Assembly (NCBI GenBank): GCA_021850485.1
Contig: JAJZLY010000007.1
Location: 62,001 to 126,000, forward strand
Direction: 5' to 3'
DNA from: Bacillota bacterium
GTDB lineage: Bacteria > Bacillota > Sulfobacillia > JAJZYS01 > JAJZLH01
Length of the DNA: 64,000 nucleotides
The notes under the pieces were generated by a model. The model searched no databases and had not been told where the DNA came from. It was given only the letters and a program-made list of their open reading frames with translations. Positions 1 through 64,000 of the stretch are shown piece by piece (within the stretch, counting starts at the first letter, position 1; every line of letters begins with the position of its first letter). The translations under genes and the position numbers were made by a program.

Positions 1-766
1 CTGGCCAAGACTCGAGCAACGCGGCAGCGCTGTCCAACTCAGCAGGCTCGTACAGGCTTGACCCCACGGCCAGGCCGCTGGCGGCTAAGAACGTGTTGGC
101 CAAGGCGCCGCCGAGGAAGACGGTGTTGACCTCCGGCAGCAGTCGACGCAACAGGGGCAGCTTGTCTTTCATCTTGGCGCCGCCGACGGCCAGTCCAAAG
201 GGGCGGCGAGGATCGCTCAGAAGCAGATCCAGAGCCCGCACCTCTGCCGCCACCAGCGGGCCAGCGCAAGCAGGCAGCAGGCGCGTGATAGCGACCGTGG
301 AGGCGTGGGCGCGGTGCAAGGTGCCGAAGGCATCTTGCACGAAGCCGTCGTGGCCAAAGGCCAGGCGAATCGCGAAATCCGGGTCATTGGTCTCCTCGCC
401 GGGATCAAATCGCAAGTTCTCGGCCAACAAGACGGCACCCGGGTCGGCACTCACCGCCTGGCGGTAGGTCGAGTCACCGGGGACCCCAGGGACGAAGGTG
501 ACCGGCTGGCCCAGGTGGCGGCTCACGACCTCTGCGAGTGGCTGAAGGCTGAAGGCACCATGGGGCCGCCCGGCGGGCCGGCCCAGGTGAGAGATCAAGG
601 TGATGCCGACCTTGCGCTCGAGCAGGGCCCGCACGGTCGGGAGGGCCGCCTGGATGCGAAAGTCATCGGCCACCTGGCCATCGGTCAGGGGCACATTGAA
701 GTCCACTCGCACCAATACCCGGCGCATGGCTGCAGGAAGTTGCTCCAGGCTGGGAAGTTGCCTCAC
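1..766 (-). CDS. pgk: Phosphoglycerate kinase, 3' end cut by the window edge
   Basis: Glycolytic kinase moving a phosphoryl group between 1,3-bisphosphoglycerate and ADP in the cytoplasm. About 255 residues are visible of a family length near 390-400, so the C-terminal nucleotide domain is mostly outside. Signatures in order: RVDFNVP at residues 20-26, SHLGRP at 59-64, LAENLRF at 114-120 and GGAKMKDK at 195-202 (the usual form is GGAKVSDK). The GTG start at 766 was chosen because its GTGA overlaps the TGA stop of gap, which implies translational coupling. The internal ATG at 727 would delete the usual leader before the first strand. It is the second gene of a gap-pgk operon. Confidence 0.95.
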   Translation of the reverse strand, partial: MRQLPSLEQLPAAMRRVLVRVDFNVPLTDGQVADDFRIQAALPTVRALLERKVGITLISHLGRPAGRPHGAFSLQPLAEVVSRHLGQPVTFVPGVPGDSTYRQAVSADPGAVLLAENLRFDPGEETNDPDFAIRLAFGHDGFVQDAFGTLHRAHASTVAITRLLPACAGPLVAAEVRALDLLLSDPRRPFGLAVGGAKMKDKLPLLRRLLPEVNTVFLGGALANTFLAASGLAVGSSLYEPAELDSAAALLESWP

Positions 767-1770
767 AGCAGCCCGTCTGCGTGGGCGGCCAGGTCGATCA
801 GACGCTGGGCGTACGCCCACTCGTTGTCGTACCAGGCGAACACCTTGACCATCGTCCCAACGGTCAGGGTCAAGGCCGAGTCGACCACCGCTGAGTGTGG
901 GTTTTGCCGAAAATCGATTGATACCAAGGGTTCGTCCTCCACCGCCAACACGCCGGCCAAGTCATCTGCCGCCGCCGACCGGAAAGCGGCATTGATCTCT
1001 GCGGCGGAGACGGCTTGGCGCAGCTCTGCGGTCAGATCGATGATCGACACCGACGGCGTTGGTACCCGCAGGGAAAGGCCGGTCACCCGTCCGGCCAGCT
1101 CCGGCAACACCCGTGCCACCGCCAAGGCCGCACCGGTGGAGGTCGGGATGATGCTCTCCGGAGCCGCCCGCGCTCTGCGTAGGTCGCGGTGGCTGCCATC
1201 GACCAGGGCCTGGTCGCGGGTGTAGCTGTGCACCGTGGTGAGCAGCGCCCGCTCCACGCCGAAGGTGCGGTCCAACACGGCCAACACCGGTACCAGGGCG
1301 TTGGTGGTGCATGACCCGGCAGAGATCACGTGGTGGCTGGCAGGGGTGAACTGGCTGTGATTGACGCCATAGACCACCATCAGATCATCGTCTTTGGCGG
1401 GCGCCGAAATGATCACCAGTTTGGCACCGGCCGCCAGGTGGCCGGCTGCCTCGGCGCGTTTACGAAACTTCGGCGTGCACTCCAAGACGATAGCCACATC
1501 TTCGCTGCGCCAGGGAATGCGACTGGGATCGAGTTCCGAACTGACCGGCACCCGGACGCCGTCGACGACTAGGGCGTGCTCTTCTGCCAGTACACTTCCC
1601 GGGTAGCGGCCATAGGTGGAATCGTGCGCCAGCAGGTGAGCCATCATGGCTGGCGGCTGGGTGTGATTTACCGCCAGGCGCTGGCGCCACTTGGGGTCTT
1701 GCAGGGCGATGCGCAACGCCCGCCTGCCAATGCTTCCAAAGCCGTTGATGCCGAGCCGATGGCTGACCAC
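763..1770 (-). CDS. gap: Glyceraldehyde-3-phosphate dehydrogenase
   Basis: Oxidises glyceraldehyde-3-phosphate to 1,3-bisphosphoglycerate (glycolysis) or runs the reverse reaction. The Rossmann motif GINGFGSIGR is at the N-terminus, the catalytic cysteine lies in SAGSCTTN near residue 154 (most homologues have SNASCTTN), and the C-terminus has WYDNEWAYAQR. The acidic residue usually found after the second strand (ND, which binds the NAD ribose) is replaced in VNHTQPP, so NADP use is possible (inference). GTG at 1770 is preferred over ATG at 1776 because GGGGAGG at 1778-1784 lies 7 nt before the GTG but only 1 nt before the ATG. A sigma-A-like promoter lies just upstream. It is co-transcribed with pgk. 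Confidence 0.95.
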   Translation of the reverse strand: MVSHRLGINGFGSIGRRALRIALQDPKWRQRLAVNHTQPPAMMAHLLAHDSTYGRYPGSVLAEEHALVVDGVRVPVSSELDPSRIPWRSEDVAIVLECTPKFRKRAEAAGHLAAGAKLVIISAPAKDDDLMVVYGVNHSQFTPASHHVISAGSCTTNALVPVLAVLDRTFGVERALLTTVHSYTRDQALVDGSHRDLRRARAAPESIIPTSTGAALAVARVLPELAGRVTGLSLRVPTPSVSIIDLTAELRQAVSAAEINAAFRSAAADDLAGVLAVEDEPLVSIDFRQNPHSAVVDSALTLTVGTMVKVFAWYDNEWAYAQRLIDLAAHADGLL

Positions 1771-1806
1771 GGGCATGCCTCCCCAGTCTTGCAGGCGGAC
1801 GGCTCT

Positions 1807-1835
1807 ATTATAGCCAAACGCCCACCGCTCAAGTG
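1807..1835 (-). promoter_or_regulatory. Candidate promoter of gap-pgk
   Basis: On the minus strand, TATAAT (1807-1812) lies 17 nt downstream of CACTTG (1830-1835). The expected start site is about 25-30 nt before the gap GTG. The -10 is a perfect consensus and the -35 matches only partly. Confidence 0.55.
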
Positions 1836-1871
1836 CTGGTGGACGAGTGGCCGCAGCGGTATTCGATGGTC

Positions 1872-3293
1872 TTAGATGTCGTAGTACAACTGAAACTCGT
1901 ACGGCGTTGGTCTGAGCCCGACCGGGTGCACCTCGTGGCTCATCTTGTAGTCGATCCAGGCCTCGATCAAGTCGGCGCTGAACACGCCGCCGTGCAAGAG
2001 GAAGGCATGGTCCCGCTTCAACTCGGCCAATGCCTCTGCCAGAGAGCCTGGTACCGAGCGGATCTTCTTGCGGTCCCGGGCGCTCAGGTGGTAGATGTTC
2101 TTGTCGAGCGGGCCCATGCCCAATTTGCGCGGATCGATTTGATTGCGGATGCCATCCAGCCCGGCCATCAGCATGGCGGCGAAGGCCAGGTACGGATTAC
2201 CGGTGGAATCTGGCGTGCGAAATTCAATGCGGCTGCTCTTGGCGGATACGGCCGAAATGGGAATTCGCACCGCTGCCGAGCGGTTGCCTTTGGCGAACAC
2301 CAGATCGGTCGGCGCTTCATACCCAGGCACCAGGCGGCGAAAGGAGTTGGTGGAGGCGTTGCACAGCCCCACCAACGCCGGCGCGTGGCGCAAGATGCCG
2401 CCGATATAGAAGAGGGCGGTGTCACTCATCTGGCCGTAGCCCCTGTCGTCGAAGAAGAGCGGTGTCTTCCCCTTCCACAGGGACTGGTGGGTGTGCATGC
2501 CCGAGCCGTTGTCGCCGAACAATGGCTTGGGCATGAAGGTGGCACTGCGCCCGTTTTCCACGGCCGTGTTCTTGACCACGTACTTGAACGCAAGCACATT
2601 GTCTGCGGTCTTCACCAAGGTGTCATAGGCGAAGCCGATCTCGCTTTGGCCAGCGGTGGCCACCTCGTGGTGATGGCGCTCGACCCGGATCCCGATCGCT
2701 TCCAGGTGGAGCACCATCTCGGAGCGCAGGTCGCTGAGGGCATCCAGTGGCGGCACTGGCGCATAGCCCTCTTTCGCTCTGATCCGGTACCCGGGCCGGC
2801 TGCTGGCGTCGCCGCTGGACCACTGGGATTCCTCGCCGTCCAGGGAGAAGAAACTGGCGTGCGGACTGTTGTCAAAGCGCACATCGTCGAAGACGAAGAA
2901 CTCGAGCTCCGGTCCGAAATACGCCCGGTCGGCAATCCCTGAGGCCTGCAAAAAAGCCTCGGCTCGCTTGGCAACACCGCGTGGGTCCCGGCTGTATGGG
3001 CGCAGGGCCGGATCCAAAACGTCGGCCACCAGCGACAAGGTGGCGTGGCTGTGGAAGGGGTCGATAAAGGCGCTCTGCGGGTCTGGCATCAAGATCATGT
3101 CGGACTCTTCAATCTCCCGAAATCCACGCAACGAGGACCCGTCAAACGGCAGTCCGGCAGTGAAGCTACTGGCATCCAGCTCTCGGGCTGGCAAGGTGAC
3201 ATGGTGCCAGGATCCCGGCAGGTCCGTAAACTTGAGGTCGACAAACTCAATTTTGTCCCGGGCGATTGTCTCCAGTACTTCGGACGCGTTCAC
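1872..3293 (-). CDS. glnA: Glutamine synthetase, type I-beta-like
   Basis: ATP-dependent synthesis of glutamine from glutamate and ammonium; the family forms dodecamers. It has 473 residues, the length of E. coli GlnA rather than the ~444 of Bacillus GlnA. It keeps the N-terminal FDGSS loop, the metal-binding GPELEFF (usually GPEPEFF), HHHEVATAGQ, MPKPLFGDNGSGMH, NRSAAVRIP and a C-terminal DKNIYHLS that corresponds to the tyrosine adenylylation loop of beta-type enzymes. The insertions and ending (EFQLYYDI) also follow the beta type. The ATG overlaps the stop of glnR by 4 nt (ATGA), so glnR-glnA is an operon behind a GlnR box. A beta-type enzyme under a GlnR-type operator is unusual. No glnE is in the window. 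Confidence 0.96.
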   Translation of the reverse strand: MNASEVLETIARDKIEFVDLKFTDLPGSWHHVTLPARELDASSFTAGLPFDGSSLRGFREIEESDMILMPDPQSAFIDPFHSHATLSLVADVLDPALRPYSRDPRGVAKRAEAFLQASGIADRAYFGPELEFFVFDDVRFDNSPHASFFSLDGEESQWSSGDASSRPGYRIRAKEGYAPVPPLDALSDLRSEMVLHLEAIGIRVERHHHEVATAGQSEIGFAYDTLVKTADNVLAFKYVVKNTAVENGRSATFMPKPLFGDNGSGMHTHQSLWKGKTPLFFDDRGYGQMSDTALFYIGGILRHAPALVGLCNASTNSFRRLVPGYEAPTDLVFAKGNRSAAVRIPISAVSAKSSRIEFRTPDSTGNPYLAFAAMLMAGLDGIRNQIDPRKLGMGPLDKNIYHLSARDRKKIRSVPGSLAEALAELKRDHAFLLHGGVFSADLIEAWIDYKMSHEVHPVGLRPTPYEFQLYYDI

Positions 3294-3634
3294 GAATCGT
3301 CCCCCTCGTGTTGATGTTCGGCCACCAGTCGTTCCATCTCCGCCCGATCCAGCACCGGGTACAGGCTTCTCGGCAGCTGGACCTGCGGCCGCTTGCGCTC
3401 CTGCTGGTCCTCAGCCGGATCGCCGCTGAGGCGAAGCCGGGCAGCATCCAGGCCGAGCCCCTGCTGCAGGAGATCGCGGACTTGGACCAACCGTCTGATG
3501 TCCTCCAGACGATATGCTCGCTGTCCGCCACCGGACCGCACAGGCGATACCAATCCATAGGCCTCATAGTGCCGGATCTGCCGGGCGCTGAGCCCAGTCC
3601 GCTCCATCGCTATCCGCATCGGGAACAGCGCCAT
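3290..3634 (-). CDS. glnR: MerR-family nitrogen regulator, GlnR-like
   Basis: 114-residue DNA-binding repressor. The N-terminal winged helix includes TGLSARQIRHYEAYGLVSP and a VRSGGGQRAYRLEDI wing, as in GlnR/TnrA. The charged C-terminal segment would sense feedback-inhibited glutamine synthetase in this family (established for Bacillus; inferred here). The ATG at 3634 is chosen because GGGAGGTGA lies just before it; an earlier in-frame ATG at 3655 has no ribosome site. It is the first gene of glnR-glnA and its promoter carries a perfect GlnR/TnrA box, so autoregulation is likely. Confidence 0.88.
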   Translation of the reverse strand: MALFPMRIAMERTGLSARQIRHYEAYGLVSPVRSGGGQRAYRLEDIRRLVQVRDLLQQGLGLDAARLRLSGDPAEDQQERKRPQVQLPRSLYPVLDRAEMERLVAEHQHEGDDS

Positions 3635-3655
3635 GCTGTCACCTCCCTGGGCCAA

Positions 3656-3684
3656 AGCCTAGGGAGAAGAGCGACCCATGTCAA
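3656..3684 (-). promoter_or_regulatory. Promoter of glnR-glnA
   Basis: On the minus strand, TTGACA (3679-3684) is followed after 17 nt by TAGGCT (3656-3661), about 22 nt before the chosen glnR start. The -35 is a perfect consensus. Confidence 0.65.
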
Positions 3685-3689
3685 TGTTG

Positions 3690-3706
3690 TGTTAGCTTTT
3701 TTAACA
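3690..3706. promoter_or_regulatory. GlnR/TnrA-type operator
   Basis: The 17-nt site is TGTTA, seven bases, TAACA: an exact fit to the TGTNA-N7-TNACA consensus of GlnR/TnrA. It lies 5 nt upstream of the -35 hexamer. A second TGACA half-site lies 11 nt further toward the gene and forms part of the -35 itself. This matches the tandem arrangement in the Bacillus glnRA promoter (one full site and one weaker site over the -35). Confidence 0.82.
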
Positions 3707-3721
3707 TTATCCGCAATATTC

Positions 3722-3747
3722 CTGACATTGCCGTGCGGTGGTGTCAG
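3722..3747. repeat. Inverted repeat between phoU and the glnR promoter
   Basis: CTGACA and TGTCAG are separated by 14 nt. It lies 15 nt after the phoU stop. It may be a weak phoU terminator (no U tract follows) or an additional operator, since the arms resemble GlnR half-sites (TGACA/TGTCA). Confidence 0.4.
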
Positions 3748-3761
3748 ATTTCTGTGATCGC

Positions 3762-4424
3762 TCAGGCGTTGAGGTCGACCCGCTCCCCGGTCACCATGTA
3801 GACGATCCACTCGCCGAAGTTGGTGGCGTGATCCCCAACTCGCTCCAGATACTGGGCCACCAAAAGCAGGTAAGCGCCCTGACGGGTTTTGTCCGGACTC
3901 TCGATCATCTGGGCGAGCAGATCCCGAAACACCTGTGAGTACAGGTGATCCACCTGGTCGTCGAGTCCCATCACCTCTCTGGCCAGAGCCGGATCGCGGC
4001 GTACATAGGCGCTCAGACACTCTCGGATCATCCGCCGGACCACCGCCGCCATCTCCGGGATGTCGATCAAGGGCTTGATCAGGGGCTCAGCATCCAGCCG
4101 GACCACCACCTTGGCGATGTCGACCGCGTGGTCGCCGATCCGCTCAATGTCGGTGACCAGTTTGAGTGCTGTTCCCAGCATCCTGAGGTCTCCGGCCAGC
4201 GGTTGGTGGAGGGCGATCAAGGTGAGGCAGGTCTGTTCGATGGCGATCTCCATGCGGTCCAGTTCGTCGTCGCCGGCGATCACTCGCTGTGCGGCCTCGA
4301 TATCTCCTGTGGCCAGGGCGCGCACGGCCTGATCCAGCGCCTGTTCGACAATCGTGCCCATCTTCAGCACATCTTGCTGCAAGGACTCCAACTGGTCGTG
4401 AAACGGAGACGGTCGCATCGACAT
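3762..4424 (-). CDS. phoU: Phosphate signalling protein PhoU
   Basis: Cytoplasmic three-helix-bundle protein that links the Pst transporter to the PhoR kinase and holds Pho signalling off when phosphate is plentiful (family knowledge). It has 220 residues, normal length, with two tandem bundles. Each carries the metal-binding motif: DIERIGDHAVDIAK in the first half and YLERVGDHATNFGE in the second. It lies 11 nt downstream of pstB on the same strand, so the two are very likely co-transcribed. A GGGGAAGGG ribosome site precedes the ATG. The Pst permease genes it should act with are not in this window. Confidence 0.95.
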   Translation of the reverse strand: MSMRPSPFHDQLESLQQDVLKMGTIVEQALDQAVRALATGDIEAAQRVIAGDDELDRMEIAIEQTCLTLIALHQPLAGDLRMLGTALKLVTDIERIGDHAVDIAKVVVRLDAEPLIKPLIDIPEMAAVVRRMIRECLSAYVRRDPALAREVMGLDDQVDHLYSQVFRDLLAQMIESPDKTRQGAYLLLVAQYLERVGDHATNFGEWIVYMVTGERVDLNA

Positions 4425-4435
4425 GACCCTTCCCC

Positions 4436-5197
4436 CTATCCAAATCGACCGGTTAGATAATCTTCAGTCCGCTTGTCCCTGGGTGCCGTGAACAGGTCAG
4501 AGGTGGTGCCGGCTTCCACCAACTCCCCGGATAGGAAAAAGGCGGCGTGCTGGGAGACGCGCGAGGCTTGTTGCAGGTTATGGGTCACGATCACGATCGT
4601 GTAAGACGTCTTCAACTGGTGGACCAATTCTTCGATGCGGGCCGTGGCAATGGGATCGAGGGCAGAGGCCGGCTCGTCCATCAGCAAGATCTCCGGCCCA
4701 ACCGCCAGTGCCCTGGCGATGCACAGCCGCTGCTGCTGGCCGCCGGACAGGGTGTAGGCCGAGCGGTGCAGCTTGTCCTTCACCTCATCCCAAAGCGCCG
4801 CCTGGCGCAGGCTCTTCTCCACGATGTCAGCCAACTCCGCTGGCTTGCGCTGGCCGTGAATGCGCGGCCCATAGGCGACATTTTCGAAGATGGAACGGGG
4901 AAAGGGGTTGGGCTTTTGAAAGACCATCCCCACCCGTTTGCGCAAAGTGGCCACGTCCATGGCGCCGTATACGTCCACCCCGTCAACCAGCACCTCGCCC
5001 GACATCCGAGCGCCCGGAATCACGTCGTTCATGCGGTTGATGGTGCGCAGAAACGACGACTTGCCACAGCCAGACGGTCCGACCAGCGCTGTGACCAAAC
5101 CGGACATCACCTGCAGGTTGATCCCCTTCAGGGCCTGCACCTGTCCGTAGAACAGGTCCAGGTGGCGGACCTCAATCCGCAGCGTCTGGTCCGCCAA
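4436..5197 (-). CDS. pstB: Phosphate ABC transporter ATP-binding protein PstB
   Basis: ATPase subunit of the high-affinity phosphate importer. Walker A is GPSGCGKS, the Q-loop is in VFQKPNPFP (the PstB-specific form), the signature is LSGGQQQR, Walker B is ILLMDEP, and the H-loop is VTHN. The TTG start at 5197 gives 253 residues, the family length, and has AAAGGGGG 6 nt upstream; an ATG at 5239 is possible but would add 14 residues. It is followed by phoU, and the phoR-like kinase gene lies 87 nt upstream. pstS, pstC and pstA are absent here, so the ATPase must serve a permease encoded elsewhere. Confidence 0.93.
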
Positions 5198-5284
5198 CGG
5201 ATGGCCCCCTTTGCGACCAGTTTCATCCTCAAGTATCATGATCAACCGCAGAACAGGGCACAAGACAACGGCACGGTCAGTATC

Positions 5285-6592
5285 TTAAGGTTCGGTGAAT
5301 CCGGAGGCGGACCCGCCGTCAGGTGCTTCCTTAGGGGCGCTCGGCAACTTGAGGCGAAAGGTGGTCCCCACGCCCGGTTCGCTGGTGGCCACCAGGCGGG
5401 CCCCGATCGCCTCGGACAGGCGGTGGGCGATGGCGAGCCCCAGTCCGGTCCCGCCAGATGCCCGGCTGCGCGCCCGGTCCACTCGGTAGAAACGGTCAAA
5501 GATGTGCGGCAGGTCCTCTGCCGGAATGCCACGGCCGGTGTCGCTCACCGTCAGTACGACCTGACCCTGATCGACCAGTGCGCCAAGCACCACCTCTCCA
5601 CCCGGAGCTGTGTACTTTTGGGCATTGTCCAAGCAGTTGAGCAAGATCTCTTGCAGAAAAGACGGGTCACTGTGCACCGTCTGGCCGCTCTCTGGGCGGC
5701 AGATGAAGGTAATCTGGCGGCCAGAGAACACCGGCAGCAACGACTCTGCAATCTCTGCGATCAGCTGGTCGACGTCGATCGCCCTGAACTCCGGCGGTCT
5801 CCGCCTCGCCTCTAAGGTAGACAGATCGAGCATGCTGTCGACCATGGCAGCCATCCGCTCTACCTCTCGCATCGCCACTTGCAAAAAGCGCTGGTGCTGG
5901 ACGGTGCTCAAGGAGTCGTCCAACGCCGTCTCCAGGTAGCCGCGAATCGCCGTCAGCGGCGTTCGCAGTTCGTGCGAGAGATTGGCCAGCAGTTCTTGGC
6001 CGGCCTCTTGCAGGTGGTAGATCTCGGTGACGTCCCGGATCACGAGGGCCCAGCCCTGCCCATACGATAAGACCCGCACGGCCAGCTGGCCGCCGTCCGC
6101 TCCCTCCAACTCCACCTGCCGCTCGGTGCCATCGGCCACGGCCAAGGCCCCCTCCACCGGCAGCATGCCGCTCACGGCCAGCAGCGGTAGACCCACCACC
6201 GCCGTCGGCAAGACCCCGAGCAAGGCTGCGGCCCGGGGCGTGATGGCCGTGATCCGTCGGCGCAGATCCACCAGCAAGACACCCACGTCCAACTGGCTGA
6301 GCAATGATGCCTGGGCGTCTGCCTGCGCCCGCCGGTCGGCAAGTTCTGCTTCCAGCAGGTCCAGGGCCGCCGCCGGGTCCGCCTGATCGCCCGCCATCTG
6401 GCGCAGCCGTCGGCTCACCTGAGCCTGATCCCAGGCGGCCTGCTCTCGGCGGCGAGCCTCGCTCGCCAGATAGATGGACGGCGCCGCCGTGCCGACCAGC
6501 ATGCCAATGGCCAGGGCGACCGGTCCAAAGGCGACACCGATCAGCCCTCCGACCACTGCCCCGATCAGCGGCCCCCAACTGAACCGGGTCAA
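5285..6592 (-). CDS. phoR: PhoR-like sensor histidine kinase
   Basis: Membrane kinase of the phosphate two-component system, by context and architecture. It has 435 residues: two hydrophobic segments at about 7-25 and 26-44 joined by almost no outside loop, a linker, a PAS-like domain at about 95-190, the HisKA box NLSHELRTPLTAIRGYLE with phospho-acceptor His207, N-box NCLDNAQKYT, G1 DTGRGIP, F-box FDRFYRVD and G2 GGTGLGLAI. The near absence of an extracytoplasmic loop suggests that it senses inside the cell, as E. coli PhoR does through PhoU/PstB (inference). The ATG overlaps the phoP stop by 4 nt, and pstB-phoU follow. Confidence 0.88.
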   Translation of the reverse strand: MTRFSWGPLIGAVVGGLIGVAFGPVALAIGMLVGTAAPSIYLASEARRREQAAWDQAQVSRRLRQMAGDQADPAAALDLLEAELADRRAQADAQASLLSQLDVGVLLVDLRRRITAITPRAAALLGVLPTAVVGLPLLAVSGMLPVEGALAVADGTERQVELEGADGGQLAVRVLSYGQGWALVIRDVTEIYHLQEAGQELLANLSHELRTPLTAIRGYLETALDDSLSTVQHQRFLQVAMREVERMAAMVDSMLDLSTLEARRRPPEFRAIDVDQLIAEIAESLLPVFSGRQITFICRPESGQTVHSDPSFLQEILLNCLDNAQKYTAPGGEVVLGALVDQGQVVLTVSDTGRGIPAEDLPHIFDRFYRVDRARSRASGGTGLGLAIAHRLSEAIGARLVATSEPGVGTTFRLKLPSAPKEAPDGGSASGFTEP

Positions 6593-7290
6593 CGCTCCTC
6601 CCCGACCAGCCGGTAGCCAGCGCCGCGAACCGTCTCGATCAGCACATCCGATCGCTCGCCGATCTTTTCGCGCAGGTGGTGGATGTGCACGTCCACCGTC
6701 CGGCTGTCGCCAAAAAAGTCATATCCCCACACCTCTTGGAGTAAAAATCGGCGACTGAGGACCCGCCCCGGATGTTCAATCAGACAGCGCAGGAGCGAAA
6801 ACTCGGTCAGCGTTAGGGTGACAGCCTCTCCGGCCACGGTCACCCGCTGCGCCGGCCGGTCCAGCACCAAGGCCCCGATCCGCAACAGCTCGTCGGTGGG
6901 GGCGGTGCGGCGCAATAGGGCCCGCACCCGGGCTACCAGTTCCTTCGGGGAAAAGGGCTTCACCATATAGTCATCGGCGCCGAGGTCGAGTCCGCTCACT
7001 CGGTCCGCCTCGTCACCTTTGGCGGTGAGCATCAGGATCGGCGTCATGGCCTGGCGGCGGATGGCCCGGCACACAGCTAGTCCATCCATCTCCGGCAACA
7101 TCAGGTCCAACACCACCAGGTCTGGCCGCGCACTCTGCCAGGCGGCCAGGGCCTCCAGACCGTCGGCGGCTTCAGCCACCGAAAATCCGGCCCGCGCCAA
7201 ATGAAAGTGGATCAACTCGCGGATCGCACCCTCGTCTTCCACCACCAGCACGACCCGGCCCAAACCTGTGGCCACCTTCTCATCACCCAC
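6589..7290 (-). CDS. phoP: OmpR/PhoB-family response regulator
   Basis: The receiver domain has the acidic pair VVEDE, phospho-acceptor Asp about 62 in VVLDLMLPEMDG, Thr in LMLTAKG and Lys in YMVKPF. The winged-helix domain ends in the typical RTVDVHIHHLREKIG and TVRGAGYRL. About 233 residues from GTG 7290. That start is chosen because GGGGAG lies 8 nt upstream and the codon overlaps the end of the preceding gene; GTG 7275 is an alternative. It is probably the phosphate-starvation regulator because phoR, pstB and phoU follow on the same strand. Confidence 0.9.
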   Translation of the reverse strand: MGDEKVATGLGRVVLVVEDEGAIRELIHFHLARAGFSVAEAADGLEALAAWQSARPDLVVLDLMLPEMDGLAVCRAIRRQAMTPILMLTAKGDEADRVSGLDLGADDYMVKPFSPKELVARVRALLRRTAPTDELLRIGALVLDRPAQRVTVAGEAVTLTLTEFSLLRCLIEHPGRVLSRRFLLQEVWGYDFFGDSRTVDVHIHHLREKIGERSDVLIETVRGAGYRLVGEER

Positions 7291-8134
7291 TGACCCGGCT
7301 CCCCCGATCGTCCACTGGCACCACGCGTCGCACAACCGCCACCACGGTCAGCACCTTGAGGGCGGTCATCTGCTCCACGATGGTCTCGACCCGCCGGCGC
7401 ACCGCCTCGAGCAGAGTCGGGATGTGGCTGCCAAACACCACTGACAATTCCAGCGTGATCCGGACGCCTGGCTGCCAGCTCTCCACGCCTGCCCTGCGGA
7501 TGCCAGCCACGCCGCTGACTCCAGCGGCCGCCCGGCTGGCGATGTCGGCGATCACTGTGTCGTCCACCGTGAAGCGGCCCAGGTAGCTCCACGTCGGGCG
7601 CACCACAGACTTCTCGATCACCATCTGATCTTTGCCATGGGGCGCCTTGTTGTTGCGCATGATGAAGTGCAGCGGATCGACCAGGTAGCCGGAAAATGTC
7701 TTGCGGACTTCGACTGTTGGTGCCGGAATGACGTGGCGCCCGTGCTGAGTCCGCATCTGGCGGGCAAGCCGGATCTGAGCTGGGTTGGCCAGTTGCTCGA
7801 TGCGAATCCACTCAATTGGCTCCGGGAGTTCCAACACCGCACAGATGCGACTGACCATCGAGCGCGATGTGCCCAAGACCAGCAGGTGACTGATGTGGTG
7901 GCGGCTGATCGTCTCGCGCACTTCTCTGGCATGTCCGCTGTCGGTGAAAATCGCTCGCCGGATGGCTTGAATCTTCGAGGCAGCCCGTTTGGCGGACTGC
8001 CCGGCCAAGATCTTGCCTTCCTTAATCAACAGACCGTCGTCGACGATCGCCTCGTAGCCGCGCTCGATCGCCACCAGGCTCGCCCGATGGCTTTTGCCGG
8101 TACCGCTGGCCCCGATCAACCCAAGAACCTGCAT
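7283..8134 (-). CDS. P-loop ATPase fused to an Asp23/Gls24-like domain
   Basis: 283 residues in two parts. Residues 1-180 carry a P-loop (GASGTGKS, 8-15), an IVDDGLLIK segment and a positively charged middle. Residues from about 190 to 275 resemble the Asp23/Gls24 (DUF322) envelope-stress fold: IADIASRAAAGVSGVAGI, then RITLELSVVFG and a VEQMTALKV helix. Similar unnamed proteins occur in Clostridia (from memory). The function is unknown; nucleotide-dependent envelope or stress signalling is a guess. Its TGA overlaps the GTG of phoP by 8 nt, so it is the first gene of, or reads into, the phosphate operon. No membrane segment is seen. Confidence 0.7.
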   Translation of the reverse strand: MQVLGLIGASGTGKSHRASLVAIERGYEAIVDDGLLIKEGKILAGQSAKRAASKIQAIRRAIFTDSGHAREVRETISRHHISHLLVLGTSRSMVSRICAVLELPEPIEWIRIEQLANPAQIRLARQMRTQHGRHVIPAPTVEVRKTFSGYLVDPLHFIMRNNKAPHGKDQMVIEKSVVRPTWSYLGRFTVDDTVIADIASRAAAGVSGVAGIRRAGVESWQPGVRITLELSVVFGSHIPTLLEAVRRRVETIVEQMTALKVLTVVAVVRRVVPVDDRGSRVSG

Positions 8135-8187
8135 CGTTCAGACTCCCCCACGTCTTCCATTGTGGCAGGCTGCAGGCCCCTGGCAAG

Positions 8188-8532
8188 TCACTCGATGGGA
8201 CGGACCGGGCCCTCTTGCTCACTCTCTGGTGCGGGCAGCTCTTCTTCGTGGATGAAGCCGATGCGGTGCGCTCGCGGCTGATGGGCCGGGATCCCGTCGT
8301 CAAAGGCCAGCACATACTCGATGTCGGAGAAGGGCACTGCCAGGCGGGCCTTGCCTTGTTGCGTCTGACCGGTCTTCAGGTTCACCTCGGGAATCTCCAC
8401 CTCCAGCCACAGGCCAAGCGGCGTCATGTTCAATTCGGCCAGGTATGTGAACTTACGCCGCAGGTCAATGCCGTGCCGTGCATAGGGGCGGGCCAGCCGA
8501 TAGTTCTTGAAGTGCACCTCGAACAATTCCAC
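8188..8532 (-). CDS. Hypothetical protein, 114 aa
   Basis: Not recognised. It is a soluble-looking, mixed alpha/beta sequence with a basic N-terminal half (FKNYRLARPYARHG, DLRRKFTYLAELN), a mid-segment that reads like beta strands (LGLWLEVEIPEV) and an acidic, proline-containing tail. The GTG start at 8532 is supported by AGGTGAG upstream. It lies 53 nt before the P-loop/Asp23 gene and 48 nt after the LysR gene on the same strand, so it may belong to either unit. The gene is accepted because codon use and the ribosome site resemble those of its neighbours. Confidence 0.6.
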   Translation of the reverse strand: MELFEVHFKNYRLARPYARHGIDLRRKFTYLAELNMTPLGLWLEVEIPEVNLKTGQTQQGKARLAVPFSDIEYVLAFDDGIPAHQPRAHRIGFIHEEELPAPESEQEGPVRPIE

Positions 8533-8580
8533 GGCCTCACCTCTGCGACACGCTTCGACACGCCCTGGGCTCTCCCTGGC

Positions 8581-9462
8581 TCAACGCCCGGGCTCCGTCG
8601 CCAGCTGTAAAAAGGCCTGAGCCGTCTCGGTCAAGGTTCGATCCGCCCACACTAAGACGATCGGCCGCAACAGCCGCACCCCTCTCAGCCGGACAACGGC
8701 CAAATCGGTACCGGCCTGAGCGAGCACGCTGGATGAGACAAATCCGGCTTCGCCGGTGGCCCGGATCAGGGCCAGTTGCGCCAGTGCAGACCCCGCCTCG
8801 GCCACGATCCGCAGTTGGCCCGGGTCGATGCCAGCCCCGGCCAGCCGTTCCTCGACCATCCGCCTGGTGCCTGAGCCCTGCTCCCGCACCACCCAGGCTG
8901 CCGTCTCCACCTGGTTCAGGTCGATTTCTTCAGCCTTGGCCCACCGATGCCGGGCTTCTACCACCAGAACCGTTTCTTCCTCGGCCACCTGACGGTGGCG
9001 CAGCCCGGACGTCTCCGGGCGGCGGCCCATCAGCCCCACCATCGCCCTGCCGCGACCCACATCCTCCTCCACCAACCGGGAGTCGCCCACCGAGAGTCGG
9101 ATCCGCACCGCTGGATGGCGATTGAGCAGCCGCCCGATCCAGCGGGGCGCCAGGCCACCCGCCGGCGCACTGCTGGCGGCCACATGCAGTTCGCCGCTCA
9201 GTCCGTGCCCATGGTCCAGGTGACGCTCCATCTCGCGTCGGGCCGCTTGGGCCGCCTGGCGAAACGCCAGGGCTACCTCACCGTCTGGGCTGGCCCGCAC
9301 ACCACGCTCGGTCCGCTCCAGCAGGCGGCTTCCCAACTCCGCCTCCAATCGCTGCAATCTGCGACTGGCGGTCGGCTGACTGATCACAAGTTGGCGCGCC
9401 GCGGCGCTGAGACTGCCCAGCCGCACCGCCTCGGCCAGTACATCGAGGTCTGACAGCTCCAT
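8581..9462 (-). CDS. LysR-family transcriptional regulator
   Basis: 293 residues with an N-terminal winged helix (SLSAAARQLVISQPTASRRL) and a periplasmic-binding-protein-like effector domain from about residue 90. GGAGG lies 8 nt before the ATG. It is divergent from the DUF318-type permease starting at about 9568, and the 105-nt spacer contains short inverted repeats. By the usual LysR logic it most likely controls that permease and itself. The effector is unknown. Confidence 0.88.
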   Translation of the reverse strand: MELSDLDVLAEAVRLGSLSAAARQLVISQPTASRRLQRLEAELGSRLLERTERGVRASPDGEVALAFRQAAQAARREMERHLDHGHGLSGELHVAASSAPAGGLAPRWIGRLLNRHPAVRIRLSVGDSRLVEEDVGRGRAMVGLMGRRPETSGLRHRQVAEEETVLVVEARHRWAKAEEIDLNQVETAAWVVREQGSGTRRMVEERLAGAGIDPGQLRIVAEAGSALAQLALIRATGEAGFVSSSVLAQAGTDLAVVRLRGVRLLRPIVLVWADRTLTETAQAFLQLATEPGR

Positions 9463-9476
9463 GATGGTCGCCTCCT

Positions 9477-9509
9477 AGATATACGTATTTCGCATGACAG
9501 ATTGTATCT
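9477..9509. promoter_or_regulatory. Candidate LysR operator region
   Basis: The divergent spacer holds AGATA (9477-9481) and TATCT (9505-9509) as inverted arms, plus the 8-bp palindrome ATACGTAT (9481-9488). The region is AT-rich against the local background. No convincing -35/-10 pair could be fixed. Confidence 0.35.
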
Positions 9510-9567
9510 CCTCTTCGTTATTTGTAGGCTTATGCCACTTCTGATGTTCGGAAAGGACGATGCATCC

Positions 9568-10650
9568 GTGTCCACCGCAGCCGCAACCGCACCACGCTCC
9601 ACAGACCGAGTCGCCAAGTGGGGCATCGCCATCTTCTTGCTGTTGGCCATCGGCGGCCTGTTCTACGTGAAGTGGTTCCCACTTTTCAACAAGGCGCTGC
9701 TGGCATCGTCCAAACACTCGATCGGCGCCTCCATCGTGTCAGGCACGGCTGCAGCCCCGCCGCCATTTTCGTTCGCCGCTGCCTGGGACTATGCCCTCGC
9801 CTACGGAGCCGACATCTGGACGGCAATCGTGCTGGGCCTGTTGCTTGGTTCCGCGGTGCAAACCCTGGTCCCTCGCGACTGGCTGCTCAAGGTCTTGGGC
9901 AAGGCCGGTGCCAAGAGTTCGATGGTGGCTGCACTGGCCGCCGTTCCCTCGATGATGTGTACCTGCTGCTCGGCTCCGGTGGTCGTCGGCCTGCACCGGG
10001 CCAAGGCCTCTCCGGGAGCGGTGATGGCCTACTGGCTGGGGAATCCGGTTCTGAACCCCGCCACCATCGTGTTCATGGGATTTGTGCTGGGATGGAACTG
10101 GGCCCTGTTGCGGATTGGCGTCGGCGTGGTGCTGGTCGCGGCTGCCGCCATCATCGGAAACCGCTTCGCCACCCATAAGCTGGTGCCGGAGAGCGCGACC
10201 CGGGCGGCGTTCGCCGCTGTGGATGACGCCCAGGGCGTAGACGCCAACCCCTTTGTGGCCTGGGGCCGCAACCTGTGGCGACTGGTCGTTGGCTTGATCC
10301 CGGAATATATCGTCATCGTCATGGTGCTGGGGGCAGCCCGCGCCTTTTTGTTCCCGGCGATGTCCCCAGCCCTGGGCGGCAGCCTGTTCTTGATGCTGGG
10401 TTTGGCGATCGCTGGCACGTTATTCGTGATCCCGACCGCCGGTGAGGTGCCGATTGTGCAGACCCTACTCTCCTATGGTCTCGGTGCCGGCAGCGCCGGC
10501 GCACTGATGATCACCCTGCCAGCTGTCAGTCTGCCCTCGTTGGTCATGGTCGGCCGGGCTGTCCCGGCCCGCCTCTTAACCCGCATCGCGATCCTGGTGG
10601 CCATCAGCGGTGTGGTCACCGGACTGATTGCGCTCGTTTTGCACATCTGA
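9568..10650 (+). CDS. DUF318/YraQ-type (ArsP_1 family) membrane permease
   Basis: Polytopic inner-membrane protein of about 360 residues with eight or more hydrophobic segments. The family hallmark MMCTCCSAPVVVGL puts a cysteine cluster at about residues 131-134 and is followed by SPGAVMAYWLGNPVLNPAT; the second half repeats the fold. Relatives export organoarsenicals or handle Cu/Zn, and others are uncharacterised, so the substrate is not assigned. The GTG at 9568 has AAGGA about 10 nt upstream; ATG 9544 or 9532 are alternatives. It is divergent from a LysR regulator and is followed by a strong hairpin. Confidence 0.85.
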   Translation: MSTAAATAPRSTDRVAKWGIAIFLLLAIGGLFYVKWFPLFNKALLASSKHSIGASIVSGTAAAPPPFSFAAAWDYALAYGADIWTAIVLGLLLGSAVQTLVPRDWLLKVLGKAGAKSSMVAALAAVPSMMCTCCSAPVVVGLHRAKASPGAVMAYWLGNPVLNPATIVFMGFVLGWNWALLRIGVGVVLVAAAAIIGNRFATHKLVPESATRAAFAAVDDAQGVDANPFVAWGRNLWRLVVGLIPEYIVIVMVLGAARAFLFPAMSPALGGSLFLMLGLAIAGTLFVIPTAGEVPIVQTLLSYGLGAGSAGALMITLPAVSLPSLVMVGRAVPARLLTRIAILVAISGVVTGLIALVLHI

Positions 10651-10976
10651 GCGCACGGCCACTGCCTGCCCCATAATCAGCGCCCACTCCTCAGGGAGTG
10701 GGCGCTGTAGTTCGTATTTGGCCATTTCCACGGGTCAGCTGGAGGAGCGCTTGCCGCTGCGAGCGGACGTCCTAGCGGTACCGCGTGGCTCGTCTTCAGC
10801 CCCGAACCAGCTTTGGAAGGCGGAGCGGTCTCTCAATCAGGGCTGAGATCCTGATGTGAACGAGACCGTTAGGCCCGTCGACTGAGACGGATCGAAAAAG
10901 GCTTTGGCTTGGGCCGAGAAGGGGCCTGTGTCAGCGGCGGTCGGCACTCCCACTGGTGACGTCCGGGGAATGCCCC
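10651..10976. other. Non-coding stretch after the permease
   Basis: 326 nt without a supportable gene between the permease stop and the stop of the minus-strand HAAS gene. It holds the hairpin repeat at 10678-10707. The remainder has a few short inverted repeats and open frames without ribosome sites or family similarity. It may be the remnant of a deleted gene. Confidence 0.5.
10678..10707. repeat. Hairpin repeat, copy 1
   Basis: A perfect 13-bp stem (CAGCGCCCACTCC / GGAGTGGGCGCTG) with loop TCAG, 28 nt after the permease stop. The same 29 nt recur at 12354-12382. No U tract follows, so intrinsic termination is not certain; a bidirectional terminator or a REP-like element are both possible. 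Confidence 0.85.
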
Positions 10977-11891
10977 CTAGCTCCTGACCGGGGATCGTCG
11001 GTTTTTTCCCGCCCGAGCCAACGGTTCGTTGATGACGCCCGCTTTGAACGGTGCGAATCCGGTTCGGATGGTCCAGACAAGGCCAAGTCCAACGACGCCA
11101 GACAAGGTGAGAAACCCGATGCTGGCTCCCAGGTGCGAGGCGAAAGGCTGGGCGTACCACGGCAGGAATGCACCAGGTGTCGTGTACCAATCCACCACCG
11201 CAGATGTCGAAGGTGACAAGTGCCAGAATGCAGATAGGGCCCAGCCGCTCACGATACCCACGCCGGCATATGCAAGCAGTCCAGCTCCGAGCGTGCCCAG
11301 GGACGCCAAGACGCCGCTTCGGGAAAACGCCCAAAGCGTCGCTGCCCCAGCCGCAGGGACGATTACATAGAGACATACGGGCCAAATCCAGGACCACTGA
11401 GACACGGACGGACCTGCCGACCAGACAGGTTCTGCTCCCGCCAACAATCCCAAGAGGGACCAGGTAGCGACGACCTGAACGTGCCGCTTGAATCCTCGAC
11501 CCAGGGCGGCGAAAGGCGCCTGGCGATCGCCTGGACTCGAGGCTGCTCCGGCCATCACCAGCCCCCCAAGCAGTAGGAGACCGGCAAACAAGCTGTCGCC
11601 TAGCGAGCCGACAGCGCCAATGAGGGTCAGGGCGGCCGCTAGCACGAATCCTAGAATCTGGGTACGCGAAAGCGGAGGCCCGACGACTTGCCTCAGGGAG
11701 ACCTGCAGCCAGCCCGGGTTGCCCATTCGGGACACCGCTTCGATCTCCGCCTGCTCGGAGTTTAACCCCTCGGCGATCAGTTCATCGGCAATGGATGCGA
11801 GGTGTCCGAGTAATTCGCGGCGGACCTCACGCGCCTTCCGGTTCGACTCGATGCCGGACGTCACGTCCTCCGCCCACTCATGCAAGTCCAT
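10977..11891 (-). CDS. HAAS-domain multi-pass membrane protein
   Basis: 304 residues. The N-terminal 75 residues form a cytoplasmic helical domain (VRRELLGHLASIADELIAEG, then AEIEAVSRMGNP) like the HAAS/DUF1700 domains found beside PadR regulators. It is followed by about six to eight transmembrane helices (from residue 80 on) and a basic tail. The ATG overlaps the padR gene by 14 nt. In known pairs the PadR protein represses a membrane protein of this kind, often linked to envelope stress or antibiotic response (family knowledge). The specific role is unknown. Confidence 0.75.
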   Translation of the reverse strand: MDLHEWAEDVTSGIESNRKAREVRRELLGHLASIADELIAEGLNSEQAEIEAVSRMGNPGWLQVSLRQVVGPPLSRTQILGFVLAAALTLIGAVGSLGDSLFAGLLLLGGLVMAGAASSPGDRQAPFAALGRGFKRHVQVVATWSLLGLLAGAEPVWSAGPSVSQWSWIWPVCLYVIVPAAGAATLWAFSRSGVLASLGTLGAGLLAYAGVGIVSGWALSAFWHLSPSTSAVVDWYTTPGAFLPWYAQPFASHLGASIGFLTLSGVVGLGLVWTIRTGFAPFKAGVINEPLARAGKNRRSPVRS

Positions 11892-12222
11892 TGGTCGCCG
11901 CCCCCTCTGTGCTCAGTACCCGATTGACGCCACCAGACCGGATGGTCCAGATCTCCTCTTCCTCGACCAGGTGGCGGCGTCCCAATCCGGTCAAGGTGTA
12001 GATCCGGACCTGCCGGCCACCTGCCACATCGGTCCACGCCGCGGACACAAGACCCTCGTGCTCCATCTTGTAGAGCAGCGGGTAGAGGGTGCCTTCCTTG
12101 AGTGCCAGCACCCCTTCTGATGTGCGCTCGACCCGACGGACGATCTCATAGCCGTGGGCGGGTCCTTGTTCCAGAACCTTCAGCACCAGCAGGGCTGGTA
12201 CGGACGGCAGTAGCGCGTCCAA
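11878..12222 (-). CDS. PadR-family transcriptional regulator
   Basis: 114 residues: winged helix with LLVLKVLEQGPAHGYEIVRRV and the wing LKEGTLYPLLYKMEHEGLV, then GRQVRIYTLTGLGRRHL and a short C-terminal dimerisation helix. TTG at 12222 is chosen because AAGGAGG lies 8 nt upstream; starts further upstream would add about 47 unrelated residues. It overlaps the HAAS-type membrane gene by 14 nt, which makes an operon. A CCTAT-GCA-ATAGG palindrome lies 25 nt before the start and may be its own operator. Confidence 0.88.
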   Translation of the reverse strand: MDALLPSVPALLVLKVLEQGPAHGYEIVRRVERTSEGVLALKEGTLYPLLYKMEHEGLVSAAWTDVAGGRQVRIYTLTGLGRRHLVEEEEIWTIRSGGVNRVLSTEGAATNGLA

Positions 12223-12246
12223 TGGTGCCGCCTCCTTACATAGATC

Positions 12247-12259
12247 CCTATGCAATAGG
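12247..12259. promoter_or_regulatory. Candidate PadR operator
   Basis: 13-bp palindrome with arms CCTAT and ATAGG around GCA, 25 nt upstream of the padR start, in an AT-richer patch that also holds ACATAGATC. The position fits autoregulation; the sequence does not contain the textbook ATGT-ACAT PadR box. Confidence 0.4.
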
Positions 12260-12353
12260 TACCAGATCCGAACTTGATCTCCTGCACTCGGACGCACGGA
12301 GAGCAATATCTCTTGGGACCAACTCGCTGCTCGCCATGGCCAAGCGCTCACCA

Positions 12354-12382
12354 CAGCGCCCACTCCTCAGGGAGTGGGCGCT
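12354..12382. repeat. Hairpin repeat, copy 2
   Basis: 29 nt identical to 10678-10706: stem CAGCGCCCACTCC, loop TCAG, then the complementary arm. It sits between the padR start region and the stop of the MacB-like permease gene. With copy 1 it brackets the padR/HAAS pair as a direct repeat about 1.68 kb apart. Confidence 0.85.
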
Positions 12383-12425
12383 AGCTTGAGCGCTCCTGGC
12401 GGATAACCGTGCGGGGCCCGCCTGA

Positions 12426-13592
12426 TCAGCTCTGATAGAGCGCCTGCACCGGATCCAGTCGGCTGGCGTTGGCGGCTGGCCAAATACCAAACACGATGCC
12501 GACCACTAGCGAGAACCCGAGCGCCAACAGCACGGCGGAGATCGGTACACTGCCGGCTCCCAGCAGGTGGGTGAGCAACAAGGACAGCGACACCCCGACC
12601 AGCACGCCGATCATGCCGCCGGCTAAGCTGAGCAGAGAGGATTCGATCAGAAACTGCGTCAAGATCGCCCGTCGAGAAGCACCCATTGCCTTTCTGAGGC
12701 CAATCTCCCGGGTGCGCTCCGAGACCGTGACCAACATGATGTTCATGATCCCGACGCCACCGACCAGGAGCGAGATGCCGGCGATTCCCCCCAGCATCAG
12801 GGTGAGCGTGCCCGTGATGGTCGAAAGCGTGCTCAGAATCTGATCTTGTGAGATGACGGTCGCTGCATTGGTGGATGCGAAGCGATGATTCAACACGGCC
12901 GTGATCTGGGCTACCGCCAAAGGCGCGATGGCGGCACTGCGCGCTTCGGCCTCGATGCCCGTCAGCTCGGTGGTTCCCGCTACCCACTCGGCGGCATTGA
13001 TCGGCACGATGATCACATTGTCCGCGTTGGCACCGAAGGCGCCTCCGGTCGCCTGCAAGACGCCGATCACCGTAAAGGGGTTGCCGTTCACGCTGATCGT
13101 CTGTCGCAGCGGGTTTCTGGCCGGAAAGAGATTTTGGGCGACAGTTTGGCCGAGCACGGCCACATTGCGGCTGGCGCTGACATCTTGGCTGGAGATGAAT
13201 CGACCGGCAGCCAAGGTGCGGCCCTCGATGGTCAGCGCCGCTGGTGTGGTACCGATCACCACCGTGCTCCATGAGCTGGACTGATAGGCGGCCGTCACCG
13301 ACGCTTCGATCAGGGGGGCATCGGCCTTGATCTGCGGCACCACTTGGAGCAGCCAGCTGGCGTCTTGGGGATAGAGCACGGTGCCACTGGTCCGCACCGG
13401 GCTGACACTGATCAGATTGGAACCCAGGGCCTGGATGCTAGAGGTGACGGAGCTGGTAGCCGCCTGACCGGCGGTGATCAGGGCGATCACGGCCGCCACC
13501 CCGATGATGATGCCAAGCATGGTCAAGGCCGCCCGCATTCTGTTCCCGCGCAGGGCACGCCAGGCCATGCGCAGGCTCTCCACGACCCTCAC
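12426..13592 (-). CDS. MacB/FtsX-type ABC permease
   Basis: 388 residues. An N-terminal amphipathic segment (SLRMAWRALRGNRMRAALTMLGIIIGVAAV) leads into TM1. A large extracytoplasmic MacB_PCD domain follows (about 45-260), then three C-terminal helices including GGVGIMNIMLVTVSERTREIGLRKAMGA, the mechanotransmission motif. It works with the ATPase next door, whose stop overlaps its ATG by 4 nt, and with the adaptor upstream. Type VII ABC systems of this kind export peptides, antibiotics or lipoproteins; the substrate is unknown here. Confidence 0.92.
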   Translation of the reverse strand: MRVVESLRMAWRALRGNRMRAALTMLGIIIGVAAVIALITAGQAATSSVTSSIQALGSNLISVSPVRTSGTVLYPQDASWLLQVVPQIKADAPLIEASVTAAYQSSSWSTVVIGTTPAALTIEGRTLAAGRFISSQDVSASRNVAVLGQTVAQNLFPARNPLRQTISVNGNPFTVIGVLQATGGAFGANADNVIIVPINAAEWVAGTTELTGIEAEARSAAIAPLAVAQITAVLNHRFASTNAATVISQDQILSTLSTITGTLTLMLGGIAGISLLVGGVGIMNIMLVTVSERTREIGLRKAMGASRRAILTQFLIESSLLSLAGGMIGVLVGVSLSLLLTHLLGAGSVPISAVLLALGFSLVVGIVFGIWPAANASRLDPVQALYQS

Positions 13593-14326
13593 TGCACCAC
13601 CGCCCTGGTGCCCAGATCGCCGCGCATCCGCCGGCTGTCGGCAGCAACGGGCCGGTCTGACAGAACCGCGCCGTCCTTCAGCCGGATAATCCTCTCGCAG
13701 TGCAGCGCCACCTGCTCATCGTGGGTGACGATGATCACCGTGCGACCAGCGGCATTGAGGGCCAAGAAAAGGTTCAAGATCTCCTCCCCAGACGCCGAGT
13801 CCAGGTTGCCGGTCGGCTCATCAGCCAAGAGAAGATTGGGCTTGCCGGCCAGGGCCCTGGCGATCCCCACGCGCTGTTGCTGTCCGCCGGAGAGCTCATA
13901 GGGTCGAAACGAGATCAACTCGCCCAGCCCGACCTCAGCCAGCACCTGAGTGGCCACCAGATGCCGTTCTCCCGCTGCCATCCCCCGGTACACCAGGGGA
14001 AGCTCCACATTTTCCAGAGCATTGAGCGCCGGCAGCAGGTTGTAGTTTTGAAAGATGAAGCCGATGCGGCGGTTTCGGATGGCGGCCAGAGCATCGTCTG
14101 ACTTTTTGGCAACATCGTCGCCGCCCAGGAAATAGTGACCGCCGGTCGGCCGGTCCAGGCAGCCCAGCATATTCATCAACGTGGTCTTGCCAGAGCCAGA
14201 TGGCCCCATGATCGCCACCATAGCCCCCTCTTCGATCGAAAAACTGACCCCGCGCACCGCCTGCACCTCGATGGCGCCGGTGCGAAAGGTGCGGCAGAGC
14301 TCCTCGACGCGCACGACGTCGCTCAC
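13589..14326 (-). CDS. MacB/LolD-type ABC ATPase
   Basis: 245 residues: Walker A GPSGSGKT, Q-loop IFQNYNLLP, signature [15 protein letters not shown], Walker B LLLADEPTGNLDS and H-loop VTHD. This is the typical MacB/LolD cluster with the EPTGNLD signature. GTG at 14326 is chosen, directly after the adaptor stop (TAA, one base, GTG); longer starts would run into the adaptor coding region. Second gene of an adaptor-ATPase-permease operon. Confidence 0.93.
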   Translation of the reverse strand: MSDVVRVEELCRTFRTGAIEVQAVRGVSFSIEEGAMVAIMGPSGSGKTTLMNMLGCLDRPTGGHYFLGGDDVAKKSDDALAAIRNRRIGFIFQNYNLLPALNALENVELPLVYRGMAAGERHLVATQVLAEVGLGELISFRPYELSGGQQQRVGIARALAGKPNLLLADEPTGNLDSASGEEILNLFLALNAAGRTVIIVTHDEQVALHCERIIRLKDGAVLSDRPVAADSRRMRGDLGTRAVVQ

Positions 14327-14327
14327 G

Positions 14328-16106
14328 TTAGCCTTTACCCTTGCCCTTGCCGCCGGTCGCACGAGGCGCCGGAGTCCGGGCTCCGCCAGCGCCGGCCGCG
14401 GCCTTGCGGCCCGCACCGCCAAAGAATAGACCGGATCCGGTGGCGGGCGTGACCGTGGCGGTCACCACCCGCTCACCAGCACTGAGCCCAGAGATGATCT
14501 GGGTGTCGACCGTGTTGGACAACCCTGCCACCACCTTTTTCACCACTGGCCGGCCGCCGACCAATACCACCACGCTGGCCTGGGAACCAGATCCGCTGAC
14601 CGCGACCGCCGGCACCATCAGCGTATGGGCGATGGTGGTGATGTGGATCGACGCATTGGCGGCCATGCCGCTTTTCAGGCTGCCACCGGCATTCTGGTTG
14701 ATGTTGATGGTCACGTCGAAACTGGAAACGCCAAGGCTGTTGGTACCGGTGGGGGCAATGGTGACGACCGTCCCTGGCAGCGTCTGGCCGGGAAGGGCGT
14801 CTGTCGTGATTTGCACGGCCTGCCCCACCGCTACCTGAGCCAGTTGGGTCTGATCGATCGGCACGACCAACTGCAGGGCGTTTGGATTCTCGATCGAGAA
14901 GGCGGGGGTGGCACCGCCGGCGGTGGCCGCATTGTCTCCCACGGCGACGTCCACCGCGGTCACTGTGCCACTGATCGGACTGGTCATGCGCAGGCCTGCT
15001 AGCGCGATTTCGGCCTCGGTCACCGCCGACTGATCGGCCGCCTGTCTGGCTTGCAGTGAGGCCAAGGTCGCGGCGGTGGTCGGTGCTGGGTTGAGCAAGG
15101 TGGCAAGCGTCGCCTGGTCGGCGCTGAGCGTCGCCTGATCCTGGATCACTGCCTGCTGGGCGGCCGGGCTGCTTACCGTGAGCACCGTCGATCCCGCTTG
15201 GACCAGTTGCCCCGACGAGGCATCCACTGCATCCACCGTGCCCGTCGCAGGCGCGGTCACGGCCGCCACCTGGGAGTAAGTGACGGGACCGTTCATGATG
15301 TAGATGCCGGGGGTTCCCAGCAACACCACCACATCGACGCCAGCGTTCAACTCGGTGCCCGGGTTGGTCAGGGTGACAGTGACCGGAAACACGGGCTGGC
15401 CCTTGACCGTACCAGAGGCAGCGTTGCCGATCTGGGTGATGGTTGCTGGAAGATTCGTACCCAAGTCGGTCTGCACGGTGGCGGCCTGACCCACCGACAG
15501 GCTGGGCAAGTCGAATTGGAAGACATTGCCGGTGACGGTGATCACGCTGGGGCTGGCAATGGTGAACAGGGTCTGTCCGGCTCCGACCGACTGACCAGGA
15601 ATCACATTCAGCGACTGGACGAAGCCGCTCTGCGGCGCCGTTACCGTGAGCCCCGCCACCACCTGCTGGTCGGCGGTCAAGCGCTGTTGATCCAACTGCA
15701 CCTTGTCCTGTTGGGCGGTGATCTGGGCCTGGGATGCGGCCGGCGGCTGCGTGGCCGCGGCCAGACTCGCCTGGTCCGCAGCCAACGCCGCCTGGGCCGT
15801 GAGCAATTGGTTTTCCAGCTTGCCGCCATCGGACTCAGTGGCCAGCAGCTGCCCCGCCACCACCTGGCTGCCCACGGTCACGCCAACCGACGTGATGGTG
15901 CCTGCCTGCGAAGGATAGACATTCGCCGTCGTGGCGGACTGGACTGTGCCCGACCCAGTCACGTCCACGCTGAGCGCCCCATAGGTGACCGGGGCCACGG
16001 CATACTCCAGGGCGCCGGTGCCCGGCTTGGCCAACAGACGATGGCCCACAAACAGCACCAAGACAAGTCCGACCACGATGCCGATCACGGTCAGAGTCCG
16101 TTTCAT
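14328..16106 (-). CDS. MacA/HlyD-like membrane fusion protein with two lipoyl modules
   Basis: 592 residues, against about 350-450 for typical adaptors. TM helix at about 5-22. A first biotinyl-lipoyl half (GTVQSATTANVYPSQAGTIT), a coiled coil rich in AALAADQ-type repeats and the return half (TVTAPQSGFVQSL) are followed by a beta-barrel. Then a second, complete lipoyl/coiled-coil/lipoyl set appears (VTAPATGTVDAVD ... LRMTSPISGTVTAVDVAVGD), another barrel and a Gly/Lys tail. It appears to be an internal duplication. GGAGGGAT lies 9 nt before the ATG. It is the first gene of the export operon and should bridge to the cell surface in a Gram-positive envelope. Confidence 0.85.
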   Translation of the reverse strand: MKRTLTVIGIVVGLVLVLFVGHRLLAKPGTGALEYAVAPVTYGALSVDVTGSGTVQSATTANVYPSQAGTITSVGVTVGSQVVAGQLLATESDGGKLENQLLTAQAALAADQASLAAATQPPAASQAQITAQQDKVQLDQQRLTADQQVVAGLTVTAPQSGFVQSLNVIPGQSVGAGQTLFTIASPSVITVTGNVFQFDLPSLSVGQAATVQTDLGTNLPATITQIGNAASGTVKGQPVFPVTVTLTNPGTELNAGVDVVVLLGTPGIYIMNGPVTYSQVAAVTAPATGTVDAVDASSGQLVQAGSTVLTVSSPAAQQAVIQDQATLSADQATLATLLNPAPTTAATLASLQARQAADQSAVTEAEIALAGLRMTSPISGTVTAVDVAVGDNAATAGGATPAFSIENPNALQLVVPIDQTQLAQVAVGQAVQITTDALPGQTLPGTVVTIAPTGTNSLGVSSFDVTININQNAGGSLKSGMAANASIHITTIAHTLMVPAVAVSGSGSQASVVVLVGGRPVVKKVVAGLSNTVDTQIISGLSAGERVVTATVTPATGSGLFFGGAGRKAAAGAGGARTPAPRATGGKGKGKG

Positions 16107-16339
16107 CTGCGCTTGATCCCTCCACCGATCATCAGATTCCACACGGCTTAGCCCAGGATGCCGATCCGCTGGCCCGAGGCGGGCCCCCCTCATAGTACGA
16201 AAGCGAACTGCCGTGCGGACTAAGAGATTGCTGAATCTTTGCGGGCAGATGCCATGTCCCGGCAGGCGCACCGGTTGGGCAGGACTTTAAGCGCCGGAGC
16301 CAAGAACTGACTAGTCGGCTCGAGCAAGGGGGCACGATC

Positions 16340-18364
16340 GTGAGCGACCATCTGCAGCCGGAGGATCTGTTCAACGTGACACTGGGTGGCGCAATGCAGG
16401 CACTGCCCGACGGCCGGATCGTGTACCTGGAGTCCCGGCTCGACCGCCACGACAACTCAGCCCACACCCGACTGATGGTCCTCACTGCCGGCGGTCGCCC
16501 GGTCCCGTTCAGCCGCGGACCGCACGACTCTTCGCCCTCTCTCTCCCCAGACGGCCGCCAGATGGCGTTTCTCGCCCGCCAGCTGGACGCAAGCCAGCTG
16601 TGGGTGATGCCTGTGAGCGGCGGCGAGGCGCGCCAGGTTTCAGATCTGAAGGGCGGCGTCCAGTCCTTCGCCTGGGCCCCAGATAGCCGCTCGCTGGCGC
16701 TGATCTCGGTCGTGGACGGAGATCGCCTCCAAGCCGCTTCCAACAAGGGGCAGACCGACCAGAAACGGCACACGGCCGGCGTGCACATCACCTCTTCGGC
16801 CTATTACAAGCTCGATGGCGAGGGGCTGTTCGGCCCGGGCCAGACCCAGATCGTGCACCAGCCGCTGAATGGTGCGGCCCGTCTGCTCACCGACTGGTCA
16901 CGGCGGATCGAGCAGGTGACCTTCAGTGCGGACGGCAAGCAGCTGTGGTTCATCAGCCAGGGGCTAGAACTGCCGGATGTGAACTGGTCTGAACTGTGGC
17001 AACTGGATCTTGGCTCTAGCGCAGGCCCGCGCCATGTGGCCGGGGGTGCCAATTGGTCGGTGGATCAGGTGATCGCCGACCCCGACTGTCCGCGGCTGCT
17101 GGTGGTCGCCTCTGACCCCGGCCAACTGGGCTACGGCAACGAGCAGCTCTATCTGCTGCAAGCAGACCATCGGCCGGTCCGGCTTCTGGCCGACCTGGAC
17201 CGTCCGATCGGCGATCTCAGCGCCTGCGATCTGGTGCCGCCGAGCGGGCCCAGCGTGATCTGGCCGAGCGGCCAGCCCATGCCCTATGCCCTGGTCTCCA
17301 CCGAGGGCAAGGTTGACGTGGTCCAGGTGCCGCTGGATGGTGGTCCCGGCCGCACACTGACCGCAGGTGATCAGGCAGTTCATGCCATGGCCCTTCACCC
17401 CAAGGGGTTGGTGGTGGCCCGCTCCACCCCGACTGAGCCTTCGGAGATCGTTTTGCTTACGGGCGGCCGGGAGCGGGTGCTGGTGCGCCTGAATCGCGCC
17501 CTGCTCCGCCGCCACCCGCCGCTGGTGCCGATTCGCTTGGCGGCCCAGGCCCCAGGGGGACCAGCGCTGGATGCCTGGGTGCTGCTGCCCGCCACGGCGC
17601 CCGGTCAGCGGGTGCCAGCGGTGTTGAGCATCCACGGCGGTCCGATGATGATGTACGGGCGTGCCTACAACTTCGAATGGCAGATCCTCGCTGCCTTAGG
17701 CGTGGCGGTGATCGCGTGCAATCCCCGGGGCTCCCAGGGATATGGGCAGGCGTTTTGCGCGGCCATCCGCGAGGAATGGGGGGCACGCGACCAGGCCGAC
17801 TTGATGGCGGCCTGCGACCAGGCCCTGTCAGCCTTTTCGGCGATCGACCCAGATCGCCTCGGCGTCAGTGGCGGATCATACGGCGGCTTCATGACCACCT
17901 GGCTGATCGGTCACACCAACCGCTTCAAAGCCGCCCACGCCGCCCGCTCGGTCACCGACTGGCGGCAGATGGCCGGCACTTCGGACGGATTCTGGCATTG
18001 GCACCACCAGCTCGGCGGCGCACCGTGGCAGGACATCGCGGCGTACAGCCAGCAGTCACCGCTCACCTATGTGGATCAGGTGCACACGCCGGTGCTGATC
18101 GAGCACCAAGAAGGCGACTTGCGCTGTCCGATCGGCCAGGGAGAGACCTATTTCACAGCGCTCAAGGCTCTGGGCAAGACCGCGGTCTTTGTCCGTTACC
18201 CAGGCGAGTTTCACGGCATGGTGCGAAACGGTAAGCCGTGGCACCGGGTGCATCGGCTCGGGCTGCTCAGCGACTGGTGGCGACACTTTTTGCTAGGAGA
18301 GCCTGCGGCACCCGCACTGGCCGGCCACCTGGGCGTCAGTTCCGGATCGGCCGGGACTGCTTAG
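16340..18364 (+). CDS. S9-family serine peptidase (acylaminoacyl-peptidase type)
   Basis: 674 residues: an N-terminal beta-propeller (repeated SPDGRQMAFLAR, WAPDSRSLALI, FSADGKQLWFI blades) up to about 400 and a C-terminal alpha/beta hydrolase. The catalytic triad is Ser513 in SGGSYGGFM, Asp593 in EGDLRCP and His625 in GEFHGM. No signal peptide, so it is cytoplasmic and probably trims short or acylated peptides. The GTG start has AAGGGGG 7 nt upstream. It faces the lipoprotein gene; the two stop codons overlap in TTAG (18361-18364). Confidence 0.93.
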   Translation: MSDHLQPEDLFNVTLGGAMQALPDGRIVYLESRLDRHDNSAHTRLMVLTAGGRPVPFSRGPHDSSPSLSPDGRQMAFLARQLDASQLWVMPVSGGEARQVSDLKGGVQSFAWAPDSRSLALISVVDGDRLQAASNKGQTDQKRHTAGVHITSSAYYKLDGEGLFGPGQTQIVHQPLNGAARLLTDWSRRIEQVTFSADGKQLWFISQGLELPDVNWSELWQLDLGSSAGPRHVAGGANWSVDQVIADPDCPRLLVVASDPGQLGYGNEQLYLLQADHRPVRLLADLDRPIGDLSACDLVPPSGPSVIWPSGQPMPYALVSTEGKVDVVQVPLDGGPGRTLTAGDQAVHAMALHPKGLVVARSTPTEPSEIVLLTGGRERVLVRLNRALLRRHPPLVPIRLAAQAPGGPALDAWVLLPATAPGQRVPAVLSIHGGPMMMYGRAYNFEWQILAALGVAVIACNPRGSQGYGQAFCAAIREEWGARDQADLMAACDQALSAFSAIDPDRLGVSGGSYGGFMTTWLIGHTNRFKAAHAARSVTDWRQMAGTSDGFWHWHHQLGGAPWQDIAAYSQQSPLTYVDQVHTPVLIEHQEGDLRCPIGQGETYFTALKALGKTAVFVRYPGEFHGMVRNGKPWHRVHRLGLLSDWWRHFLLGEPAAPALAGHLGVSSGSAGTA

Positions 18365-19314
18365 GGGCTTTGCAGCGGCACCTGGGCTAGGTGCAACGTC
18401 TTGCCGATCAGCACGTAGGCCACGCTTTGCCCGTTGGTACCCAGCAGGGCGTTGGCCTGGGCCCCAAGAGACAGGCTGACCATGGCCTGAGACTGGGCCA
18501 AAAAGACACTGTAGGTACCATGCTGATCGACCAGCGCATAGCCAGGCCCGACCGCATAGGGTGCGTCTAAGAGCAGCCCGCTGGGCAGGGCCAGGTGCGC
18601 CAATTGACCACCCGACGCGCTGTAGGCGTCGAAGCGGGGTGCGGACGGCTGGGCCGTCAGCGGAAAGCCGAAAATCCATCCGGCAGAGAGCATGGGGTCC
18701 AGCAGCGGCGCCGGCAGTGCCGCCACGGTGTGCGTGGTGCCCGCCGGAAGCGTCACGGCGACCAGGGTGGCATTGCCGCTGAGGCCGCTGACCTCCGCCA
18801 GATAGCTTGACCCGAGCAAGCCGACTGCCCGGTTCGGCGGCACCGACAAGGTGGCCACCGCCTGGTTGGCCAGATCAAGGACAAAGGTCTGCTGGCTGCC
18901 ATCGGCCAGCGTGACCTGCACGACCACGAAATTCGGGTCCGCCTTGACCACCATCGCCTGCGCTGGCTGGACCAAATCCGCCATCGACAAACCGGCCCCG
19001 TGCAGCGGTTGGAGCAATACGCTGGTTCCGCCTTGGGCTGGCACCAGGCAGACCAGGTCTCCCTTGGCGTCGCCGCTGAGCACACAATTCTCGCCAGGCT
19101 GCAGCACCAGCTGTTGCGGCTTCCAGGCCGCCAGGCCGCTGATCAGGAGGTCAGAGCCGTGGCGGACGGCAATCTGGTTAGAGACCACCTGCAGGTCCTG
19201 CACGTGCGGCAGGGCGATCGTCCACTGCCGGACAGCGGTGCTGGCCCCGCCACAGGCGGCCAGCGCCAGCAGACATACGGCCGCCAGCCCGGCCGCCACC
19301 CGGCTCCTAAGCAC
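18361..19314 (-). CDS. Hypothetical lipoprotein
   Basis: 317 residues. N-terminal type II signal peptide (RSRVAAGLAAVCLLALAACGG) with lipobox LAAC, so the mature protein should be anchored by Cys21 on the outer face of the membrane. The rest is rich in small, Val and Gln residues with repeating strand-like segments, consistent with a beta-propeller, but no family is recognised. It overlaps the end of lpd by 8 nt and so lies at the 3' end of the kor-citrate synthase-lpd unit. Its start could instead be the GTG at residue 6. Confidence 0.7.
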   Translation of the reverse strand: MLRSRVAAGLAAVCLLALAACGGASTAVRQWTIALPHVQDLQVVSNQIAVRHGSDLLISGLAAWKPQQLVLQPGENCVLSGDAKGDLVCLVPAQGGTSVLLQPLHGAGLSMADLVQPAQAMVVKADPNFVVVQVTLADGSQQTFVLDLANQAVATLSVPPNRAVGLLGSSYLAEVSGLSGNATLVAVTLPAGTTHTVAALPAPLLDPMLSAGWIFGFPLTAQPSAPRFDAYSASGGQLAHLALPSGLLLDAPYAVGPGYALVDQHGTYSVFLAQSQAMVSLSLGAQANALLGTNGQSVAYVLIGKTLHLAQVPLQSP

Positions 19315-20719
19315 TTCTCCCTTGCGCGGACTGAGCCGCGTCGCGGATGCTCTCGACCAAGGTGGGGTGGGCGTGATTGGTTGCGGCCAGGTCGAAGACG
19401 GTGGCCTCCATCCAAGTGGCCAGCACCCCTTCTTGCAGCAAATCGGTGGCGTGCGGGCCGACGATGTGCAATCCGAGCAGATCGCCGCGCTCCTTGTCGC
19501 AAACCACCTTGGTCATGCCCTCGCTGTCGCCGGCGATCAGGGCCTTGCCGTTGGCCTTGAAGTAACTCTTGCCGATCGACACCTGGCGGCCTTTGTCTTT
19601 GGCCTGGCGCTCGCTGAGGCCAACAGACGCCACCTCCGGACGGCTGTAAGTGCACCGGGGCAGCCGATTGTAGTCGATGGACTCTGGGTTGCGGCCGACG
19701 ATCTGCTCCACGGCCGTGACCCCTTCCAGCACGGCGACGTGGGCGAGCTGCAGGTGGCCGATCACATCGCCGATGGCATAGATGTTGGGGTCGGCCGTCT
19801 GACAGTGGCCGTCCACCTCGATGCCCTGAGCGCTCACCTTCACCTTTTGGTTGTTCTCCAGGCCGAAGCCGTCGGCAACCGGCGCCCGGCCGATGGCTAC
19901 CAAGAGCACGCCTGCCGTCACGCTTTCCATCTTGTCGCCAACGGCGACTGTGATGCTGATGCCGTCTGCGGTCTTCTGATAGCTCTCAGCCACCACCCGA
20001 GCACCGGTCAAGATGCGGACCTGGCGCCGGCTGAGGGCCCGGTTGACCACCCGGGCGATCTCCTCGTCTTCCAGCGGCAAGACCTCAGAGGCCATCTCGA
20101 TCAAGGTGACCGCCACGCCCAAATCGGCGTATAACGACGCCCATTCGCATCCGATGGCGCCAGCACCGACGATGGCGACAGAGCCAGGCAGCGTCTCCTG
20201 GAGCAGGGCGTGGTCGGAACTGATCACGCGCTCGCCATCGAAGGGCAGCCCAGGCAGGGCTCGTGGTTTGGAACCGGTGGCGATGATGATCTTGTCCGGT
20301 GAGATCATTTCGGTCTGGCCGTCTTTGGGCTCCACCGCCACCGCCCCCGCCGGTGCGAAGATAGACGGCGGCAGCAGGGCACCGTGGCCATGGTAGACGG
20401 TGATGCCCGCCCGCTTGACCAAGCCCTCGACGCCCCTGTGCAGCTGGTCCACGATCTGTCGCTTGCGGGCATGTGCCAACGGGTAGTCCAGGCCCTTGAT
20501 CTCGATCTGGACGCCAAAGTCGCCGGCGTCTTTGGCTAGAGCCCAGACCTCGGCGGTTCTGAGCAGGGCCTTGGACGGGATGCAGCCCTTGTGCAGACAG
20601 GTGCCGCCCAGTTTGTCTTGCTCAACAATCACGGTCTTCAGCCCGAGCTCGGCGGCGCGCAGAGCGGCCTCGTAGCCGCCGGTGCCGCCACCCAGGACCA
20701 GCAGGTCACAGTCCGCCAT
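19307..20719 (-). CDS. lpdA: Dihydrolipoyl dehydrogenase
   Basis: FAD enzyme reoxidising dihydrolipoamide with NAD (E3 of 2-oxoacid dehydrogenases or glycine cleavage). 470 residues: FAD-binding GGGTGGYEAA, redox disulfide GGTCLHKGCIPSK (Cys41/Cys46), NAD-binding GAGAIGCEWASL, the second FAD motif IYAIGDV and the active-site NHAHPTLVE. GAGGAGG precedes the ATG. No E1 or E2 gene is adjacent. It lies downstream of citrate synthase across a 74-nt structured spacer, in a unit that uses ferredoxin-dependent KorAB instead, so its partner complex must be elsewhere. Confidence 0.95.
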   Translation of the reverse strand: MADCDLLVLGGGTGGYEAALRAAELGLKTVIVEQDKLGGTCLHKGCIPSKALLRTAEVWALAKDAGDFGVQIEIKGLDYPLAHARKRQIVDQLHRGVEGLVKRAGITVYHGHGALLPPSIFAPAGAVAVEPKDGQTEMISPDKIIIATGSKPRALPGLPFDGERVISSDHALLQETLPGSVAIVGAGAIGCEWASLYADLGVAVTLIEMASEVLPLEDEEIARVVNRALSRRQVRILTGARVVAESYQKTADGISITVAVGDKMESVTAGVLLVAIGRAPVADGFGLENNQKVKVSAQGIEVDGHCQTADPNIYAIGDVIGHLQLAHVAVLEGVTAVEQIVGRNPESIDYNRLPRCTYSRPEVASVGLSERQAKDKGRQVSIGKSYFKANGKALIAGDSEGMTKVVCDKERGDLLGLHIVGPHATDLLQEGVLATWMEATVFDLAATNHAHPTLVESIRDAAQSAQGRSA

Positions 20720-20740
20720 CTTGGTTCCTCCTCATCATCA

Positions 20741-20792
20741 GCGCCAGATCCCCTGGCGCGACAGCGCCCGGGGTTTCCGGGCGCATCTGGCG
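20741..20792 (-). promoter_or_regulatory. Alternative hairpins between citrate synthase and lpd
   Basis: Hairpin A: GCGCCAG (20741-20747) with CTGGCGC (20753-20759). Hairpin B: GCGCCCGG (20764-20771) with CCGGGCGC (20777-20784). The outer arm CGCCAGAT (20742-20749) can instead pair with ATCTGGCG (20785-20792), enclosing B and excluding A. The arrangement could attenuate, process or stabilise the citrate synthase-lpd message. No U tract is present. Confidence 0.6.
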
Positions 20793-20793
20793 A

Positions 20794-21918
20794 TCAGCGC
20801 TTTTCGATCGGCACCCACAGCTCACGCTCGGGTCCGACGTACTGAGCCCGGGGCCGGATCAGCCGATTGTGGGCCAACTGCTCCATCACGTGGGTGGTCC
20901 AGCCGGCGGTGCGGGCAATGGCGAAGATCGGGGTGAACAGATCGATGGCGATCCCCATCTGATAGTAGACCGAGCCGGAGTACAGATCGACATTGAGGTA
21001 GATGCCCTTTTCTGCGAACACGGTCTGCTCGACCTTCTGGGTCATCCGGAAGTACTTCAGGTCGCCCCGGCGGGTGCCGATTTCCTCGGAAAACGCTCGC
21101 AGGTGGCGCGCTCGGGGATCCTCCGTCCGGTAGACGCGGTGGCCGAACCCTGAGATCTTCTTCTTGTTGGCCAAGGCGTCCTTGATCCAAGACTCCACCT
21201 TGTCCTCGGCCCCGATCTCGAGCAGCATGCGCATCACCTGCTCATTGGCGCCCCCATGCAACGGCCCTTTCAAGGTGCCGATGGCGGACGTGATCGCCGA
21301 GTACATGTCGGACAGGGTGCCGGCCGTGACCCGGGCGGCAAAGGTGGAGGCGTTGAACTCGTGGTCGGCGTGCAAGATCAGGCAGACGTCCAAGATGTGG
21401 GCGTCCTCGTCGACCGGCGGCTCGCCGTGCAGCATGTACAAGAAGTTCTTGGCGAGTCCGAAGTCAGGTCGCGGCATCACCGGCTTTTGATGGTTGCGCA
21501 GCCGGTCGAAGGCGGCGACGATGCTCGGCGTCTTGGCCAGAAGGCGCAGTGCCTTGGTCCGGTCCGTCTGGTCGCCGACGTGCTCCGATGTCGGATCGCT
21601 CAGCGACAGCATCGAGACGGCGGTGCGCAGCACCTCCATCGGGGTAGCCCCGGCCGGCACGCCGGCCAAAAACGCCAGCACATCTGGGGGCAAAAACGCT
21701 TCCTTGCCGATCGCCTCGGTGAAGGCCTTCAGCTCGGCTGACTTGGGCAGATGGCCGTGCCACAAGAGATAGGCCACCTCTTCATAGGTGGCCTCCCGTG
21801 CCAGATCATCCACATTGTAGCCGCGGTACAGGAGCCTGCCTTCGTGGCCGTCGATGAAGCAGATATCCGACTCTGCCACCACCACGTCCTCCAGGCCGCG
21901 ACCGACCGTTTCCTCCAT
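20794..21918 (-). CDS. Citrate synthase
   Basis: Condenses acetyl-CoA and oxaloacetate; first TCA step. 374 residues, the short type found in Gram-positives and archaea. Active-site histidines lie in LHGGANEQVM and GFGHRVYRTEDPRA and the catalytic aspartate in LNVDLYSGSVY. ATG 21918 is chosen because GGGGAG lies 6 nt upstream; a start at 21978 would add 20 non-conserved residues. It lies 88 nt downstream of korB on the same strand. The divergent LysR beyond korA resembles the Bacillus CitR/CcpC arrangement of LysR control over citrate synthase (inference). Confidence 0.95.
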   Translation of the reverse strand: MEETVGRGLEDVVVAESDICFIDGHEGRLLYRGYNVDDLAREATYEEVAYLLWHGHLPKSAELKAFTEAIGKEAFLPPDVLAFLAGVPAGATPMEVLRTAVSMLSLSDPTSEHVGDQTDRTKALRLLAKTPSIVAAFDRLRNHQKPVMPRPDFGLAKNFLYMLHGEPPVDEDAHILDVCLILHADHEFNASTFAARVTAGTLSDMYSAITSAIGTLKGPLHGGANEQVMRMLLEIGAEDKVESWIKDALANKKKISGFGHRVYRTEDPRARHLRAFSEEIGTRRGDLKYFRMTQKVEQTVFAEKGIYLNVDLYSGSVYYQMGIAIDLFTPIFAIARTAGWTTHVMEQLAHNRLIRPRAQYVGPERELWVPIEKR

Positions 21919-22006
21919 ATCGCTCTCCCCCTTCTTCCTGCTGTCGCCCGTAGCGACTGGCTTGTTGTTCTCCCCCATTCTACGCCTTCACCACCAAGTT
22001 CGCCGC

Positions 22007-22882
22007 TCAGCGCAGATCGGCGAGCAGACCTTCCCACTGGCCTGGCGTCAGGTCCAACGACTGTTCGGTCAGCGGCTGGGTGGAAAATCCCGCCACCTGA
22101 TCCTCGTAGGCGAGGGCGCTGTCGTCTCGGAACAATAGCCCGGTCACCAGCTCATCCGTCTCCATCGCCCGGGCCATCGCCGCCTGACGGTCGTCCGTCC
22201 GGTAGCCAGGGTCGTCCTTCAGCGATCGCAGCACTTCTTTGTACCAGGCGTAGGTGTTGACCTTGTTGTAGGTGACGCAGGGGCTGATCACGTTGAGGAA
22301 TGAAAAGCCGCGATGGCCCAGTGCGCTCTTGATCAGTTCGACCAACTCGGCCTGGTTGGAACTGAACCCCTGGCCCACCCAGGTGGCACCAGCTGCAAGC
22401 GCCATCTGCAGCGGCCGGACCGGAGCCTCGATCGAACCCTCGGGTGCGGTTTTCACCTTGGCGCCACGGTCCGAGGTCGGCGAATTCTGGCCCTTGGTCA
22501 GTCCATAGATGTGGTTGTCCATGGTCAGATAGGTGACATCCACATTTCTGCGACAGGCGTGGATAAAGTGGCCCATGCCGATGGCAAAGCCGTCGCCGTC
22601 TCCGCCCACCGCCAGCACCTTCAGGTCCCGGTTGGCCAGTTTGACGCCCATGGCTGTAGGCAGGGTCCGGCCGTGCACCACGTGGATGTTGTAGGAGTTG
22701 ATGTAGTTGCCGATCTTGCCAGAGCAGCCGATACCGGCCACCATCACCATCTCATGCGGTGCGATTTGCAGGTCGATGACCGACTTTTGCAAGGCGGCCA
22801 GCACCCCGAAGTCCCCACAGCCCGGACACCACCACGACTTCTCATCGGTCTTGATGTCGGCCAGGGTGATCGGCTCTGCCAC
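22007..22882 (-). CDS. korB: 2-oxoacid:ferredoxin oxidoreductase, beta subunit
   Basis: Thiamine-diphosphate and Fe4S4-binding subunit of a ferredoxin-dependent 2-oxoacid oxidoreductase, most likely acting on 2-oxoglutarate given the citrate synthase neighbour. 291 residues. Cluster ligands are in WCPGCG, GIGCSG and SPCVTYN, and the TPP motif is GDGDGFAIG ... NHIYGLTKGQ. GTG at 22882 follows the korA stop directly (TGAGTG). Confidence 0.93.
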   Translation of the reverse strand: MAEPITLADIKTDEKSWWCPGCGDFGVLAALQKSVIDLQIAPHEMVMVAGIGCSGKIGNYINSYNIHVVHGRTLPTAMGVKLANRDLKVLAVGGDGDGFAIGMGHFIHACRRNVDVTYLTMDNHIYGLTKGQNSPTSDRGAKVKTAPEGSIEAPVRPLQMALAAGATWVGQGFSSNQAELVELIKSALGHRGFSFLNVISPCVTYNKVNTYAWYKEVLRSLKDDPGYRTDDRQAAMARAMETDELVTGLLFRDDSALAYEDQVAGFSTQPLTEQSLDLTPGQWEGLLADLR

Positions 22883-24634
22883 TCAGGACACCCCCTTCGC
22901 AGTCGCCAGTTGCCGGCCGGACAAAATGGCGGTCAGGATTTCAGACGGCAAGAACAGTGTGCCATCGTAGCGGCGCAAATGGGCGGTGTGCGGGTGGTGC
23001 AGACCGCTCATCTCGGCCAGCTGAGCGAGCTGCCCTTGGCCGTTTTGCTCGACGAACAAGACGGCCGCCGCCCGACCCGCCGCAGCCAGAACCTCGGCGG
23101 CCGGGAACGGCCACAGTCGGCGAATTTGCAACCTGGCCACCGCCGCTGACTCCTGGGCCAGGGCGACCGCCTCGTCGACCGGACCAACGGTTGAACCGAA
23201 GGTGATCACCAGCACGTCCGACCGCTCTGGCCCCAGATATTCGGTGCCTGGCTCCGACTGGCTCAGGGTGGACAGCTTTTGCTCCCGCTTGTCCATCTCC
23301 AGCCGACGGTTTTTGGGGTCCTCCGAAACCTTGCCAGATGGCAGGTGCTCCACCCCGGTGGCCAGGTACTGGCCTTTGGCCTGCCCGGGCAGACTTCTCG
23401 GCGACACCCCAGACGCGGTCACCTGGTAGCGGCTGTAGGCATCGGTCAGCGCCAACAGTTCGGCTTGGCTGATCAAGGAGCCGCGGCTGATCGAGACGTC
23501 CGCATACGGCAAATCGTCGACCGTCTGCAGCCACTCGCCCAGGGACAGGTCAGAGGCCACGATCACCGGCAGATGGTAGGCTTCGGCGAGATTGAAGGCA
23601 TGGCCGATATCCCGGTAGGCCTGCTCCGGCGTGCCCGGTGCCAACACCACGCGGGCGGCCCCGCCGTGGCCGCCGAAGATGGCCGCCATGATGTCCGACT
23701 GCTCGTTTTTGGTCGGCATGCCGGTGGATGGACCAGCCCGCTGGCAGTCGACGATCACGGCCGGCACTTCAGCTGATGCCGCCAGGCCCATTCCCTCTTG
23801 CATCAGGGAAAATCCAGGGCCGGAGGTGGCGGTCATGGCCCGCACCCCAGCGTAGCCGGCGCCAATCACCAAGGTGATGGCGGCGATCTCGTCCTCCATC
23901 TGGCAGACCACGCCGCCCAAAGGCGGCAATAGCGTGACCAGCTGCTCCATGATGTCCGTGGCCGGCGTGATCGGGTAGGCCGCCATGATCCGACACCCGG
24001 CCCGCACCGCCCCCAGGGCCACCGCCTGATTGCCGGTCAGGAGCAACCGGTGGGCCGGCGCCACCTCAGGCAGACGCACGGCCAGACCGTCTGGCATCTG
24101 AGCCAAGGCTGCGGCGTGCCCTTCGCCCAGGGCGCGCACGTTTTGGCTCACCATCTCTGCACCCTTGCGCTCAAACTTCTCGCTGACATAGGCAGAAAAG
24201 GCCTCCATCGGCAGGTGCAAGAGGGCGGCCGACGCCCCCACCGCCACCATGTTCCGGGTCAAGGGATTGCCGATCTGGCGGGCGATCTGGGCCATGGGAA
24301 TGCCAATCAGGGTCAGCTCCGAGCCCGCCGGCAAGCTGGGCGAGAAGGCCAGATCGGCCACCACCGCACCGCCGGGGCTCAGCTCTTGGACATTTTTGTC
24401 AATCGTCTCTTGAGTCAGCGCCACCAACACCTGAGTGGTTGCACTGGCAGCCCGCACCGGATGGTCGGCGATCCGCACCTTGTAGTGCGTGTGTCCACCC
24501 TTGATCCGGGAGGAAAACGACTTGTAGCCGTAGATGTGATAGCCCAGACGGTTGGCGACGGTGGCCACCACGTCGCCGGTGGAGTCGATGCCCTCCCCCT
24601 GGTCGCCGCCGATCTTCCAGCCTACCTCGCCCAC
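22883..24634 (-). CDS. korA: 2-oxoacid:ferredoxin oxidoreductase, fused gamma-alpha subunit
   Basis: 583 residues with the gamma domain first (KIGGDQGEGIDSTGDVVA, about 1-190) and the alpha domain second (AYPITPATDIMEQL near 225, MEDEIAAI, TATSGPGFSLMQE), as in KorA/OorA of 2-oxoglutarate oxidoreductases. GTG 24634 is chosen because GGAGG lies 7 nt upstream; an ATG at 24652 overlaps that site. First gene of korA-korB-citrate synthase-lpd-lipoprotein, divergent from a LysR gene. The role is oxidative decarboxylation of 2-oxoglutarate with ferredoxin, or the reverse reductive step. Confidence 0.92.
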   Translation of the reverse strand: MGEVGWKIGGDQGEGIDSTGDVVATVANRLGYHIYGYKSFSSRIKGGHTHYKVRIADHPVRAASATTQVLVALTQETIDKNVQELSPGGAVVADLAFSPSLPAGSELTLIGIPMAQIARQIGNPLTRNMVAVGASAALLHLPMEAFSAYVSEKFERKGAEMVSQNVRALGEGHAAALAQMPDGLAVRLPEVAPAHRLLLTGNQAVALGAVRAGCRIMAAYPITPATDIMEQLVTLLPPLGGVVCQMEDEIAAITLVIGAGYAGVRAMTATSGPGFSLMQEGMGLAASAEVPAVIVDCQRAGPSTGMPTKNEQSDIMAAIFGGHGGAARVVLAPGTPEQAYRDIGHAFNLAEAYHLPVIVASDLSLGEWLQTVDDLPYADVSISRGSLISQAELLALTDAYSRYQVTASGVSPRSLPGQAKGQYLATGVEHLPSGKVSEDPKNRRLEMDKREQKLSTLSQSEPGTEYLGPERSDVLVITFGSTVGPVDEAVALAQESAAVARLQIRRLWPFPAAEVLAAAGRAAAVLFVEQNGQGQLAQLAEMSGLHHPHTAHLRRYDGTLFLPSEILTAILSGRQLATAKGVS

Positions 24635-24705
24635 CTCTGGGCCTCCTCGCATCGAAATCTGACTCCAATCTACACTCTCGGTGCCTATAATGAAAATGCG
24701 AACAT

Positions 24706-24722
24706 GGTATCGATCTCATACC
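24706..24722. promoter_or_regulatory. LysR-type T-N11-A operator
   Basis: GGTAT, seven bases, ATACC: a palindrome containing T-N11-A in the 109-nt spacer between korA and the divergent LysR gene. A perfect TATAAT lies at 24686-24691 on the plus strand, but without a good -35, as is common for activator-dependent promoters. Confidence 0.65.
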
Positions 24723-24743
24723 GCTGGGGAATGAGGTGCGGGC

Positions 24744-25727
24744 TTGCTGGATCAACTCCTGGCTTTTTGCCGGGTGGTGGAGGAAGAGAGCTTCACCAGG
24801 GCGGCCCGGGTCTTACATCGCAGCCAACCGGCGGTCACCAAGCAGGTGGCCCGCCTGGAACAAGACCTGGGCATGCTGTTGCTGGACCGCAAGGGGCGCC
24901 AGGTGTCGCCAACGGCCTCTGGCCGGCTGGTCTACACCTACGCCAAGCGGGTTTCCACCACCATCTCCGATCTCGAGGTGCTGGTCCGGGACATGCACAC
25001 CCCCGGCCACGGTCACGTGTGGGTGGGATCGGTCACCGCGCTCAGTGTCTACACCCTGCCGCCGCTTTTGGCCGCCTTCACCACCCGCTGGCCAAAGGTG
25101 CGCTTGCATGTCCGCACCGGTCAGATCCAAGAGACGGTGGAACGGGTGCTCACCAACGATGTGGACGTCGGCTTCGTGACGGTGCCCGTCAGTCACAGCG
25201 GTCTGATCGCCACGCCGTTGTTTCGCGACCCGGTGGTGCTGGTGGCGTCACCCGCCCTGGCTCGGGATTTGCCGCGGCCGCTTCCGCTGTCCGACTTGGG
25301 CCATCTGCCGCAGGTCGGCTATCAGGCCCCGTCGCGCTTTCGCTCTTTCGTGGACGCAGCATTGGAGCAAGCTGGCGTCTCGCCAGAAGTCAGCTTGGAG
25401 TTCGACAGCCAAGAGGCCGTGGTGACGATGGTGGGACTGGGCTTTGGCGCCGCCTTCGTCCCGCTATCCACGGTCAAGGCGGCCTTGGCCAGCGGCGCCT
25501 TGGTCGCCCTGCCGGTGGAGGGGCTGGCCGATTTGGCCCGCACCACGTGCCTGATCACACCGCGCGACACCCCGCGGCCACCGGCGACGCGGGCCTTTTT
25601 GGCCATGGCCCTAGATCATCTGTTTTCTCCCGATGACGACGGCACCTGGACCGTCGGTGCCCACTGCCCGCTGCCGCCGTCGTGGCCGCAAGCGGGAGAA
25701 CGGACGGGGCGAGCGAACACTCGCTAG
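24744..25727 (+). CDS. LysR-family transcriptional regulator
   Basis: 327 residues: winged helix with ESFTRAARVLHRSQPAVTKQVARLEQDLG, then an effector domain from about residue 90 (VWVGSVTALSVYTLPPLL) and an extra, Pro-rich C-terminal tail of about 30 residues. TTG at 24744 follows GAGGTG. It is divergent from korA across a T-N11-A palindrome, so it probably controls the kor-citrate synthase unit and itself, in the manner of CitR/CcpC (inference). panB starts 27 nt downstream on the same strand, so read-through is possible. Confidence 0.88.
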   Translation: MLDQLLAFCRVVEEESFTRAARVLHRSQPAVTKQVARLEQDLGMLLLDRKGRQVSPTASGRLVYTYAKRVSTTISDLEVLVRDMHTPGHGHVWVGSVTALSVYTLPPLLAAFTTRWPKVRLHVRTGQIQETVERVLTNDVDVGFVTVPVSHSGLIATPLFRDPVVLVASPALARDLPRPLPLSDLGHLPQVGYQAPSRFRSFVDAALEQAGVSPEVSLEFDSQEAVVTMVGLGFGAAFVPLSTVKAALASGALVALPVEGLADLARTTCLITPRDTPRPPATRAFLAMALDHLFSPDDDGTWTVGAHCPLPPSWPQAGERTGRANTR

Positions 25728-25754
25728 AGTGACCAACCAGGAAGGAGCTCCCAC

Positions 25755-26597
25755 ATGCCGATGACCGTCCGCCGCTTCGTGCGCGGCCCCAAACCGCTGT
25801 GCGTGGTCACCGCCTATGACTACCCGTCCGCCCGTCTGGCCGATCAGGCCGCTGTGGACGCCATCTTGGTCGGAGACTCGGTCGGCCAGGTGGTCCAGGG
25901 CTACCCGGACACCCTCAGCGTCACCTTGGACGAAATGATCTACCACACCAAGATGGTGGCGAGGGCGGCCCAAGATGCCCTGGTGATCGGCGACATGCCG
26001 TTTATGAGCTATCAGGACTCCACCGAGCACGCCTTGGTTTCAGCCGGGCGCCTGATGAAAGAGGCGCGCTGTGCAGCCGTCAAGTTAGAAGGCGGCAGCC
26101 GGATGGCGGAGACGGTGCTGAAGATGGTGGAGTGCGGCATTCCAGTCATGGGGCACATCGGCTACACGCCGCAGTCTGTGCACACCTTGGGCAGCGGCCG
26201 GGCCCAAGGACGCGATCTGGAGGCGGCCCGCCGCGTGCTCACTGACGCCCTCGACCTGGAAGCGGCAGGCGCCTTCGCCGTGGTGCTGGAGGTGATGCCG
26301 CATCGCCTGGCGTCACTGATCACGGCCCAACTGCACGTTCCCACCATCGGCATCGGCGCCGGCCCCGGCTGCTCCGGCCAGGTGCTGGTCTGGCACGATC
26401 TGCTGGCCATGCCGGACCTCGGCTTGCGACACAGTCACGCCTTCGCTCAAGTGGGCGAGGCGGCGCTGGCTGGACTGAGGGCCTATCGTCAGGCGGTCAC
26501 CGACGGCTCCTTTCCCACCATCGCCCATTCGGTCGAGATGGCGGACGAGATTGCCGTCCAACTGGAACAAGAGATCCCGGGGTCGCCCCAGGCTTAG
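25755..26597 (+). CDS. panB: 3-methyl-2-oxobutanoate hydroxymethyltransferase
   Basis: First committed step of pantothenate synthesis: adds a hydroxymethyl group from methylenetetrahydrofolate to 3-methyl-2-oxobutanoate. 280 residues, a TIM barrel with VVTAYDYPSARLAD, the metal ligand in ILVGDSVG, GDMPF, KLEGG, MGHIGYTPQ and IGIGAGPGCSGQVLVWHD. AAGGAG precedes the ATG. panC and panD are not adjacent. Its stop overlaps the stop of the convergent hemL (TTAG). Confidence 0.96.
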   Translation: MPMTVRRFVRGPKPLCVVTAYDYPSARLADQAAVDAILVGDSVGQVVQGYPDTLSVTLDEMIYHTKMVARAAQDALVIGDMPFMSYQDSTEHALVSAGRLMKEARCAAVKLEGGSRMAETVLKMVECGIPVMGHIGYTPQSVHTLGSGRAQGRDLEAARRVLTDALDLEAAGAFAVVLEVMPHRLASLITAQLHVPTIGIGAGPGCSGQVLVWHDLLAMPDLGLRHSHAFAQVGEAALAGLRAYRQAVTDGSFPTIAHSVEMADEIAVQLEQEIPGSPQA

Positions 26598-27889
26598 ATC
26601 TGGCTTTCGGCCACCTGGGCGAACACCTGGCGACTGGCGGCCACTGTCCGCTCGATCAGGGCCGGGTCGTGGGCCAGGGAGATAAACACCGCTTCGAACT
26701 GAGACGGCGCCATGAACACGCCTTGATCGAGCATGCCGTGGAAGTAACGGGCATAGGACGGGCGAGAGCAGGCCTGCGCCTGGGAGAAATCCCGCACCGG
26801 ACCGGGGCTGAAAAACGGTGTGAAGATGGTCCACGCCCGGTTCACGGCCAGCGGCACTCCATTCACCCGAGCGGCTTCGGCCAGGCCGTCTGCCAGCATG
26901 CTGGCCATCTCCTCCAGCCGCCCATAGGTGCCCGGCTGCACCAGCTGATCGAGTGCTGCGATCCCAGCCGCCATGGCCAGGGGGTTCCCGGACAAGGTCC
27001 CGGCCTGATAGACCTTCCCCGCCGGCGCTACCATCTCCATCAGGTCGCGCCGGCCGCCGTAGGCTCCAACCGGCAGACCGCCACCGATCACCTTGCCCAG
27101 GCAGGTCAGATCCGGCGTGACATCGCATCGCGCCTGGGCCCCGCCGTAGGCGACCCGAAACCCCGTGATCACTTCGTCGAAGATGAGCAGGGCTCCGTGC
27201 TCGGTGGTGAGCTGGCGCAGGGCGGCCAGGAAACCGTCGGCAGCCGGGACCACGCCCATGTTCCCAGCCACGGGCTCGACGATCACTGCCGCCACCTCGG
27301 GGCCGCGTTGGGCGAACAGAGCCTGGACTCCAGCCAGGTCGTTGTAAGCGACGGCCACGGTGTCCGCAACCGCCGCCTCGGTCACCCCAGGGCTAGACGG
27401 GATGCCGAGAGTGGCCATACCGGAGCCTGCCGACACCATCAAGGCATCCACGTGACCGTGATAGCAGCCGATGAACTTGACGATCAGGCTGCGGCCGGTG
27501 GCAGCCCGAGCCAGGCGGATGGCGCTCATCGTCGCTTCGGTGCCAGAATTCACCATCCTGATCCGCTCCACGGACGGCATGGCGGCCTGGATGCGCGCTG
27601 CCAGTTCCACCTCCAGCCGCGATGGGGTGCCGAAACTGGTGCCATTGGCGGCCGCCTCGGTGATCGCTGCCACCACCGCCGGATGGGCATGGCCCAAGAT
27701 CAGCGGTCCCCACGAGGAGACATAATCAACCAGGCGTTCGCCGTCTTCGGTATACAGGTACGGACCGGCCGCCCGGGCGGTGAAGAAGGGCTCACCCCCG
27801 ACCGCACCAAAGGCGCGCACTGGACTGTTCACCCCGCCCGGCATCAGCTCGATTGCCCGCGTGTACAACTGATGCGAGCGGTCACCCAT
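26594..27889 (-). CDS. hemL: Glutamate-1-semialdehyde 2,1-aminomutase
   Basis: PLP enzyme making 5-aminolevulinate in the C5 tetrapyrrole route. 431 residues: N-terminal PGGVNSPVRAF, VNSGTEATMSAIRLAR, KFIGCYHGHVD, LIFDEVITGFRVA and the PLP lysine K266 in CLGKVIGGGLPVGAYGG. AGGAGG lies 7 nt before the ATG and overlaps the TAG stop of the YchF-like gene, so the two are tightly coupled. The other hem genes are not nearby. Confidence 0.96.
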   Translation of the reverse strand: MGDRSHQLYTRAIELMPGGVNSPVRAFGAVGGEPFFTARAAGPYLYTEDGERLVDYVSSWGPLILGHAHPAVVAAITEAAANGTSFGTPSRLEVELAARIQAAMPSVERIRMVNSGTEATMSAIRLARAATGRSLIVKFIGCYHGHVDALMVSAGSGMATLGIPSSPGVTEAAVADTVAVAYNDLAGVQALFAQRGPEVAAVIVEPVAGNMGVVPAADGFLAALRQLTTEHGALLIFDEVITGFRVAYGGAQARCDVTPDLTCLGKVIGGGLPVGAYGGRRDLMEMVAPAGKVYQAGTLSGNPLAMAAGIAALDQLVQPGTYGRLEEMASMLADGLAEAARVNGVPLAVNRAWTIFTPFFSPGPVRDFSQAQACSRPSYARYFHGMLDQGVFMAPSQFEAVFISLAHDPALIERTVAASRQVFAQVAESQI

Positions 27890-27900
27890 CGGATTGCCTC

Positions 27901-28917
27901 CTAGCGTCCGGCCTGAAACCGGAAGTTGATCATGTCACCGTCTTGAACCGGATACTCCTTGCCCTCCAGCCGCCAATGCCCCTTTTCCTTCGCCACGCTC
28001 ATGGAGAGCCCATCTTCCACGAAGCGGTCATAAGCCACCACCTCGGCCCGGATGAAGCCGCGGGCGATATCGGAGTGGATCTTGCCCGCCGCCTCCTTGG
28101 CGCCAAGCCCGGCCTCGATCGTCCAGGCCCGCACTTCGTCTTCGCCCGCCGTCAAGAACGAAGCCAGTCCCAGGTGCTGATAGACAGTCCGGCTGAGCCG
28201 GCTGATGCCATCTTCCTCGAAACCGAGGGTTTCCAAGAAGGCCTGGCGCTCGGCGGGTGCCAGTTGAGCGATCTCCTGTTCGATCAGGGCAGATGTGACC
28301 AGCACCGGTTCAGGCAGCCCACGGGCCAAGGTGGCCCCTTGATCTAGATCTTCTTCGGCCAAATTCAAGACGTAGATCACTGGTTTCAAGGTGAGCAGGC
28401 CGATGCTGCGCAGGGCCGCCAGTTGATCTTTGGCCAGACCCACGGAGCGCACGGTCCGGCCCTCGGACAGGGCAAGGTGGCAGCGTTCCAGCGCCCCCCG
28501 CTCGATCTCATCGGCAGCGGTCCTCTTTTGCTTGGCGAGGCGGTCCAGGCGCTTTTCGACAATCTCCAGATCCGCCATCGCCAGCTCCAGCAATATGGTC
28601 TCAGCGGCTTCTTGCGGTGGTGGACCGCCGGCTTGGGCAAAGCCAGCCAGGACCGGAATCAGGGCGTCCACCTGGCGGATCTCGGCCAGAAAGCGGCGAC
28701 TTTCGTCTCCGCCCTCTCCGGGGCGCAGGGCCGGTGTGTCGACCAGTCCAATCTGAGCCGGCGTCACCCGCTTCGGGTGGAAGGCGTCGGTTAGGACGAC
28801 AAGGCGCGCATCGGCGACGGCCATCACGCCCTTCTCGGCGGCCGCATGGCTCGCCAGTGGGCGGCCGGTGAGCAACGAAAAGAAGGTACTCTTGCCGACG
28901 CGCGGGTAGCCGATCAA
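27901..28917 (-). CDS. ychF: YchF/OLA1-like GTPase/ATPase
   Basis: Obg-related P-loop protein that binds ribosomes. G1 GYPRVGKST, G3 in GLVDTPALRPG, the G4 variant NLAEE of YchF (which gives ATP preference), a central coiled coil (LEIVEKRLDRLAKQKRT) and a C-terminal TGS domain (AGKIHSDIARGFIRAEVV). 338 residues from TTG 28917, a little shorter than the usual ~365. The start is uncertain: the strong GGAGG at 28941-28945 lies 8 nt before an in-frame CTG at 28930-28932, which would add LLEAA and restore the usual strand before the P-loop. hemL follows after 11 nt. Confidence 0.85.
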   Translation of the reverse strand: MIGYPRVGKSTFFSLLTGRPLASHAAAEKGVMAVADARLVVLTDAFHPKRVTPAQIGLVDTPALRPGEGGDESRRFLAEIRQVDALIPVLAGFAQAGGPPPQEAAETILLELAMADLEIVEKRLDRLAKQKRTAADEIERGALERCHLALSEGRTVRSVGLAKDQLAALRSIGLLTLKPVIYVLNLAEEDLDQGATLARGLPEPVLVTSALIEQEIAQLAPAERQAFLETLGFEEDGISRLSRTVYQHLGLASFLTAGEDEVRAWTIEAGLGAKEAAGKIHSDIARGFIRAEVVAYDRFVEDGLSMSVAKEKGHWRLEGKEYPVQDGDMINFRFQAGR

Positions 28918-28973
28918 AGCAGCCTCTAGCAGAGTATTCGCCTCCTGGAGCGGGTGGGGACTTGCGTCTTGGC

Positions 28974-29234
28974 TCAGGTCTTGGTGAAGTGATCGACTGG
29001 CACCACCAACAATTCGCTCTCCCCGCTCACCTTGGCGGCTTGGATCACCATTCGCAGCAACGCCGTAGCGTCGTCGAGGCGTGGTTCATCGATCACCATC
29101 AAGACGGTGGCAAGCTTACCATCTCGACCGCTGGCGGTCGCCTCCAAGATGGTGGCGGCGAAGGTCTCTTCCTCCAGCCGCCGATGAATGGCCGCCCAGG
29201 TGGCGGCCGGCGTCACCAGCACCAACAGCTGCAT
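28974..29234 (-). CDS. Small PII/DarA-like protein (tentative)
   Basis: 86 residues. The pattern (MQLLVLVTPAATWAAIHRRL, EEETFAATILEAT, LATVLMVIDEPRLDDATALLR) fits a ferredoxin-like beta-alpha-beta fold and recalls the cyclic-di-AMP-binding PII-like protein DarA/PstA. The characteristic GGFL segment is missing and the T-loop is short, so ligand binding is doubtful. GGGGGG precedes the ATG. It lies between a class III aminotransferase and ychF on the same strand, with 26 and 57 nt spacing. It could be an unrelated small protein. Confidence 0.5.
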   Translation of the reverse strand: MQLLVLVTPAATWAAIHRRLEEETFAATILEATASGRDGKLATVLMVIDEPRLDDATALLRMVIQAAKVSGESELLVVPVDHFTKT

Positions 29235-29260
29235 GGCCTACCCCCCTGCCGGACGGTCGA

Positions 29261-30574
29261 TCAGGCGGTCGGGCGAAGTTCGGGGTGGGCCAGGGCGATG
29301 TCGGCCAAAGACTCGGCCATGGCGGTCAACGCCTCTTTGAGTTCTGAATCGGTAATGGTGAGCGGGGGCGAGATACGGGCCACCTGGCCGTCGATGCCGC
29401 CCTTGCCGACCAAGACGCCGCGTCGCCTAGTGCCTTCCATGAACTCTTTCAAGAGGTCAGGAGCCGGCGCCTTCTCGGCCCGAACAAATTCGATGGCCTG
29501 CATCAGGCCCTTACCGCGCACATCTCCCACGAACGAGTAGCGCGCTTTCAAGTCATCAAGCCCTTGGCGCAACGCCTCGCCCCGCACCCGGGCCCGCTCG
29601 ACCAGACCCTCATCTTCGATCACATCCAAGGTGGCCACAGCCGCCCGCATGCTGATCGGGTTGCCGCCGAAGGTGGAGATGACCGGGCCGGTAAACGCCT
29701 CTCCCACTTCGCGGATGGCGACGGTGGCGCCGATCGGGGCGCCGTTGGCCAGGGCCTTGGCAAAGGTCATCAGGTCCGGGTTGACGCCCCAGTGCTCGAT
29801 GCCGAACATCTTGCCGGTACGGCCGAATCCGGTCTGCACCTCATCGGCGATAAACAGTCCGCCGTAGCGCTTGATGATCTCGTGAACGATCTGGAAGTAC
29901 TGCTCGGGCGGCGTGATGAAACCGCCTGCCCCCTGGATCGGCTCGGCGATAAAGGCAGCGATTTGGCCGCTGGTGGTGGTGCGGATCACTTCCTCGACAT
30001 CCTTGGCACACTCGTAGTTGCAGGTGTCTGGCGTACGGTGGAAGGGACAGCGGTAGCAATAGGGGGCATGGGCATGACGGATGCCCGGCACTTCCACGGT
30101 CGGCCGCCAGCTGGCCAGACCGGTCAGCGACCTGGTGACGGTGGAATGACCGGAATAGGCGTAGCGCAACGCCACCACCTCTTGGCGGTGGGTGGCCAGA
30201 CGGGCCATGTGCAGGGCGCTTTCATTGGCCTCGGTGCCGGAGTTGGTGAAAAACGACATCTCCAAGGCACCGGGCGTGATGGCGGCCAGCCGCTCGGCCA
30301 GCTCGATCATCGGTGCGGTCAGGTAAAAGGTGGACAGGTGGTTCGCCTCATCCAGCTGGCTCGCCACTGCGGCCTTGACCTGTGGGTGGTTGTAGCCCAC
30401 CGAAACGGTCAGGATGCCGGCGTAAAAATCCAAGTAGCGCTTGCCCTGGGCATCGATCAGGTGGGTACCTTCAGCACGCACCAACAGCAATGGGTGATCG
30501 TAATACAGGGCCACCGCTGGCACGATGAACTTGCGCTGCCGTGCCAGCGCCTCTTCCGGAGTCAACTTCGCCAT
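29261..30574 (-). CDS. Class III PLP-dependent aminotransferase
   Basis: 437 residues, similar to the alanine-glyoxylate (AGXT2-like) and 4-aminobutyrate transaminase group. Key parts are FFTNSGTEANESALHMAR, EPIQGAGG, LFIADEVQTGFGRTG and the PLP lysine in TFAKALANGAP. A cysteine-rich segment CYRCPFHRTPDTC, typical of the AGXT2-like subgroup, lies near residue 170. GGAAGGAG lies before the ATG. It is divergent from a TetR regulator, which may control it. The amino donor cannot be told from sequence alone. Confidence 0.88.
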   Translation of the reverse strand: MAKLTPEEALARQRKFIVPAVALYYDHPLLLVRAEGTHLIDAQGKRYLDFYAGILTVSVGYNHPQVKAAVASQLDEANHLSTFYLTAPMIELAERLAAITPGALEMSFFTNSGTEANESALHMARLATHRQEVVALRYAYSGHSTVTRSLTGLASWRPTVEVPGIRHAHAPYCYRCPFHRTPDTCNYECAKDVEEVIRTTTSGQIAAFIAEPIQGAGGFITPPEQYFQIVHEIIKRYGGLFIADEVQTGFGRTGKMFGIEHWGVNPDLMTFAKALANGAPIGATVAIREVGEAFTGPVISTFGGNPISMRAAVATLDVIEDEGLVERARVRGEALRQGLDDLKARYSFVGDVRGKGLMQAIEFVRAEKAPAPDLLKEFMEGTRRRGVLVGKGGIDGQVARISPPLTITDSELKEALTAMAESLADIALAHPELRPTA

Positions 30575-30665
30575 GATTCGGGCTCCTTCCCAAATGGAAC
30601 CGATCGCGCCACCCGATTCGCTTCCTCCAGGCTTGGCACCTTGTGGGAGGGAACGAGGCAAGCGT

Positions 30666-31280
30666 GTGGTAGTGTCCGGCATGCAGTCACCAAACGGATC
30701 ACCCTCCCGCCGCCAGCGACTGGTCGACGCCGCTCACGATGTGTTCTCTGAGTCCGGCTACGACGGTGCCACCGTGGCGGCCATCACAGCCAGAGCCAAC
30801 ATCGCCACCGGCAGTTTCTACCGCTACTTTCCGTCCAAACAGGCGTGCTTTCTGGACCTTTTGGACACTCTCTACGGAGAGTTGATGCGGGCGGTGCTGG
30901 CGGCACGCGCTGTGGCCACCGATGGTGAGGCCAAGCTACTGGCCTCAGTGGAGGCGGCCGTCGCGTCTTTCCTGGCCCAGGGTCCGCTGGCACGCTTGGT
31001 GGCCGGTTCGCGCCACGGCCCCGAACCGGCGGTGCGGGCCCGGGTGGAGGCGGTTGCCAACGAGATGGCCCGACTGCTCGCCAAAGACTTCGCTGAGTTA
31101 ACGGATGGACAGCGCTCGCCGACGGAGGCCCATGCCGCCGGCCAGTTCTTGGTTGGTGGCTTGGAAAAACTTTTAGACAGCGCTTTGACCCAAGATCCGT
31201 TGCCGTCTCCTGGTGCGCTCTTGCCAGTGGTGCGGCAATTGACCGTCGGCATGGTGGTCGGACTGCGCGACGTTAGATAA
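30666..31280 (+). CDS. TetR-family transcriptional regulator
   Basis: About 204 residues. HTH: RQRLVDAAHDVFSESGYDG, then TVAAITARANIATGSFYRYF and a helical ligand domain. GTG 30666 has GAGG 7 nt upstream; ATG 30681 is an alternative. It is divergent from the aminotransferase gene across about 90 nt, suggesting control of that gene. Its 3' end overlaps the end of the small convergent membrane gene by 8 nt. Confidence 0.87.
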   Translation: MVVSGMQSPNGSPSRRQRLVDAAHDVFSESGYDGATVAAITARANIATGSFYRYFPSKQACFLDLLDTLYGELMRAVLAARAVATDGEAKLLASVEAAVASFLAQGPLARLVAGSRHGPEPAVRARVEAVANEMARLLAKDFAELTDGQRSPTEAHAAGQFLVGGLEKLLDSALTQDPLPSPGALLPVVRQLTVGMVVGLRDVR

Positions 31281-31443
31281 AGACGCTGAGCAGCCACAAG
31301 AAGGCGGCGAAGGTGGCCACAAACAACAGTGCCACGTCGACCAGAGATGGGCCGCCTGTGGCGGCCGGGGCGGCGGCGAAGGCGGCGGACGGGACGGCCA
31401 TGGCAGCGAGTAAGGTGACGAGAAAGACAACTCGACGGCGCAC
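31273..31443 (-). CDS. Small membrane protein, 56 aa
   Basis: A GTG start (31441-31443) preceded by GGGAGGGAG encodes a basic N-terminus (MRRRVVFLV), a hydrophobic segment with a signal-peptidase-like AFA site, a short APAATGGPS linker and a second hydrophobic helix (VALLFVATFAAFLWLLSVFI) reaching the C-terminus. It is likely exported and anchored by its C-terminal helix. No family is recognised. It is convergent with the TetR gene, whose last 8 nt it overlaps. Confidence 0.6.
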   Translation of the reverse strand: MRRRVVFLVTLLAAMAVPSAAFAAAPAATGGPSLVDVALLFVATFAAFLWLLSVFI

Positions 31444-31517
31444 GCTTCTCCCTCCCCAGCGGATCTGGAACTCATTCTATCCGACCGCCAGACCTCTCGC
31501 TAGGCGGTGCGCATGCC

Positions 31518-31526
31518 TTATCCACA
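31518..31526 (+). promoter_or_regulatory. Single DnaA box
   Basis: TTATCCACA, a perfect consensus DnaA box, in the non-coding spacer before the DUF2203 gene. There is only one copy and no AT-rich unwinding element, so it is not an origin. It could be a chance match or a titration site. Confidence 0.35.
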
Positions 31527-31583
31527 GATTCTTGGCGACGGGCAGGAAGGACTTTCGGCTTGGTGAACTAGCCAATTCATGAG

Positions 31584-31655
31584 CCTCGCCCGCGGGCGAG
31601 GGAACCCTGGTCCAGGTGACGCGGGTCATCACTACAGGGTCGGCCGGGACCGACC
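31584..31655 (+). other. Structured spacer upstream of the DUF2203 gene
   Basis: Two strong inverted repeats lie in the 226-nt spacer 31444-31669: CCTCGCCCG/CGGGCGAGG (31584-31601) and GGTCGG/CCGACC around CCGGGA (31638-31655). The second ends 14 nt before the start codon and adjoins the GGGGGG ribosome site. It could be a structured leader; no known riboswitch consensus was recognised. Confidence 0.4.
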
Positions 31656-31669
31656 AAGGGGGGATCGAT

Positions 31670-32122
31670 GTGGCCAAGCGGCAGTTCACGATCGATGAGG
31701 CGAATGCCCTGCTGCCCCTCTTCCGGCAACGTCTGGACCGCCTCCAACATCTTCAGTCCGTCGCTCAAGAGAAGTACGCCGAGGTGGAGCAGTTAAAGGG
31801 CGTGGGCCGGGCGGAAGACGGACGCCCCATCTTGCGCTACGACATAGAGCTGGCCCAGGGCGTGTTCACCCAGACCATCGCTGAGGCCAACTCGCTGGTG
31901 CAATCGATCACCGATCATGGCTGTGAGCTGAAAAATGTGGCGCTCGGCCTGATCGACTTTCCCTCTGAGATCGACGGCCAACCAGCTCTGCTCTGCTGGC
32001 AGCTGGGGGAAGCGGAGATCTTGTTCTTCCATAGCCCACACGCTGGCTTCCAGGGTCGTCGGCCCCTGTTCAGCAGCGAGGGCGTGGGCAACGGCGACGG
32101 CCCCGACCAAAGCCACCACTGA
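31670..32122 (+). CDS. DUF2203 family protein
   Basis: 150 residues. The family pattern starts with RQFTIDEANALLPLFRQRLD, a heptad helix (LQSVAQEKYAEVEQLKG), then CELKNVALGLIDFP and a strand set ending LLCWQLGEAEILFFHSPHAGFQGRRPL, the DUF2203 hallmark. Function unknown. GTG 31670 is chosen because GGGGGG lies 6 nt upstream. It is monocistronic, closed by a good intrinsic terminator. Confidence 0.82.
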   Translation: MAKRQFTIDEANALLPLFRQRLDRLQHLQSVAQEKYAEVEQLKGVGRAEDGRPILRYDIELAQGVFTQTIAEANSLVQSITDHGCELKNVALGLIDFPSEIDGQPALLCWQLGEAEILFFHSPHAGFQGRRPLFSSEGVGNGDGPDQSHH

Positions 32123-32149
32123 GTCTGCCCTGACGGACTTGCGCATCTG

Positions 32150-32190
32150 AGGCCTGGCAGCACGCGGCTACCAGGCCTTTGTTTTGATTT
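32150..32190 (+). terminator. Intrinsic terminator of the DUF2203 gene
   Basis: AGGCCTGG (32150-32157) pairs with CCAGGCCT (32171-32178). An inner AGC/GCT extension gives an 11-bp stem with one mismatch, followed by TTGTTTTGATTT. Confidence 0.85.
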
Positions 32191-32201
32191 GGCCGGTTGC
32201 C

Positions 32202-32912
32202 TCAGTCCAGCTGGATCTGGGCACCAACCTCAATGGCGCCGGTCTGAACCACCCTCGCCACGACTCCGAGGCAGGCGTCATGACGGTCGGCGAGCACCGA
32301 CAAGACCCGAAGATCGGGTGGCGCCGTCACACTTCGCATCGTGATCATCACGCAGCGGGTGATGCGACTCACCACCTCAAGGCGCAGCCCGCTGGCAAAC
32401 ACCAGGCGGTGTCCGACCCAGTCGTCCTCGATGCACCCGTCGCCTGGCGCGTCGATCAATACGTTGGCCCGAAACCGGCTGGGCTCCACCGGCCCTTGGT
32501 CCAACCAGCCAGCCACCTGGTCCAGGGCGGCGGTGGTGAGCAGGCTGACCGGGAGCTCATCGAAGTGGGAGATCTGGGTCTCTTTGGCCAGGGTCAGCGG
32601 CTGGCCGAACCAGTTTGAGATGCGCTCATGCACCTGGGGGTCAGAGACGGCCACGGACTCTTGGCCGCGATGCAAGATCACGTCTTGGCCCTGGGTGCGG
32701 GCCGACGCCATCAGGAGGCCCGGGATGCGGCAAAAGCGGCGGGTCTCTTTGCCGCTTGCGATCTTGCCGTCTGGGTTGTAAATCGCCAGCTGACGGTCTC
32801 GGGCCAGGCCGCGCCGGTCCACCTCGATGTGATCCATCTCTTCACCGCACAGCGACTTGACCGGGTAGCGCCAGATCCGGCGCACCGTGCCGCCGGCGCC
32901 CTGACTCTGCAC
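32202..32912 (-). CDS. MOSC-domain protein
   Basis: 236 residues with an N-terminal MOSC beta-barrel (RRIWRYPVKSLCGEEMD) and the MOSC core with ARDRQLAIYNPDG, EPSRFRANVLID and the conserved cysteine in ITRCVMI. Such proteins carry sulfur for molybdenum cofactor-type chemistry or act on N-hydroxylated compounds (family knowledge). GTG 32912 follows the stop of the HD gene directly. A molybdopterin oxidoreductase gene starts just across the divergent promoter region, which fits a molybdenum role. Confidence 0.88.
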   Translation of the reverse strand: MQSQGAGGTVRRIWRYPVKSLCGEEMDHIEVDRRGLARDRQLAIYNPDGKIASGKETRRFCRIPGLLMASARTQGQDVILHRGQESVAVSDPQVHERISNWFGQPLTLAKETQISHFDELPVSLLTTAALDQVAGWLDQGPVEPSRFRANVLIDAPGDGCIEDDWVGHRLVFASGLRLEVVSRITRCVMITMRSVTAPPDLRVLSVLADRHDACLGVVARVVQTGAIEVGAQIQLD

Positions 32913-33473
32913 TCAGGCTCCACTCAACCCGAGGGCGGGGGCAACCTTGGTCAGATCGGCGATCACATGGCCGATGTGCGTTTCCAGCGGCAGGCCAATC
33001 TCGTCGGCGCCGTCCACCACGTCTTGGCGGTTGACACCGCGGGCAAAGGCCTTGTCCTTCATCTTCCGCAAGACGGAGCCCGCCTCAACCGCCGTGAGAT
33101 CGCGCCCCTTGACCATGGCGACCGCCATCACCAGACCGGTCAGTTCGTCCACCGCGAACAGGTGATGTGCCATGGCCGTGGTGCGCGGGACTCCGGTGTG
33201 ATTGCCGTGGCCCAAGATGGCCACGACCAACTCTTCCGGGTACCCCTCTTGGCGCAAGATCGCCGACCCTTTGAACGGATGGTCGTCCAACGTCGGAAAC
33301 CGCTCGTAGTCGAAGTCGTGCAAAAGGCCCGTTGCGCCCCACAGCTCCACATCCTCACCCAGCCGCTCGGCGTAGCCACGCATCGCCGCCTCCACGGCCA
33401 GGGCGTGGCGGATCAGGTGTGGCTCTTGGGTGTAGGTGGTCAATAGGGTCCAAGCGTCTTCCCGGCTCTTCAT
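32913..33473 (-). CDS. HD-domain hydrolase
   Basis: 186 residues. Metal-dependent phosphohydrolase fold: RHALAVEAAMRGYA, the HD pair in GLLHDFDYERFP, HGNHTGVPRTT and DELTGLVMAVAMVKGRDL. This is close to the small HD proteins annotated as hydrolases of unknown substrate. GAGGAGG lies 6 nt before the ATG. It is co-transcribed with the MOSC gene and divergent from the molybdopterin oxidoreductase. Confidence 0.85.
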   Translation of the reverse strand: MKSREDAWTLLTTYTQEPHLIRHALAVEAAMRGYAERLGEDVELWGATGLLHDFDYERFPTLDDHPFKGSAILRQEGYPEELVVAILGHGNHTGVPRTTAMAHHLFAVDELTGLVMAVAMVKGRDLTAVEAGSVLRKMKDKAFARGVNRQDVVDGADEIGLPLETHIGHVIADLTKVAPALGLSGA

Positions 33474-33582
33474 CAGCTGCCTCCTCGCAGGGCGAGACTC
33501 TGCTAGGAGCCTACCACAGCCTGCCCGCCTTGCACGGTGGCACGATATACTGGGGGACGAGATCGTGATCGGAGGTAACGCC

Positions 33583-34149
33583 ATGCCCGAACGGCTGCCG
33601 CCCAACCAGCGCTTGGTCACCAACTGGCCGGTGCTGCACTACGGGACTGTGCCGAGCGTGGATCCCGGACGCTTCACCCTATCCATCGGCGGCATGGTGG
33701 AGGCGCCGTTCGCACTCTCCTGGGACGAGCTGCTGGCGCTACCCCAACACGAGGTGACGGTGGACATCCACTGCGTTACGGGCTGGAGCCGTTACGACAA
33801 CCACTTCAGCGGTGTACGGGTGGCAGACCTGTTGACTCGAGCCCGTCCCAAGCCGGGCGCCGCCTTTGCCGTGGCGGCCTGTGCCCAGGGCTTTACCACC
33901 AACCTGCCGCTGGCTGACCTGATGCGCCCCGACGTGCTGTTCGCCCATTCCCACGGGGGACAGCCGCTGACGCCAGAGCATGGCGGGCCCTTGCGCCTGA
34001 TGGTGCCGCACCTGTACTTCTGGAAGAGTGCGAAGTGGGTACACGGACTTGACCTGGTCGCAGAGGACGAGCCCGGGTTCTGGGAGCGGGCCGGCTACCA
34101 TATGCGGGGCGACCCCTGGCATGAACAGCGGTTTCAGGACGACTTCTGA
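33583..34149 (+). CDS. Sulfite-oxidase-like molybdopterin oxidoreductase, cytoplasmic
   Basis: 188 residues covering only the Moco-binding domain: FTLSIGGMVEAPFALSWDEL, the Mo-ligand cysteine in DIHCVTGWSRYDN, ACAQGFTTNLPL, GGPLRLMVPHLYFWKSAKWV and a C-terminal FWERAGYHMRGDPW. It is like MsrP/YedY without the Tat signal and without a heme or dimerisation domain. GGAGG precedes the ATG. It sits divergent from MOSC-HD. The electron acceptor is unknown. Confidence 0.88.
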   Translation: MPERLPPNQRLVTNWPVLHYGTVPSVDPGRFTLSIGGMVEAPFALSWDELLALPQHEVTVDIHCVTGWSRYDNHFSGVRVADLLTRARPKPGAAFAVAACAQGFTTNLPLADLMRPDVLFAHSHGGQPLTPEHGGPLRLMVPHLYFWKSAKWVHGLDLVAEDEPGFWERAGYHMRGDPWHEQRFQDDF

Positions 34150-34210
34150 ATTGGAAGTCCCCGCGGACCGATTTGCCAAGCCAGTGTCCAGAACTGTTCA
34201 CAGGCCAACG

Positions 34211-36169
34211 TTATGGAGCCTGTATCGGCCCAGTGGCCACCAGCGCCCAACTCCGACCGCCGTTGGCTGTGTGGTAGATGGCTTGGCCGGTGAAGATTTC
34301 GATGTTCTGCGCGGAGATGACGGATGGCGGGCTCTGCAGATAGATGTTGCCTGGCAACCGAATCTCGACCGGGCTTGAGTTCTTTGGCCAGAGCCAAATT
34401 CCACTGGACCCTTCGGCCCATACGGTGCCGTCGTCGGCCTGTCCGATCGCCACGAGGTCAGCTGCGGCCGGGAGCGATCGCATCGTCTGCCAGGTCCGGC
34501 CGTTGTTGGCGCTATGTACAAGATCGGTCGTGCCACCGCTGGTGCGCGTGGCGAGCAGGGTTCCGTCCAGTGCCCAGGCGGCCGTCCGGACCCCTGAGAG
34601 CACCGTATGCCAGGTCTTGGCGCCGTCGGTCGTGATGTCTAAGACGCCCTGCCCGCCTTTTTGCGGGTCGATGACCAAAATGCCGTGACTGGGGCTGGCA
34701 AACGCCGCCGCCACAACGAAACCGTTGGGCAAACTGTGCCCGATCCAACTCCGCCCGCGGTCCGTCGTCAGGTACACATGTCCTGGGCTCACTACCCAGC
34801 CGTCGGTCGGGCTCGAGAAGCCGGACCAATTGAGGTTGACCATCTGGCCCGTGGGGAAGAGGGCCAGCGTTTGCCAGGCGGTGCCCCCGTCCGAACTGCT
34901 CATGAATTCCGGACCGCTGGGACCTGCGCCGACGCCCCAGCCCTGGGATCCGTTCCAGAAGCCGATGGCATCTTCTGGAAAGAGCCAGTTGGCGGTAGCT
35001 GATACGGTCTGCCAGGAAACTCCGCCGTTAACGGTGCTAAAGACCTCGCCACCGGTGGGTCCGTTTGCCATCACCAGAGCTGAGCTCACGGAGATCGGCA
35101 CCAGGCCGGTCGGTGTGACACCTCCGGGCAGGGCGTGGACACGCACCTGCACCTTGCCGTTCCGTACGCTGAGCGCTGCTGCGCCGATCTCACACCCCGC
35201 GCAGCCCGTAGTGACGACTGGAGCGAGTGCCCATGGACTGCCGTCTGGTGCCACTGCCACTTGAAAAACAGACTCGGCAGGACCGGTGCCGCGAAGAGTC
35301 CACCTGGCACCGCCATCGGTGGTTTGGAAGAACTCCATACCGGTTCCGGCCTGCGAGAACTCGCTGGCCCAACCGAGGCCGGAGGGCGCAATCACGGCCT
35401 GTGGCGCGGTGCCGGTAAGGGAGAGGCTCGTTTTCCAGGTTCGACCGCCATCGGTGCTCACCGCTACAGTTCCTACGGGAAGACTGGAGAAGACGGCCAC
35501 CTGATCCGCCCCGAAGGCGGTCACGAGGGCCGGCTCCGGCAGCGGAATGGCGCCTATGCCGCTCGCAGGCTGTGCCAAGACTGATCCGAGGGCGTTTTGG
35601 GCGACTTCTGTCCAAGTGTGTCCGCCATCGCTGGTCCGAAACAGGGCATAGGGCCAGGACTGCGTGGCACCCGGACCCACCTCACCGACATAGCCAACGG
35701 ACGGTGAGGTGAACACCACCTGTAGCGAAAGCCCAGGCTTGCTCGAAAAGATCCGCTGCCAGCTGTTACCGCCCTGGGCCGAGCGATAGACCTGATTGGG
35801 CGTCCAGCCAATCACGCCACCGCCAGACAGGACTTGAATTCCGACGAATGGTGGCAATCGTGTGGTAATGCTGGTCCAGCTGGTTCCCTGGTTCTTGGCA
35901 AGAAACCAGACCATACCCGTGCATCCTTGCCGCCTGCAAAGCCCAACAGCCAGGGCGCCGGAGCCGGAGGGCGAGAATGACGCGCCGTTGACGGTGATTG
36001 TAGTCGGCGCGTCCGGCGCCGGGAAACGGGCATTGATCAGCACCGACCGGCTCGACGCAGAACTCTGGCCGCCCCGGGCCGACATCGGGCTACAGGCCGC
36101 CAGCAGCGCACAGATGCCCACCACCAGGGTCCACCGCATCTGAGGGCCGATCAGGCGACTTACCAGCAT
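34211..36169 (-). CDS. BNR/Asp-box beta-propeller lipoprotein
   Basis: 652 residues. Type II signal with lipobox LLAAC near residue 27, then about ten Asp-box repeats of the form S-x-D/N-x-G-x-x-W: RTSDGGHTWTE, STDGGRTWKT, QTTDGGARWTL, STVNGGVSWQT, SSSDGGTAWQT, LTTDRGRSW, TTDGAKTWHT, HSANNGRTWQT, HTANGGRSWAL. This makes one or two surface-exposed propellers. No sialidase catalytic Arg triad or Tyr/Glu pair can be assigned, so it is more likely a binding or assembly protein (Ycf48-like) than a glycosidase. GGAGG lies 7 nt before the ATG. Monocistronic. Confidence 0.82.
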   Translation of the reverse strand: MLVSRLIGPQMRWTLVVGICALLAACSPMSARGGQSSASSRSVLINARFPAPDAPTTITVNGASFSPSGSGALAVGLCRRQGCTGMVWFLAKNQGTSWTSITTRLPPFVGIQVLSGGGVIGWTPNQVYRSAQGGNSWQRIFSSKPGLSLQVVFTSPSVGYVGEVGPGATQSWPYALFRTSDGGHTWTEVAQNALGSVLAQPASGIGAIPLPEPALVTAFGADQVAVFSSLPVGTVAVSTDGGRTWKTSLSLTGTAPQAVIAPSGLGWASEFSQAGTGMEFFQTTDGGARWTLRGTGPAESVFQVAVAPDGSPWALAPVVTTGCAGCEIGAAALSVRNGKVQVRVHALPGGVTPTGLVPISVSSALVMANGPTGGEVFSTVNGGVSWQTVSATANWLFPEDAIGFWNGSQGWGVGAGPSGPEFMSSSDGGTAWQTLALFPTGQMVNLNWSGFSSPTDGWVVSPGHVYLTTDRGRSWIGHSLPNGFVVAAAFASPSHGILVIDPQKGGQGVLDITTDGAKTWHTVLSGVRTAAWALDGTLLATRTSGGTTDLVHSANNGRTWQTMRSLPAAADLVAIGQADDGTVWAEGSSGIWLWPKNSSPVEIRLPGNIYLQSPPSVISAQNIEIFTGQAIYHTANGGRSWALVATGPIQAP

Positions 36170-36403
36170 GGCCTCTCCTCCCGACCTAGGCGCAGACCGC
36201 ATCGATAAGACGCCGCGACGGCCCTAGAAGGTTCCACGCCAATCCGGTGCGCCCCTCCGCTACTGCGGGCCACCTAGGGTCATGGCACGGCGAAGGGACA
36301 GATACCCACCGCGTCCTGTCTACGGCACGACTCCCTCCATTGGGGACGGCTTGCGTCCCTTGGCGACACAGGTTGATCTGGCCGGGCAGCGAATGCAAAC
36401 CAC

Positions 36404-36814
36404 ATGAAACTCGAGCTCAGGATCGACCTGCCGCCACCCGATCAACTCTTTGCGCTGTTCGAGTCCACCGGCTGGAACGAGCGTCGTCAACTGAGCGAGG
36501 CGCAGGTCCACCAGGCCATGAGCCAGAGCTGGTACACCGTCAGCGCGTATCGTGGGAACGATCTTGTCGGCTTTGGCCGACTCGTCTCGGACGGCATTTA
36601 TCAGTGCTTCGTCTGTGACATGATCGTGCTCCCAACCCATCAGGGGCAAGGCATCGGCCAGGCGGTCTTAGAGCACCTGGTGGCGTACGCCCAAAGTTCA
36701 GGCATCAAGTGGCTTCAACTTACCTGTGCTACGGGAAAACAGGGATTCTACGAGACCATGGGGTTCACACCGCGGCCAGCTGACGCGCCAGGCATGGAGC
36801 GCTGGCTGGACTGA
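36404..36814 (+). CDS. GNAT-family N-acetyltransferase
   Basis: 136 residues. Core motif A VCDMIVLPTHQGQGIGQAVLEHL (acetyl-CoA pyrophosphate loop QGQGIG), then KWLQLTCATGKQGFYETMGF. Similar small acetyltransferases act on amines; the substrate is unknown. The ribosome site is weak. The 234 nt upstream hold one small hairpin (GGGACG/CGTCCC near 36340) and no gene. Confidence 0.85.
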   Translation: MKLELRIDLPPPDQLFALFESTGWNERRQLSEAQVHQAMSQSWYTVSAYRGNDLVGFGRLVSDGIYQCFVCDMIVLPTHQGQGIGQAVLEHLVAYAQSSGIKWLQLTCATGKQGFYETMGFTPRPADAPGMERWLD

Positions 36815-36936
36815 CCGGCTGGCCTCGCCGACGCATTGCAGCGAAGGCGCATGGTGTCGCCAGATCGCAGCTACTGGCTGGGCGGTGGATCCCTTGTCGA
36901 CGGCAGCTTGCAGCAGGACGACCCCCTCCCCAAGGC

Positions 36937-37758
36937 TCACTGGTCATCGGCGAGCACAGATTCCCTTTGCGGCTCAGCGCCTTTCACCGCAACGATCAGG
37001 AAGCGGTGGCTCTCCACCAAGAAGGGACCTTGTGTGCTCATCTCCCAGTGCAGAGTCTCCAGCACCTGGCGATAGCGGCTGACTGAGAAGTCCGCCACCT
37101 GCCAGGGCACTGCCTTCAGGTAATAGACCAGCGCCCCGACGTCTTGAAAGCCCGCTGACGTCAGCGCTTCTTGGGCCTGCACCACGCCCAGTCCCGCTTC
37201 TTGCACTTGCTGTTTGGCCCCGGTCAGGGACCACTGGGCGAATTGCCGGGGGCTTCCCAGGCGGCGGTTCACGGTCTCAAAATTGCGAGCCCCCACCTGC
37301 TGGGTCACGAAGCGGCCTCCCGGTGCCAGCACCCGCGCCACCTCTCGTGCGTCAAACGACTCATGGCGATTGATCACCAAGTCCACCGACCCATCGGCCA
37401 GCGCAAGCGGGTACACGGCGTCCTGCAGCGGCTGCGGATGCATCGCCTGTGCCGGGATGCCCAAAACCGTCACGCCCCACGGTGCCAGCGCTTGGCGGGC
37501 CATCTCAATGTTCGGCTCATACGCTTCGGTGGCAACGGTCCGGGCCGGGAGATGCGGGCCCAGGGCAGCCAGAAACTCTCCGCCGCCGGTACCCATATCG
37601 AGCAGGCTGGTCGCCTGCGCCAACATCCCGGTCACAATTTCCTGATAGTCCCACGGGCAAGAAGACTCCCACCAGCGGCCCTCGATCCACGAGAAATCCC
37701 AACCGCTGAAGGCGGCCGACTCGGCCTCAGCCACCAGCTGATCAAAGGTCTTCGCCAT
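36937..37758 (-). CDS. Class I SAM-dependent methyltransferase
   Basis: 273 residues. Motif I LLDMGTGGGEFLAAL, an acidic residue after strand 2 (TEAYEPN), motif IV VDLVINRHESFD and post-motif LAPGGRFVTQQVG. The family resembles small-molecule methyltransferases; the substrate is not evident. It is isolated between the GNAT gene (convergent) and a 349-nt gap. Confidence 0.82.
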   Translation of the reverse strand: MAKTFDQLVAEAESAAFSGWDFSWIEGRWWESSCPWDYQEIVTGMLAQATSLLDMGTGGGEFLAALGPHLPARTVATEAYEPNIEMARQALAPWGVTVLGIPAQAMHPQPLQDAVYPLALADGSVDLVINRHESFDAREVARVLAPGGRFVTQQVGARNFETVNRRLGSPRQFAQWSLTGAKQQVQEAGLGVVQAQEALTSAGFQDVGALVYYLKAVPWQVADFSVSRYRQVLETLHWEMSTQGPFLVESHRFLIVAVKGAEPQRESVLADDQ

Positions 37759-38107
37759 GCCCTTAGTCTACAGCGTTGTGCTGCAGGCTGTGCCTGGTCC
37801 ACACTCCACCATAACCCGAGCGATCGGATCGCGGGCCAGATCGCTTGCGGACCACACCCTCACGGCGCCCGCGGAGGCCTCACTTCGAGGTGGCGCACAG
37901 AAGAGACGGCTCAGCCCAGCCCGGCCGAGCCAGACCCCAGGTCAGCCGCCTCACCTGCTCGTGGTCTTTGGCAACGGCCAGATCCGGCTGATGCCCAAGC
38001 AGGGTAGCGGTACTAGGGTCCTACCCTCTTAGCGTCGGCCCGGCGTTGCCCCGTGCGCCCGCGGCCGATCAGACCAGATGCGGCTGGCTCGACAAAGACC
38101 CTATCAA
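37759..38107. other. Non-coding gap between two methyltransferase genes
   Basis: 349 nt. Open frames here lack ribosome sites and family similarity. GGGTAG/CTACCC arms near 38003-38028 could form a weak hairpin. No promoter, RNA gene or repeat was recognised. Confidence 0.4.
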
Positions 38108-38851
38108 TCAGCGCCCATAGACAGAAACAGCGTTACGGCTGGAAGAGGCAAACGGCTGTTTGTCCCAGCCCGCCCAGCGCTCCTTCAGACGTAGTCCGGC
38201 GATGCGCGCCATCAGATCTAGCTCGCTGGGCCAGATGTAGCGGGTGACGATTGGGTACAGGCGCACCCCTTGCGCCGACAGGACCACGTGGCTTTCCTCA
38301 AGTTGCTGAGTCAGCGGGTCGTAGCGGCCCACATCCAACGTCACCTCTCGCGTACTAATCTGCTCGGCGTCCACGTACTGGCCGTCGCGCAGCTGGCTGA
38401 GGTAGGTCGGAACCAGGGTCTCCACAACGAAGCACCCGCCTTCGCTGAGATGGCTCGCCACATTCACAAAGCAACGCACCTGATCGTCTTGAGTCAACAG
38501 GTTGAAGATCGTGTTGTAAACCAGGTAGATCAGAGGGTATGTGCCATCGACCGGCACGTCCGCAAAGTCGCCCATGGTGATCGACAGTCTCTCACCGCCA
38601 GGCTTGGCGCGAAGCTTCTTGACCATTGGCTCGGACAGATCGACGCCATCGACCCGGATGCCCTGGGCGGCGAGAGGCAACGCGATGCGTCCGGTGCCGA
38701 TGGCCAGTTCCAATGCCGGTCCGCCGCCAGCCAGGGCGGCCAGGAAGCTAACGGTCGACGTCTCGTCCCCCCGCGGCTCGTCGTCGTAGATGGCAGCGCC
38801 GTCCTCGTCGAAGCTGTCCATCGGCTTGTAGTCTTTCATGTCGCTGACCAT
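38108..38851 (-). CDS. Class I SAM-dependent methyltransferase
   Basis: About 247 residues. DEDGAAIYDDEPRGDE at the N-terminus, motif I ALELAIGTGRIALPLA, VDGVDLSEPMVKKLRAKPGG, IYLVYNTIFNLLTQDD and a C-terminal beta-rich half. It matches a common family of methyltransferases with AIGTGR instead of GxGxG. The start is uncertain: ATG 38851 or 38839, neither with a good ribosome site. Confidence 0.8.
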   Translation of the reverse strand: MVSDMKDYKPMDSFDEDGAAIYDDEPRGDETSTVSFLAALAGGGPALELAIGTGRIALPLAAQGIRVDGVDLSEPMVKKLRAKPGGERLSITMGDFADVPVDGTYPLIYLVYNTIFNLLTQDDQVRCFVNVASHLSEGGCFVVETLVPTYLSQLRDGQYVDAEQISTREVTLDVGRYDPLTQQLEESHVVLSAQGVRLYPIVTRYIWPSELDLMARIAGLRLKERWAGWDKQPFASSSRNAVSVYGR

Positions 38852-39077
38852 ACTACGGCAGATCGGACGGCACAACAGACCGCAGCTGTGCGGCGGTGCC
38901 TGACAGCCCACAGGGGCGTCGTGACGGTCACCTCCGGGCTCTGTCCAGTGCGGTGGCTCGACTCGTGCTTTTCGGTCGCATGTCGAGGTGCGTCGCCCAC
39001 GGGGGCTAGCATCTTCTTGCAATGTTCATGACCGAAATCCGCCAGCACGATGTGCCTCAGCCTGATATGGTGGCGCT

Positions 39078-40601
39078 ATGCTCGATCATGACATTTGCTA
39101 CCGGGCGGTCCAAAGCAGAGATGCTCGCTTTGACGGCATGTTCTTCACCGCGGTGCGCACCACCGGCATCTACTGCCGGCCGAGTTGTGGTGCCAGGACG
39201 CCGCTGCGTGACCATGTGCACTTCTATCCGACGGCCGCGGCGGCTCAGCAGGCTGGATACAGGGCCTGTAAGCGGTGCCGTCCGGATGCCACCCCCAACT
39301 CTCCGGAATGGAACAGCCGGTCCGACGTCGTGGGCCGGGCGATGCGCCTGATCGCCGACGGCGTCGTCGATCGCGAGGGCGTGGCCGGACTCGCCAAGCG
39401 GCTGTCCTACAGCCCCAGGCAGGTCAACCGTCAACTTTTGGCGGAACTGGGCGCCGGCCCTCAGGCCTTAGCCCGGGCCCAACGCAGCCGCACCGCCCGC
39501 ATCTTGCTGGAGACAACGGCTCGCCCGATGACGGACGTGGCATTCGCAGCGGGATTTCGCAGTGTGCGCCAGTTCAACGAAACCATCCGGGCTGTGTATG
39601 CGCTCACGCCCAGTGCCGTACGCTCTCGGGTGCACCCCCGCACGGCCGCTCCCCAAGGCCCGAGCGCCGATGTGATCCGACTTCGGCTGCCCTATCGGCC
39701 GCCGCTCGATTTCCGGGGTCTCTTGGAGTTCCTGGCGGCCCGGGCTATCCCCGGCGTCGAGGAATGCACTAGCGACACCTACAGACGGGTGTTGGCTCTG
39801 CCACACCAGCTGGCCGTTGTATCTCTGCAGGCACCCCAACGGTCGCTCCAGACAACGCCATCGGTCCGTTCGCCCTACATCGATTGCGCGATCCGCTTGC
39901 AAGACTTGCGCGACCTAACCGCCGCCGTGCAGCGCTGCCGCCGGCTGCTCGACCTGGACTCTGATCCGCAGGCCGTCGCCGCCGTGCTGATGGGTGATGC
40001 CCGCTTGGCTCCGCTCGTCGCTGCCAACCCGGGCCGCCGGGTAGTAGGTCACGTCGATGAGCATGAACTGGCGGTGCGAGCGGTGCTCGGCCAGCAGGTC
40101 TCGATCGCCGCCGCTCGCTCGCTTGCCGGCAAACTCTCCGTCCGCTATGGCGAAGCTCTGCCTGCTGCCGACGGCACGCTCACCCATGCCTTTCCGACGG
40201 CCGCGGCCTTGGCCGCGGCGGCGCCGCTGGATCTGCCCATGCCGAATGCCCGCCGGCAGGCGTTAGGCGCCCTGATCGCGGCGCTGGCCGAGGGCAGGAT
40301 CAGACTCGATGCCGGTGCCGACCGCGACGCGGTGTCAGCGCAGCTAGAAGAGTTGCCTGGGATCGGTCCTTGGACTGTCGCCTACATTCGCATGCGTTCG
40401 CTGTCTGATCCGGACGCCTTCTTGGCGACCGACTTGGGCCTGCGGCAGGCCATGGCCAAGCTCGGCCTGCCCACCGGCCGTAAGGAGGTGTTGGCCCTGG
40501 CCGACAAGTGGCGACCGTGGCGAGCCTACGCCCAGCAATACCTGTGGGCCGTGACCGGGACCAGGTTAGCGCCTCAGTCGTCTGATGGTGTGCGAGCGTA
40601 G
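39078..40601 (+). CDS. alkA: Ada-AlkA fusion: regulator and 3-methyladenine glycosylase
   Basis: 507 residues in four parts. The N-Ada zinc domain has four cysteines (GIYCRPSCG, ACKRC), where the methyl-acceptor cysteine senses methylphosphotriesters. An AraC helix-turn-helix follows (LAKRLSYSPRQVNRQL, DVAFAAGFRSVRQFNETIR), then AlkA_N, then a HhH-GPD glycosylase with ELPGIGPWTVAYIRMRSL and the catalytic aspartate in LATDLGLRQ. Role: methylation-induced activation plus excision of alkylated bases. The ogt gene follows after 51 nt, so together they cover the repair set that E. coli splits as Ada and AlkA. Confidence 0.93.
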   Translation: MLDHDICYRAVQSRDARFDGMFFTAVRTTGIYCRPSCGARTPLRDHVHFYPTAAAAQQAGYRACKRCRPDATPNSPEWNSRSDVVGRAMRLIADGVVDREGVAGLAKRLSYSPRQVNRQLLAELGAGPQALARAQRSRTARILLETTARPMTDVAFAAGFRSVRQFNETIRAVYALTPSAVRSRVHPRTAAPQGPSADVIRLRLPYRPPLDFRGLLEFLAARAIPGVEECTSDTYRRVLALPHQLAVVSLQAPQRSLQTTPSVRSPYIDCAIRLQDLRDLTAAVQRCRRLLDLDSDPQAVAAVLMGDARLAPLVAANPGRRVVGHVDEHELAVRAVLGQQVSIAAARSLAGKLSVRYGEALPAADGTLTHAFPTAAALAAAAPLDLPMPNARRQALGALIAALAEGRIRLDAGADRDAVSAQLEELPGIGPWTVAYIRMRSLSDPDAFLATDLGLRQAMAKLGLPTGRKEVLALADKWRPWRAYAQQYLWAVTGTRLAPQSSDGVRA

Positions 40602-40652
40602 GCCGCAGATCGTCTCGCCCCAGTCTCATGTCAGCACAGCGAGGTGACGGCA

Positions 40653-41189
40653 GTGTCAGTACATATCGATCTTGTCGACGAGACAGAATTGGCCAGCCCT
40701 GCGGCCAGGAGCCGATTTTACGCCACGGTGGCGAGTCCGGTCGGGGAGTTGCTCCTGCTCTCCGACGGGGTCGCGCTGACTGGGCTCTACATGTCTGCAA
40801 ACCGGTTTTCGCCCCAGATCTCAGCCGCCATGCGCCAGGACCGGGCCCCTTTTGGCGAGGCGCTCCGTCAGCTTAGGGCCTACTTCGACCATCAGCTGAC
40901 CGCCTTCGAGCTGCCCATCGCGCCCTACGGCACCCCGTTCCAGCGACGGGTCTGGCAAGCGCTGTTGGCGATTCCCTATGGCCAGACCACAAGCTACGGA
41001 CAACTGGCTCACCTCCTGGGCGATGCCAGAGCGGGGCGCGCCGTCGGGCACGCCAACGCGAGAAACCCGCTCGCCCTGATCGTGCCCTGCCACCGGGTGA
41101 TCAGTTCGTCTGGCCGGCTGACCGGCTATGCCGGCGGCGTAGAGCAAAAGCAGTGGCTGCTGGCCCACGAGGCGGTCGCAGCGCGATGA
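40653..41189 (+). CDS. ogt: Methylated-DNA--protein-cysteine methyltransferase
   Basis: Suicide repair enzyme taking methyl from O6-methylguanine. 178 residues: a ribonuclease-H-like N-domain, the helix-turn-helix FQRRVWQALLAIPYGQTTSYGQLA, and the acceptor cysteine in IVPCHRVISSSG. GTG 40653 is chosen because GAGGTGA lies 6 nt upstream. It is downstream of ada-alkA, probably in one operon induced by alkylation. Confidence 0.95.
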   Translation: MSVHIDLVDETELASPAARSRFYATVASPVGELLLLSDGVALTGLYMSANRFSPQISAAMRQDRAPFGEALRQLRAYFDHQLTAFELPIAPYGTPFQRRVWQALLAIPYGQTTSYGQLAHLLGDARAGRAVGHANARNPLALIVPCHRVISSSGRLTGYAGGVEQKQWLLAHEAVAAR

Positions 41190-41251
41190 CGACCATCGCT
41201 GTTGCAGCGATGCCAGCACCAAGCACCGGCACCGGCACTTTCGACTAAGGC

Positions 41252-42160
41252 ATGCGTAAGCTCACCTGGCCCACGCAGTTGGCCCTGTTGGTCATGATCT
41301 GGGGATTTTCGTTCTTCTTCATCAAGGTCGGCGATCAGGGGCTTTCCCCGCTGCTGGTGGTATTTGGGCGGATGGCCTTTGGCGCCGGCACGATCTGGAT
41401 CGTGATGGCTATCCGCAAGGAGCGCCTGCCACGCCAGTGGCGAGTGTGGGGTCAGATGGCTGTGATCGCCTTGTTGTTCAACGCCGCGCCGTACGCCCTG
41501 TTTGCCTATGGCGAGCTGCGAGTGTCCTCTGTGCTGGCCGGTATCCTCAACGCCACCACGCCGCTGATGGTCGCGCCGCTCGCCATGCTCCTGTTGCCCG
41601 ATGAGCCGCCGACCGCCAGCCGGCTGAGCGGCCTGCTGATCGGTTTCGTGGGCGTCTTAGTGGTGCTCGGGGTGTGGACCGGCTTAGGCGGCGGGCAGGC
41701 GGCGGGCAGTCTGATGTGCCTTGGCGCTGCCCTGTGCTACGCCATAGCCACCATCCTCGCCCGCCGCCTGCTAACAGGCCGGCAAGACGGTGTCATCGCC
41801 CTGGCCACCTGTCAACTGATCTGCGGCACGCTCGAGGTGGCCATTTTCTTGCCGTTTTTCGCCCGTCTGCCAACCAGCCTGCCAGTCGGCCCGATCGCCA
41901 GCGTCCTGGCGCTGGGCGTGCTGGGCACCGGCATTGCCTTCATTCTTCAGTACGCCATCATCCGCGAGGCGGGTGCCATCATGGCGTCGATGGTCACCTA
42001 TCTGATCCCCATCGTCTCCACCTTGGCCGGCGTGGTCCTGCTCGGCGAGGTGATGACCTGGAACGAACCGCTGGGTGCGGTGGTGGTCATGGGCGGCGTT
42101 GTGATCTCACAGGGTACGATGCAAAGGCTCCGCCAGCGCCGTCTCTCAGGCTTGCCCTAG
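41252..42160 (+). CDS. DMT/EamA-family transporter
   Basis: 302 residues with ten predicted helices in two EamA repeats (WGFSFFFIKVG at the start; PLMVAPLAMLLLPDEPPT closes the first; YLIPIVSTLAGVVLLGEVMTWNEPLGAVVVMGGV closes the second). Members export amino acids or metabolites; the substrate is unknown. It lies 62 nt after ogt on the same strand. Confidence 0.9.
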   Translation: MRKLTWPTQLALLVMIWGFSFFFIKVGDQGLSPLLVVFGRMAFGAGTIWIVMAIRKERLPRQWRVWGQMAVIALLFNAAPYALFAYGELRVSSVLAGILNATTPLMVAPLAMLLLPDEPPTASRLSGLLIGFVGVLVVLGVWTGLGGGQAAGSLMCLGAALCYAIATILARRLLTGRQDGVIALATCQLICGTLEVAIFLPFFARLPTSLPVGPIASVLALGVLGTGIAFILQYAIIREAGAIMASMVTYLIPIVSTLAGVVLLGEVMTWNEPLGAVVVMGGVVISQGTMQRLRQRRLSGLP

Positions 42161-42335
42161 AAGCCGCCCAGGGCGCCAGCACCTGAGTGAGCACAGCCAG
42201 CCCATACCGTCTCCACGGGCTGTGATCTTGAAGCGCACCGCAGACGAGGGTGCGCCTTTGGATCTTGGCTGGGCCGTCCGCAACCGTCTTTGCCAATCGC
42301 ATCGCGGTCGTCGACAGCGGGAATCGGTGCACCGT

Positions 42336-42367
42336 GGTGCGCTTAGCGGTGCGCCTAGCGGTGCAGC
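42336..42367. repeat. 12-bp tandem repeat at the end of the SIS gene
   Basis: GGTGCGCTTAGC, GGTGCGCCTAGC, then a partial GGTGCAGC. On the minus strand each unit carries a stop codon in the SIS frame (TAG, then TAA 12 nt later), so the duplication produced two in-frame stops. Confidence 0.7.
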
Positions 42368-43383
42368 TGACGTGCTTTCAGGTACTTCGGATCCTCCCGC
42401 CGCAACAGATCTGGATTGGTGCCCCTCTGGATAGCTGCGCCCAGGGTGATCAGGTGCATGGCGTAAAGCGCCAGCCAGGGAAAGAGCACTTCTGCCCCGC
42501 TGTCCGAGCCCAGGCCGACAGCTGCCGGATCCACCACCTTGCCCTGAAAGCCTACTGTCCGCCTGACCAGTTCGAATTCGGCTGCCCGCCGCTGGTCGCT
42601 CTTGGCGCTGAGCAGCGCGACCACCGCCGTGTCCGGGTTGGTGAGCGGAATGTAGCCATGGAAGAAGGTCTCAAAGGGGATGGCCAGGGCTGGTAGGTAG
42701 GCGGCTTCGGCCAGCTTCAGCGACCCCTCCTCGGCCACCGGCCAGACCCGGTCGGAGGCCACCAGCAAGGCATGCGTAACCTGCGTCCAGTTGATCCACT
42801 CGGCGATCTCCTGGCGTCTGGCGTACAGTGCCTCCAGACCGCTGGCCAGGCGAGCGCGATCGGGCTGCAACACGCTGCCTGATGTACCGCGCCGGCGGTC
42901 GCTGCTGGCCGCCACTTCCAGCGCCAAAAGACTAAGTACCATCACACTGACCGTATGACACAGCGACTGATCCTCGCCAAAGCCGTTGTCCACCACCACG
43001 CTCGCCAAGGACGCCGCCTCAGATTCCGGGTGACCGGTGATCAGCACCACCTGGTCCCCTTGCCGCTGGCGTCGGCGCATCAGCTCCAGGACCGTCTTGG
43101 TCTGACCGCTCTGGGTCAAGACCACCAACAAATCCTCATTGGACAGCGGCACCGCCTCCGTCAGCAGATCGCCCGCTTCCTGGCAGCCGACCGGGAATCC
43201 TTGAGCCTGAAGGTGCGTGGCGGCCAGATGGGCGGCGAAATACGAACTGCCGCAACCGGCCAACACCAGACGACGAAACGGGCGCAACCCCTGATCGCGC
43301 AACTGCGTGCGCACCCGGTCTGGAGCGGCTAGCGACGCCACCAGCTTGGGTGTGAGACCGAGCTCGACTTCCATCCGACTCAT
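42355..43383 (-). CDS. SIS-domain protein (GlmS-isomerase/FrlB-like)
   Basis: 342 residues with two SIS domains: LVLAGCGSSYFAAHLAA and VVLTQSGQTKTVLELMRR in the first; EEGSLKLAEAAYLPALAIPFETFFHGYIPL in the second; a C-terminal NPDLLRREDPKYLKA tail. The fold handles phosphosugars and resembles the isomerase half of GlmS and the fructosamine/glucoselysine deglycases. Last gene of a compact operon after the nitrilase pair and the thioesterase. AGGAGGG precedes the ATG. Confidence 0.85.
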   Translation of the reverse strand: MSRMEVELGLTPKLVASLAAPDRVRTQLRDQGLRPFRRLVLAGCGSSYFAAHLAATHLQAQGFPVGCQEAGDLLTEAVPLSNEDLLVVLTQSGQTKTVLELMRRRQRQGDQVVLITGHPESEAASLASVVVDNGFGEDQSLCHTVSVMVLSLLALEVAASSDRRRGTSGSVLQPDRARLASGLEALYARRQEIAEWINWTQVTHALLVASDRVWPVAEEGSLKLAEAAYLPALAIPFETFFHGYIPLTNPDTAVVALLSAKSDQRRAAEFELVRRTVGFQGKVVDPAAVGLGSDSGAEVLFPWLALYAMHLITLGAAIQRGTNPDLLRREDPKYLKARQLHR

Positions 43384-43388
43384 CTGCT

Positions 43389-43787
43389 TCAGCCCTCCTG
43401 CCGTCTCGCCAGAAACGTGCCCTCGGCCTCGGCCAGGATCTCCTCACCGTGACATAGGCGAGATTTAGCCCTACCCAGCCGGCGGTGCAGCTGGATGCGC
43501 TCTGCTGTCAGCGAGAGCTCCACGCCGAGCGGCACCGGTTTCAGGAAGCGAACCGTCATCTGGGCGGTCATGCCTCGCCAGCCCTCCTCGGCCAGCGCGT
43601 AAAACATGGCTTCGTCCAGCAAGGCGCTGACCACGCCGCCGTGCGCCACCTGCCGCCAGCCCTGCACCAACTCCGGCAGCACCAGGTGAGCACTGCAGCG
43701 GCCGCCGTCCACCGTAAAATGCACCTGCAGACCGATCGGGTTGTCCGCACCACAGATCAGACAGCCCCGGTCATCGACGAGTTGCAC
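43389..43787 (-). CDS. Hotdog-fold (PaaI-type) thioesterase
   Basis: 132 residues. An N-terminal CLICGADNPIGLQVHF with a CxxC, then WRQVAHGGVVSALLDEAMFYA, the hotdog helix with the HGG-x8-DE catalytic region, and VRFLKPVPLGVELSL. Cleaves acyl thioesters or acts on related acyl compounds (family knowledge). GTG 43787 has GAGGAGGGG 6 nt upstream and overlaps the end of the active nitrilase gene by 17 nt. Confidence 0.87.
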   Translation of the reverse strand: MQLVDDRGCLICGADNPIGLQVHFTVDGGRCSAHLVLPELVQGWRQVAHGGVVSALLDEAMFYALAEEGWRGMTAQMTVRFLKPVPLGVELSLTAERIQLHRRLGRAKSRLCHGEEILAEAEGTFLARRQEG

Positions 43788-44841
43788 CGCTCGCCCCTCC
43801 TCGCCAGAATCCGCGGTAAATCGCCGGAAAGTAGGCCCGAATGAAGGCGGCGTTGGCCCGGATCGGCTCCTCCTTGCGAAAGGCGCGCAGCGCATCCATG
43901 TCCAGATCGGCCAGCACGATCTCCTCGTCGTCGGACAGCGCCTGAGCCAAGACCCCGTCTCCAGTCGGCGTCAGATCCAACGGCGCGTAGATGCCACTGC
44001 GGCCGGTGAAGGTCAGATCCAAGGCGCTGCCCACCATGCAGGACTGGATACCGTAGACGCCGCTCTCCTGCACCCTCGGCCACAACCCGCGCAGGGACTT
44101 GAACGGGTTGCCCGAGGGGTCTGGATCGGCCACGGGCAGGCAGACCACCTCCGCGCCCTCGGCGCTCAGGATGCGAAACGTTTCGAAGTAGGTGGCATCC
44201 ATACAGATCGGCTGGGCCACCCGCCCGATCGGCGTGTCCAAGACGACCAGTTCGTCGCCTGCGGCAAAGCCCCACTCGGCTTCCAGCGGCAGCAGGTGGC
44301 ACTTGAGTTGGGTGCCCATCAGTTGGCCGCGCGGTCCAAACAAATAGGCGATGTTGTACACGCGCCCGTCACGGCTCATCACCGGCATCGATCCGGCCTG
44401 AATCATCATGCCGTAGTCGCGGGCCAGGCGGCTGAATACCGACAAGTAGATCCGCTCCGCCGACTTGCCGACCAGCTCCACGATGCTGGAGACACTGAGA
44501 TCCGGGCCAATGCGGGCCAGTGCCTCCTCCATCGACCCCGTGGCAGTGATCCGCTCGAAGCGGGGCAAGATGCCAAACAGCATCATGCCCACATCCTCCG
44601 GGAAGACGACCAGTTCCGCGCCGCCGGCAGCAGCCTGGTTCACCAGTTGCGATACCGTACGGGCGAAGGCGCCGGCCGAGGTCAGAAAGCGAAAGCGCAT
44701 CTGGACGGCAGCCACCCGCACCACGCCCACCCGCGGCGTGGCGACGGCGCCCCGCTTCGGCCGACCCAGCGCCCGGTGCGCCTTGCCCGGACGCGAAGCC
44801 AGCCACAGGCGAAAGCGCACCATCCACAGGTCAAAGCTCAT
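43771..44841 (-). CDS. Carbon-nitrogen hydrolase (nitrilase superfamily), catalytic set intact
   Basis: 356 residues. Catalytic triad Glu82 (VVFPEDVG), Lys180 (GTQLKCHLLPLE) and Cys213 (QPICMDATYFE), followed by SALDLTFTGRSGIYAPLDL. A basic N-terminal extension of about 40 residues precedes strand 1. It should hydrolyse an amide, carbamoyl or nitrile; the substrate is unknown. It is translationally coupled (ATGA, 44838-44841) to the upstream paralogue that lacks all three residues, and its end overlaps the thioesterase gene. Confidence 0.88.
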   Translation of the reverse strand: MSFDLWMVRFRLWLASRPGKAHRALGRPKRGAVATPRVGVVRVAAVQMRFRFLTSAGAFARTVSQLVNQAAAGGAELVVFPEDVGMMLFGILPRFERITATGSMEEALARIGPDLSVSSIVELVGKSAERIYLSVFSRLARDYGMMIQAGSMPVMSRDGRVYNIAYLFGPRGQLMGTQLKCHLLPLEAEWGFAAGDELVVLDTPIGRVAQPICMDATYFETFRILSAEGAEVVCLPVADPDPSGNPFKSLRGLWPRVQESGVYGIQSCMVGSALDLTFTGRSGIYAPLDLTPTGDGVLAQALSDDEEIVLADLDMDALRAFRKEEPIRANAAFIRAYFPAIYRGFWRGGASGATRR

Positions 44842-45719
44842 GGCCGAGCCTCCGGTCGTTCCTGCCAGTGCCGGCGGTACAGATCCGGATTCAGGTGCCG
44901 AAGCAGCGGATAGCGTTCCCGCAGTGCATACAAATCGGCCGGCTCGAGCTTGGCTGAGCGCACCTGCTGGGATAGGACATAGCCCGCTTCGCCAAAAAAT
45001 CCGGTCTCACCGGGGGTCAGCTCACACGGGGCGAATACCGCCAGCTTCCCATCGACGCCCAGATCGAAAAAGGTGCCGCTAAGCCCGGTCTCCAGACCGA
45101 ACGTCTGGTTCTGCTGCACCTCTTGCCACAGCCCGGCCATCGCCCGCGCCGAGCCGTAGGGGGCGATCGGCGCCAATGGCGCCACCAGCAAGTCGGCGCC
45201 TTGCAAGGTGAGCACCCTGGACACCTCGGGCACCCAGGGGTCAGCCCCGAGCAACAGTCCGACCCGCATCGGGCCCACCTGCCACACGGCCACCTCGGCC
45301 GCAGCGATCAGCTCCGCCTCCCACAGGTAGGCATGGGTCTGCTCCTGCCAGCCCAGCAGGCGTCCTTCCGGGTCGAACAGGGCAGCCCGATGGGTGTAGC
45401 CGATCGGTGCCGGCAGCCATACCGATCCCGGCACCAGGTAGATGTGGCGTTCTCTGGCCAGTTCCTCGCCGATGGCCAGATAGCTGGCCTCCAGGTCCGC
45501 TCCGGCTTGGCGCAGGCGCTCGGCCAGGCCGACCGGCACCATCGACAACTCAGCGGGCAGAAGGCCCATCGCCATCAGACCAGGAAACACTACCAGTGAC
45601 TCTGTGGGCACGCCGGCGCCAGCGATGTGGCTCAGCATGACAGACTTCAGTTGTGCCGGGTCGGAGAAATGGCGAAACGGCAGACGAAAGCCAACCACCG
45701 TCAACTCGGCTGCGCTCAC
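44838..45719 (-). CDS. Nitrilase-superfamily pseudoenzyme
   Basis: 293 residues aligning over the whole length with the downstream nitrilase: SLVVFPGLMAMG against LVVFPEDVGMM, RLLGWQEQTHAYLWEAE against QLMGTQLKCHLLPLEAE, and RVGLLLGAD against RVAQPICMD. The C-termini also match (LYRRHW / IYRGFW). The catalytic Glu, Lys and Cys positions are Gly47, Gln127 and Gly158, so no catalysis is expected. The reading frame is intact, with GAGGAGG before the GTG, and it is coupled to the active copy. That suggests a regulatory or structural partner, probably in a hetero-oligomer. First gene of the operon. Confidence 0.82.
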   Translation of the reverse strand: MSAAELTVVGFRLPFRHFSDPAQLKSVMLSHIAGAGVPTESLVVFPGLMAMGLLPAELSMVPVGLAERLRQAGADLEASYLAIGEELARERHIYLVPGSVWLPAPIGYTHRAALFDPEGRLLGWQEQTHAYLWEAELIAAAEVAVWQVGPMRVGLLLGADPWVPEVSRVLTLQGADLLVAPLAPIAPYGSARAMAGLWQEVQQNQTFGLETGLSGTFFDLGVDGKLAVFAPCELTPGETGFFGEAGYVLSQQVRSAKLEPADLYALRERYPLLRHLNPDLYRRHWQERPEARP

Positions 45720-45782
45720 CGTCGACCTCCTCGTCCTGCAGGCCGCATCTCACACCGCCGTCGAATTCCAGATGCCAAGGGA

Positions 45783-47138
45783 GTGGTCCATCTGGCAGTC
45801 TCCGCCGCTGGCGCCCAATCGCCCGCCGGCGATCGCTTTTTGTCCTTGTTCTCCCCGGCTCTGCGGCTGGTCGGGGAAGACTATGTCGGGCTGGGCCGGC
45901 TGAGTCAACTGATGGTCGCCGGCTCCTCCATCGCCGGCGCCGTCAGCGGCCAGCGCCATGACTACTGGGTGGTGCTCACCGAGGAAAGCGCCCATTGCTC
46001 ACATTGTAGCCGACCGTGTCGCCATGGGGCGGCGCTTGCCGCGGCCTGGCAGCGCACACCCCAAGACTTCGTCGATATCGTCGCCCTGACCGACCGGCTG
46101 CTGCAAACCCAAGACAGCGCGCCGCTGGTCGCCGGATTGCTTGAGGATCGGGTCCTGGACACCCTTCTAGCCTTCACCGACCTGCCCTTCATTCCTCCTT
46201 CAGACCCAGTCTTGGACCTGGCACGCCTGCCCCAACTGCAGCCGTCGGAGCAGGCGGGTGCCCTGCGCCGTCTGCTCCAGCGCTTCCCGGCTGATCCGCT
46301 CATGGTCACCCAAGCGCTCCAGCAGTTGGCACGCCTGCTCCTCACCGATCTGGCCGACATCGCCCTGCACACTGAGGGTCCTAACCTGCTGCCTCTAGCC
46401 ACGGCGCTGGCCAGCCGGCTGGACGAAGACACCATGGCCACCTTCTTGGACCGGATCTTGGTCCACTTCCACGATCTGCGCTCTCGGGGCCAAGATGCCG
46501 GCCCTTTGCTGTTGCGCGCCGCCCAAATTCTGGCCCTACGCCCGAACGACACCCTGGCGTTGGCCTATCTGGCCGGCCTTCCCCAGGCGCCGCTGGCTCT
46601 TTTTGAAACTGCGGCTGAGCTGGCCCTCCTGGCTGGCTCCCCCCGTCAGGCCCTGTCCCTGCTTGATCAAGCGTTGCTCACCGCCGAAGGCGGCTCCCGG
46701 CTGCAACTCAGCGTGCGGGCCGCCGAAATCGCCGCAGCCAGTGGCAGTGCCCGCGAAGCGACACTGTGGCTCGGTGCGCTCACGGAAGGCAGTCAGCTGG
46801 CGCTCAGCCAACTCACGCGCCGCTTCCCGCATGTGCTGCGGGCGGCGCATGGCGAGGTGGTGGCCGCACTGCTGGCCCGAGATCCAGACCTTGCCTGTCG
46901 GACGGCCCTGGCTGCTAGCGATCTGGCTCTGGCCTTTTCACTCGCCACCGATCACGACCTATCGCTGGCCACCCTAAGGCGCCTGGTGCCGCCGGCGCTT
47001 AGACGGCAAATCGATCCCACCGTCTGGTCGGTGCGTGGACTCAGCGCCGCTGAGCAGCGCCAGTTCCACCGCCTGCGCCAGCGGCCGTTGAAGCCGGCAG
47101 CGGCCAAGGGAGGTGCCAACAGCCGTGGCCAGCGCTGA
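45783..47138 (+). CDS. SWIM-like zinc-finger protein
   Basis: About 451 residues. Near the N-terminus GLGRLSQLMVAGSSIAGAVSG and YWVVL lead into a Cys72-x2-Cys75-x3-Cys79-x-His81 cluster (HCSHCSRPCRHGAALAAAW), a variant of the SWIM finger CxCx(n)CxH. The remaining 350 residues are Leu/Ala-rich helical repeats (TPR-like). The start is unclear: GTG 45783 follows AAGGGA very closely; a CTG at 45792 is better spaced. It is divergent from the nitrilase operon and overlaps the next gene by 14 nt. DNA- or protein-binding function, unknown target. Confidence 0.7.
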   Translation: MVHLAVSAAGAQSPAGDRFLSLFSPALRLVGEDYVGLGRLSQLMVAGSSIAGAVSGQRHDYWVVLTEESAHCSHCSRPCRHGAALAAAWQRTPQDFVDIVALTDRLLQTQDSAPLVAGLLEDRVLDTLLAFTDLPFIPPSDPVLDLARLPQLQPSEQAGALRRLLQRFPADPLMVTQALQQLARLLLTDLADIALHTEGPNLLPLATALASRLDEDTMATFLDRILVHFHDLRSRGQDAGPLLLRAAQILALRPNDTLALAYLAGLPQAPLALFETAAELALLAGSPRQALSLLDQALLTAEGGSRLQLSVRAAEIAAASGSAREATLWLGALTEGSQLALSQLTRRFPHVLRAAHGEVVAALLARDPDLACRTALAASDLALAFSLATDHDLSLATLRRLVPPALRRQIDPTVWSVRGLSAAEQRQFHRLRQRPLKPAAAKGGANSRGQR

Positions 47139-47925
47139 CTTCGGCCACCAGACCCTGCTGGCCGACGTGGCCAAGCTGCTGGGCGAGGCGGCCCAGGTTC
47201 TGGAGCAGACCTGGGGTCAGGGCGCCCAGGTCCGGCACAAGGGGCCAGCGGATTTGGTCACAGACACCGATCTGGCGGTGCAGCGCTTCTTGATCCCCCG
47301 GCTTCGCGCGTTGCTGCCAGGCAGCGTGGTGCTGGCCGAGGAGGAGGGTCAGGTGCCCACTGCCACCGACCGCCCCTGCTGGGTGGTCGATCCGGTAGAC
47401 GGAACGTCCAACCTGGTGCACGGATTTCGCTACGTGGCCATCTCTGTGGCGCTCAGCGATGCTCAGGGGCCGATCTTGGGCGGCGTCCACGATGTCTTCG
47501 CCGGCCGCCTCTACACCGCTTGGCGCGCGCACGGCGCCTGGGTGGACGGCACACCGATGCACGGCTCAAGCGTGACCTCGCTGAGCGACGCCTTGGTGGC
47601 CTGCGGCACCCCATACGACAAGAGCACACCGGCGGCCGTGTTCGCCCCAATCGCCCAGGTCTGGCAGGCCTGCCACGACCTACGAGTGCCAGGGGCGGCG
47701 GCCTTGGAGCTGGCCCAGCTGGCTGAGGGGCGGCTCGATGCCTTTTTCGAAGCGGACCTGCAGCCGTGGGACTTCGCGGCTGGGTGTCTGCTGGTGACCG
47801 AGTCCGGCGGTCAGGTCACCGACTGGGCCGGTCGCGGGCGCACCTTGCAGCGCGGCACCATCGTCGCAGCCAACCGCCGCCTGCATCGCCAGCTGCTGGA
47901 CATCTTGACGCCAACTGAGCCGTAG
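47125..47925 (+). CDS. Inositol-monophosphatase-family phosphatase
   Basis: About 266 residues. The three metal motifs are present: LVTDTDLAVQ with LAEEEGQ, WVVDPVDGTSN, and LQPWDFAAGCLLVTESGG near the C-terminus. Li-sensitive Mg-dependent phosphatase fold; substrates in the family include inositol phosphates, 3'-phosphoadenosine 5'-phosphate and fructose bisphosphate. GTG 47125 lies inside the 3' end of the SWIM-like gene, with GGAGGTG about 9 nt upstream, so it is co-transcribed. Confidence 0.9.
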   Translation: MASADFGHQTLLADVAKLLGEAAQVLEQTWGQGAQVRHKGPADLVTDTDLAVQRFLIPRLRALLPGSVVLAEEEGQVPTATDRPCWVVDPVDGTSNLVHGFRYVAISVALSDAQGPILGGVHDVFAGRLYTAWRAHGAWVDGTPMHGSSVTSLSDALVACGTPYDKSTPAAVFAPIAQVWQACHDLRVPGAAALELAQLAEGRLDAFFEADLQPWDFAAGCLLVTESGGQVTDWAGRGRTLQRGTIVAANRRLHRQLLDILTPTEP

Positions 47926-47950
47926 CCAGACATCCTGGCCGGGAGGCTGC

Positions 47951-48472
47951 ATGACCGAGAGCGCTGACAAGAAGGAGGCGGCGAGTCAGGTGAAGGAGCT
48001 GGAAGCGCTGCGCCAGGCCCTGGATAGCCGCGCCTTCAACCGCCTGCTGGCCCTCACCGACCATGGCCGGCGCTGGCCCTTTGGCGACGACGGCGAGGAG
48101 ATCTGCGACAGCTTGCTGCTCGACGCTGACGAGGACACCGTGGAATTGTTGCTCCGCTGTCAGGAGATTTTGGGCATGGACGCCCCGCCGACACTCACCC
48201 TGGATCTGCCAGAGCCGCCGGTCACCACCGAATACCTCAGTTACGACTTTGACGGTGAGGGCCCGCTTCTCGACCACTTTCTCGGATCGCTGCGCCAAAA
48301 CGGCCTGCCGGCAGTGGCGGTCGAGCAAGGCGGCGTGCGCGTCATCGTCACCGTCGCCACCACCAGTCCCTACGAGGCGTTTCAGGTACGCCAGATGGTC
48401 CAAGAACTGCATCGCTTATCCAAGCTGGCTCTGGGCCGGCCCATGCGCGGCCACCGTCTGCCAGAACCCTAG
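47951..48472 (+). CDS. Hypothetical protein, 173 aa
   Basis: Not recognised. Charged N-terminal helix (KEAASQVKELEALRQAL), then DHGRRWPFGDDGEEICDSLLLDADEDTVELLLRC, a proline-linked middle (DLPEPPVTTEYLSYDFDGEG) and a C-terminal VRVIVTVATTSPYEAFQVRQMVQELHRL helix. Probably soluble. GGGAGG lies before the ATG. It lies 25 nt after the phosphatase gene, so likely part of its operon; the stop is 5 nt from the convergent transglutaminase-like gene. Confidence 0.65.
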   Translation: MTESADKKEAASQVKELEALRQALDSRAFNRLLALTDHGRRWPFGDDGEEICDSLLLDADEDTVELLLRCQEILGMDAPPTLTLDLPEPPVTTEYLSYDFDGEGPLLDHFLGSLRQNGLPAVAVEQGGVRVIVTVATTSPYEAFQVRQMVQELHRLSKLALGRPMRGHRLPEP

Positions 48473-48477
48473 TCGGC

Positions 48478-50514
48478 CTAGGCCAGATACCCCAGCCAGC
48501 CCACCAGCGGCCTACCGGCGCCAAGCAGCCGGATCAGATCCCCCCGGGCAGGCCCGAATCCGGTCCGGGCCACCCCAGATGGGGCATACAGTTGGAGCTC
48601 CAGCCATTCTGCCAGCCGCGGCGCTTCTGCCCCCAGCCACTGGCGGGCGGTGTCCTCTAAGTGCCACGGGCGACGGGCCAACCAAGTCAGAGCCCGCAGG
48701 CGGCGGATTCGGCCAGCCCACAGCCATCCAGCCACCGCCAGCACCGCCAGCCCGCTGGCCACGCTGGTCAGCGGAAAGGGCCCGGGCCTCGCCAGCGAGG
48801 TTTGACCGGAAAGCCCATTGAGCGTCTGGTGAATTTGCACGACCTTGGTCCGCTTGGCCGCGCGTGTCGCCGCCGCGCCGGCTCCTTGAGCGGCGGCCAC
48901 ATAGGCCGGCAGGGACTGACCCTGGCTAGGCAGTCCGACGCCAAAGCCGGGCGTCGGGTCGATGGGCAGCCAGCTGGAGCCGGCCCGCGTCGCGGTGTAC
49001 GGATCGAAGCCACCCACATAGGGTCCGGTGCCGCTGGCGGCCAGAGCCGTCCAACTCAAGGCCTGGGGGAAGCCGGGGGTGAACACCTCGACCCAGCTGT
49101 GGGCATCTGTACCACGCACCACGTCTAGGCCGCCCAGCTGCTGGCCGCCCGTGAAGCCAACCACCAGCCGGGTGGGAATGCCTACCGCCCGGGCCAGAAC
49201 TGCCAGCGACGATGAAAAGGCGTTGCAGTCGCCCAGGTGCGAGACAAACAAGAAGTGGTAGACGAAGTCCTGACCGTTATCCTGCGGGTAGTGGAGCGTG
49301 TAATGCTCGTGCGTCTGCAAATAGCGGACGATGGCCATCACCTGCAGGTAGACGTTGGGGCCGACGCCACGGACGATCTGATGCGCCAGGCGGGTCACCG
49401 CAGGCGGCAGTTCGGCGGGCAGTTGCAGGTAGGGCGAAGACGCCCAAGCGGCCGGGTTTACGATCAGCGGGCTGGCGGCGAGAGCGGCGGCTGACAGCTC
49501 TGGCACACTCACCGTCACGGTGTAGGTCGATCCTCCAACCGAAAAAGCGTGCTGCTGCGGGAACCACAAGGCCGTGGTGGTGCCGGTCAGGCGTTCAGGC
49601 AGACCCTGGACCGGGGCGTAGGGCAGAGCGGTCAGCAAGTGCACCGTCTCGGTGGCTGCCAGTTGTTGCCCTAGGACCGCTGGGGCAGCGGCGGTCTGCA
49701 GACCGAGCGGGATCGCCTCGGGCGGCAGGGTCGCTGGGTAGATGGTGGGCGGCGGCAGGGAGTTGGTCCAGCCCTGCCCGGTGTAATAGGTTGCGCGGTA
49801 CAGCGTCCAGTACAGCGGCAAGGCGCCACGGGCCGTGAACAAGATCTGCTGGCTCAACACCGGGGCCTGGGTCAACTGGCTGATCGGCACCAGCGTCGTG
49901 GTCGTCTGCGTGCCGGTGCCCCCTTGCAGCGCGCCCACGACCGAAGGAGCCGGACCGACCAGCAGGGTCACCAGAATGAGGGCCGTAGACAAGATGGCGA
50001 CCCAGCTCCAGTTGCGGGCTCGACCCAGCCCGCCGAGGTCGGCACGGCGAATCGCCAGCCACAGAGCGAGGGTCACAAACAGCGCCCAGGTTACGTGGCC
50101 GCTGATTTCCTTGGCCAGGGCCAGTGCCGCCACGTTCACCAGCAACTCGATCAGCCGCACGCCAAGTCCGGCGGTCATCTCCTCGACCGCTACCAGTGCC
50201 GTGGCCGCCACTTCGAACAAGATGCTGGCCTGAGCAGCGCTCAGCTGGCCCCACTTGCCATCGGCCAAGTGGTGCAAGAGGCCAAGTGCGGTCACGGTCA
50301 GCGGTTGCGTGCCAAGGCCGACACGCAGCGCCAAGAAGACGCCGACCCAGAGTACCCGGGCGGCCAGCCGCCACCAGGTCTGCGGAATGGCGGCGGCCGC
50401 CACGGTACCGATCGTGAAGCCCACCAGGACCAAGGTGTGTACGGCACCGCCGGCTGAAAGCAGCGCAAACAGTGCGGGCAGTGGCCAGAGCGCGCCGAGC
50501 AGCCGGCGGCTCAC
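48478..50514 (-). CDS. Transglutaminase-like membrane protein (TgpA family)
   Basis: 678 residues: about six N-terminal helices (residues 10-200), an extracytoplasmic transglutaminase-like domain and a single C-terminal TM helix with a short cytoplasmic tail. The papain-like triad is Cys in HLGDCNAFSSSL (about residue 430), His in TDAHSWVEVF and Asp in WLPIDPTPG. GTG 50514 overlaps the DUF58 stop (GTGA). The third gene of the conserved MoxR-DUF58-transglutaminase cassette. Confidence 0.9.
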   Translation of the reverse strand: MSRRLLGALWPLPALFALLSAGGAVHTLVLVGFTIGTVAAAAIPQTWWRLAARVLWVGVFLALRVGLGTQPLTVTALGLLHHLADGKWGQLSAAQASILFEVAATALVAVEEMTAGLGVRLIELLVNVAALALAKEISGHVTWALFVTLALWLAIRRADLGGLGRARNWSWVAILSTALILVTLLVGPAPSVVGALQGGTGTQTTTTLVPISQLTQAPVLSQQILFTARGALPLYWTLYRATYYTGQGWTNSLPPPTIYPATLPPEAIPLGLQTAAAPAVLGQQLAATETVHLLTALPYAPVQGLPERLTGTTTALWFPQQHAFSVGGSTYTVTVSVPELSAAALAASPLIVNPAAWASSPYLQLPAELPPAVTRLAHQIVRGVGPNVYLQVMAIVRYLQTHEHYTLHYPQDNGQDFVYHFLFVSHLGDCNAFSSSLAVLARAVGIPTRLVVGFTGGQQLGGLDVVRGTDAHSWVEVFTPGFPQALSWTALAASGTGPYVGGFDPYTATRAGSSWLPIDPTPGFGVGLPSQGQSLPAYVAAAQGAGAAATRAAKRTKVVQIHQTLNGLSGQTSLARPGPFPLTSVASGLAVLAVAGWLWAGRIRRLRALTWLARRPWHLEDTARQWLGAEAPRLAEWLELQLYAPSGVARTGFGPARGDLIRLLGAGRPLVGWLGYLA

Positions 50515-51557
50515 TGCGCCCACCGCTGGTGGCGGCCCTGGGCGAGGAGATCCGCCAAACCAAGTACCTCCACACCGCTGGCAGGCCCGCCCGGTTCCGA
50601 GCACCACAGGCGAAAGTGCCCACCAGGATCACTGACCCGACTGCCACTGATCAACAGCGGCAAGCTGCCGACTCTCAGCTCAGGCAGCGGGCTCCCTCCC
50701 CCGTCTGGCCTCAGGCGAATGAACAGGTCCCACAACAGCTGTTCTTGCAACTCCTGTACGCTCACCTGGCGTCCAGCGACGAACAACGAGACCGCCAGCC
50801 GACGGCGCACCATGGCAAAGGTCACAGACGCCGCCAGCGACACGGCGACCTCAAAGCCGTCGGCACTGGCATAGGAGCTGCGCCGGGTGTCCAGGCCGAC
50901 CAGACAGGGCAGGCTGGTGCGGTGCCATGCCTCTCTGACCTGGACCTCACCGAGGCGGGCCGTCTGCGGCCAGTGCACCCGCGACAGCCGATCGCCAGGC
51001 TGCCAGGCCCTGGCGCCAGCCGGATCGTCATCGGCTGCACTGACGCTGGATCCCAGCACCGCCAGCGGCCCGAAGACGCGCAGCGGGTCCACGTCGACGG
51101 TGGCAGGCCGCACCCGCAACGGCACCCGCTCTTCGCGCACCAGTTGGCGGTCAAGCAGGCCGAAGGGGTCGCGATAGCGGTCGGATAGGTAAAAGGTGTG
51201 TTCGCCGCGTCGCAACTCGCGAAGGGGCATGGCGAAGACCGCCTGCTGACTCCACGCCCAGCCGCTGGCAAAGACCGTCTCGGTCGGCGCTTGCACGGTC
51301 ACCTGGTAGTATCCGGGCACCACCGCCCGCAAGTGGGCGGTCATCCGAAATGGCCGCCCCGCCGCCGGTAGCGCAGGGTCCACTCGCAGCCGGAGTCGGC
51401 CGGCTGGTTGAAACAGGTGGCAGCAGGCTGTGAGTGCGCAGGCCATCGCCGCCACCCGCAGCAAATCGCCCCACACTGTGCCGGGGAACAGCCGGCTGAG
51501 CAGGATCGTCAGAACCACAGCCAGAGCGACCAGCCAAGGTTGGAGCTTGGCGCTCAC
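50511..51557 (-). CDS. DUF58 domain membrane protein
   Basis: 348 residues with two N-terminal helices, a strand-rich part, then the DUF58 motif (AWQPGDRLSRVHWPQTARLGEVQVREA) that precedes a vWA-like region. Works with MoxR ATPases in complex assembly (family knowledge). Its ATG overlaps the stop of the MoxR gene by 4 nt and its stop overlaps the transglutaminase start. Confidence 0.9.
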   Translation of the reverse strand: MSAKLQPWLVALAVVLTILLSRLFPGTVWGDLLRVAAMACALTACCHLFQPAGRLRLRVDPALPAAGRPFRMTAHLRAVVPGYYQVTVQAPTETVFASGWAWSQQAVFAMPLRELRRGEHTFYLSDRYRDPFGLLDRQLVREERVPLRVRPATVDVDPLRVFGPLAVLGSSVSAADDDPAGARAWQPGDRLSRVHWPQTARLGEVQVREAWHRTSLPCLVGLDTRRSSYASADGFEVAVSLAASVTFAMVRRRLAVSLFVAGRQVSVQELQEQLLWDLFIRLRPDGGGSPLPELRVGSLPLLISGSRVSDPGGHFRLWCSEPGGPASGVEVLGLADLLAQGRHQRWAQ

Positions 51558-52492
51558 CCCAAGCGCCGGGCTGCTCCTGGGAGCGGCACGGCATTCACCA
51601 CCTGAGCCACCACGTCTGCGGCCGTCAGGCCCTGGGCGATGGGCTCCGGCCGGAGGAGAAGACGGTGTGCCAGCACCTCGGCGGCTAGATCTCGCAGGTG
51701 GTCAGGCGTCACAAAACGCGCCTGACGAAGGTAGGCCAGAGACCGACTAGCCCGGATCCAGGCGATGGCGCCGCGCGGACTGACACCCAGCCGCAAGGCT
51801 GGATGTTGACGGGTTGCCTCGACCACCGCCTGGGCGTAGTCCACCACCTGATCAGCCACCGGCAGCTGACTGCTCTCTTCGGCGGCGGCAGCGAGCTCTG
51901 CGGCCGACATCACAGCCTCAAGGCGGGGTGGGTGCTGACGATCGCCCTCCGCTTGCATCGCCTGGCGCTCGTCGGCACCATCCGGATAGCCCACCCGGAT
52001 GCGCAGCAAGAATCGATCCAGTTGCGCTTCTGGCAAAGCGAAGGTGCCCTCATACTCGATCGGGTTTTGGGTGGCGACCACCATGAATGGCCGGGCCAGG
52101 GGGTAGACCTGCCCGTCCACGGTCACCTGATGCTCCTCCATCGCTTCCAGCAGGCTGGACTGCGTCTTCGGGGAAGTGCGGTTGATCTCATCTGCCAAAA
52201 GCAGATTGCAAAATACCGGTCCGGGACGGAACAGGAAGCTCTGGGTCTTGGCGTCGTAGTAGGTAAACCCGGTCACGTCTGAAGGCAACAGGTCCGGGGT
52301 GAACTGCAAGCGACGGTGGGTCAGGTCAAGACTCTGGGCTAAGCCGCGCACTAGCGTGGTCTTGCCCACTCCCGGCACGTCGTCAATCAGCAGGTGCCCT
52401 TCGGCCAGCAGGACGACCAAGACCCGCTCGACCACAGCCTGGCGGCCCCACGCGACCTTGGACATGGCGGCGGACAACTGTGTGAGCGGCAA
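51554..52492 (-). CDS. MoxR-family AAA+ ATPase
   Basis: 312 residues: Walker A DVPGVGKTT, Walker B LLLADEINRTSPKTQSSLLEAMEE, sensor 1 ATQNPIEYEGTF, arginine finger LPEAQLDRF and the lid domain with SPRGAIAWIRASRSLAYL. Chaperone-like ATPase acting with the DUF58 protein. TTG 52492 has GAGGGGG 8 nt upstream; an upstream TTG (52510) overlaps that site. Confidence 0.92.
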   Translation of the reverse strand: MPLTQLSAAMSKVAWGRQAVVERVLVVLLAEGHLLIDDVPGVGKTTLVRGLAQSLDLTHRRLQFTPDLLPSDVTGFTYYDAKTQSFLFRPGPVFCNLLLADEINRTSPKTQSSLLEAMEEHQVTVDGQVYPLARPFMVVATQNPIEYEGTFALPEAQLDRFLLRIRVGYPDGADERQAMQAEGDRQHPPRLEAVMSAAELAAAAEESSQLPVADQVVDYAQAVVEATRQHPALRLGVSPRGAIAWIRASRSLAYLRQARFVTPDHLRDLAAEVLAHRLLLRPEPIAQGLTAADVVAQVVNAVPLPGAARRLG

Positions 52493-52564
52493 ACCAGATA
52501 GCCCCCTCAAGTGCTGGCAGCCTCTGTCAGGAAGACACTTCGCCCCTGCCCACAGGTTCCCCCC

Positions 52565-53779
52565 TCAGGGTGCCGACGCCTCGACGGCCGGATCTGCTTG
52601 AATGCGGGTCGCAGCCGTCAGATAGCCAGCCACGCCCACAGCTGCGAACACAATGCCGGAGAAAAAGACGGCACGACCAACGCCGATGGCTGCTGCCACA
52701 GGACCCGCAACCAATGTCGCGACCAAGAGCGACAGGCTGGTGGCGGCGGCGTAGATCGCCATCGCCCGGCCGCGCACCTCGGACTCGAAGCTCTGCTGAT
52801 ACCAGCTGAGCAGAGGCACCAAAAAGGCGATGTTGAAAAAACCGAGCACGAAATACAAGCCCAGGGCGGTCACGAACGAGGGGACCACTCCCAGCAGGGC
52901 AGTGATCACCCCGCTGCCAGCCAGCCCGATGTTGATCAGGTGGCGGCGCGAGACGCGGCTTGGATAGCGGGTCAGCAACATGCCGCCCAGCACCATAGAG
53001 ACACCTTGCACAGCCGGCAGGTAGGGGTAGAGCGTCGCCGAGACGTGGAAGACGTCGGGCAAGAGCAGGACCAACAGGGCATTGAAGGCTCCGATCGGCA
53101 GGCAGGCAATGGCGATCTGACTCAAGAGGGTGCGCGGGAGCCTCTGGCCGGAGACGGCCTTCATACCGGTCTTCAGCTCAGCCAGATAACCGGGACCGAT
53201 CGTCCGCCCCGGCGCCTGAACGCGGACCGCAAAGGAGCGAATCAGCAGCGCAGAGGCGAGGAAAGTCGCCGCGTCGATCAAAAAGGCCGGACGGACCCCG
53301 GCCACTAAGATGAACAGGCCGACCAGCGCATAGCCGATCACATCGATGCCGTTGGCCAGGCTCTGGTCCAAGCCGTGCGCCCGGGTCAGCTGATCGCCCG
53401 TTCCCACCACAACGGGCAGCACGGCCTGGTAGGCAGCACGGTAGAATTCCCACACGCCGTTGGCCAAGAAAGCCAGCACCATCAAACTGATCAGGTTCGG
53501 GGCGAAGAACATGGCGCCCACAGCCACGAACCGGATGAGATCGGCGAAGATCATCGAAGTGCGCCGCTCCAGACGATCAACCAGAGGACCAATGAACCAT
53601 CCGAGCAGGGCGCTTGGAGCCAGCGCGGCTGCGCCGATCAGGGCGATATCCACTGGTGATCCGTGGCTGATCTGAACCACCAAGATCAGGAGGGCGGCCA
53701 GGGTGAAGCGATCTCCAAACCTGGAGATGTTGCGCGACAAGGTCAGGAGCAGGAAATTGCGGTTTCGCAAGAGATCCAA
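52565..53779 (-). CDS. MFS transporter
   Basis: 404 residues and about twelve helices. Starts NRNFLLLTLSRNISRFGDRFTLAALLIL; the loop between helices 2 and 3 has GPLVDRLERRTSM (motif A-like). The pattern fits the MFS_3-type drug exporters. The TTG start has GAGGAG 8 nt upstream. It lies upstream of the MoxR gene with a 72-nt spacer; joint transcription is possible but not shown. Substrate unknown. Confidence 0.88.
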   Translation of the reverse strand: MDLLRNRNFLLLTLSRNISRFGDRFTLAALLILVVQISHGSPVDIALIGAAALAPSALLGWFIGPLVDRLERRTSMIFADLIRFVAVGAMFFAPNLISLMVLAFLANGVWEFYRAAYQAVLPVVVGTGDQLTRAHGLDQSLANGIDVIGYALVGLFILVAGVRPAFLIDAATFLASALLIRSFAVRVQAPGRTIGPGYLAELKTGMKAVSGQRLPRTLLSQIAIACLPIGAFNALLVLLLPDVFHVSATLYPYLPAVQGVSMVLGGMLLTRYPSRVSRRHLINIGLAGSGVITALLGVVPSFVTALGLYFVLGFFNIAFLVPLLSWYQQSFESEVRGRAMAIYAAATSLSLLVATLVAGPVAAAIGVGRAVFFSGIVFAAVGVAGYLTAATRIQADPAVEASAP

Positions 53780-53871
53780 GCGGTTCGCTCCTCGCCTCAG
53801 CCAACCTGATGTCTGTCACAAGAGGATCAACAGATTTCCAGATGGTGGCGAATTTCCCTGCCAGCCGACCT

Positions 53872-54681
53872 TCAGCGGATCACTGCCCAGATCCGCTCGG
53901 CTAGGCTGGATAGGGCTTCTTGGTAGTGGGCCCCACCAGGCTTCCCGACCGCCAAATCAGCATCCAGCGGCAAATCTGCGCCTAAGCGACACACCAACTC
54001 CTGTCGATCCTGTCCCTCTTCTGGCGCCGGCTCAACGGGCCCCAGCAGGCGCAGCGTCCAGCGGACAGAAAATAATGCCGCCTGCATCGCCGCCACCTCT
54101 GGCAGATCCGGCAGATCCACCAGCAACAGGTCGAGCCCCCGCCACAGGGCATCGTCCCGATAGGTACGGCACAACCGCTCCAAGTCCACACCCCGGGCGA
54201 TCAGCGGCCGGTTGGTCGGCAAGAAGGCGGTCAGGCCGAGCAGGCGCACGCCCTGGCTCACTCTCGGCACGATGGCCTGACCAATGACCGCTGGCTTGCC
54301 GCTCAGCTCTGCCACCTGGAACAGTCCAGGATGGCGGATGTCCAAGTCGAGCACACCTATCCGGGCCCCGCTTGCCTGCCAGTGGGTGGCCAAGTGCCAG
54401 GCCAACGTAGTGGCCCCGGTACCCCGGCCCCACACCCCGACCACCGGCGCACTGACTGCACCGCGCGCCGAGATCAGTCGGCTTCCTTCGGCTACCGGGT
54501 CGGCGATCGGCTCAATCCGGCAGCTGTGGCCGACGGCGCCAAGGGCCGCCAGATAGGCCTGCGTTTCTGGCAGCTCGCTCTCTGGCCAGTGGAAGGTTAG
54601 TCCCGCTGCGGCCGCCTGGATCAGACCGAGTTGCTGAGGAGAGCAGCCCAATCCGCCGTGCTCCAGCTCTTGCCAACCCAC
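53872..54681 (-). CDS. ParA/Mrp-like protein with degenerate P-loop
   Basis: 269 residues. The deviant Walker A region reads GVWGRGTGATT (82-92): the signature lysine is Arg86 and the P-loop lysine is Ala90. Downstream parts are recognisably Mrp/MinD-like: GVLDLDIRHPG (switch I), a Mrp-like VSQGVRLLGLTAFLPTNRP and LLLVDLPDLPEV in place of DLPPGTGD. An extra N-terminal 75 residues have no match. Nucleotide hydrolysis is unlikely. It is divergent from the ABC exporter pair. Possibly a non-hydrolysing partner or regulator. Confidence 0.7.
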   Translation of the reverse strand: MGWQELEHGGLGCSPQQLGLIQAAAAGLTFHWPESELPETQAYLAALGAVGHSCRIEPIADPVAEGSRLISARGAVSAPVVGVWGRGTGATTLAWHLATHWQASGARIGVLDLDIRHPGLFQVAELSGKPAVIGQAIVPRVSQGVRLLGLTAFLPTNRPLIARGVDLERLCRTYRDDALWRGLDLLLVDLPDLPEVAAMQAALFSVRWTLRLLGPVEPAPEEGQDRQELVCRLGADLPLDADLAVGKPGGAHYQEALSSLAERIWAVIR

Positions 54682-54724
54682 CCTATCGCCTCCTTCGCGA
54701 CCACATCACAGACCGCTAATCCGG

Positions 54725-54730
54725 TATAAT
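54725..54730 (+). promoter_or_regulatory. -10 element of the ABC exporter operon
   Basis: TATAAT on the plus strand, 56 nt upstream of the exporter start; no good -35 at 17 nt. The divergent Mrp-like gene starts 43 nt to the left. Confidence 0.4.
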
Positions 54731-54786
54731 AGCGAGCGCTGTTGAGATTTGGTTCCATACCTTTGGTTTTGGAGAGGAAGGCCGCG

Positions 54787-56556
54787 TTGCGTCATTTTCG
54801 AGCCCTGATTCCGTACTTCCGCCGCCATCGCTGGTTCTACGTTTTCGGCGTGGGGGCGCTTCTCGGTGCGGACCTCGCCCAGCTGATCCTACCGCAAGTG
54901 CTGGAACGGTTTGTGAATACGGTCCAACGGGCCGGGGCCGTCCAGTCAGACTTGTGGCCCTACGCCATCGCCCTGCTGGTGCTGGCCGTAATCATCTTCG
55001 CCACCCGCTTCCTGTGGCGCAACTTCGTTCAAGGTGCCGCTCGCCTGATCGACTACGAGATGCGCCAAGATCTCTTCCACCAGTTCACCCTGCTCTCCCC
55101 CAACTACTTCAACCACCACAAGACGGGCGACCTGATGGCTCATGCCACCAACGACCTGCAGGCCGTACGGATGGCGCTCAGCATGGGCGTGGTGATGATC
55201 GCTGATACGGCGTTTTTGATCACGTCCACCCTGATCATCATGTTCTCCACCATTTCTCCCTCTCTGGCTACCTTCGCCCTGTTGCCACTGCCTTTGGCCG
55301 CCGTGGTCACCGGACTGCTCGGCCGCCAGATCCACCTGCGCTTTCGGGCTGTTCAAGATCAGTTTTCGACGCTGTCCGAACACGTCCAGGAAAACTTCTC
55401 GGGCATTCGGGTGGTGAAAAGCTTCGTCCAAGAGGAGCCGGAGCTAGCGCGCCTGATGGCCCACAGTCGCGAGTATTTCACCCGGAACATGAATCTGGTG
55501 CGCATCTGGGCTCTGATTCAGCCGCTGGTGCAGTTCATCCAGGGCCTGGCCTTCGTCATCGCTTTGGTCTATGGCGGCATCTTGGTGGTGCGCGGCACCA
55601 TCAGCCTGGGCGCCTTCGTGGCCTTCACCAGCTACCTCGGCCTGCTCAACTGGCCGATGCAATCGATCGGCCAACTGGTCAACCTGATCCAGCGATCCGG
55701 TGCGTCCTTGCAGCGACTGCAGGATATCTTCGCTGAGCGTCCGGAGATCACGGACCGCCCGGGAGTGACACCACCCGCGACGCCGCTGCGCGGTGCCCTG
55801 CGCCTCAACCACCTCAGCTTCTCCTACCCCGACTCCAACCGGCCGGCGGTCGCCGATGTGTCCGTGGATTTGGCCGCTGGCCGCACCCTCGCTCTGATCG
55901 GGCGCACCGGTGCCGGCAAGTCAACCATCATCAACCTGCTGCTGCGGGTGTTCGACCCACCGCCGGGTACCATCTTCGTCGACCAGATCGACATCTTGGA
56001 CCTGCCTCTGCTCACGCTACGCGAGACCATTGCCTACGTGCCGCCTGACAACTTTCTGTTCTCGGAGTCGATCGCTCAGAACATCGCCTTCTCGGACGCC
56101 GATCTGGGCCGGGAGATCGTCGAGCAAGCTGCCGCCGATGCGGCGGTCAAAGGGGAAATCCTGCAATTCCCAGACGGCTTCGAGACTCTGCTGGGAGAGC
56201 GCGGCGTCACCTTGTCCGGGGGTCAGAAGCAACGGGTCTCCCTGGCTCGAGCACTGGCCAAAACAGCCCAAGTCCTGATTTTGGATGACAGCTTCTCGGC
56301 GGTGGACACCTACACCGAAGAGACGATCTTGCGCGGTCTGCTCGACCTGCGTCAGAACCGGACTACGCTTTTGGTCGCGCACCGAGTCTCCACGATCAAG
56401 CACGCAGATCTGATCTTGGTCCTGGAAGACGGTCGCGTCGTCGAGTCTGGCACCCACGCCGCCTTGCTCGATCACAAGGGCTTTTACGCCCGCCTCTATC
56501 AGCGCCAGCTGCTCGAGGACCGTCTAGGTGGAGCGCCGGAAGGACGGGGCGCATGA
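54787..56556 (+). CDS. Heterodimeric ABC exporter, degenerate-site subunit (BmrC-like)
   Basis: 589 residues: six-helix exporter domain, then the ATPase: Walker A GRTGAGKST, signature LSGGQKQRVSLARAL, Walker B LILDDSFSAVD with Asp instead of the catalytic Glu, and H-loop AHRVST. This matches the BmrC/YheI half of Bacillus BmrCD. TTG 54787 is chosen because GGAGAGGAAGG lies 5 nt upstream. Its end overlaps the partner gene by 4 nt (ATGA). Confidence 0.92.
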   Translation: MRHFRALIPYFRRHRWFYVFGVGALLGADLAQLILPQVLERFVNTVQRAGAVQSDLWPYAIALLVLAVIIFATRFLWRNFVQGAARLIDYEMRQDLFHQFTLLSPNYFNHHKTGDLMAHATNDLQAVRMALSMGVVMIADTAFLITSTLIIMFSTISPSLATFALLPLPLAAVVTGLLGRQIHLRFRAVQDQFSTLSEHVQENFSGIRVVKSFVQEEPELARLMAHSREYFTRNMNLVRIWALIQPLVQFIQGLAFVIALVYGGILVVRGTISLGAFVAFTSYLGLLNWPMQSIGQLVNLIQRSGASLQRLQDIFAERPEITDRPGVTPPATPLRGALRLNHLSFSYPDSNRPAVADVSVDLAAGRTLALIGRTGAGKSTIINLLLRVFDPPPGTIFVDQIDILDLPLLTLRETIAYVPPDNFLFSESIAQNIAFSDADLGREIVEQAAADAAVKGEILQFPDGFETLLGERGVTLSGGQKQRVSLARALAKTAQVLILDDSFSAVDTYTEETILRGLLDLRQNRTTLLVAHRVSTIKHADLILVLEDGRVVESGTHAALLDHKGFYARLYQRQLLEDRLGGAPEGRGA

Positions 56557-58613
56557 TCCGCGAGGAAGAGGCCCTCGGCAAGGCCTATGACACCCGCCTG
56601 ATGCGGCGGCTTCTTGGCTACGCCCGCCCTCAGTTCTGGTGGATCCTGCTGGCGCTGGTGCTCACCGTCATCGTGACCGCCTCGACCATCGTCCAGCCGT
56701 ATCTGGTCAAGATCGCCATCGACAACGATATCAACACCGTCTCCTTGCCGCTGGTGGCATACCCGATCGGACAGGCACCAGCCGGCCTGCCGGCGGTGCC
56801 CTTCGGCGGCCGACTGTACGTTCGGGTGAAGGCACTGCCAAAGGCTCCGGGCAGCAATGTCCCGATCTACACCATCCTCGCCGCCGGCGGCCAGACCGCC
56901 ATGATCCAAGGCCCGATGCCGCATCAGGCGTTTACCATCTTGCCCGGCGCACGCCAGGTCCGAGTCGGCAGCCGCCTGCTCACCGCCGTTCCGGTTTCGG
57001 CGGCCGCCATGTCTCGCTTTCGCCAGCAGGACGTGGCCGGTCTGGAGCTGATCGGCGTCATCTTCCTGGCAGCCCTGCTGCTGGCTTTTTTGGCCAACTA
57101 CCTGCAGGCCTACATCTTGAATTGGGTGTCGCAGAGCTCCATCTTCGCCATCCGCAAGGACGTGATCACGAAGATCGAGCGGATGCCGGCCGCCTTCTTT
57201 GACAAGAACCCGACCGGCCGTCTGGTGACCAGGGCCACCAACGACGTGGAGGCCCTGGAGGAGATGTACTCCAGTGTGATGGTCAACATGATCCGAGATG
57301 GCCTGTTGCTGGTCGGCGTCGTGGTCATCATGTTCCAGATGAACACCTACCTGGCCTTGATCTCGATCGCGGTGTTGCCGGTCGTCTTCGTCGCCGCCAA
57401 CATTTATCGGAACAAGGCCCGCACAGCGTATCGCAATGTGCGCCTGGCGCTGGCCCGGATCAACGCCTTTTTGGCGGAGAACATCTCCGGCATGCGGGTG
57501 GTCCAGACCTTTCAGCGCCAGCAGGCGCAGGAAGAAAAGTTCCGCTCCGCCAACGGCGCCTTTCGCGACGCCGGCATCCGAGAGATTCGGCTGTTCGCCA
57601 TTTTCCGCCCGTTCATGGATTTCTTATATACGGGCATGGTGGCCGTTTTGGTCTGGTTCGGCGGTGGCTCGATCATCGACAGCGCCCTGACCTTCGGGGT
57701 GGTCTATGCCTTTATCCAATACATCCAGCTGTTGTTCCAGCCGATCAATGACGTCACCCAGAACTACTCCATCTTGCAGTCGGCGATGGCAGCATCGGAA
57801 CGACTGTTCGTGCTGCTGGACCGACCGCTTGACCTGGTCGATGCGCCAAGTCCGCAGGCCCTGCCAGCTGGTAAGGGGCGGGTGGTCTTCGACCATGTGT
57901 GGTTTGCCTATGAGGAGCCAACCTGGGTCCTGCGCGATGTGTCGTTTGCCATCGAGCCAGGCCAGACGGTAGCCTTCGTGGGGGCGACCGGTGCTGGCAA
58001 GACCTCGATCATGAGCCTGCTCGCCCGCTTTTATGACGTGCAGCGTGGCCAAGTCCTGGTCGACGGCGTTGACCTCCGTCAGGTCGCCCAGGCCGAGTTG
58101 CGCCAGCGCATCGCAGTCGTCCATCAAGATGTCTTCATCTTCGCTGGCACCATCCGCCAGAACATCGCGTTGAACAAGCCCCTGACCGATGCTCAGATCA
58201 TGGCCGCCGCCCAGTTGGTGGGAGCCGACCGCTTCATCACCAGGTTGCCTCACGGCTACGACGAGCCTGTCCAAGAGCGGGGCTCCACCTTCTCCACCGG
58301 CCAGCGCCAGCTGCTCTCCCTAGCTCGGGCGGTGGCCGCCGACCCATCCATCTTGGTACTTGATGAGGCCACCTCCAACATCGACACCGAGAGCGAGCAG
58401 CAGATCCAAGCCGCCTTGCACAACCTGGCCGGCACCCGGACCATGATCGTGGTCGCCCACCGCCTGTCCACCATCCAAAGTGCCGACTGCATCTTCGTGA
58501 TGGCCCAGGGTCAGATCCGGGAATCTGGCACCCACCAGCAGCTGCTGGCTCAGGGAGGCCTCTACTATGACCTCTACCGCCTGCAGTACAAAGAGGACTA
58601 TGACGTGACCTAA
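56553..58613 (+). CDS. Heterodimeric ABC exporter, catalytic subunit (BmrD-like)
   Basis: 686 residues. Between TM1 and TM2 lies an extracytoplasmic insertion of about 100 residues (YPIGQAPAGLPAVPFGG onward), as in BmrD/YheH. ATPase: Walker A GATGAGKTS, non-canonical signature FSTGQRQLLSLARAV, canonical Walker B LVLDEATSNID, H-loop AHRLST. With the partner it gives one consensus and one degenerate nucleotide site. Multidrug export is the likely role. Confidence 0.93.
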   Translation: MIREEEALGKAYDTRLMRRLLGYARPQFWWILLALVLTVIVTASTIVQPYLVKIAIDNDINTVSLPLVAYPIGQAPAGLPAVPFGGRLYVRVKALPKAPGSNVPIYTILAAGGQTAMIQGPMPHQAFTILPGARQVRVGSRLLTAVPVSAAAMSRFRQQDVAGLELIGVIFLAALLLAFLANYLQAYILNWVSQSSIFAIRKDVITKIERMPAAFFDKNPTGRLVTRATNDVEALEEMYSSVMVNMIRDGLLLVGVVVIMFQMNTYLALISIAVLPVVFVAANIYRNKARTAYRNVRLALARINAFLAENISGMRVVQTFQRQQAQEEKFRSANGAFRDAGIREIRLFAIFRPFMDFLYTGMVAVLVWFGGGSIIDSALTFGVVYAFIQYIQLLFQPINDVTQNYSILQSAMAASERLFVLLDRPLDLVDAPSPQALPAGKGRVVFDHVWFAYEEPTWVLRDVSFAIEPGQTVAFVGATGAGKTSIMSLLARFYDVQRGQVLVDGVDLRQVAQAELRQRIAVVHQDVFIFAGTIRQNIALNKPLTDAQIMAAAQLVGADRFITRLPHGYDEPVQERGSTFSTGQRQLLSLARAVAADPSILVLDEATSNIDTESEQQIQAALHNLAGTRTMIVVAHRLSTIQSADCIFVMAQGQIRESGTHQQLLAQGGLYYDLYRLQYKEDYDVT

Positions 58614-58740
58614 AGGGCAGACGGGCGCACCCGGTGCCTTTCGAAACCTGCCGGTACTGCTGGTCACCGCCGCCACTGCGTCTTGGGCGGAACTCGGCCA
58701 GCGCTCCGGTCCGGTCCACCCGGCCGAGGAGGTGTGCTCA

Positions 58741-59415
58741 TTGCCTCGCCTGTCGTCTCCGAGGCGTCGGTTGCCCGTGATCTTGGATCTTCTGGCTGCG
58801 ACCTACCCGCACGCCGGCTGCGGGTTGGACTTTCACACCCCTTTCGAATTGCTCTTGGCCACGGTGTTGTCGGCTCAGTGCACTGACCGCCGCGTGAACT
58901 TGGTGACGGCCCGGCTGTTCCCCAAACTACAGGGTCCGCAGTCGCTGGTGGACATGGGCGAGGACCAACTGGCCCAAGAAATTCGCGACGTGGGACTGTT
59001 TCGGTCCAAGGCCCGCTCCCTGGTCTCGCTCTCGATGGACTTGGTAGATCACCACGGCGGCGAGGTGCCAGCGCAGCGGGAAGCCCTGGAAGCGCTGGCC
59101 GGAGTGGGCAAGAAGACGGCGTCCGTAGTGCTCGCCAACGCCTTTTCCATTCCAGCGCTGGCGGTCGACACGCACGTGTTCCGGGTCAGTCACCGCCTGG
59201 GGCTGAGCACGGCCAAGACAGCCGATCGGACAGCCAGTGATCTGATGGCGATGGTCCCGGAATCAAGATGGATCGACCTCCACCATCAGTTGATCTGGCA
59301 TGGCCGCCTCGTCTGCCATGCCCGCAACCCCGCCTGTAGCAGCTGTCCCCTGTGCGCGCTGTGTCCAGAGGGACGACGCCGAGTGCGTCCGTCCCCTTCA
59401 CCCGCCAATCTCTGA
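58741..59415 (+). CDS. nth: Endonuclease III
   Basis: DNA glycosylase/AP lyase for oxidised pyrimidines. 224 residues: VLSAQCTDRRVN, HhH LAGVGKKTASVVLANAF with the catalytic Lys, Asp in AVDTHVFRVSHRLGL, and the C-terminal Fe4S4 loop C-x6-C-x2-C-x5-C (CHARNPACSSCPLCALC). TTG 58741 has GGAGG 8 nt upstream. Its 3' end overlaps the convergent etf gene by 18 nt. Confidence 0.95.
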   Translation: MPRLSSPRRRLPVILDLLAATYPHAGCGLDFHTPFELLLATVLSAQCTDRRVNLVTARLFPKLQGPQSLVDMGEDQLAQEIRDVGLFRSKARSLVSLSMDLVDHHGGEVPAQREALEALAGVGKKTASVVLANAFSIPALAVDTHVFRVSHRLGLSTAKTADRTASDLMAMVPESRWIDLHHQLIWHGRLVCHARNPACSSCPLCALCPEGRRRVRPSPSPANL

Positions 59416-61179
59416 GAGCACCTCCAGCAACACGTCCAGCCCCGCTCGCCAGTCGCAGACCAGGCCAAGGTCGGCGGCCTGGAAGATCAGGGCGTCCGGG
59501 TCGGAGTTGACCGCCACCACAACGGCCGCCCGCCGAATGCCCACCAGGTGCTCGAAAGCACCGGAAATGCCAAGTGCGACGTACACCTGTGGTCCCACCG
59601 AGCGGCCGGTCAGCCCAACTTGAAACGCCTTAGGCAGATGCCCGGCGTCGGTCACGACCCGCGAGGCCGCCAAAGCGAAGCCGTGCGCCAGCGCCACCTG
59701 CTGGACCTCGGCAATGTCTTCTGCAGGCACGCCATTGCCAACGGCAAGAACCACGGACGCAGCTGCCAGCAAGCTGGCGGGGACGGCGAAGGCGGTTGTC
59801 GCCCCAACCCTCATGCCAGTGGGGACGGGCCCGGGGGCCACCTGAATCAGCTCAACCGTGCCCTGCCTGGGCTCCGCCAAGGGCATACAGACGCCTGGCC
59901 GGATCGTGGCCAAGTCTGGGCGCGTACGGGAGACGATCGGCGCCACCATCAAGCCGCCCAAGGACGGCTTGTCCATGACCAGCCCCCCCTCATCGGCGAC
60001 TCGAAAGCCGATGGCGTCGCCGGTCAGCCCGAGGCCAAGCCGCGCCGCCACCCGCCCGGCCCATTCCCGGCCGTAGGTGGTGGACGGGAACAAGACGGCT
60101 GCCGGCCGATGCAGGGAAATAGCCTCACTCAGGCACACGCTCGCCTGACTGGAGTGAAAGGGCTGATTGTCTGCGACGGCGATGATGTAGATCCGGCTGG
60201 CTCCAGCCTGGGCCAGCAGTTGGCGGTTGGCAGCGCTCAGGTTGCCCCAGGTCACCGCCGCTACGCTGCCGCCGGCTGCGCTGGTCAAGCGGTAGGCATC
60301 GCCCAACAGTTCCCTGGCCAGCTGCTGACCGCTGGCCTCTAGACTGGGTAGCGCCACCCACAATTCCCCAGGCAGGCCACGGCTGACCGGCCGGGCCTGA
60401 GGCTTCGGCGCGTTCGCCACAAGCTCTCGCAGTTCCTGGTGAACCTTGGCCTGATCGCTGACCGTAATTTTGTGGCCAGCGCGCTCGATCCGTTCCTCGC
60501 GCAGCGGCAAGACGCGCGTCAAAGACCCCTCCTGGCCGTAGTCCGACAGTGTGCCACCCAGCTCCTGGGCGCCGATTCGGCGAATGGGCGGATCGGCGGC
60601 GGCGGCCACCTTCTTGCGAGAAATGTAGACCTCCTCGGCCAACTCCTCGCGCGCCGTGATCACCGCCGGCAGGGCACACTCGACCTCCTCCTGGCCATCC
60701 TCCACCGCCCGCTGCAGATGCAGGCCACCAGCCGCCACTGCGACGGAACTGACTGCCGTGACCAGAGACCAGCCGAGCAGTTCGGCAAGCATCGGTCCAA
60801 CCTGTCCGGTTTCGGCGTCCAGGCTGTTGCGGCCGAGCAGGACCAGGTCGAACCCACCTGGCCGCAGGGCATCGGCCAGGGCGTGGGCGGTCGCCAGGGT
60901 GTCAGACCCGGCCAGCGCACGATCTGAGATAAGCCAGCCGGCGTCTGCCCCGCCCATGATCGCCGCCTTCAGCACGTCTTGGGCCGACGGCGGCCCCATG
61001 CTCACGGCCACCACTTCGCCACCAACCTCAGCACGCAGGGCCAAAGCCGCCCCCAGTGCCACCATATCCAAGGAGTTAGGCTCCAGACTGACGCCCTCGC
61101 GCACGATCCGGCGCAACTGGGGATCAAAACGCAGTTCCCCTGGCGAGGGGATCTGCTTGATGCACACGGCGATCTTCAT
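59398..61179 (-). CDS. etfBA: Fused electron transfer flavoprotein (EtfB-EtfA)
   Basis: 593 residues in one frame. Residues 1-245 are the beta subunit (MKIAVCIKQIPSPGELRFD, LGRNSLDAETGQVGPMLAE, VISARE-like VITAREELAEE). From about 270 the alpha subunit follows (LWVALPSLEASGQQLARELLGDA, PSTTYGREWAGRVAARLGLGLTGDA) with the FAD site TGRSVGPQVYVALGISGAFEHL and AVNSDPDALIFQAADLG. Accepts electrons from flavin dehydrogenases or takes part in electron bifurcation; no dehydrogenase, FixC or FixX is adjacent. GGGGGTAGGG precedes the ATG. It lies 52 nt after the small membrane gene of the Nramp operon. Confidence 0.9.
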   Translation of the reverse strand: MKIAVCIKQIPSPGELRFDPQLRRIVREGVSLEPNSLDMVALGAALALRAEVGGEVVAVSMGPPSAQDVLKAAIMGGADAGWLISDRALAGSDTLATAHALADALRPGGFDLVLLGRNSLDAETGQVGPMLAELLGWSLVTAVSSVAVAAGGLHLQRAVEDGQEEVECALPAVITAREELAEEVYISRKKVAAAADPPIRRIGAQELGGTLSDYGQEGSLTRVLPLREERIERAGHKITVSDQAKVHQELRELVANAPKPQARPVSRGLPGELWVALPSLEASGQQLARELLGDAYRLTSAAGGSVAAVTWGNLSAANRQLLAQAGASRIYIIAVADNQPFHSSQASVCLSEAISLHRPAAVLFPSTTYGREWAGRVAARLGLGLTGDAIGFRVADEGGLVMDKPSLGGLMVAPIVSRTRPDLATIRPGVCMPLAEPRQGTVELIQVAPGPVPTGMRVGATTAFAVPASLLAAASVVLAVGNGVPAEDIAEVQQVALAHGFALAASRVVTDAGHLPKAFQVGLTGRSVGPQVYVALGISGAFEHLVGIRRAAVVVAVNSDPDALIFQAADLGLVCDWRAGLDVLLEVLSEIGG

Positions 61180-61231
61180 CGGGCCCTACCCCCTGCTCAG
61201 GTCATCGCCAAGATATTCGGTACCGTCGCGT

Positions 61232-61459
61232 TCACCCCTTGAGCGTCCGGATGGCGGCGACCACTGCCACCACCAGAACGGCCAGCCAATAGGCGCGCAA
61301 AATCCAGAACATCACCGTCTGCCAGGGCACCGGCGTACGCCGGCCGAAATGGTGGCGCTTGGCAGAAACCAGCTGGTCTGGTTCCAAGAGCGACAGAACC
61401 TGGGCGGAGGTCAGTCCTGTTGGCACAGCTGGGTCTGACTTGGTCAATGGCTCCTCCAC
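61232..61459 (-). CDS. Small membrane protein, 75 aa
   Basis: Acidic, polar N-terminus with a basic loop (SAKRHHFGRRTPVP) and one C-terminal helix (VMFWILRAYWLAVLVVAVVAAIRTLKG). No family recognised. GTG 61459 has GGGGG 7 nt upstream, which lies 10 nt or so beyond the Nramp stop. It could be a small accessory subunit of the transporter. Confidence 0.6.
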   Translation of the reverse strand: MEEPLTKSDPAVPTGLTSAQVLSLLEPDQLVSAKRHHFGRRTPVPWQTVMFWILRAYWLAVLVVAVVAAIRTLKG

Positions 61460-61473
61460 CGTGACACCCCCTT

Positions 61474-62811
61474 TCAGATCAGCCGCGGGTCTAGCACAGA
61501 GAGGGCAAACAAGAGCCCAGCCAGGGTGATCAGGGCGCCGACAGCTACCGCCGCCCAGTTCTGCCAGGTCCGGTTCACCCACTCCCCCATCACCTGGCGA
61601 TCATTGGCCAGCAACAACAGAAATAAGAAGATCGGCGGCGTGGACAGCACAGCCACCACGTTCACCAGCAACACCACCAGCTCCAGCGGAATGTGCGGGA
61701 TGAGGACCACGGCCCCCGCCACCACCGCCACTCCGATCAGGGTCAGATAAAAGCTCCAAGCTTCTTTCAGCGGCCGGTTCAGGCTGCGGGACTGACCCCG
61801 GACCTCGGCAAAGGCATAGGCCGAGGCCGTAGAGATGGCGATCGCCGCAACCAGACCCGCCTCGACGATGCCAAGGGCGAACAGCGAGGCCCCGACCCTG
61901 CCCACGAACGGGCGCAGGGCACTGGCGAAGTTCGCCGTCTGATAGTTGGCAACGCTGATGCCATGACGAAACAGCGTGCTGGTGGCGACCACCGCTGCGA
62001 TGGCGAAGGCTGCTGCTAACACGGCTCCCAGCACGGTGTCCAGCCGGCCGCGGTGCATGTCGGCCGGAGTCAATCCCTTGTCGGCGACGGCGGCCTGTTG
62101 GAAGAAGATCATCCACGGCGTGACGGTGGCCCCGATGTCCGCCACCAGGATCAACACTGTGTTCGAGTTCCAGGCCGGCATCGGTCCAAAGCGGATCATT
62201 GCCCCCGCCACCTCAGACCACGCCGGGTGCGACAGGATCGCAATCGGCACAAACACCGCATTGAAAATGGCCAGCGCCATGATCAGTCGCTCCCAGGTCC
62301 AGTAGCGGCCGGTGGTGATCGCCACGCCAATCACCACGATCGCGGCACTCACCGCGATCGGCGGCGGCACGTGGAAGTAGCCCAGCCCGGCTCGGATGCC
62401 GATGAACTCTGTAATCAAGGTCAGCAGGTTCCCGAACAGCAGGTCGGTCAACAACAAGCCGCCCCACATGCCGCCAAACCGGTCCGCCATCAGTTCTGAA
62501 AAGCCACGGTGGGTGACGGCCCCGATCCGCATCGCCATCTCCTGAACCACCACCGCCATCACGAACGTGATGACGATGAACGGCAAGAAGAAGCCGATGC
62601 CGAAGCGGCTGCCAGTAGCGGCATACGACAGCATGCTGGGCGCATCGTTTTCGCCCAGCATGACCAAGATCCCCGGTCCGATGCTCAGCCATAAAAGCCA
62701 TAGCCAGCGCCGCGGGCCGTGGGTCTGGTAGGCGCGGCGCAAGCTTAAGCGGTCACGAGCCCGGTCCCGGTCCTCGTGTGTAACCAGTCCCGACGCCACC
62801 GGCTGCCTCAT
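61474..62811 (-). CDS. Nramp-related metal transporter with altered metal-site motifs
   Basis: 445 residues, eleven or so helices. The TM1 motif normally DPGN reads GENDAPSML, and the TM6 MPH motif reads ATVTPWMIFFQQ. Both metal-ligand regions are therefore changed, as in the Nramp-related magnesium (NRMT) or aluminium transporters rather than the Mn/Fe MntH (inference). The ATG overlaps the stop of the DtxR-family gene by 4 nt, so metal-dependent regulation is likely. Confidence 0.87.
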   Translation of the reverse strand: MRQPVASGLVTHEDRDRARDRLSLRRAYQTHGPRRWLWLLWLSIGPGILVMLGENDAPSMLSYAATGSRFGIGFFLPFIVITFVMAVVVQEMAMRIGAVTHRGFSELMADRFGGMWGGLLLTDLLFGNLLTLITEFIGIRAGLGYFHVPPPIAVSAAIVVIGVAITTGRYWTWERLIMALAIFNAVFVPIAILSHPAWSEVAGAMIRFGPMPAWNSNTVLILVADIGATVTPWMIFFQQAAVADKGLTPADMHRGRLDTVLGAVLAAAFAIAAVVATSTLFRHGISVANYQTANFASALRPFVGRVGASLFALGIVEAGLVAAIAISTASAYAFAEVRGQSRSLNRPLKEAWSFYLTLIGVAVVAGAVVLIPHIPLELVVLLVNVVAVLSTPPIFLFLLLLANDRQVMGEWVNRTWQNWAAVAVGALITLAGLLFALSVLDPRLI

Positions 62812-63476
62812 GGCCTGGCATCCATTTCGACCTCAACCGCCACCGCCTGCAGCAATCGCACCTGCAACCCGGCGGCCGCACGCCCTGCGACCCGCACCAT
62901 CCGCCGTTTGCCGCCTGGTTCGCCAGTCAGCACCTGCACATGGGCGCCGGGCACCAGCCCGCGGCGAGCTAGATCGGCCAGCAACACCGGGTCATCCTCG
63001 CTCACCCAGGCTATGTGGCCGCTGCCGACCGCCATCTGGGCCAGCGACACCGTCTCGCGCACCGCGACCTCGCCACTGACCGATGGAATCGGGTAGCCAT
63101 GGGGGCAGCGAGCGGCGTCACCCAGCACCCGGGCGAACGACTCGGTCACCTCTTCTGGCAGGGCATGCTCCATTTGATCGGCGACCTTATCCACCCGATC
63201 CCAGCCGATGCCCAGCATGTCCGTGAGAAATCGCTCGGTGAGCCGATGGCGGCGGACGACCTGAGTTGCCTGCAGGCGCCCGGTGGCGGTCAGGGTGACG
63301 CCAAGATACTCGCGATAACGGACCAGGCCTGCGTCGGCCATTTTATGGAACATGGCAGACGCTGACGCCGCTGACACACCCAAGCGGCGGGCCACCGCCC
63401 CAGTGGTGGCCCGGTGGGCGACCGTCTCGACGCGATAGATGGCAGCCAGATAGTCCTCCATGGTCTGGGAGATCAC
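62808..63476 (-). CDS. mntR: DtxR/MntR-family metal-dependent repressor
   Basis: 222 residues: winged helix (TGAVARRLGVSAASASAMFHKM), dimerisation/metal domain and C-terminal FeoA-type SH3 domain (LARRGLVPGAHVQVL). Metal ligands by alignment: Asp8 (TMEDYL), His77 (RRHRLTERF), Asp100, Glu103 and His104 (ADQMEHAL). Asp at position 8 and an acidic residue at 100 are the MntR-type choices; DtxR has Met10 and Cys102 there. MntR Glu11 is Ala. GTG 63476 follows GAGGGGGAG. First gene before the Nramp gene. Confidence 0.88.
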   Translation of the reverse strand: MISQTMEDYLAAIYRVETVAHRATTGAVARRLGVSAASASAMFHKMADAGLVRYREYLGVTLTATGRLQATQVVRRHRLTERFLTDMLGIGWDRVDKVADQMEHALPEEVTESFARVLGDAARCPHGYPIPSVSGEVAVRETVSLAQMAVGSGHIAWVSEDDPVLLADLARRGLVPGAHVQVLTGEPGGKRRMVRVAGRAAAGLQVRLLQAVAVEVEMDARP

Positions 63477-63498
63477 GCGGCTCCCCCTCTCCTCTCTC

Positions 63499-63520
63499 TG
63501 GTTTAGTCGTCTCTAAACCA
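63499..63520. promoter_or_regulatory. DtxR/MntR-type operator
   Basis: A perfect 22-bp palindrome: TGGTTTAG (63499-63506), six bases, CTAAACCA (63513-63520), 22 nt upstream of the repressor start and in the spacer shared with the divergent epimerase-like gene. Size and the TTTAG/CTAAA arms fit DtxR-family operators. Confidence 0.75.
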
Positions 63521-63586
63521 TGTTCCTGCCAGCTGGTGTCCTGCGACTGGATCTATACTGGTGGTGTAGCGGGCGGAGGGGTGCAG

Positions 63587-64000
63587 ATGGAGATTTTCGT
63601 CAGCGGCGGCAGCGGCTACGTCGGCCAGCCGGTGGTAGAGGCATTGCTCGCCAGCGGACACCGGGTCCGTGCGCTGGTCCGGCCGGGCGGCCGTCCGTTG
63701 GCGGCGAGCGGCTGGCTGGAGCCAATCATTGGCGACCTGGCCGACTCAGACGCCTTGGCCAGAGGGGTGCGCGGTGCCGATGCCGTGGTCCATCTGGTGG
63801 GCATCATTCGGGAGCGTCCGGCTGCCGGTGTGACCTTCGCCGCCATCCATGCTGCAGGCACCCGCCGCCTACTCCAGGCGGCCAGTGCGGCCGGAGTCAG
63901 GCGCTGGGTGCACATGAGCGCGCTGGGCGTGGGGAGCGTGTCCGGTTCTGCCTACTTTGAGACCAAGGCCCAGGCCGAAGCGGCGGTACGTCTATCTGGC
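63587..64000 (+). CDS. NAD(P)-binding epimerase-like protein, 3' end cut by the window
   Basis: 138 residues visible. Rossmann motif VSGGSGYVGQPVVEALLASG (GGxGxxG), RALVRPGGRP, GDLADSDAL, ADAVVHLVGIIRERP and VRRWVHMSALGV, with the SDR-like tyrosine-lysine pair in SAYFETKAQAE. This matches the NDUFA9/NmrA-type extended-SDR group (complex I-like, quinone or sugar enzymes). GGAGGGG precedes the ATG; a TATACT -10-like element lies at 63554-63559. Truncated at the window edge. Confidence 0.85.
   Translation, partial: MEIFVSGGSGYVGQPVVEALLASGHRVRALVRPGGRPLAASGWLEPIIGDLADSDALARGVRGADAVVHLVGIIRERPAAGVTFAAIHAAGTRRLLQAASAAGVRRWVHMSALGVGSVSGSAYFETKAQAEAAVRLSG

Follow-up and report, generated by a model that had tools for sequence, protein, structure and literature searches.

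A catalytically dead nitrilase homologue as a probable partner subunit of its active paralogue in Bacillota

Introduction

Why would a bacterium retain, immediately in front of an intact nitrilase-superfamily gene, a second copy from which the catalytic residues are missing? The question is posed by two adjacent genes in the window, by which we mean the whole 64,000-nucleotide stretch of Bacillota DNA analysed here. The nitrilase superfamily is a textbook case of a homo-oligomeric enzyme group. Dimers of its members form through the A surface (PMC4700190). This surface is built from helices α5 and α6 and has a suggested part in positioning the catalytic Cys, and its mutation costs the enzyme its activity (PMC4981594). 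Activating pseudoenzymes are known from other enzyme families (PMC10211241); for nitrilase pseudoenzyme pairs, heteromeric nitrilases or GH125 enzymes associated with a nitrilase, we found nothing relevant in the open-access literature. The original prediction for this locus, made from the sequence alone, was of a hetero-oligomeric amidase whose dead subunit gates or positions the active one. Here we argue, with a probability of roughly 70%, that the products of the two genes form one obligate heteromeric hydrolase of the nitrilase superfamily, in which a non-catalytic subunit supports the catalytic one.

The gene pair

The two products align end to end, as originally described, with 27% identity over their full length (BLASTP, E 5e-28), and the residues that replace the triad in the upstream copy fall opposite the Glu, Lys and Cys of its partner, a correspondence on which BLASTP and the multiple alignments agree. 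The triad of the active copy was itself assigned by alignment to the PH0642 amidase (3ivz). The intact frame, strong ribosome site and stop/start overlap first reported for the upstream gene likewise stand (Table 1), its open reading frame running unbroken for 293 codons from a GTG start.

Table 1. Features of the gene pair in the window, and the dimer-surface helices of the dead copy
Feature	Position	Strand	Remarks
Dead nitrilase homologue (pseudoenzyme subunit)	44838..45719	-	293 aa; G47/Q127/G158 at the triad positions
Active nitrilase-superfamily partner	43771..44841	-	356 aa; E82/K180/(E187)/C213
ATGA stop/start overlap coupling the dead and active genes	44838..44841	-	
Shine-Dalgarno AGGAGGT	45725..45731	-	5 nt before the GTG of the dead copy (read in the sequence)
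Hotdog (4HBT) thioesterase gene, directly downstream of the pair	43389..43895	-	Same neighbour in same-order relatives
Dimer-surface helices of the dead copy	α5, residues 164-172; α6, residues 190-204		Taken as 164-174 and 190-205 for the column entropies

Both products exceed the Pfam CN_hydrolase (PF00795) cut-off of 23.2 bits, the active copy at 80.7 and the dead copy at 29.2, and the catalytic Glu-Lys-Cys is present in the former and absent from the latter. The AlphaFold (AF2) model of the dead copy is of high confidence (mean pLDDT 93.5, pTM 0.92) and superposes on the aliphatic amidase 2uxy (VIA Z 28.4, rmsd 2.9, 259 residues aligned) and on other amidases and Nit proteins (Z 25-28); the model and the 2uxy match together place it in the alpha-beta-beta-alpha sandwich fold. 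That fold is common to both copies and to the known superfamily members (2uxy, the PH0642 amidase 1j31/3ivz, Nit2 and NitFhit), whose Glu-Lys-Cys recurs in the active copy. Judged by its fold and its residues, the dead copy is a nitrilase homologue and no nitrilase-type enzyme. The active copy falls below the NCBIfam equivalog cut-offs (best nitrile_Arch, 69.8 against 500; AguB, 50.3 against 410) and reaches none of the named branches tested with NCBIfam, namely AguB, Nit2, true nitrilase and deaminated glutathione amidase.

Several other features of the neighbourhood may be recorded. A divergent gene beside the pair (45627-47138, + strand), conserved in the window's order and with no Pfam match, encodes a C-x2-C...C-x-H motif that by eye resembles a SWIM zinc finger. 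A transglutaminase-core protein (PF01841) is encoded at 48478-50607 (- strand), and within the genus the neighbours of this gene resemble, again by eye, DUF58 and MoxR-type AAA proteins. Rfam returned no match within window positions 38000-50000.

Co-inheritance and origin of the two copies

A search for the same pair elsewhere, which the original prediction had proposed as a check, was carried out at two scales. In a first set of 60 related genomes the tandem pair was found in about 30, in families throughout the class, and an alignment of 30 upstream and 30 downstream copies placed the full triad in 28 of the downstream and in none of the upstream proteins. A scan of 84,980 species genomes was then queried with active copies, the dead copies having been set aside as queries because their alignment was too diverged, and the best 80 of 209 relatives were examined. 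Among these, every named locus with enough upstream DNA (74 of 74) carries a dead copy as the immediate upstream neighbour of the active one and in the same orientation, four of them as a fusion, and no active copy without a dead one was found at these 74 loci. Thermaerobacter, Symbiobacterium, Dethiobacter, Syntrophomonadaceae and Halanaerobiales are among the taxa that these named loci represent. Because the pair stays adjacent, and sometimes fused, across many Bacillota lineages, the dead copy probably serves as an obligatory partner subunit rather than being in decay.

A phylogeny of 42 dead copies, 42 active copies and 12 further nitrilases from these genomes (96 proteins in all) points in the same direction, each of the three sets lying by itself on one side of a branch (SH-aLRT 92, 98 and 97). 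As the dead copies constitute one clade, a single ancient duplication behind the dead/active split would be the simplest reading, and the inactive paralogue has been inherited together with the active enzyme (74 of 74 loci, one clade) in the manner expected of an activating pseudoenzyme of the prozyme kind. The dead copy is moreover under purifying selection: comparisons inside the window's genus give dN/dS values of 0.11-0.20 (dead copy) and 0.07-0.17 (active copy), which are approximate since synonymous changes are high. Taken by itself, the missing triad might suggest local pseudogene decay or an annotation artefact, and the original prediction would have fallen had close relatives retained the triad, with decay confined to this genome. 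No upstream copy among the relatives has it. With the same losses in all relatives, one ancient clade, an intact frame, a strong ribosome site and a dN/dS this low, we reject local decay and consider either explanation to have a negligible chance of being correct.

Residues at the former active site

What has taken the place of the triad? The catalytic Glu column of 92 dead copies is occupied by Ala in 58, Gly in 20, Pro and Tyr in three each, Gln and Ser in two each, and Val and Glu in one each; the Lys column holds Gln in 85 of 91 copies, with Glu in three, Ala in two, Ser in one and Lys in none; and the Cys column holds Gly in 74 of 92, Cys in seven, Ala in four and other residues in the remainder. 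The full triad occurs in none of the 92, whereas among 97 active copies Glu, Lys and Cys are kept at 99, 100 and 98%, respectively. The near-invariant Gln, together with a QxQTH motif kept at 77-93%, is more uniform than neutral loss predicts and lends some weight to the chief rival of a partner subunit, namely a regulatory sensor whose pocket binds the substrate, the product or another metabolite and switches the active partner allosterically. However, a ligand pocket of this kind sits poorly with a Glu position free to become Ala, Gly, Pro, Tyr, Gln or Ser, with a Cys position that is mostly Gly, and with one group in which the N-terminal half is shortened, and we therefore regard a sensor as unlikely, albeit the alternative most worth keeping in mind.

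The seven dead copies that retain Cys (in the motif ICEDAWYP), in each case without Glu and Lys (L074, L085, L089, L092, L093, L095 and L104), could possibly represent an intermediate stage, or fossil, of a stepwise loss. Two genomes of the window's order, from two families, depart from the rule in the opposite direction: one downstream copy has Ser for Cys (L034:6760-7800, - strand), and the other has Thr for Cys and Asp for Glu (L035:7838-8929, + strand), such that both members of these two pairs look dead from their residues. Since these downstream copies have lost their Cys, catalysis is not required everywhere. It could be argued from them that the whole pair is a non-catalytic scaffold or binding module in which the downstream active site is not the main function, but the 98-100% retention of Glu, Lys and Cys among the 97 active copies leaves this very improbable.

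Fusions, shortened copies and the dimer surface

The partner-subunit reading is further favoured by natural gene fusions. Dead and active copies occupy one reading frame in family f30 (G040, G058 and G462), in f39 (G057 and G531, with G532 of the same family unfused), in f88 (G108, G146, G181 and G434) and in f97 (G126). Because two of the fused loci, L055 and L093, have unfused nearest relatives on the tree (L124 and L074, respectively), the fusion of dead to active copy probably arose more than once. One natural fusion of relatives was modelled with AF2 from an alignment of the eight fusions only (eight rows), as a joint alignment of fused and single proteins seemed to put dead copies on the active half. 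The model reaches a pTM of 0.79 despite a disordered 37-residue linker, so that the two domains are positioned relative to each other with fair confidence. The original prediction would also have fallen had no interface between the two proteins been predicted; in this fusion from relatives the domains do pack together, although the pTM does not tell which surfaces meet.

Where, then, might the two copies meet? Column entropy across the dead copies averages 2.28 bits, falls to 1.01 in α5 and 1.44 in α6, and stands at 2.8-3.0 in two N-terminal helices; the dimer-surface helices are hence the best-conserved helices of the dead copy, at about the same level as those of the active copy (1.15 and 0.92 bits). 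They persist even where much else has gone. In a divergent group (L162-L170, L180 and L181) the dead copy has been cut down, in most cases to about 200 residues with loss of the N-terminal half, and what it retains is the PEI/VSR helix, the LWREVQQNQ helix, the PCE...TG loop and the C-terminal tail, which by sequence are the features to be expected of a partner standing in for the second monomer; the active partners in this group keep Glu, Lys and Cys. These shortened copies still lie directly upstream of the intact active copy, often near mutS.

It is conceivable, in addition, that the dead copy acts by itself, as a binding protein or as an enzyme whose catalytic residues have migrated, its pairing reflecting operon organisation only. 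Conserved D160, E165, E210 and E233, the seven copies that keep Cys, and the precedent of migrated catalytic residues in some pseudoenzymes (PMC10211241) would all be compatible with such independence; nonetheless, the repeated fusion with the active copy, the lack of any active copy found without a dead one at the 74 loci with enough upstream DNA, and a conservation that is strongest in the dimer-surface helices make it improbable, more so than a sensor.

A possible mechanism and its precedents

A heteromer with a non-catalytic partner is thus strongly supported by the evolutionary record assembled here, and to this extent the original prediction is supported, in part; its amidase identity and its gating or positioning subunit are inferred. 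The sequence of events that we envisage begins with an ancient duplication yielding two nitrilase copies, one of which would have kept Glu-Lys-Cys while the other lost the triad but kept the fold and helices α5 and α6. Most likely, the dead subunit occupies the second monomer's position at the A surface and, from there, holds the active copy, its catalytic Cys included, in a working conformation. Known superfamily members are described as homodimers or homo-oligomers founded on the A-surface dimer (PMC4700190), whereas here one of two always co-encoded copies is dead.

The closest functional precedents lie outside the superfamily. In trypanosomal AdoMetDC with its prozyme and in TbPRMT1 ENZ/PRO (PMC10211241, Table 1), an inactive paralogue pairs with and activates an active partner, which is the mode proposed here, although the folds and organisms are unrelated and the activation measured in those systems is inferred for the nitrilase pair. 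The chloroplast ClpP/ClpR core (PMC6508832) similarly combines catalytic with conserved non-catalytic subunits in one complex, though as a large ring protease and not a two-gene hydrolase. A dead subunit kept across much of a phylum would offer a clean natural test of the role of the A-surface dimer in catalysis, since naturally fused pairs, unfused pairs and pairs with a shortened dead copy can all be compared. Such pairs are likely to be annotated merely as two nitrilases.

A glycosidase and a sugar symporter as module partners

In many relatives the pair is accompanied by a GH125-like glycosidase and a GPH-family sugar:cation symporter, in the operon order glycosidase, dead copy, active copy, symporter in L152, L153, L160 and L161; this module, invisible from the window alone, alters the likely context of the pair. 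The glycosidase scores 46.7-92.6 bits against the GH125 family PF06824 (cut-off 23.4), a likeness restricted to the C-terminal half of the profile, and it differs from the GH125 alpha-1,6-mannosidases (2nvp, 3qt9), which match its C-terminal part, by a longer N terminus. Among 398 genomes of the phylum the glycosidase occurs in 59, the pair in 80 and both in 53 (odds ratio 102; Fisher p 1e-38, which overstates independence owing to kinship among the genomes), and the two lie within 6 kb of each other in 38 of the 53. In G038 (L050:4822-8550, - strand) the active nitrilase and the GH125-like glycosidase are fused in a single 1242-residue frame, with both Pfam domains confirmed. Neither the window's genome nor the searched members of its order have the glycosidase, although they do have the pair; the pair therefore has some function by itself.

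In most lineages the pair would work with the glycosidase and the symporter, and this company makes an amide, carbamoyl or nitrile group, borne by a glycoside or sugar acid, the probable substrate. One may tentatively go further, at somewhat less than even odds, and propose an undescribed three-part Bacillota system for the uptake and breakdown of a glycoside that bears an amide-type group. Its parts would be a sugar symporter, a GH125-like glycosidase and a heteromeric nitrilase-superfamily hydrolase in which the dead subunit is obligatory. The module points to an uncharacterised glycoside pathway, and the three-part system, if true, would contain an enzyme dependent on a pseudoenzyme subunit, the first such case known in the nitrilase superfamily. 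Mannosylglyceramide, cyanogenic glycosides and bacillithiol-like compounds were weighed as specific substrates and set aside for lack of support. As partners, the divergent gene with the zinc-binding-like motif, the thioesterase, RuvABC, a lyase and mutS were set aside as synteny, each being confined to one order or group.

The module also varies in its details. The operons of L150 and L159 both include a gene for an Amidohydro_2 protein, to which L150 adds one for a ROK kinase. Within the otherwise complete operon of L150, the GH125-like gene lies in two frames (L150:6177-7978, + strand), as either a frameshift or a genuinely split gene.
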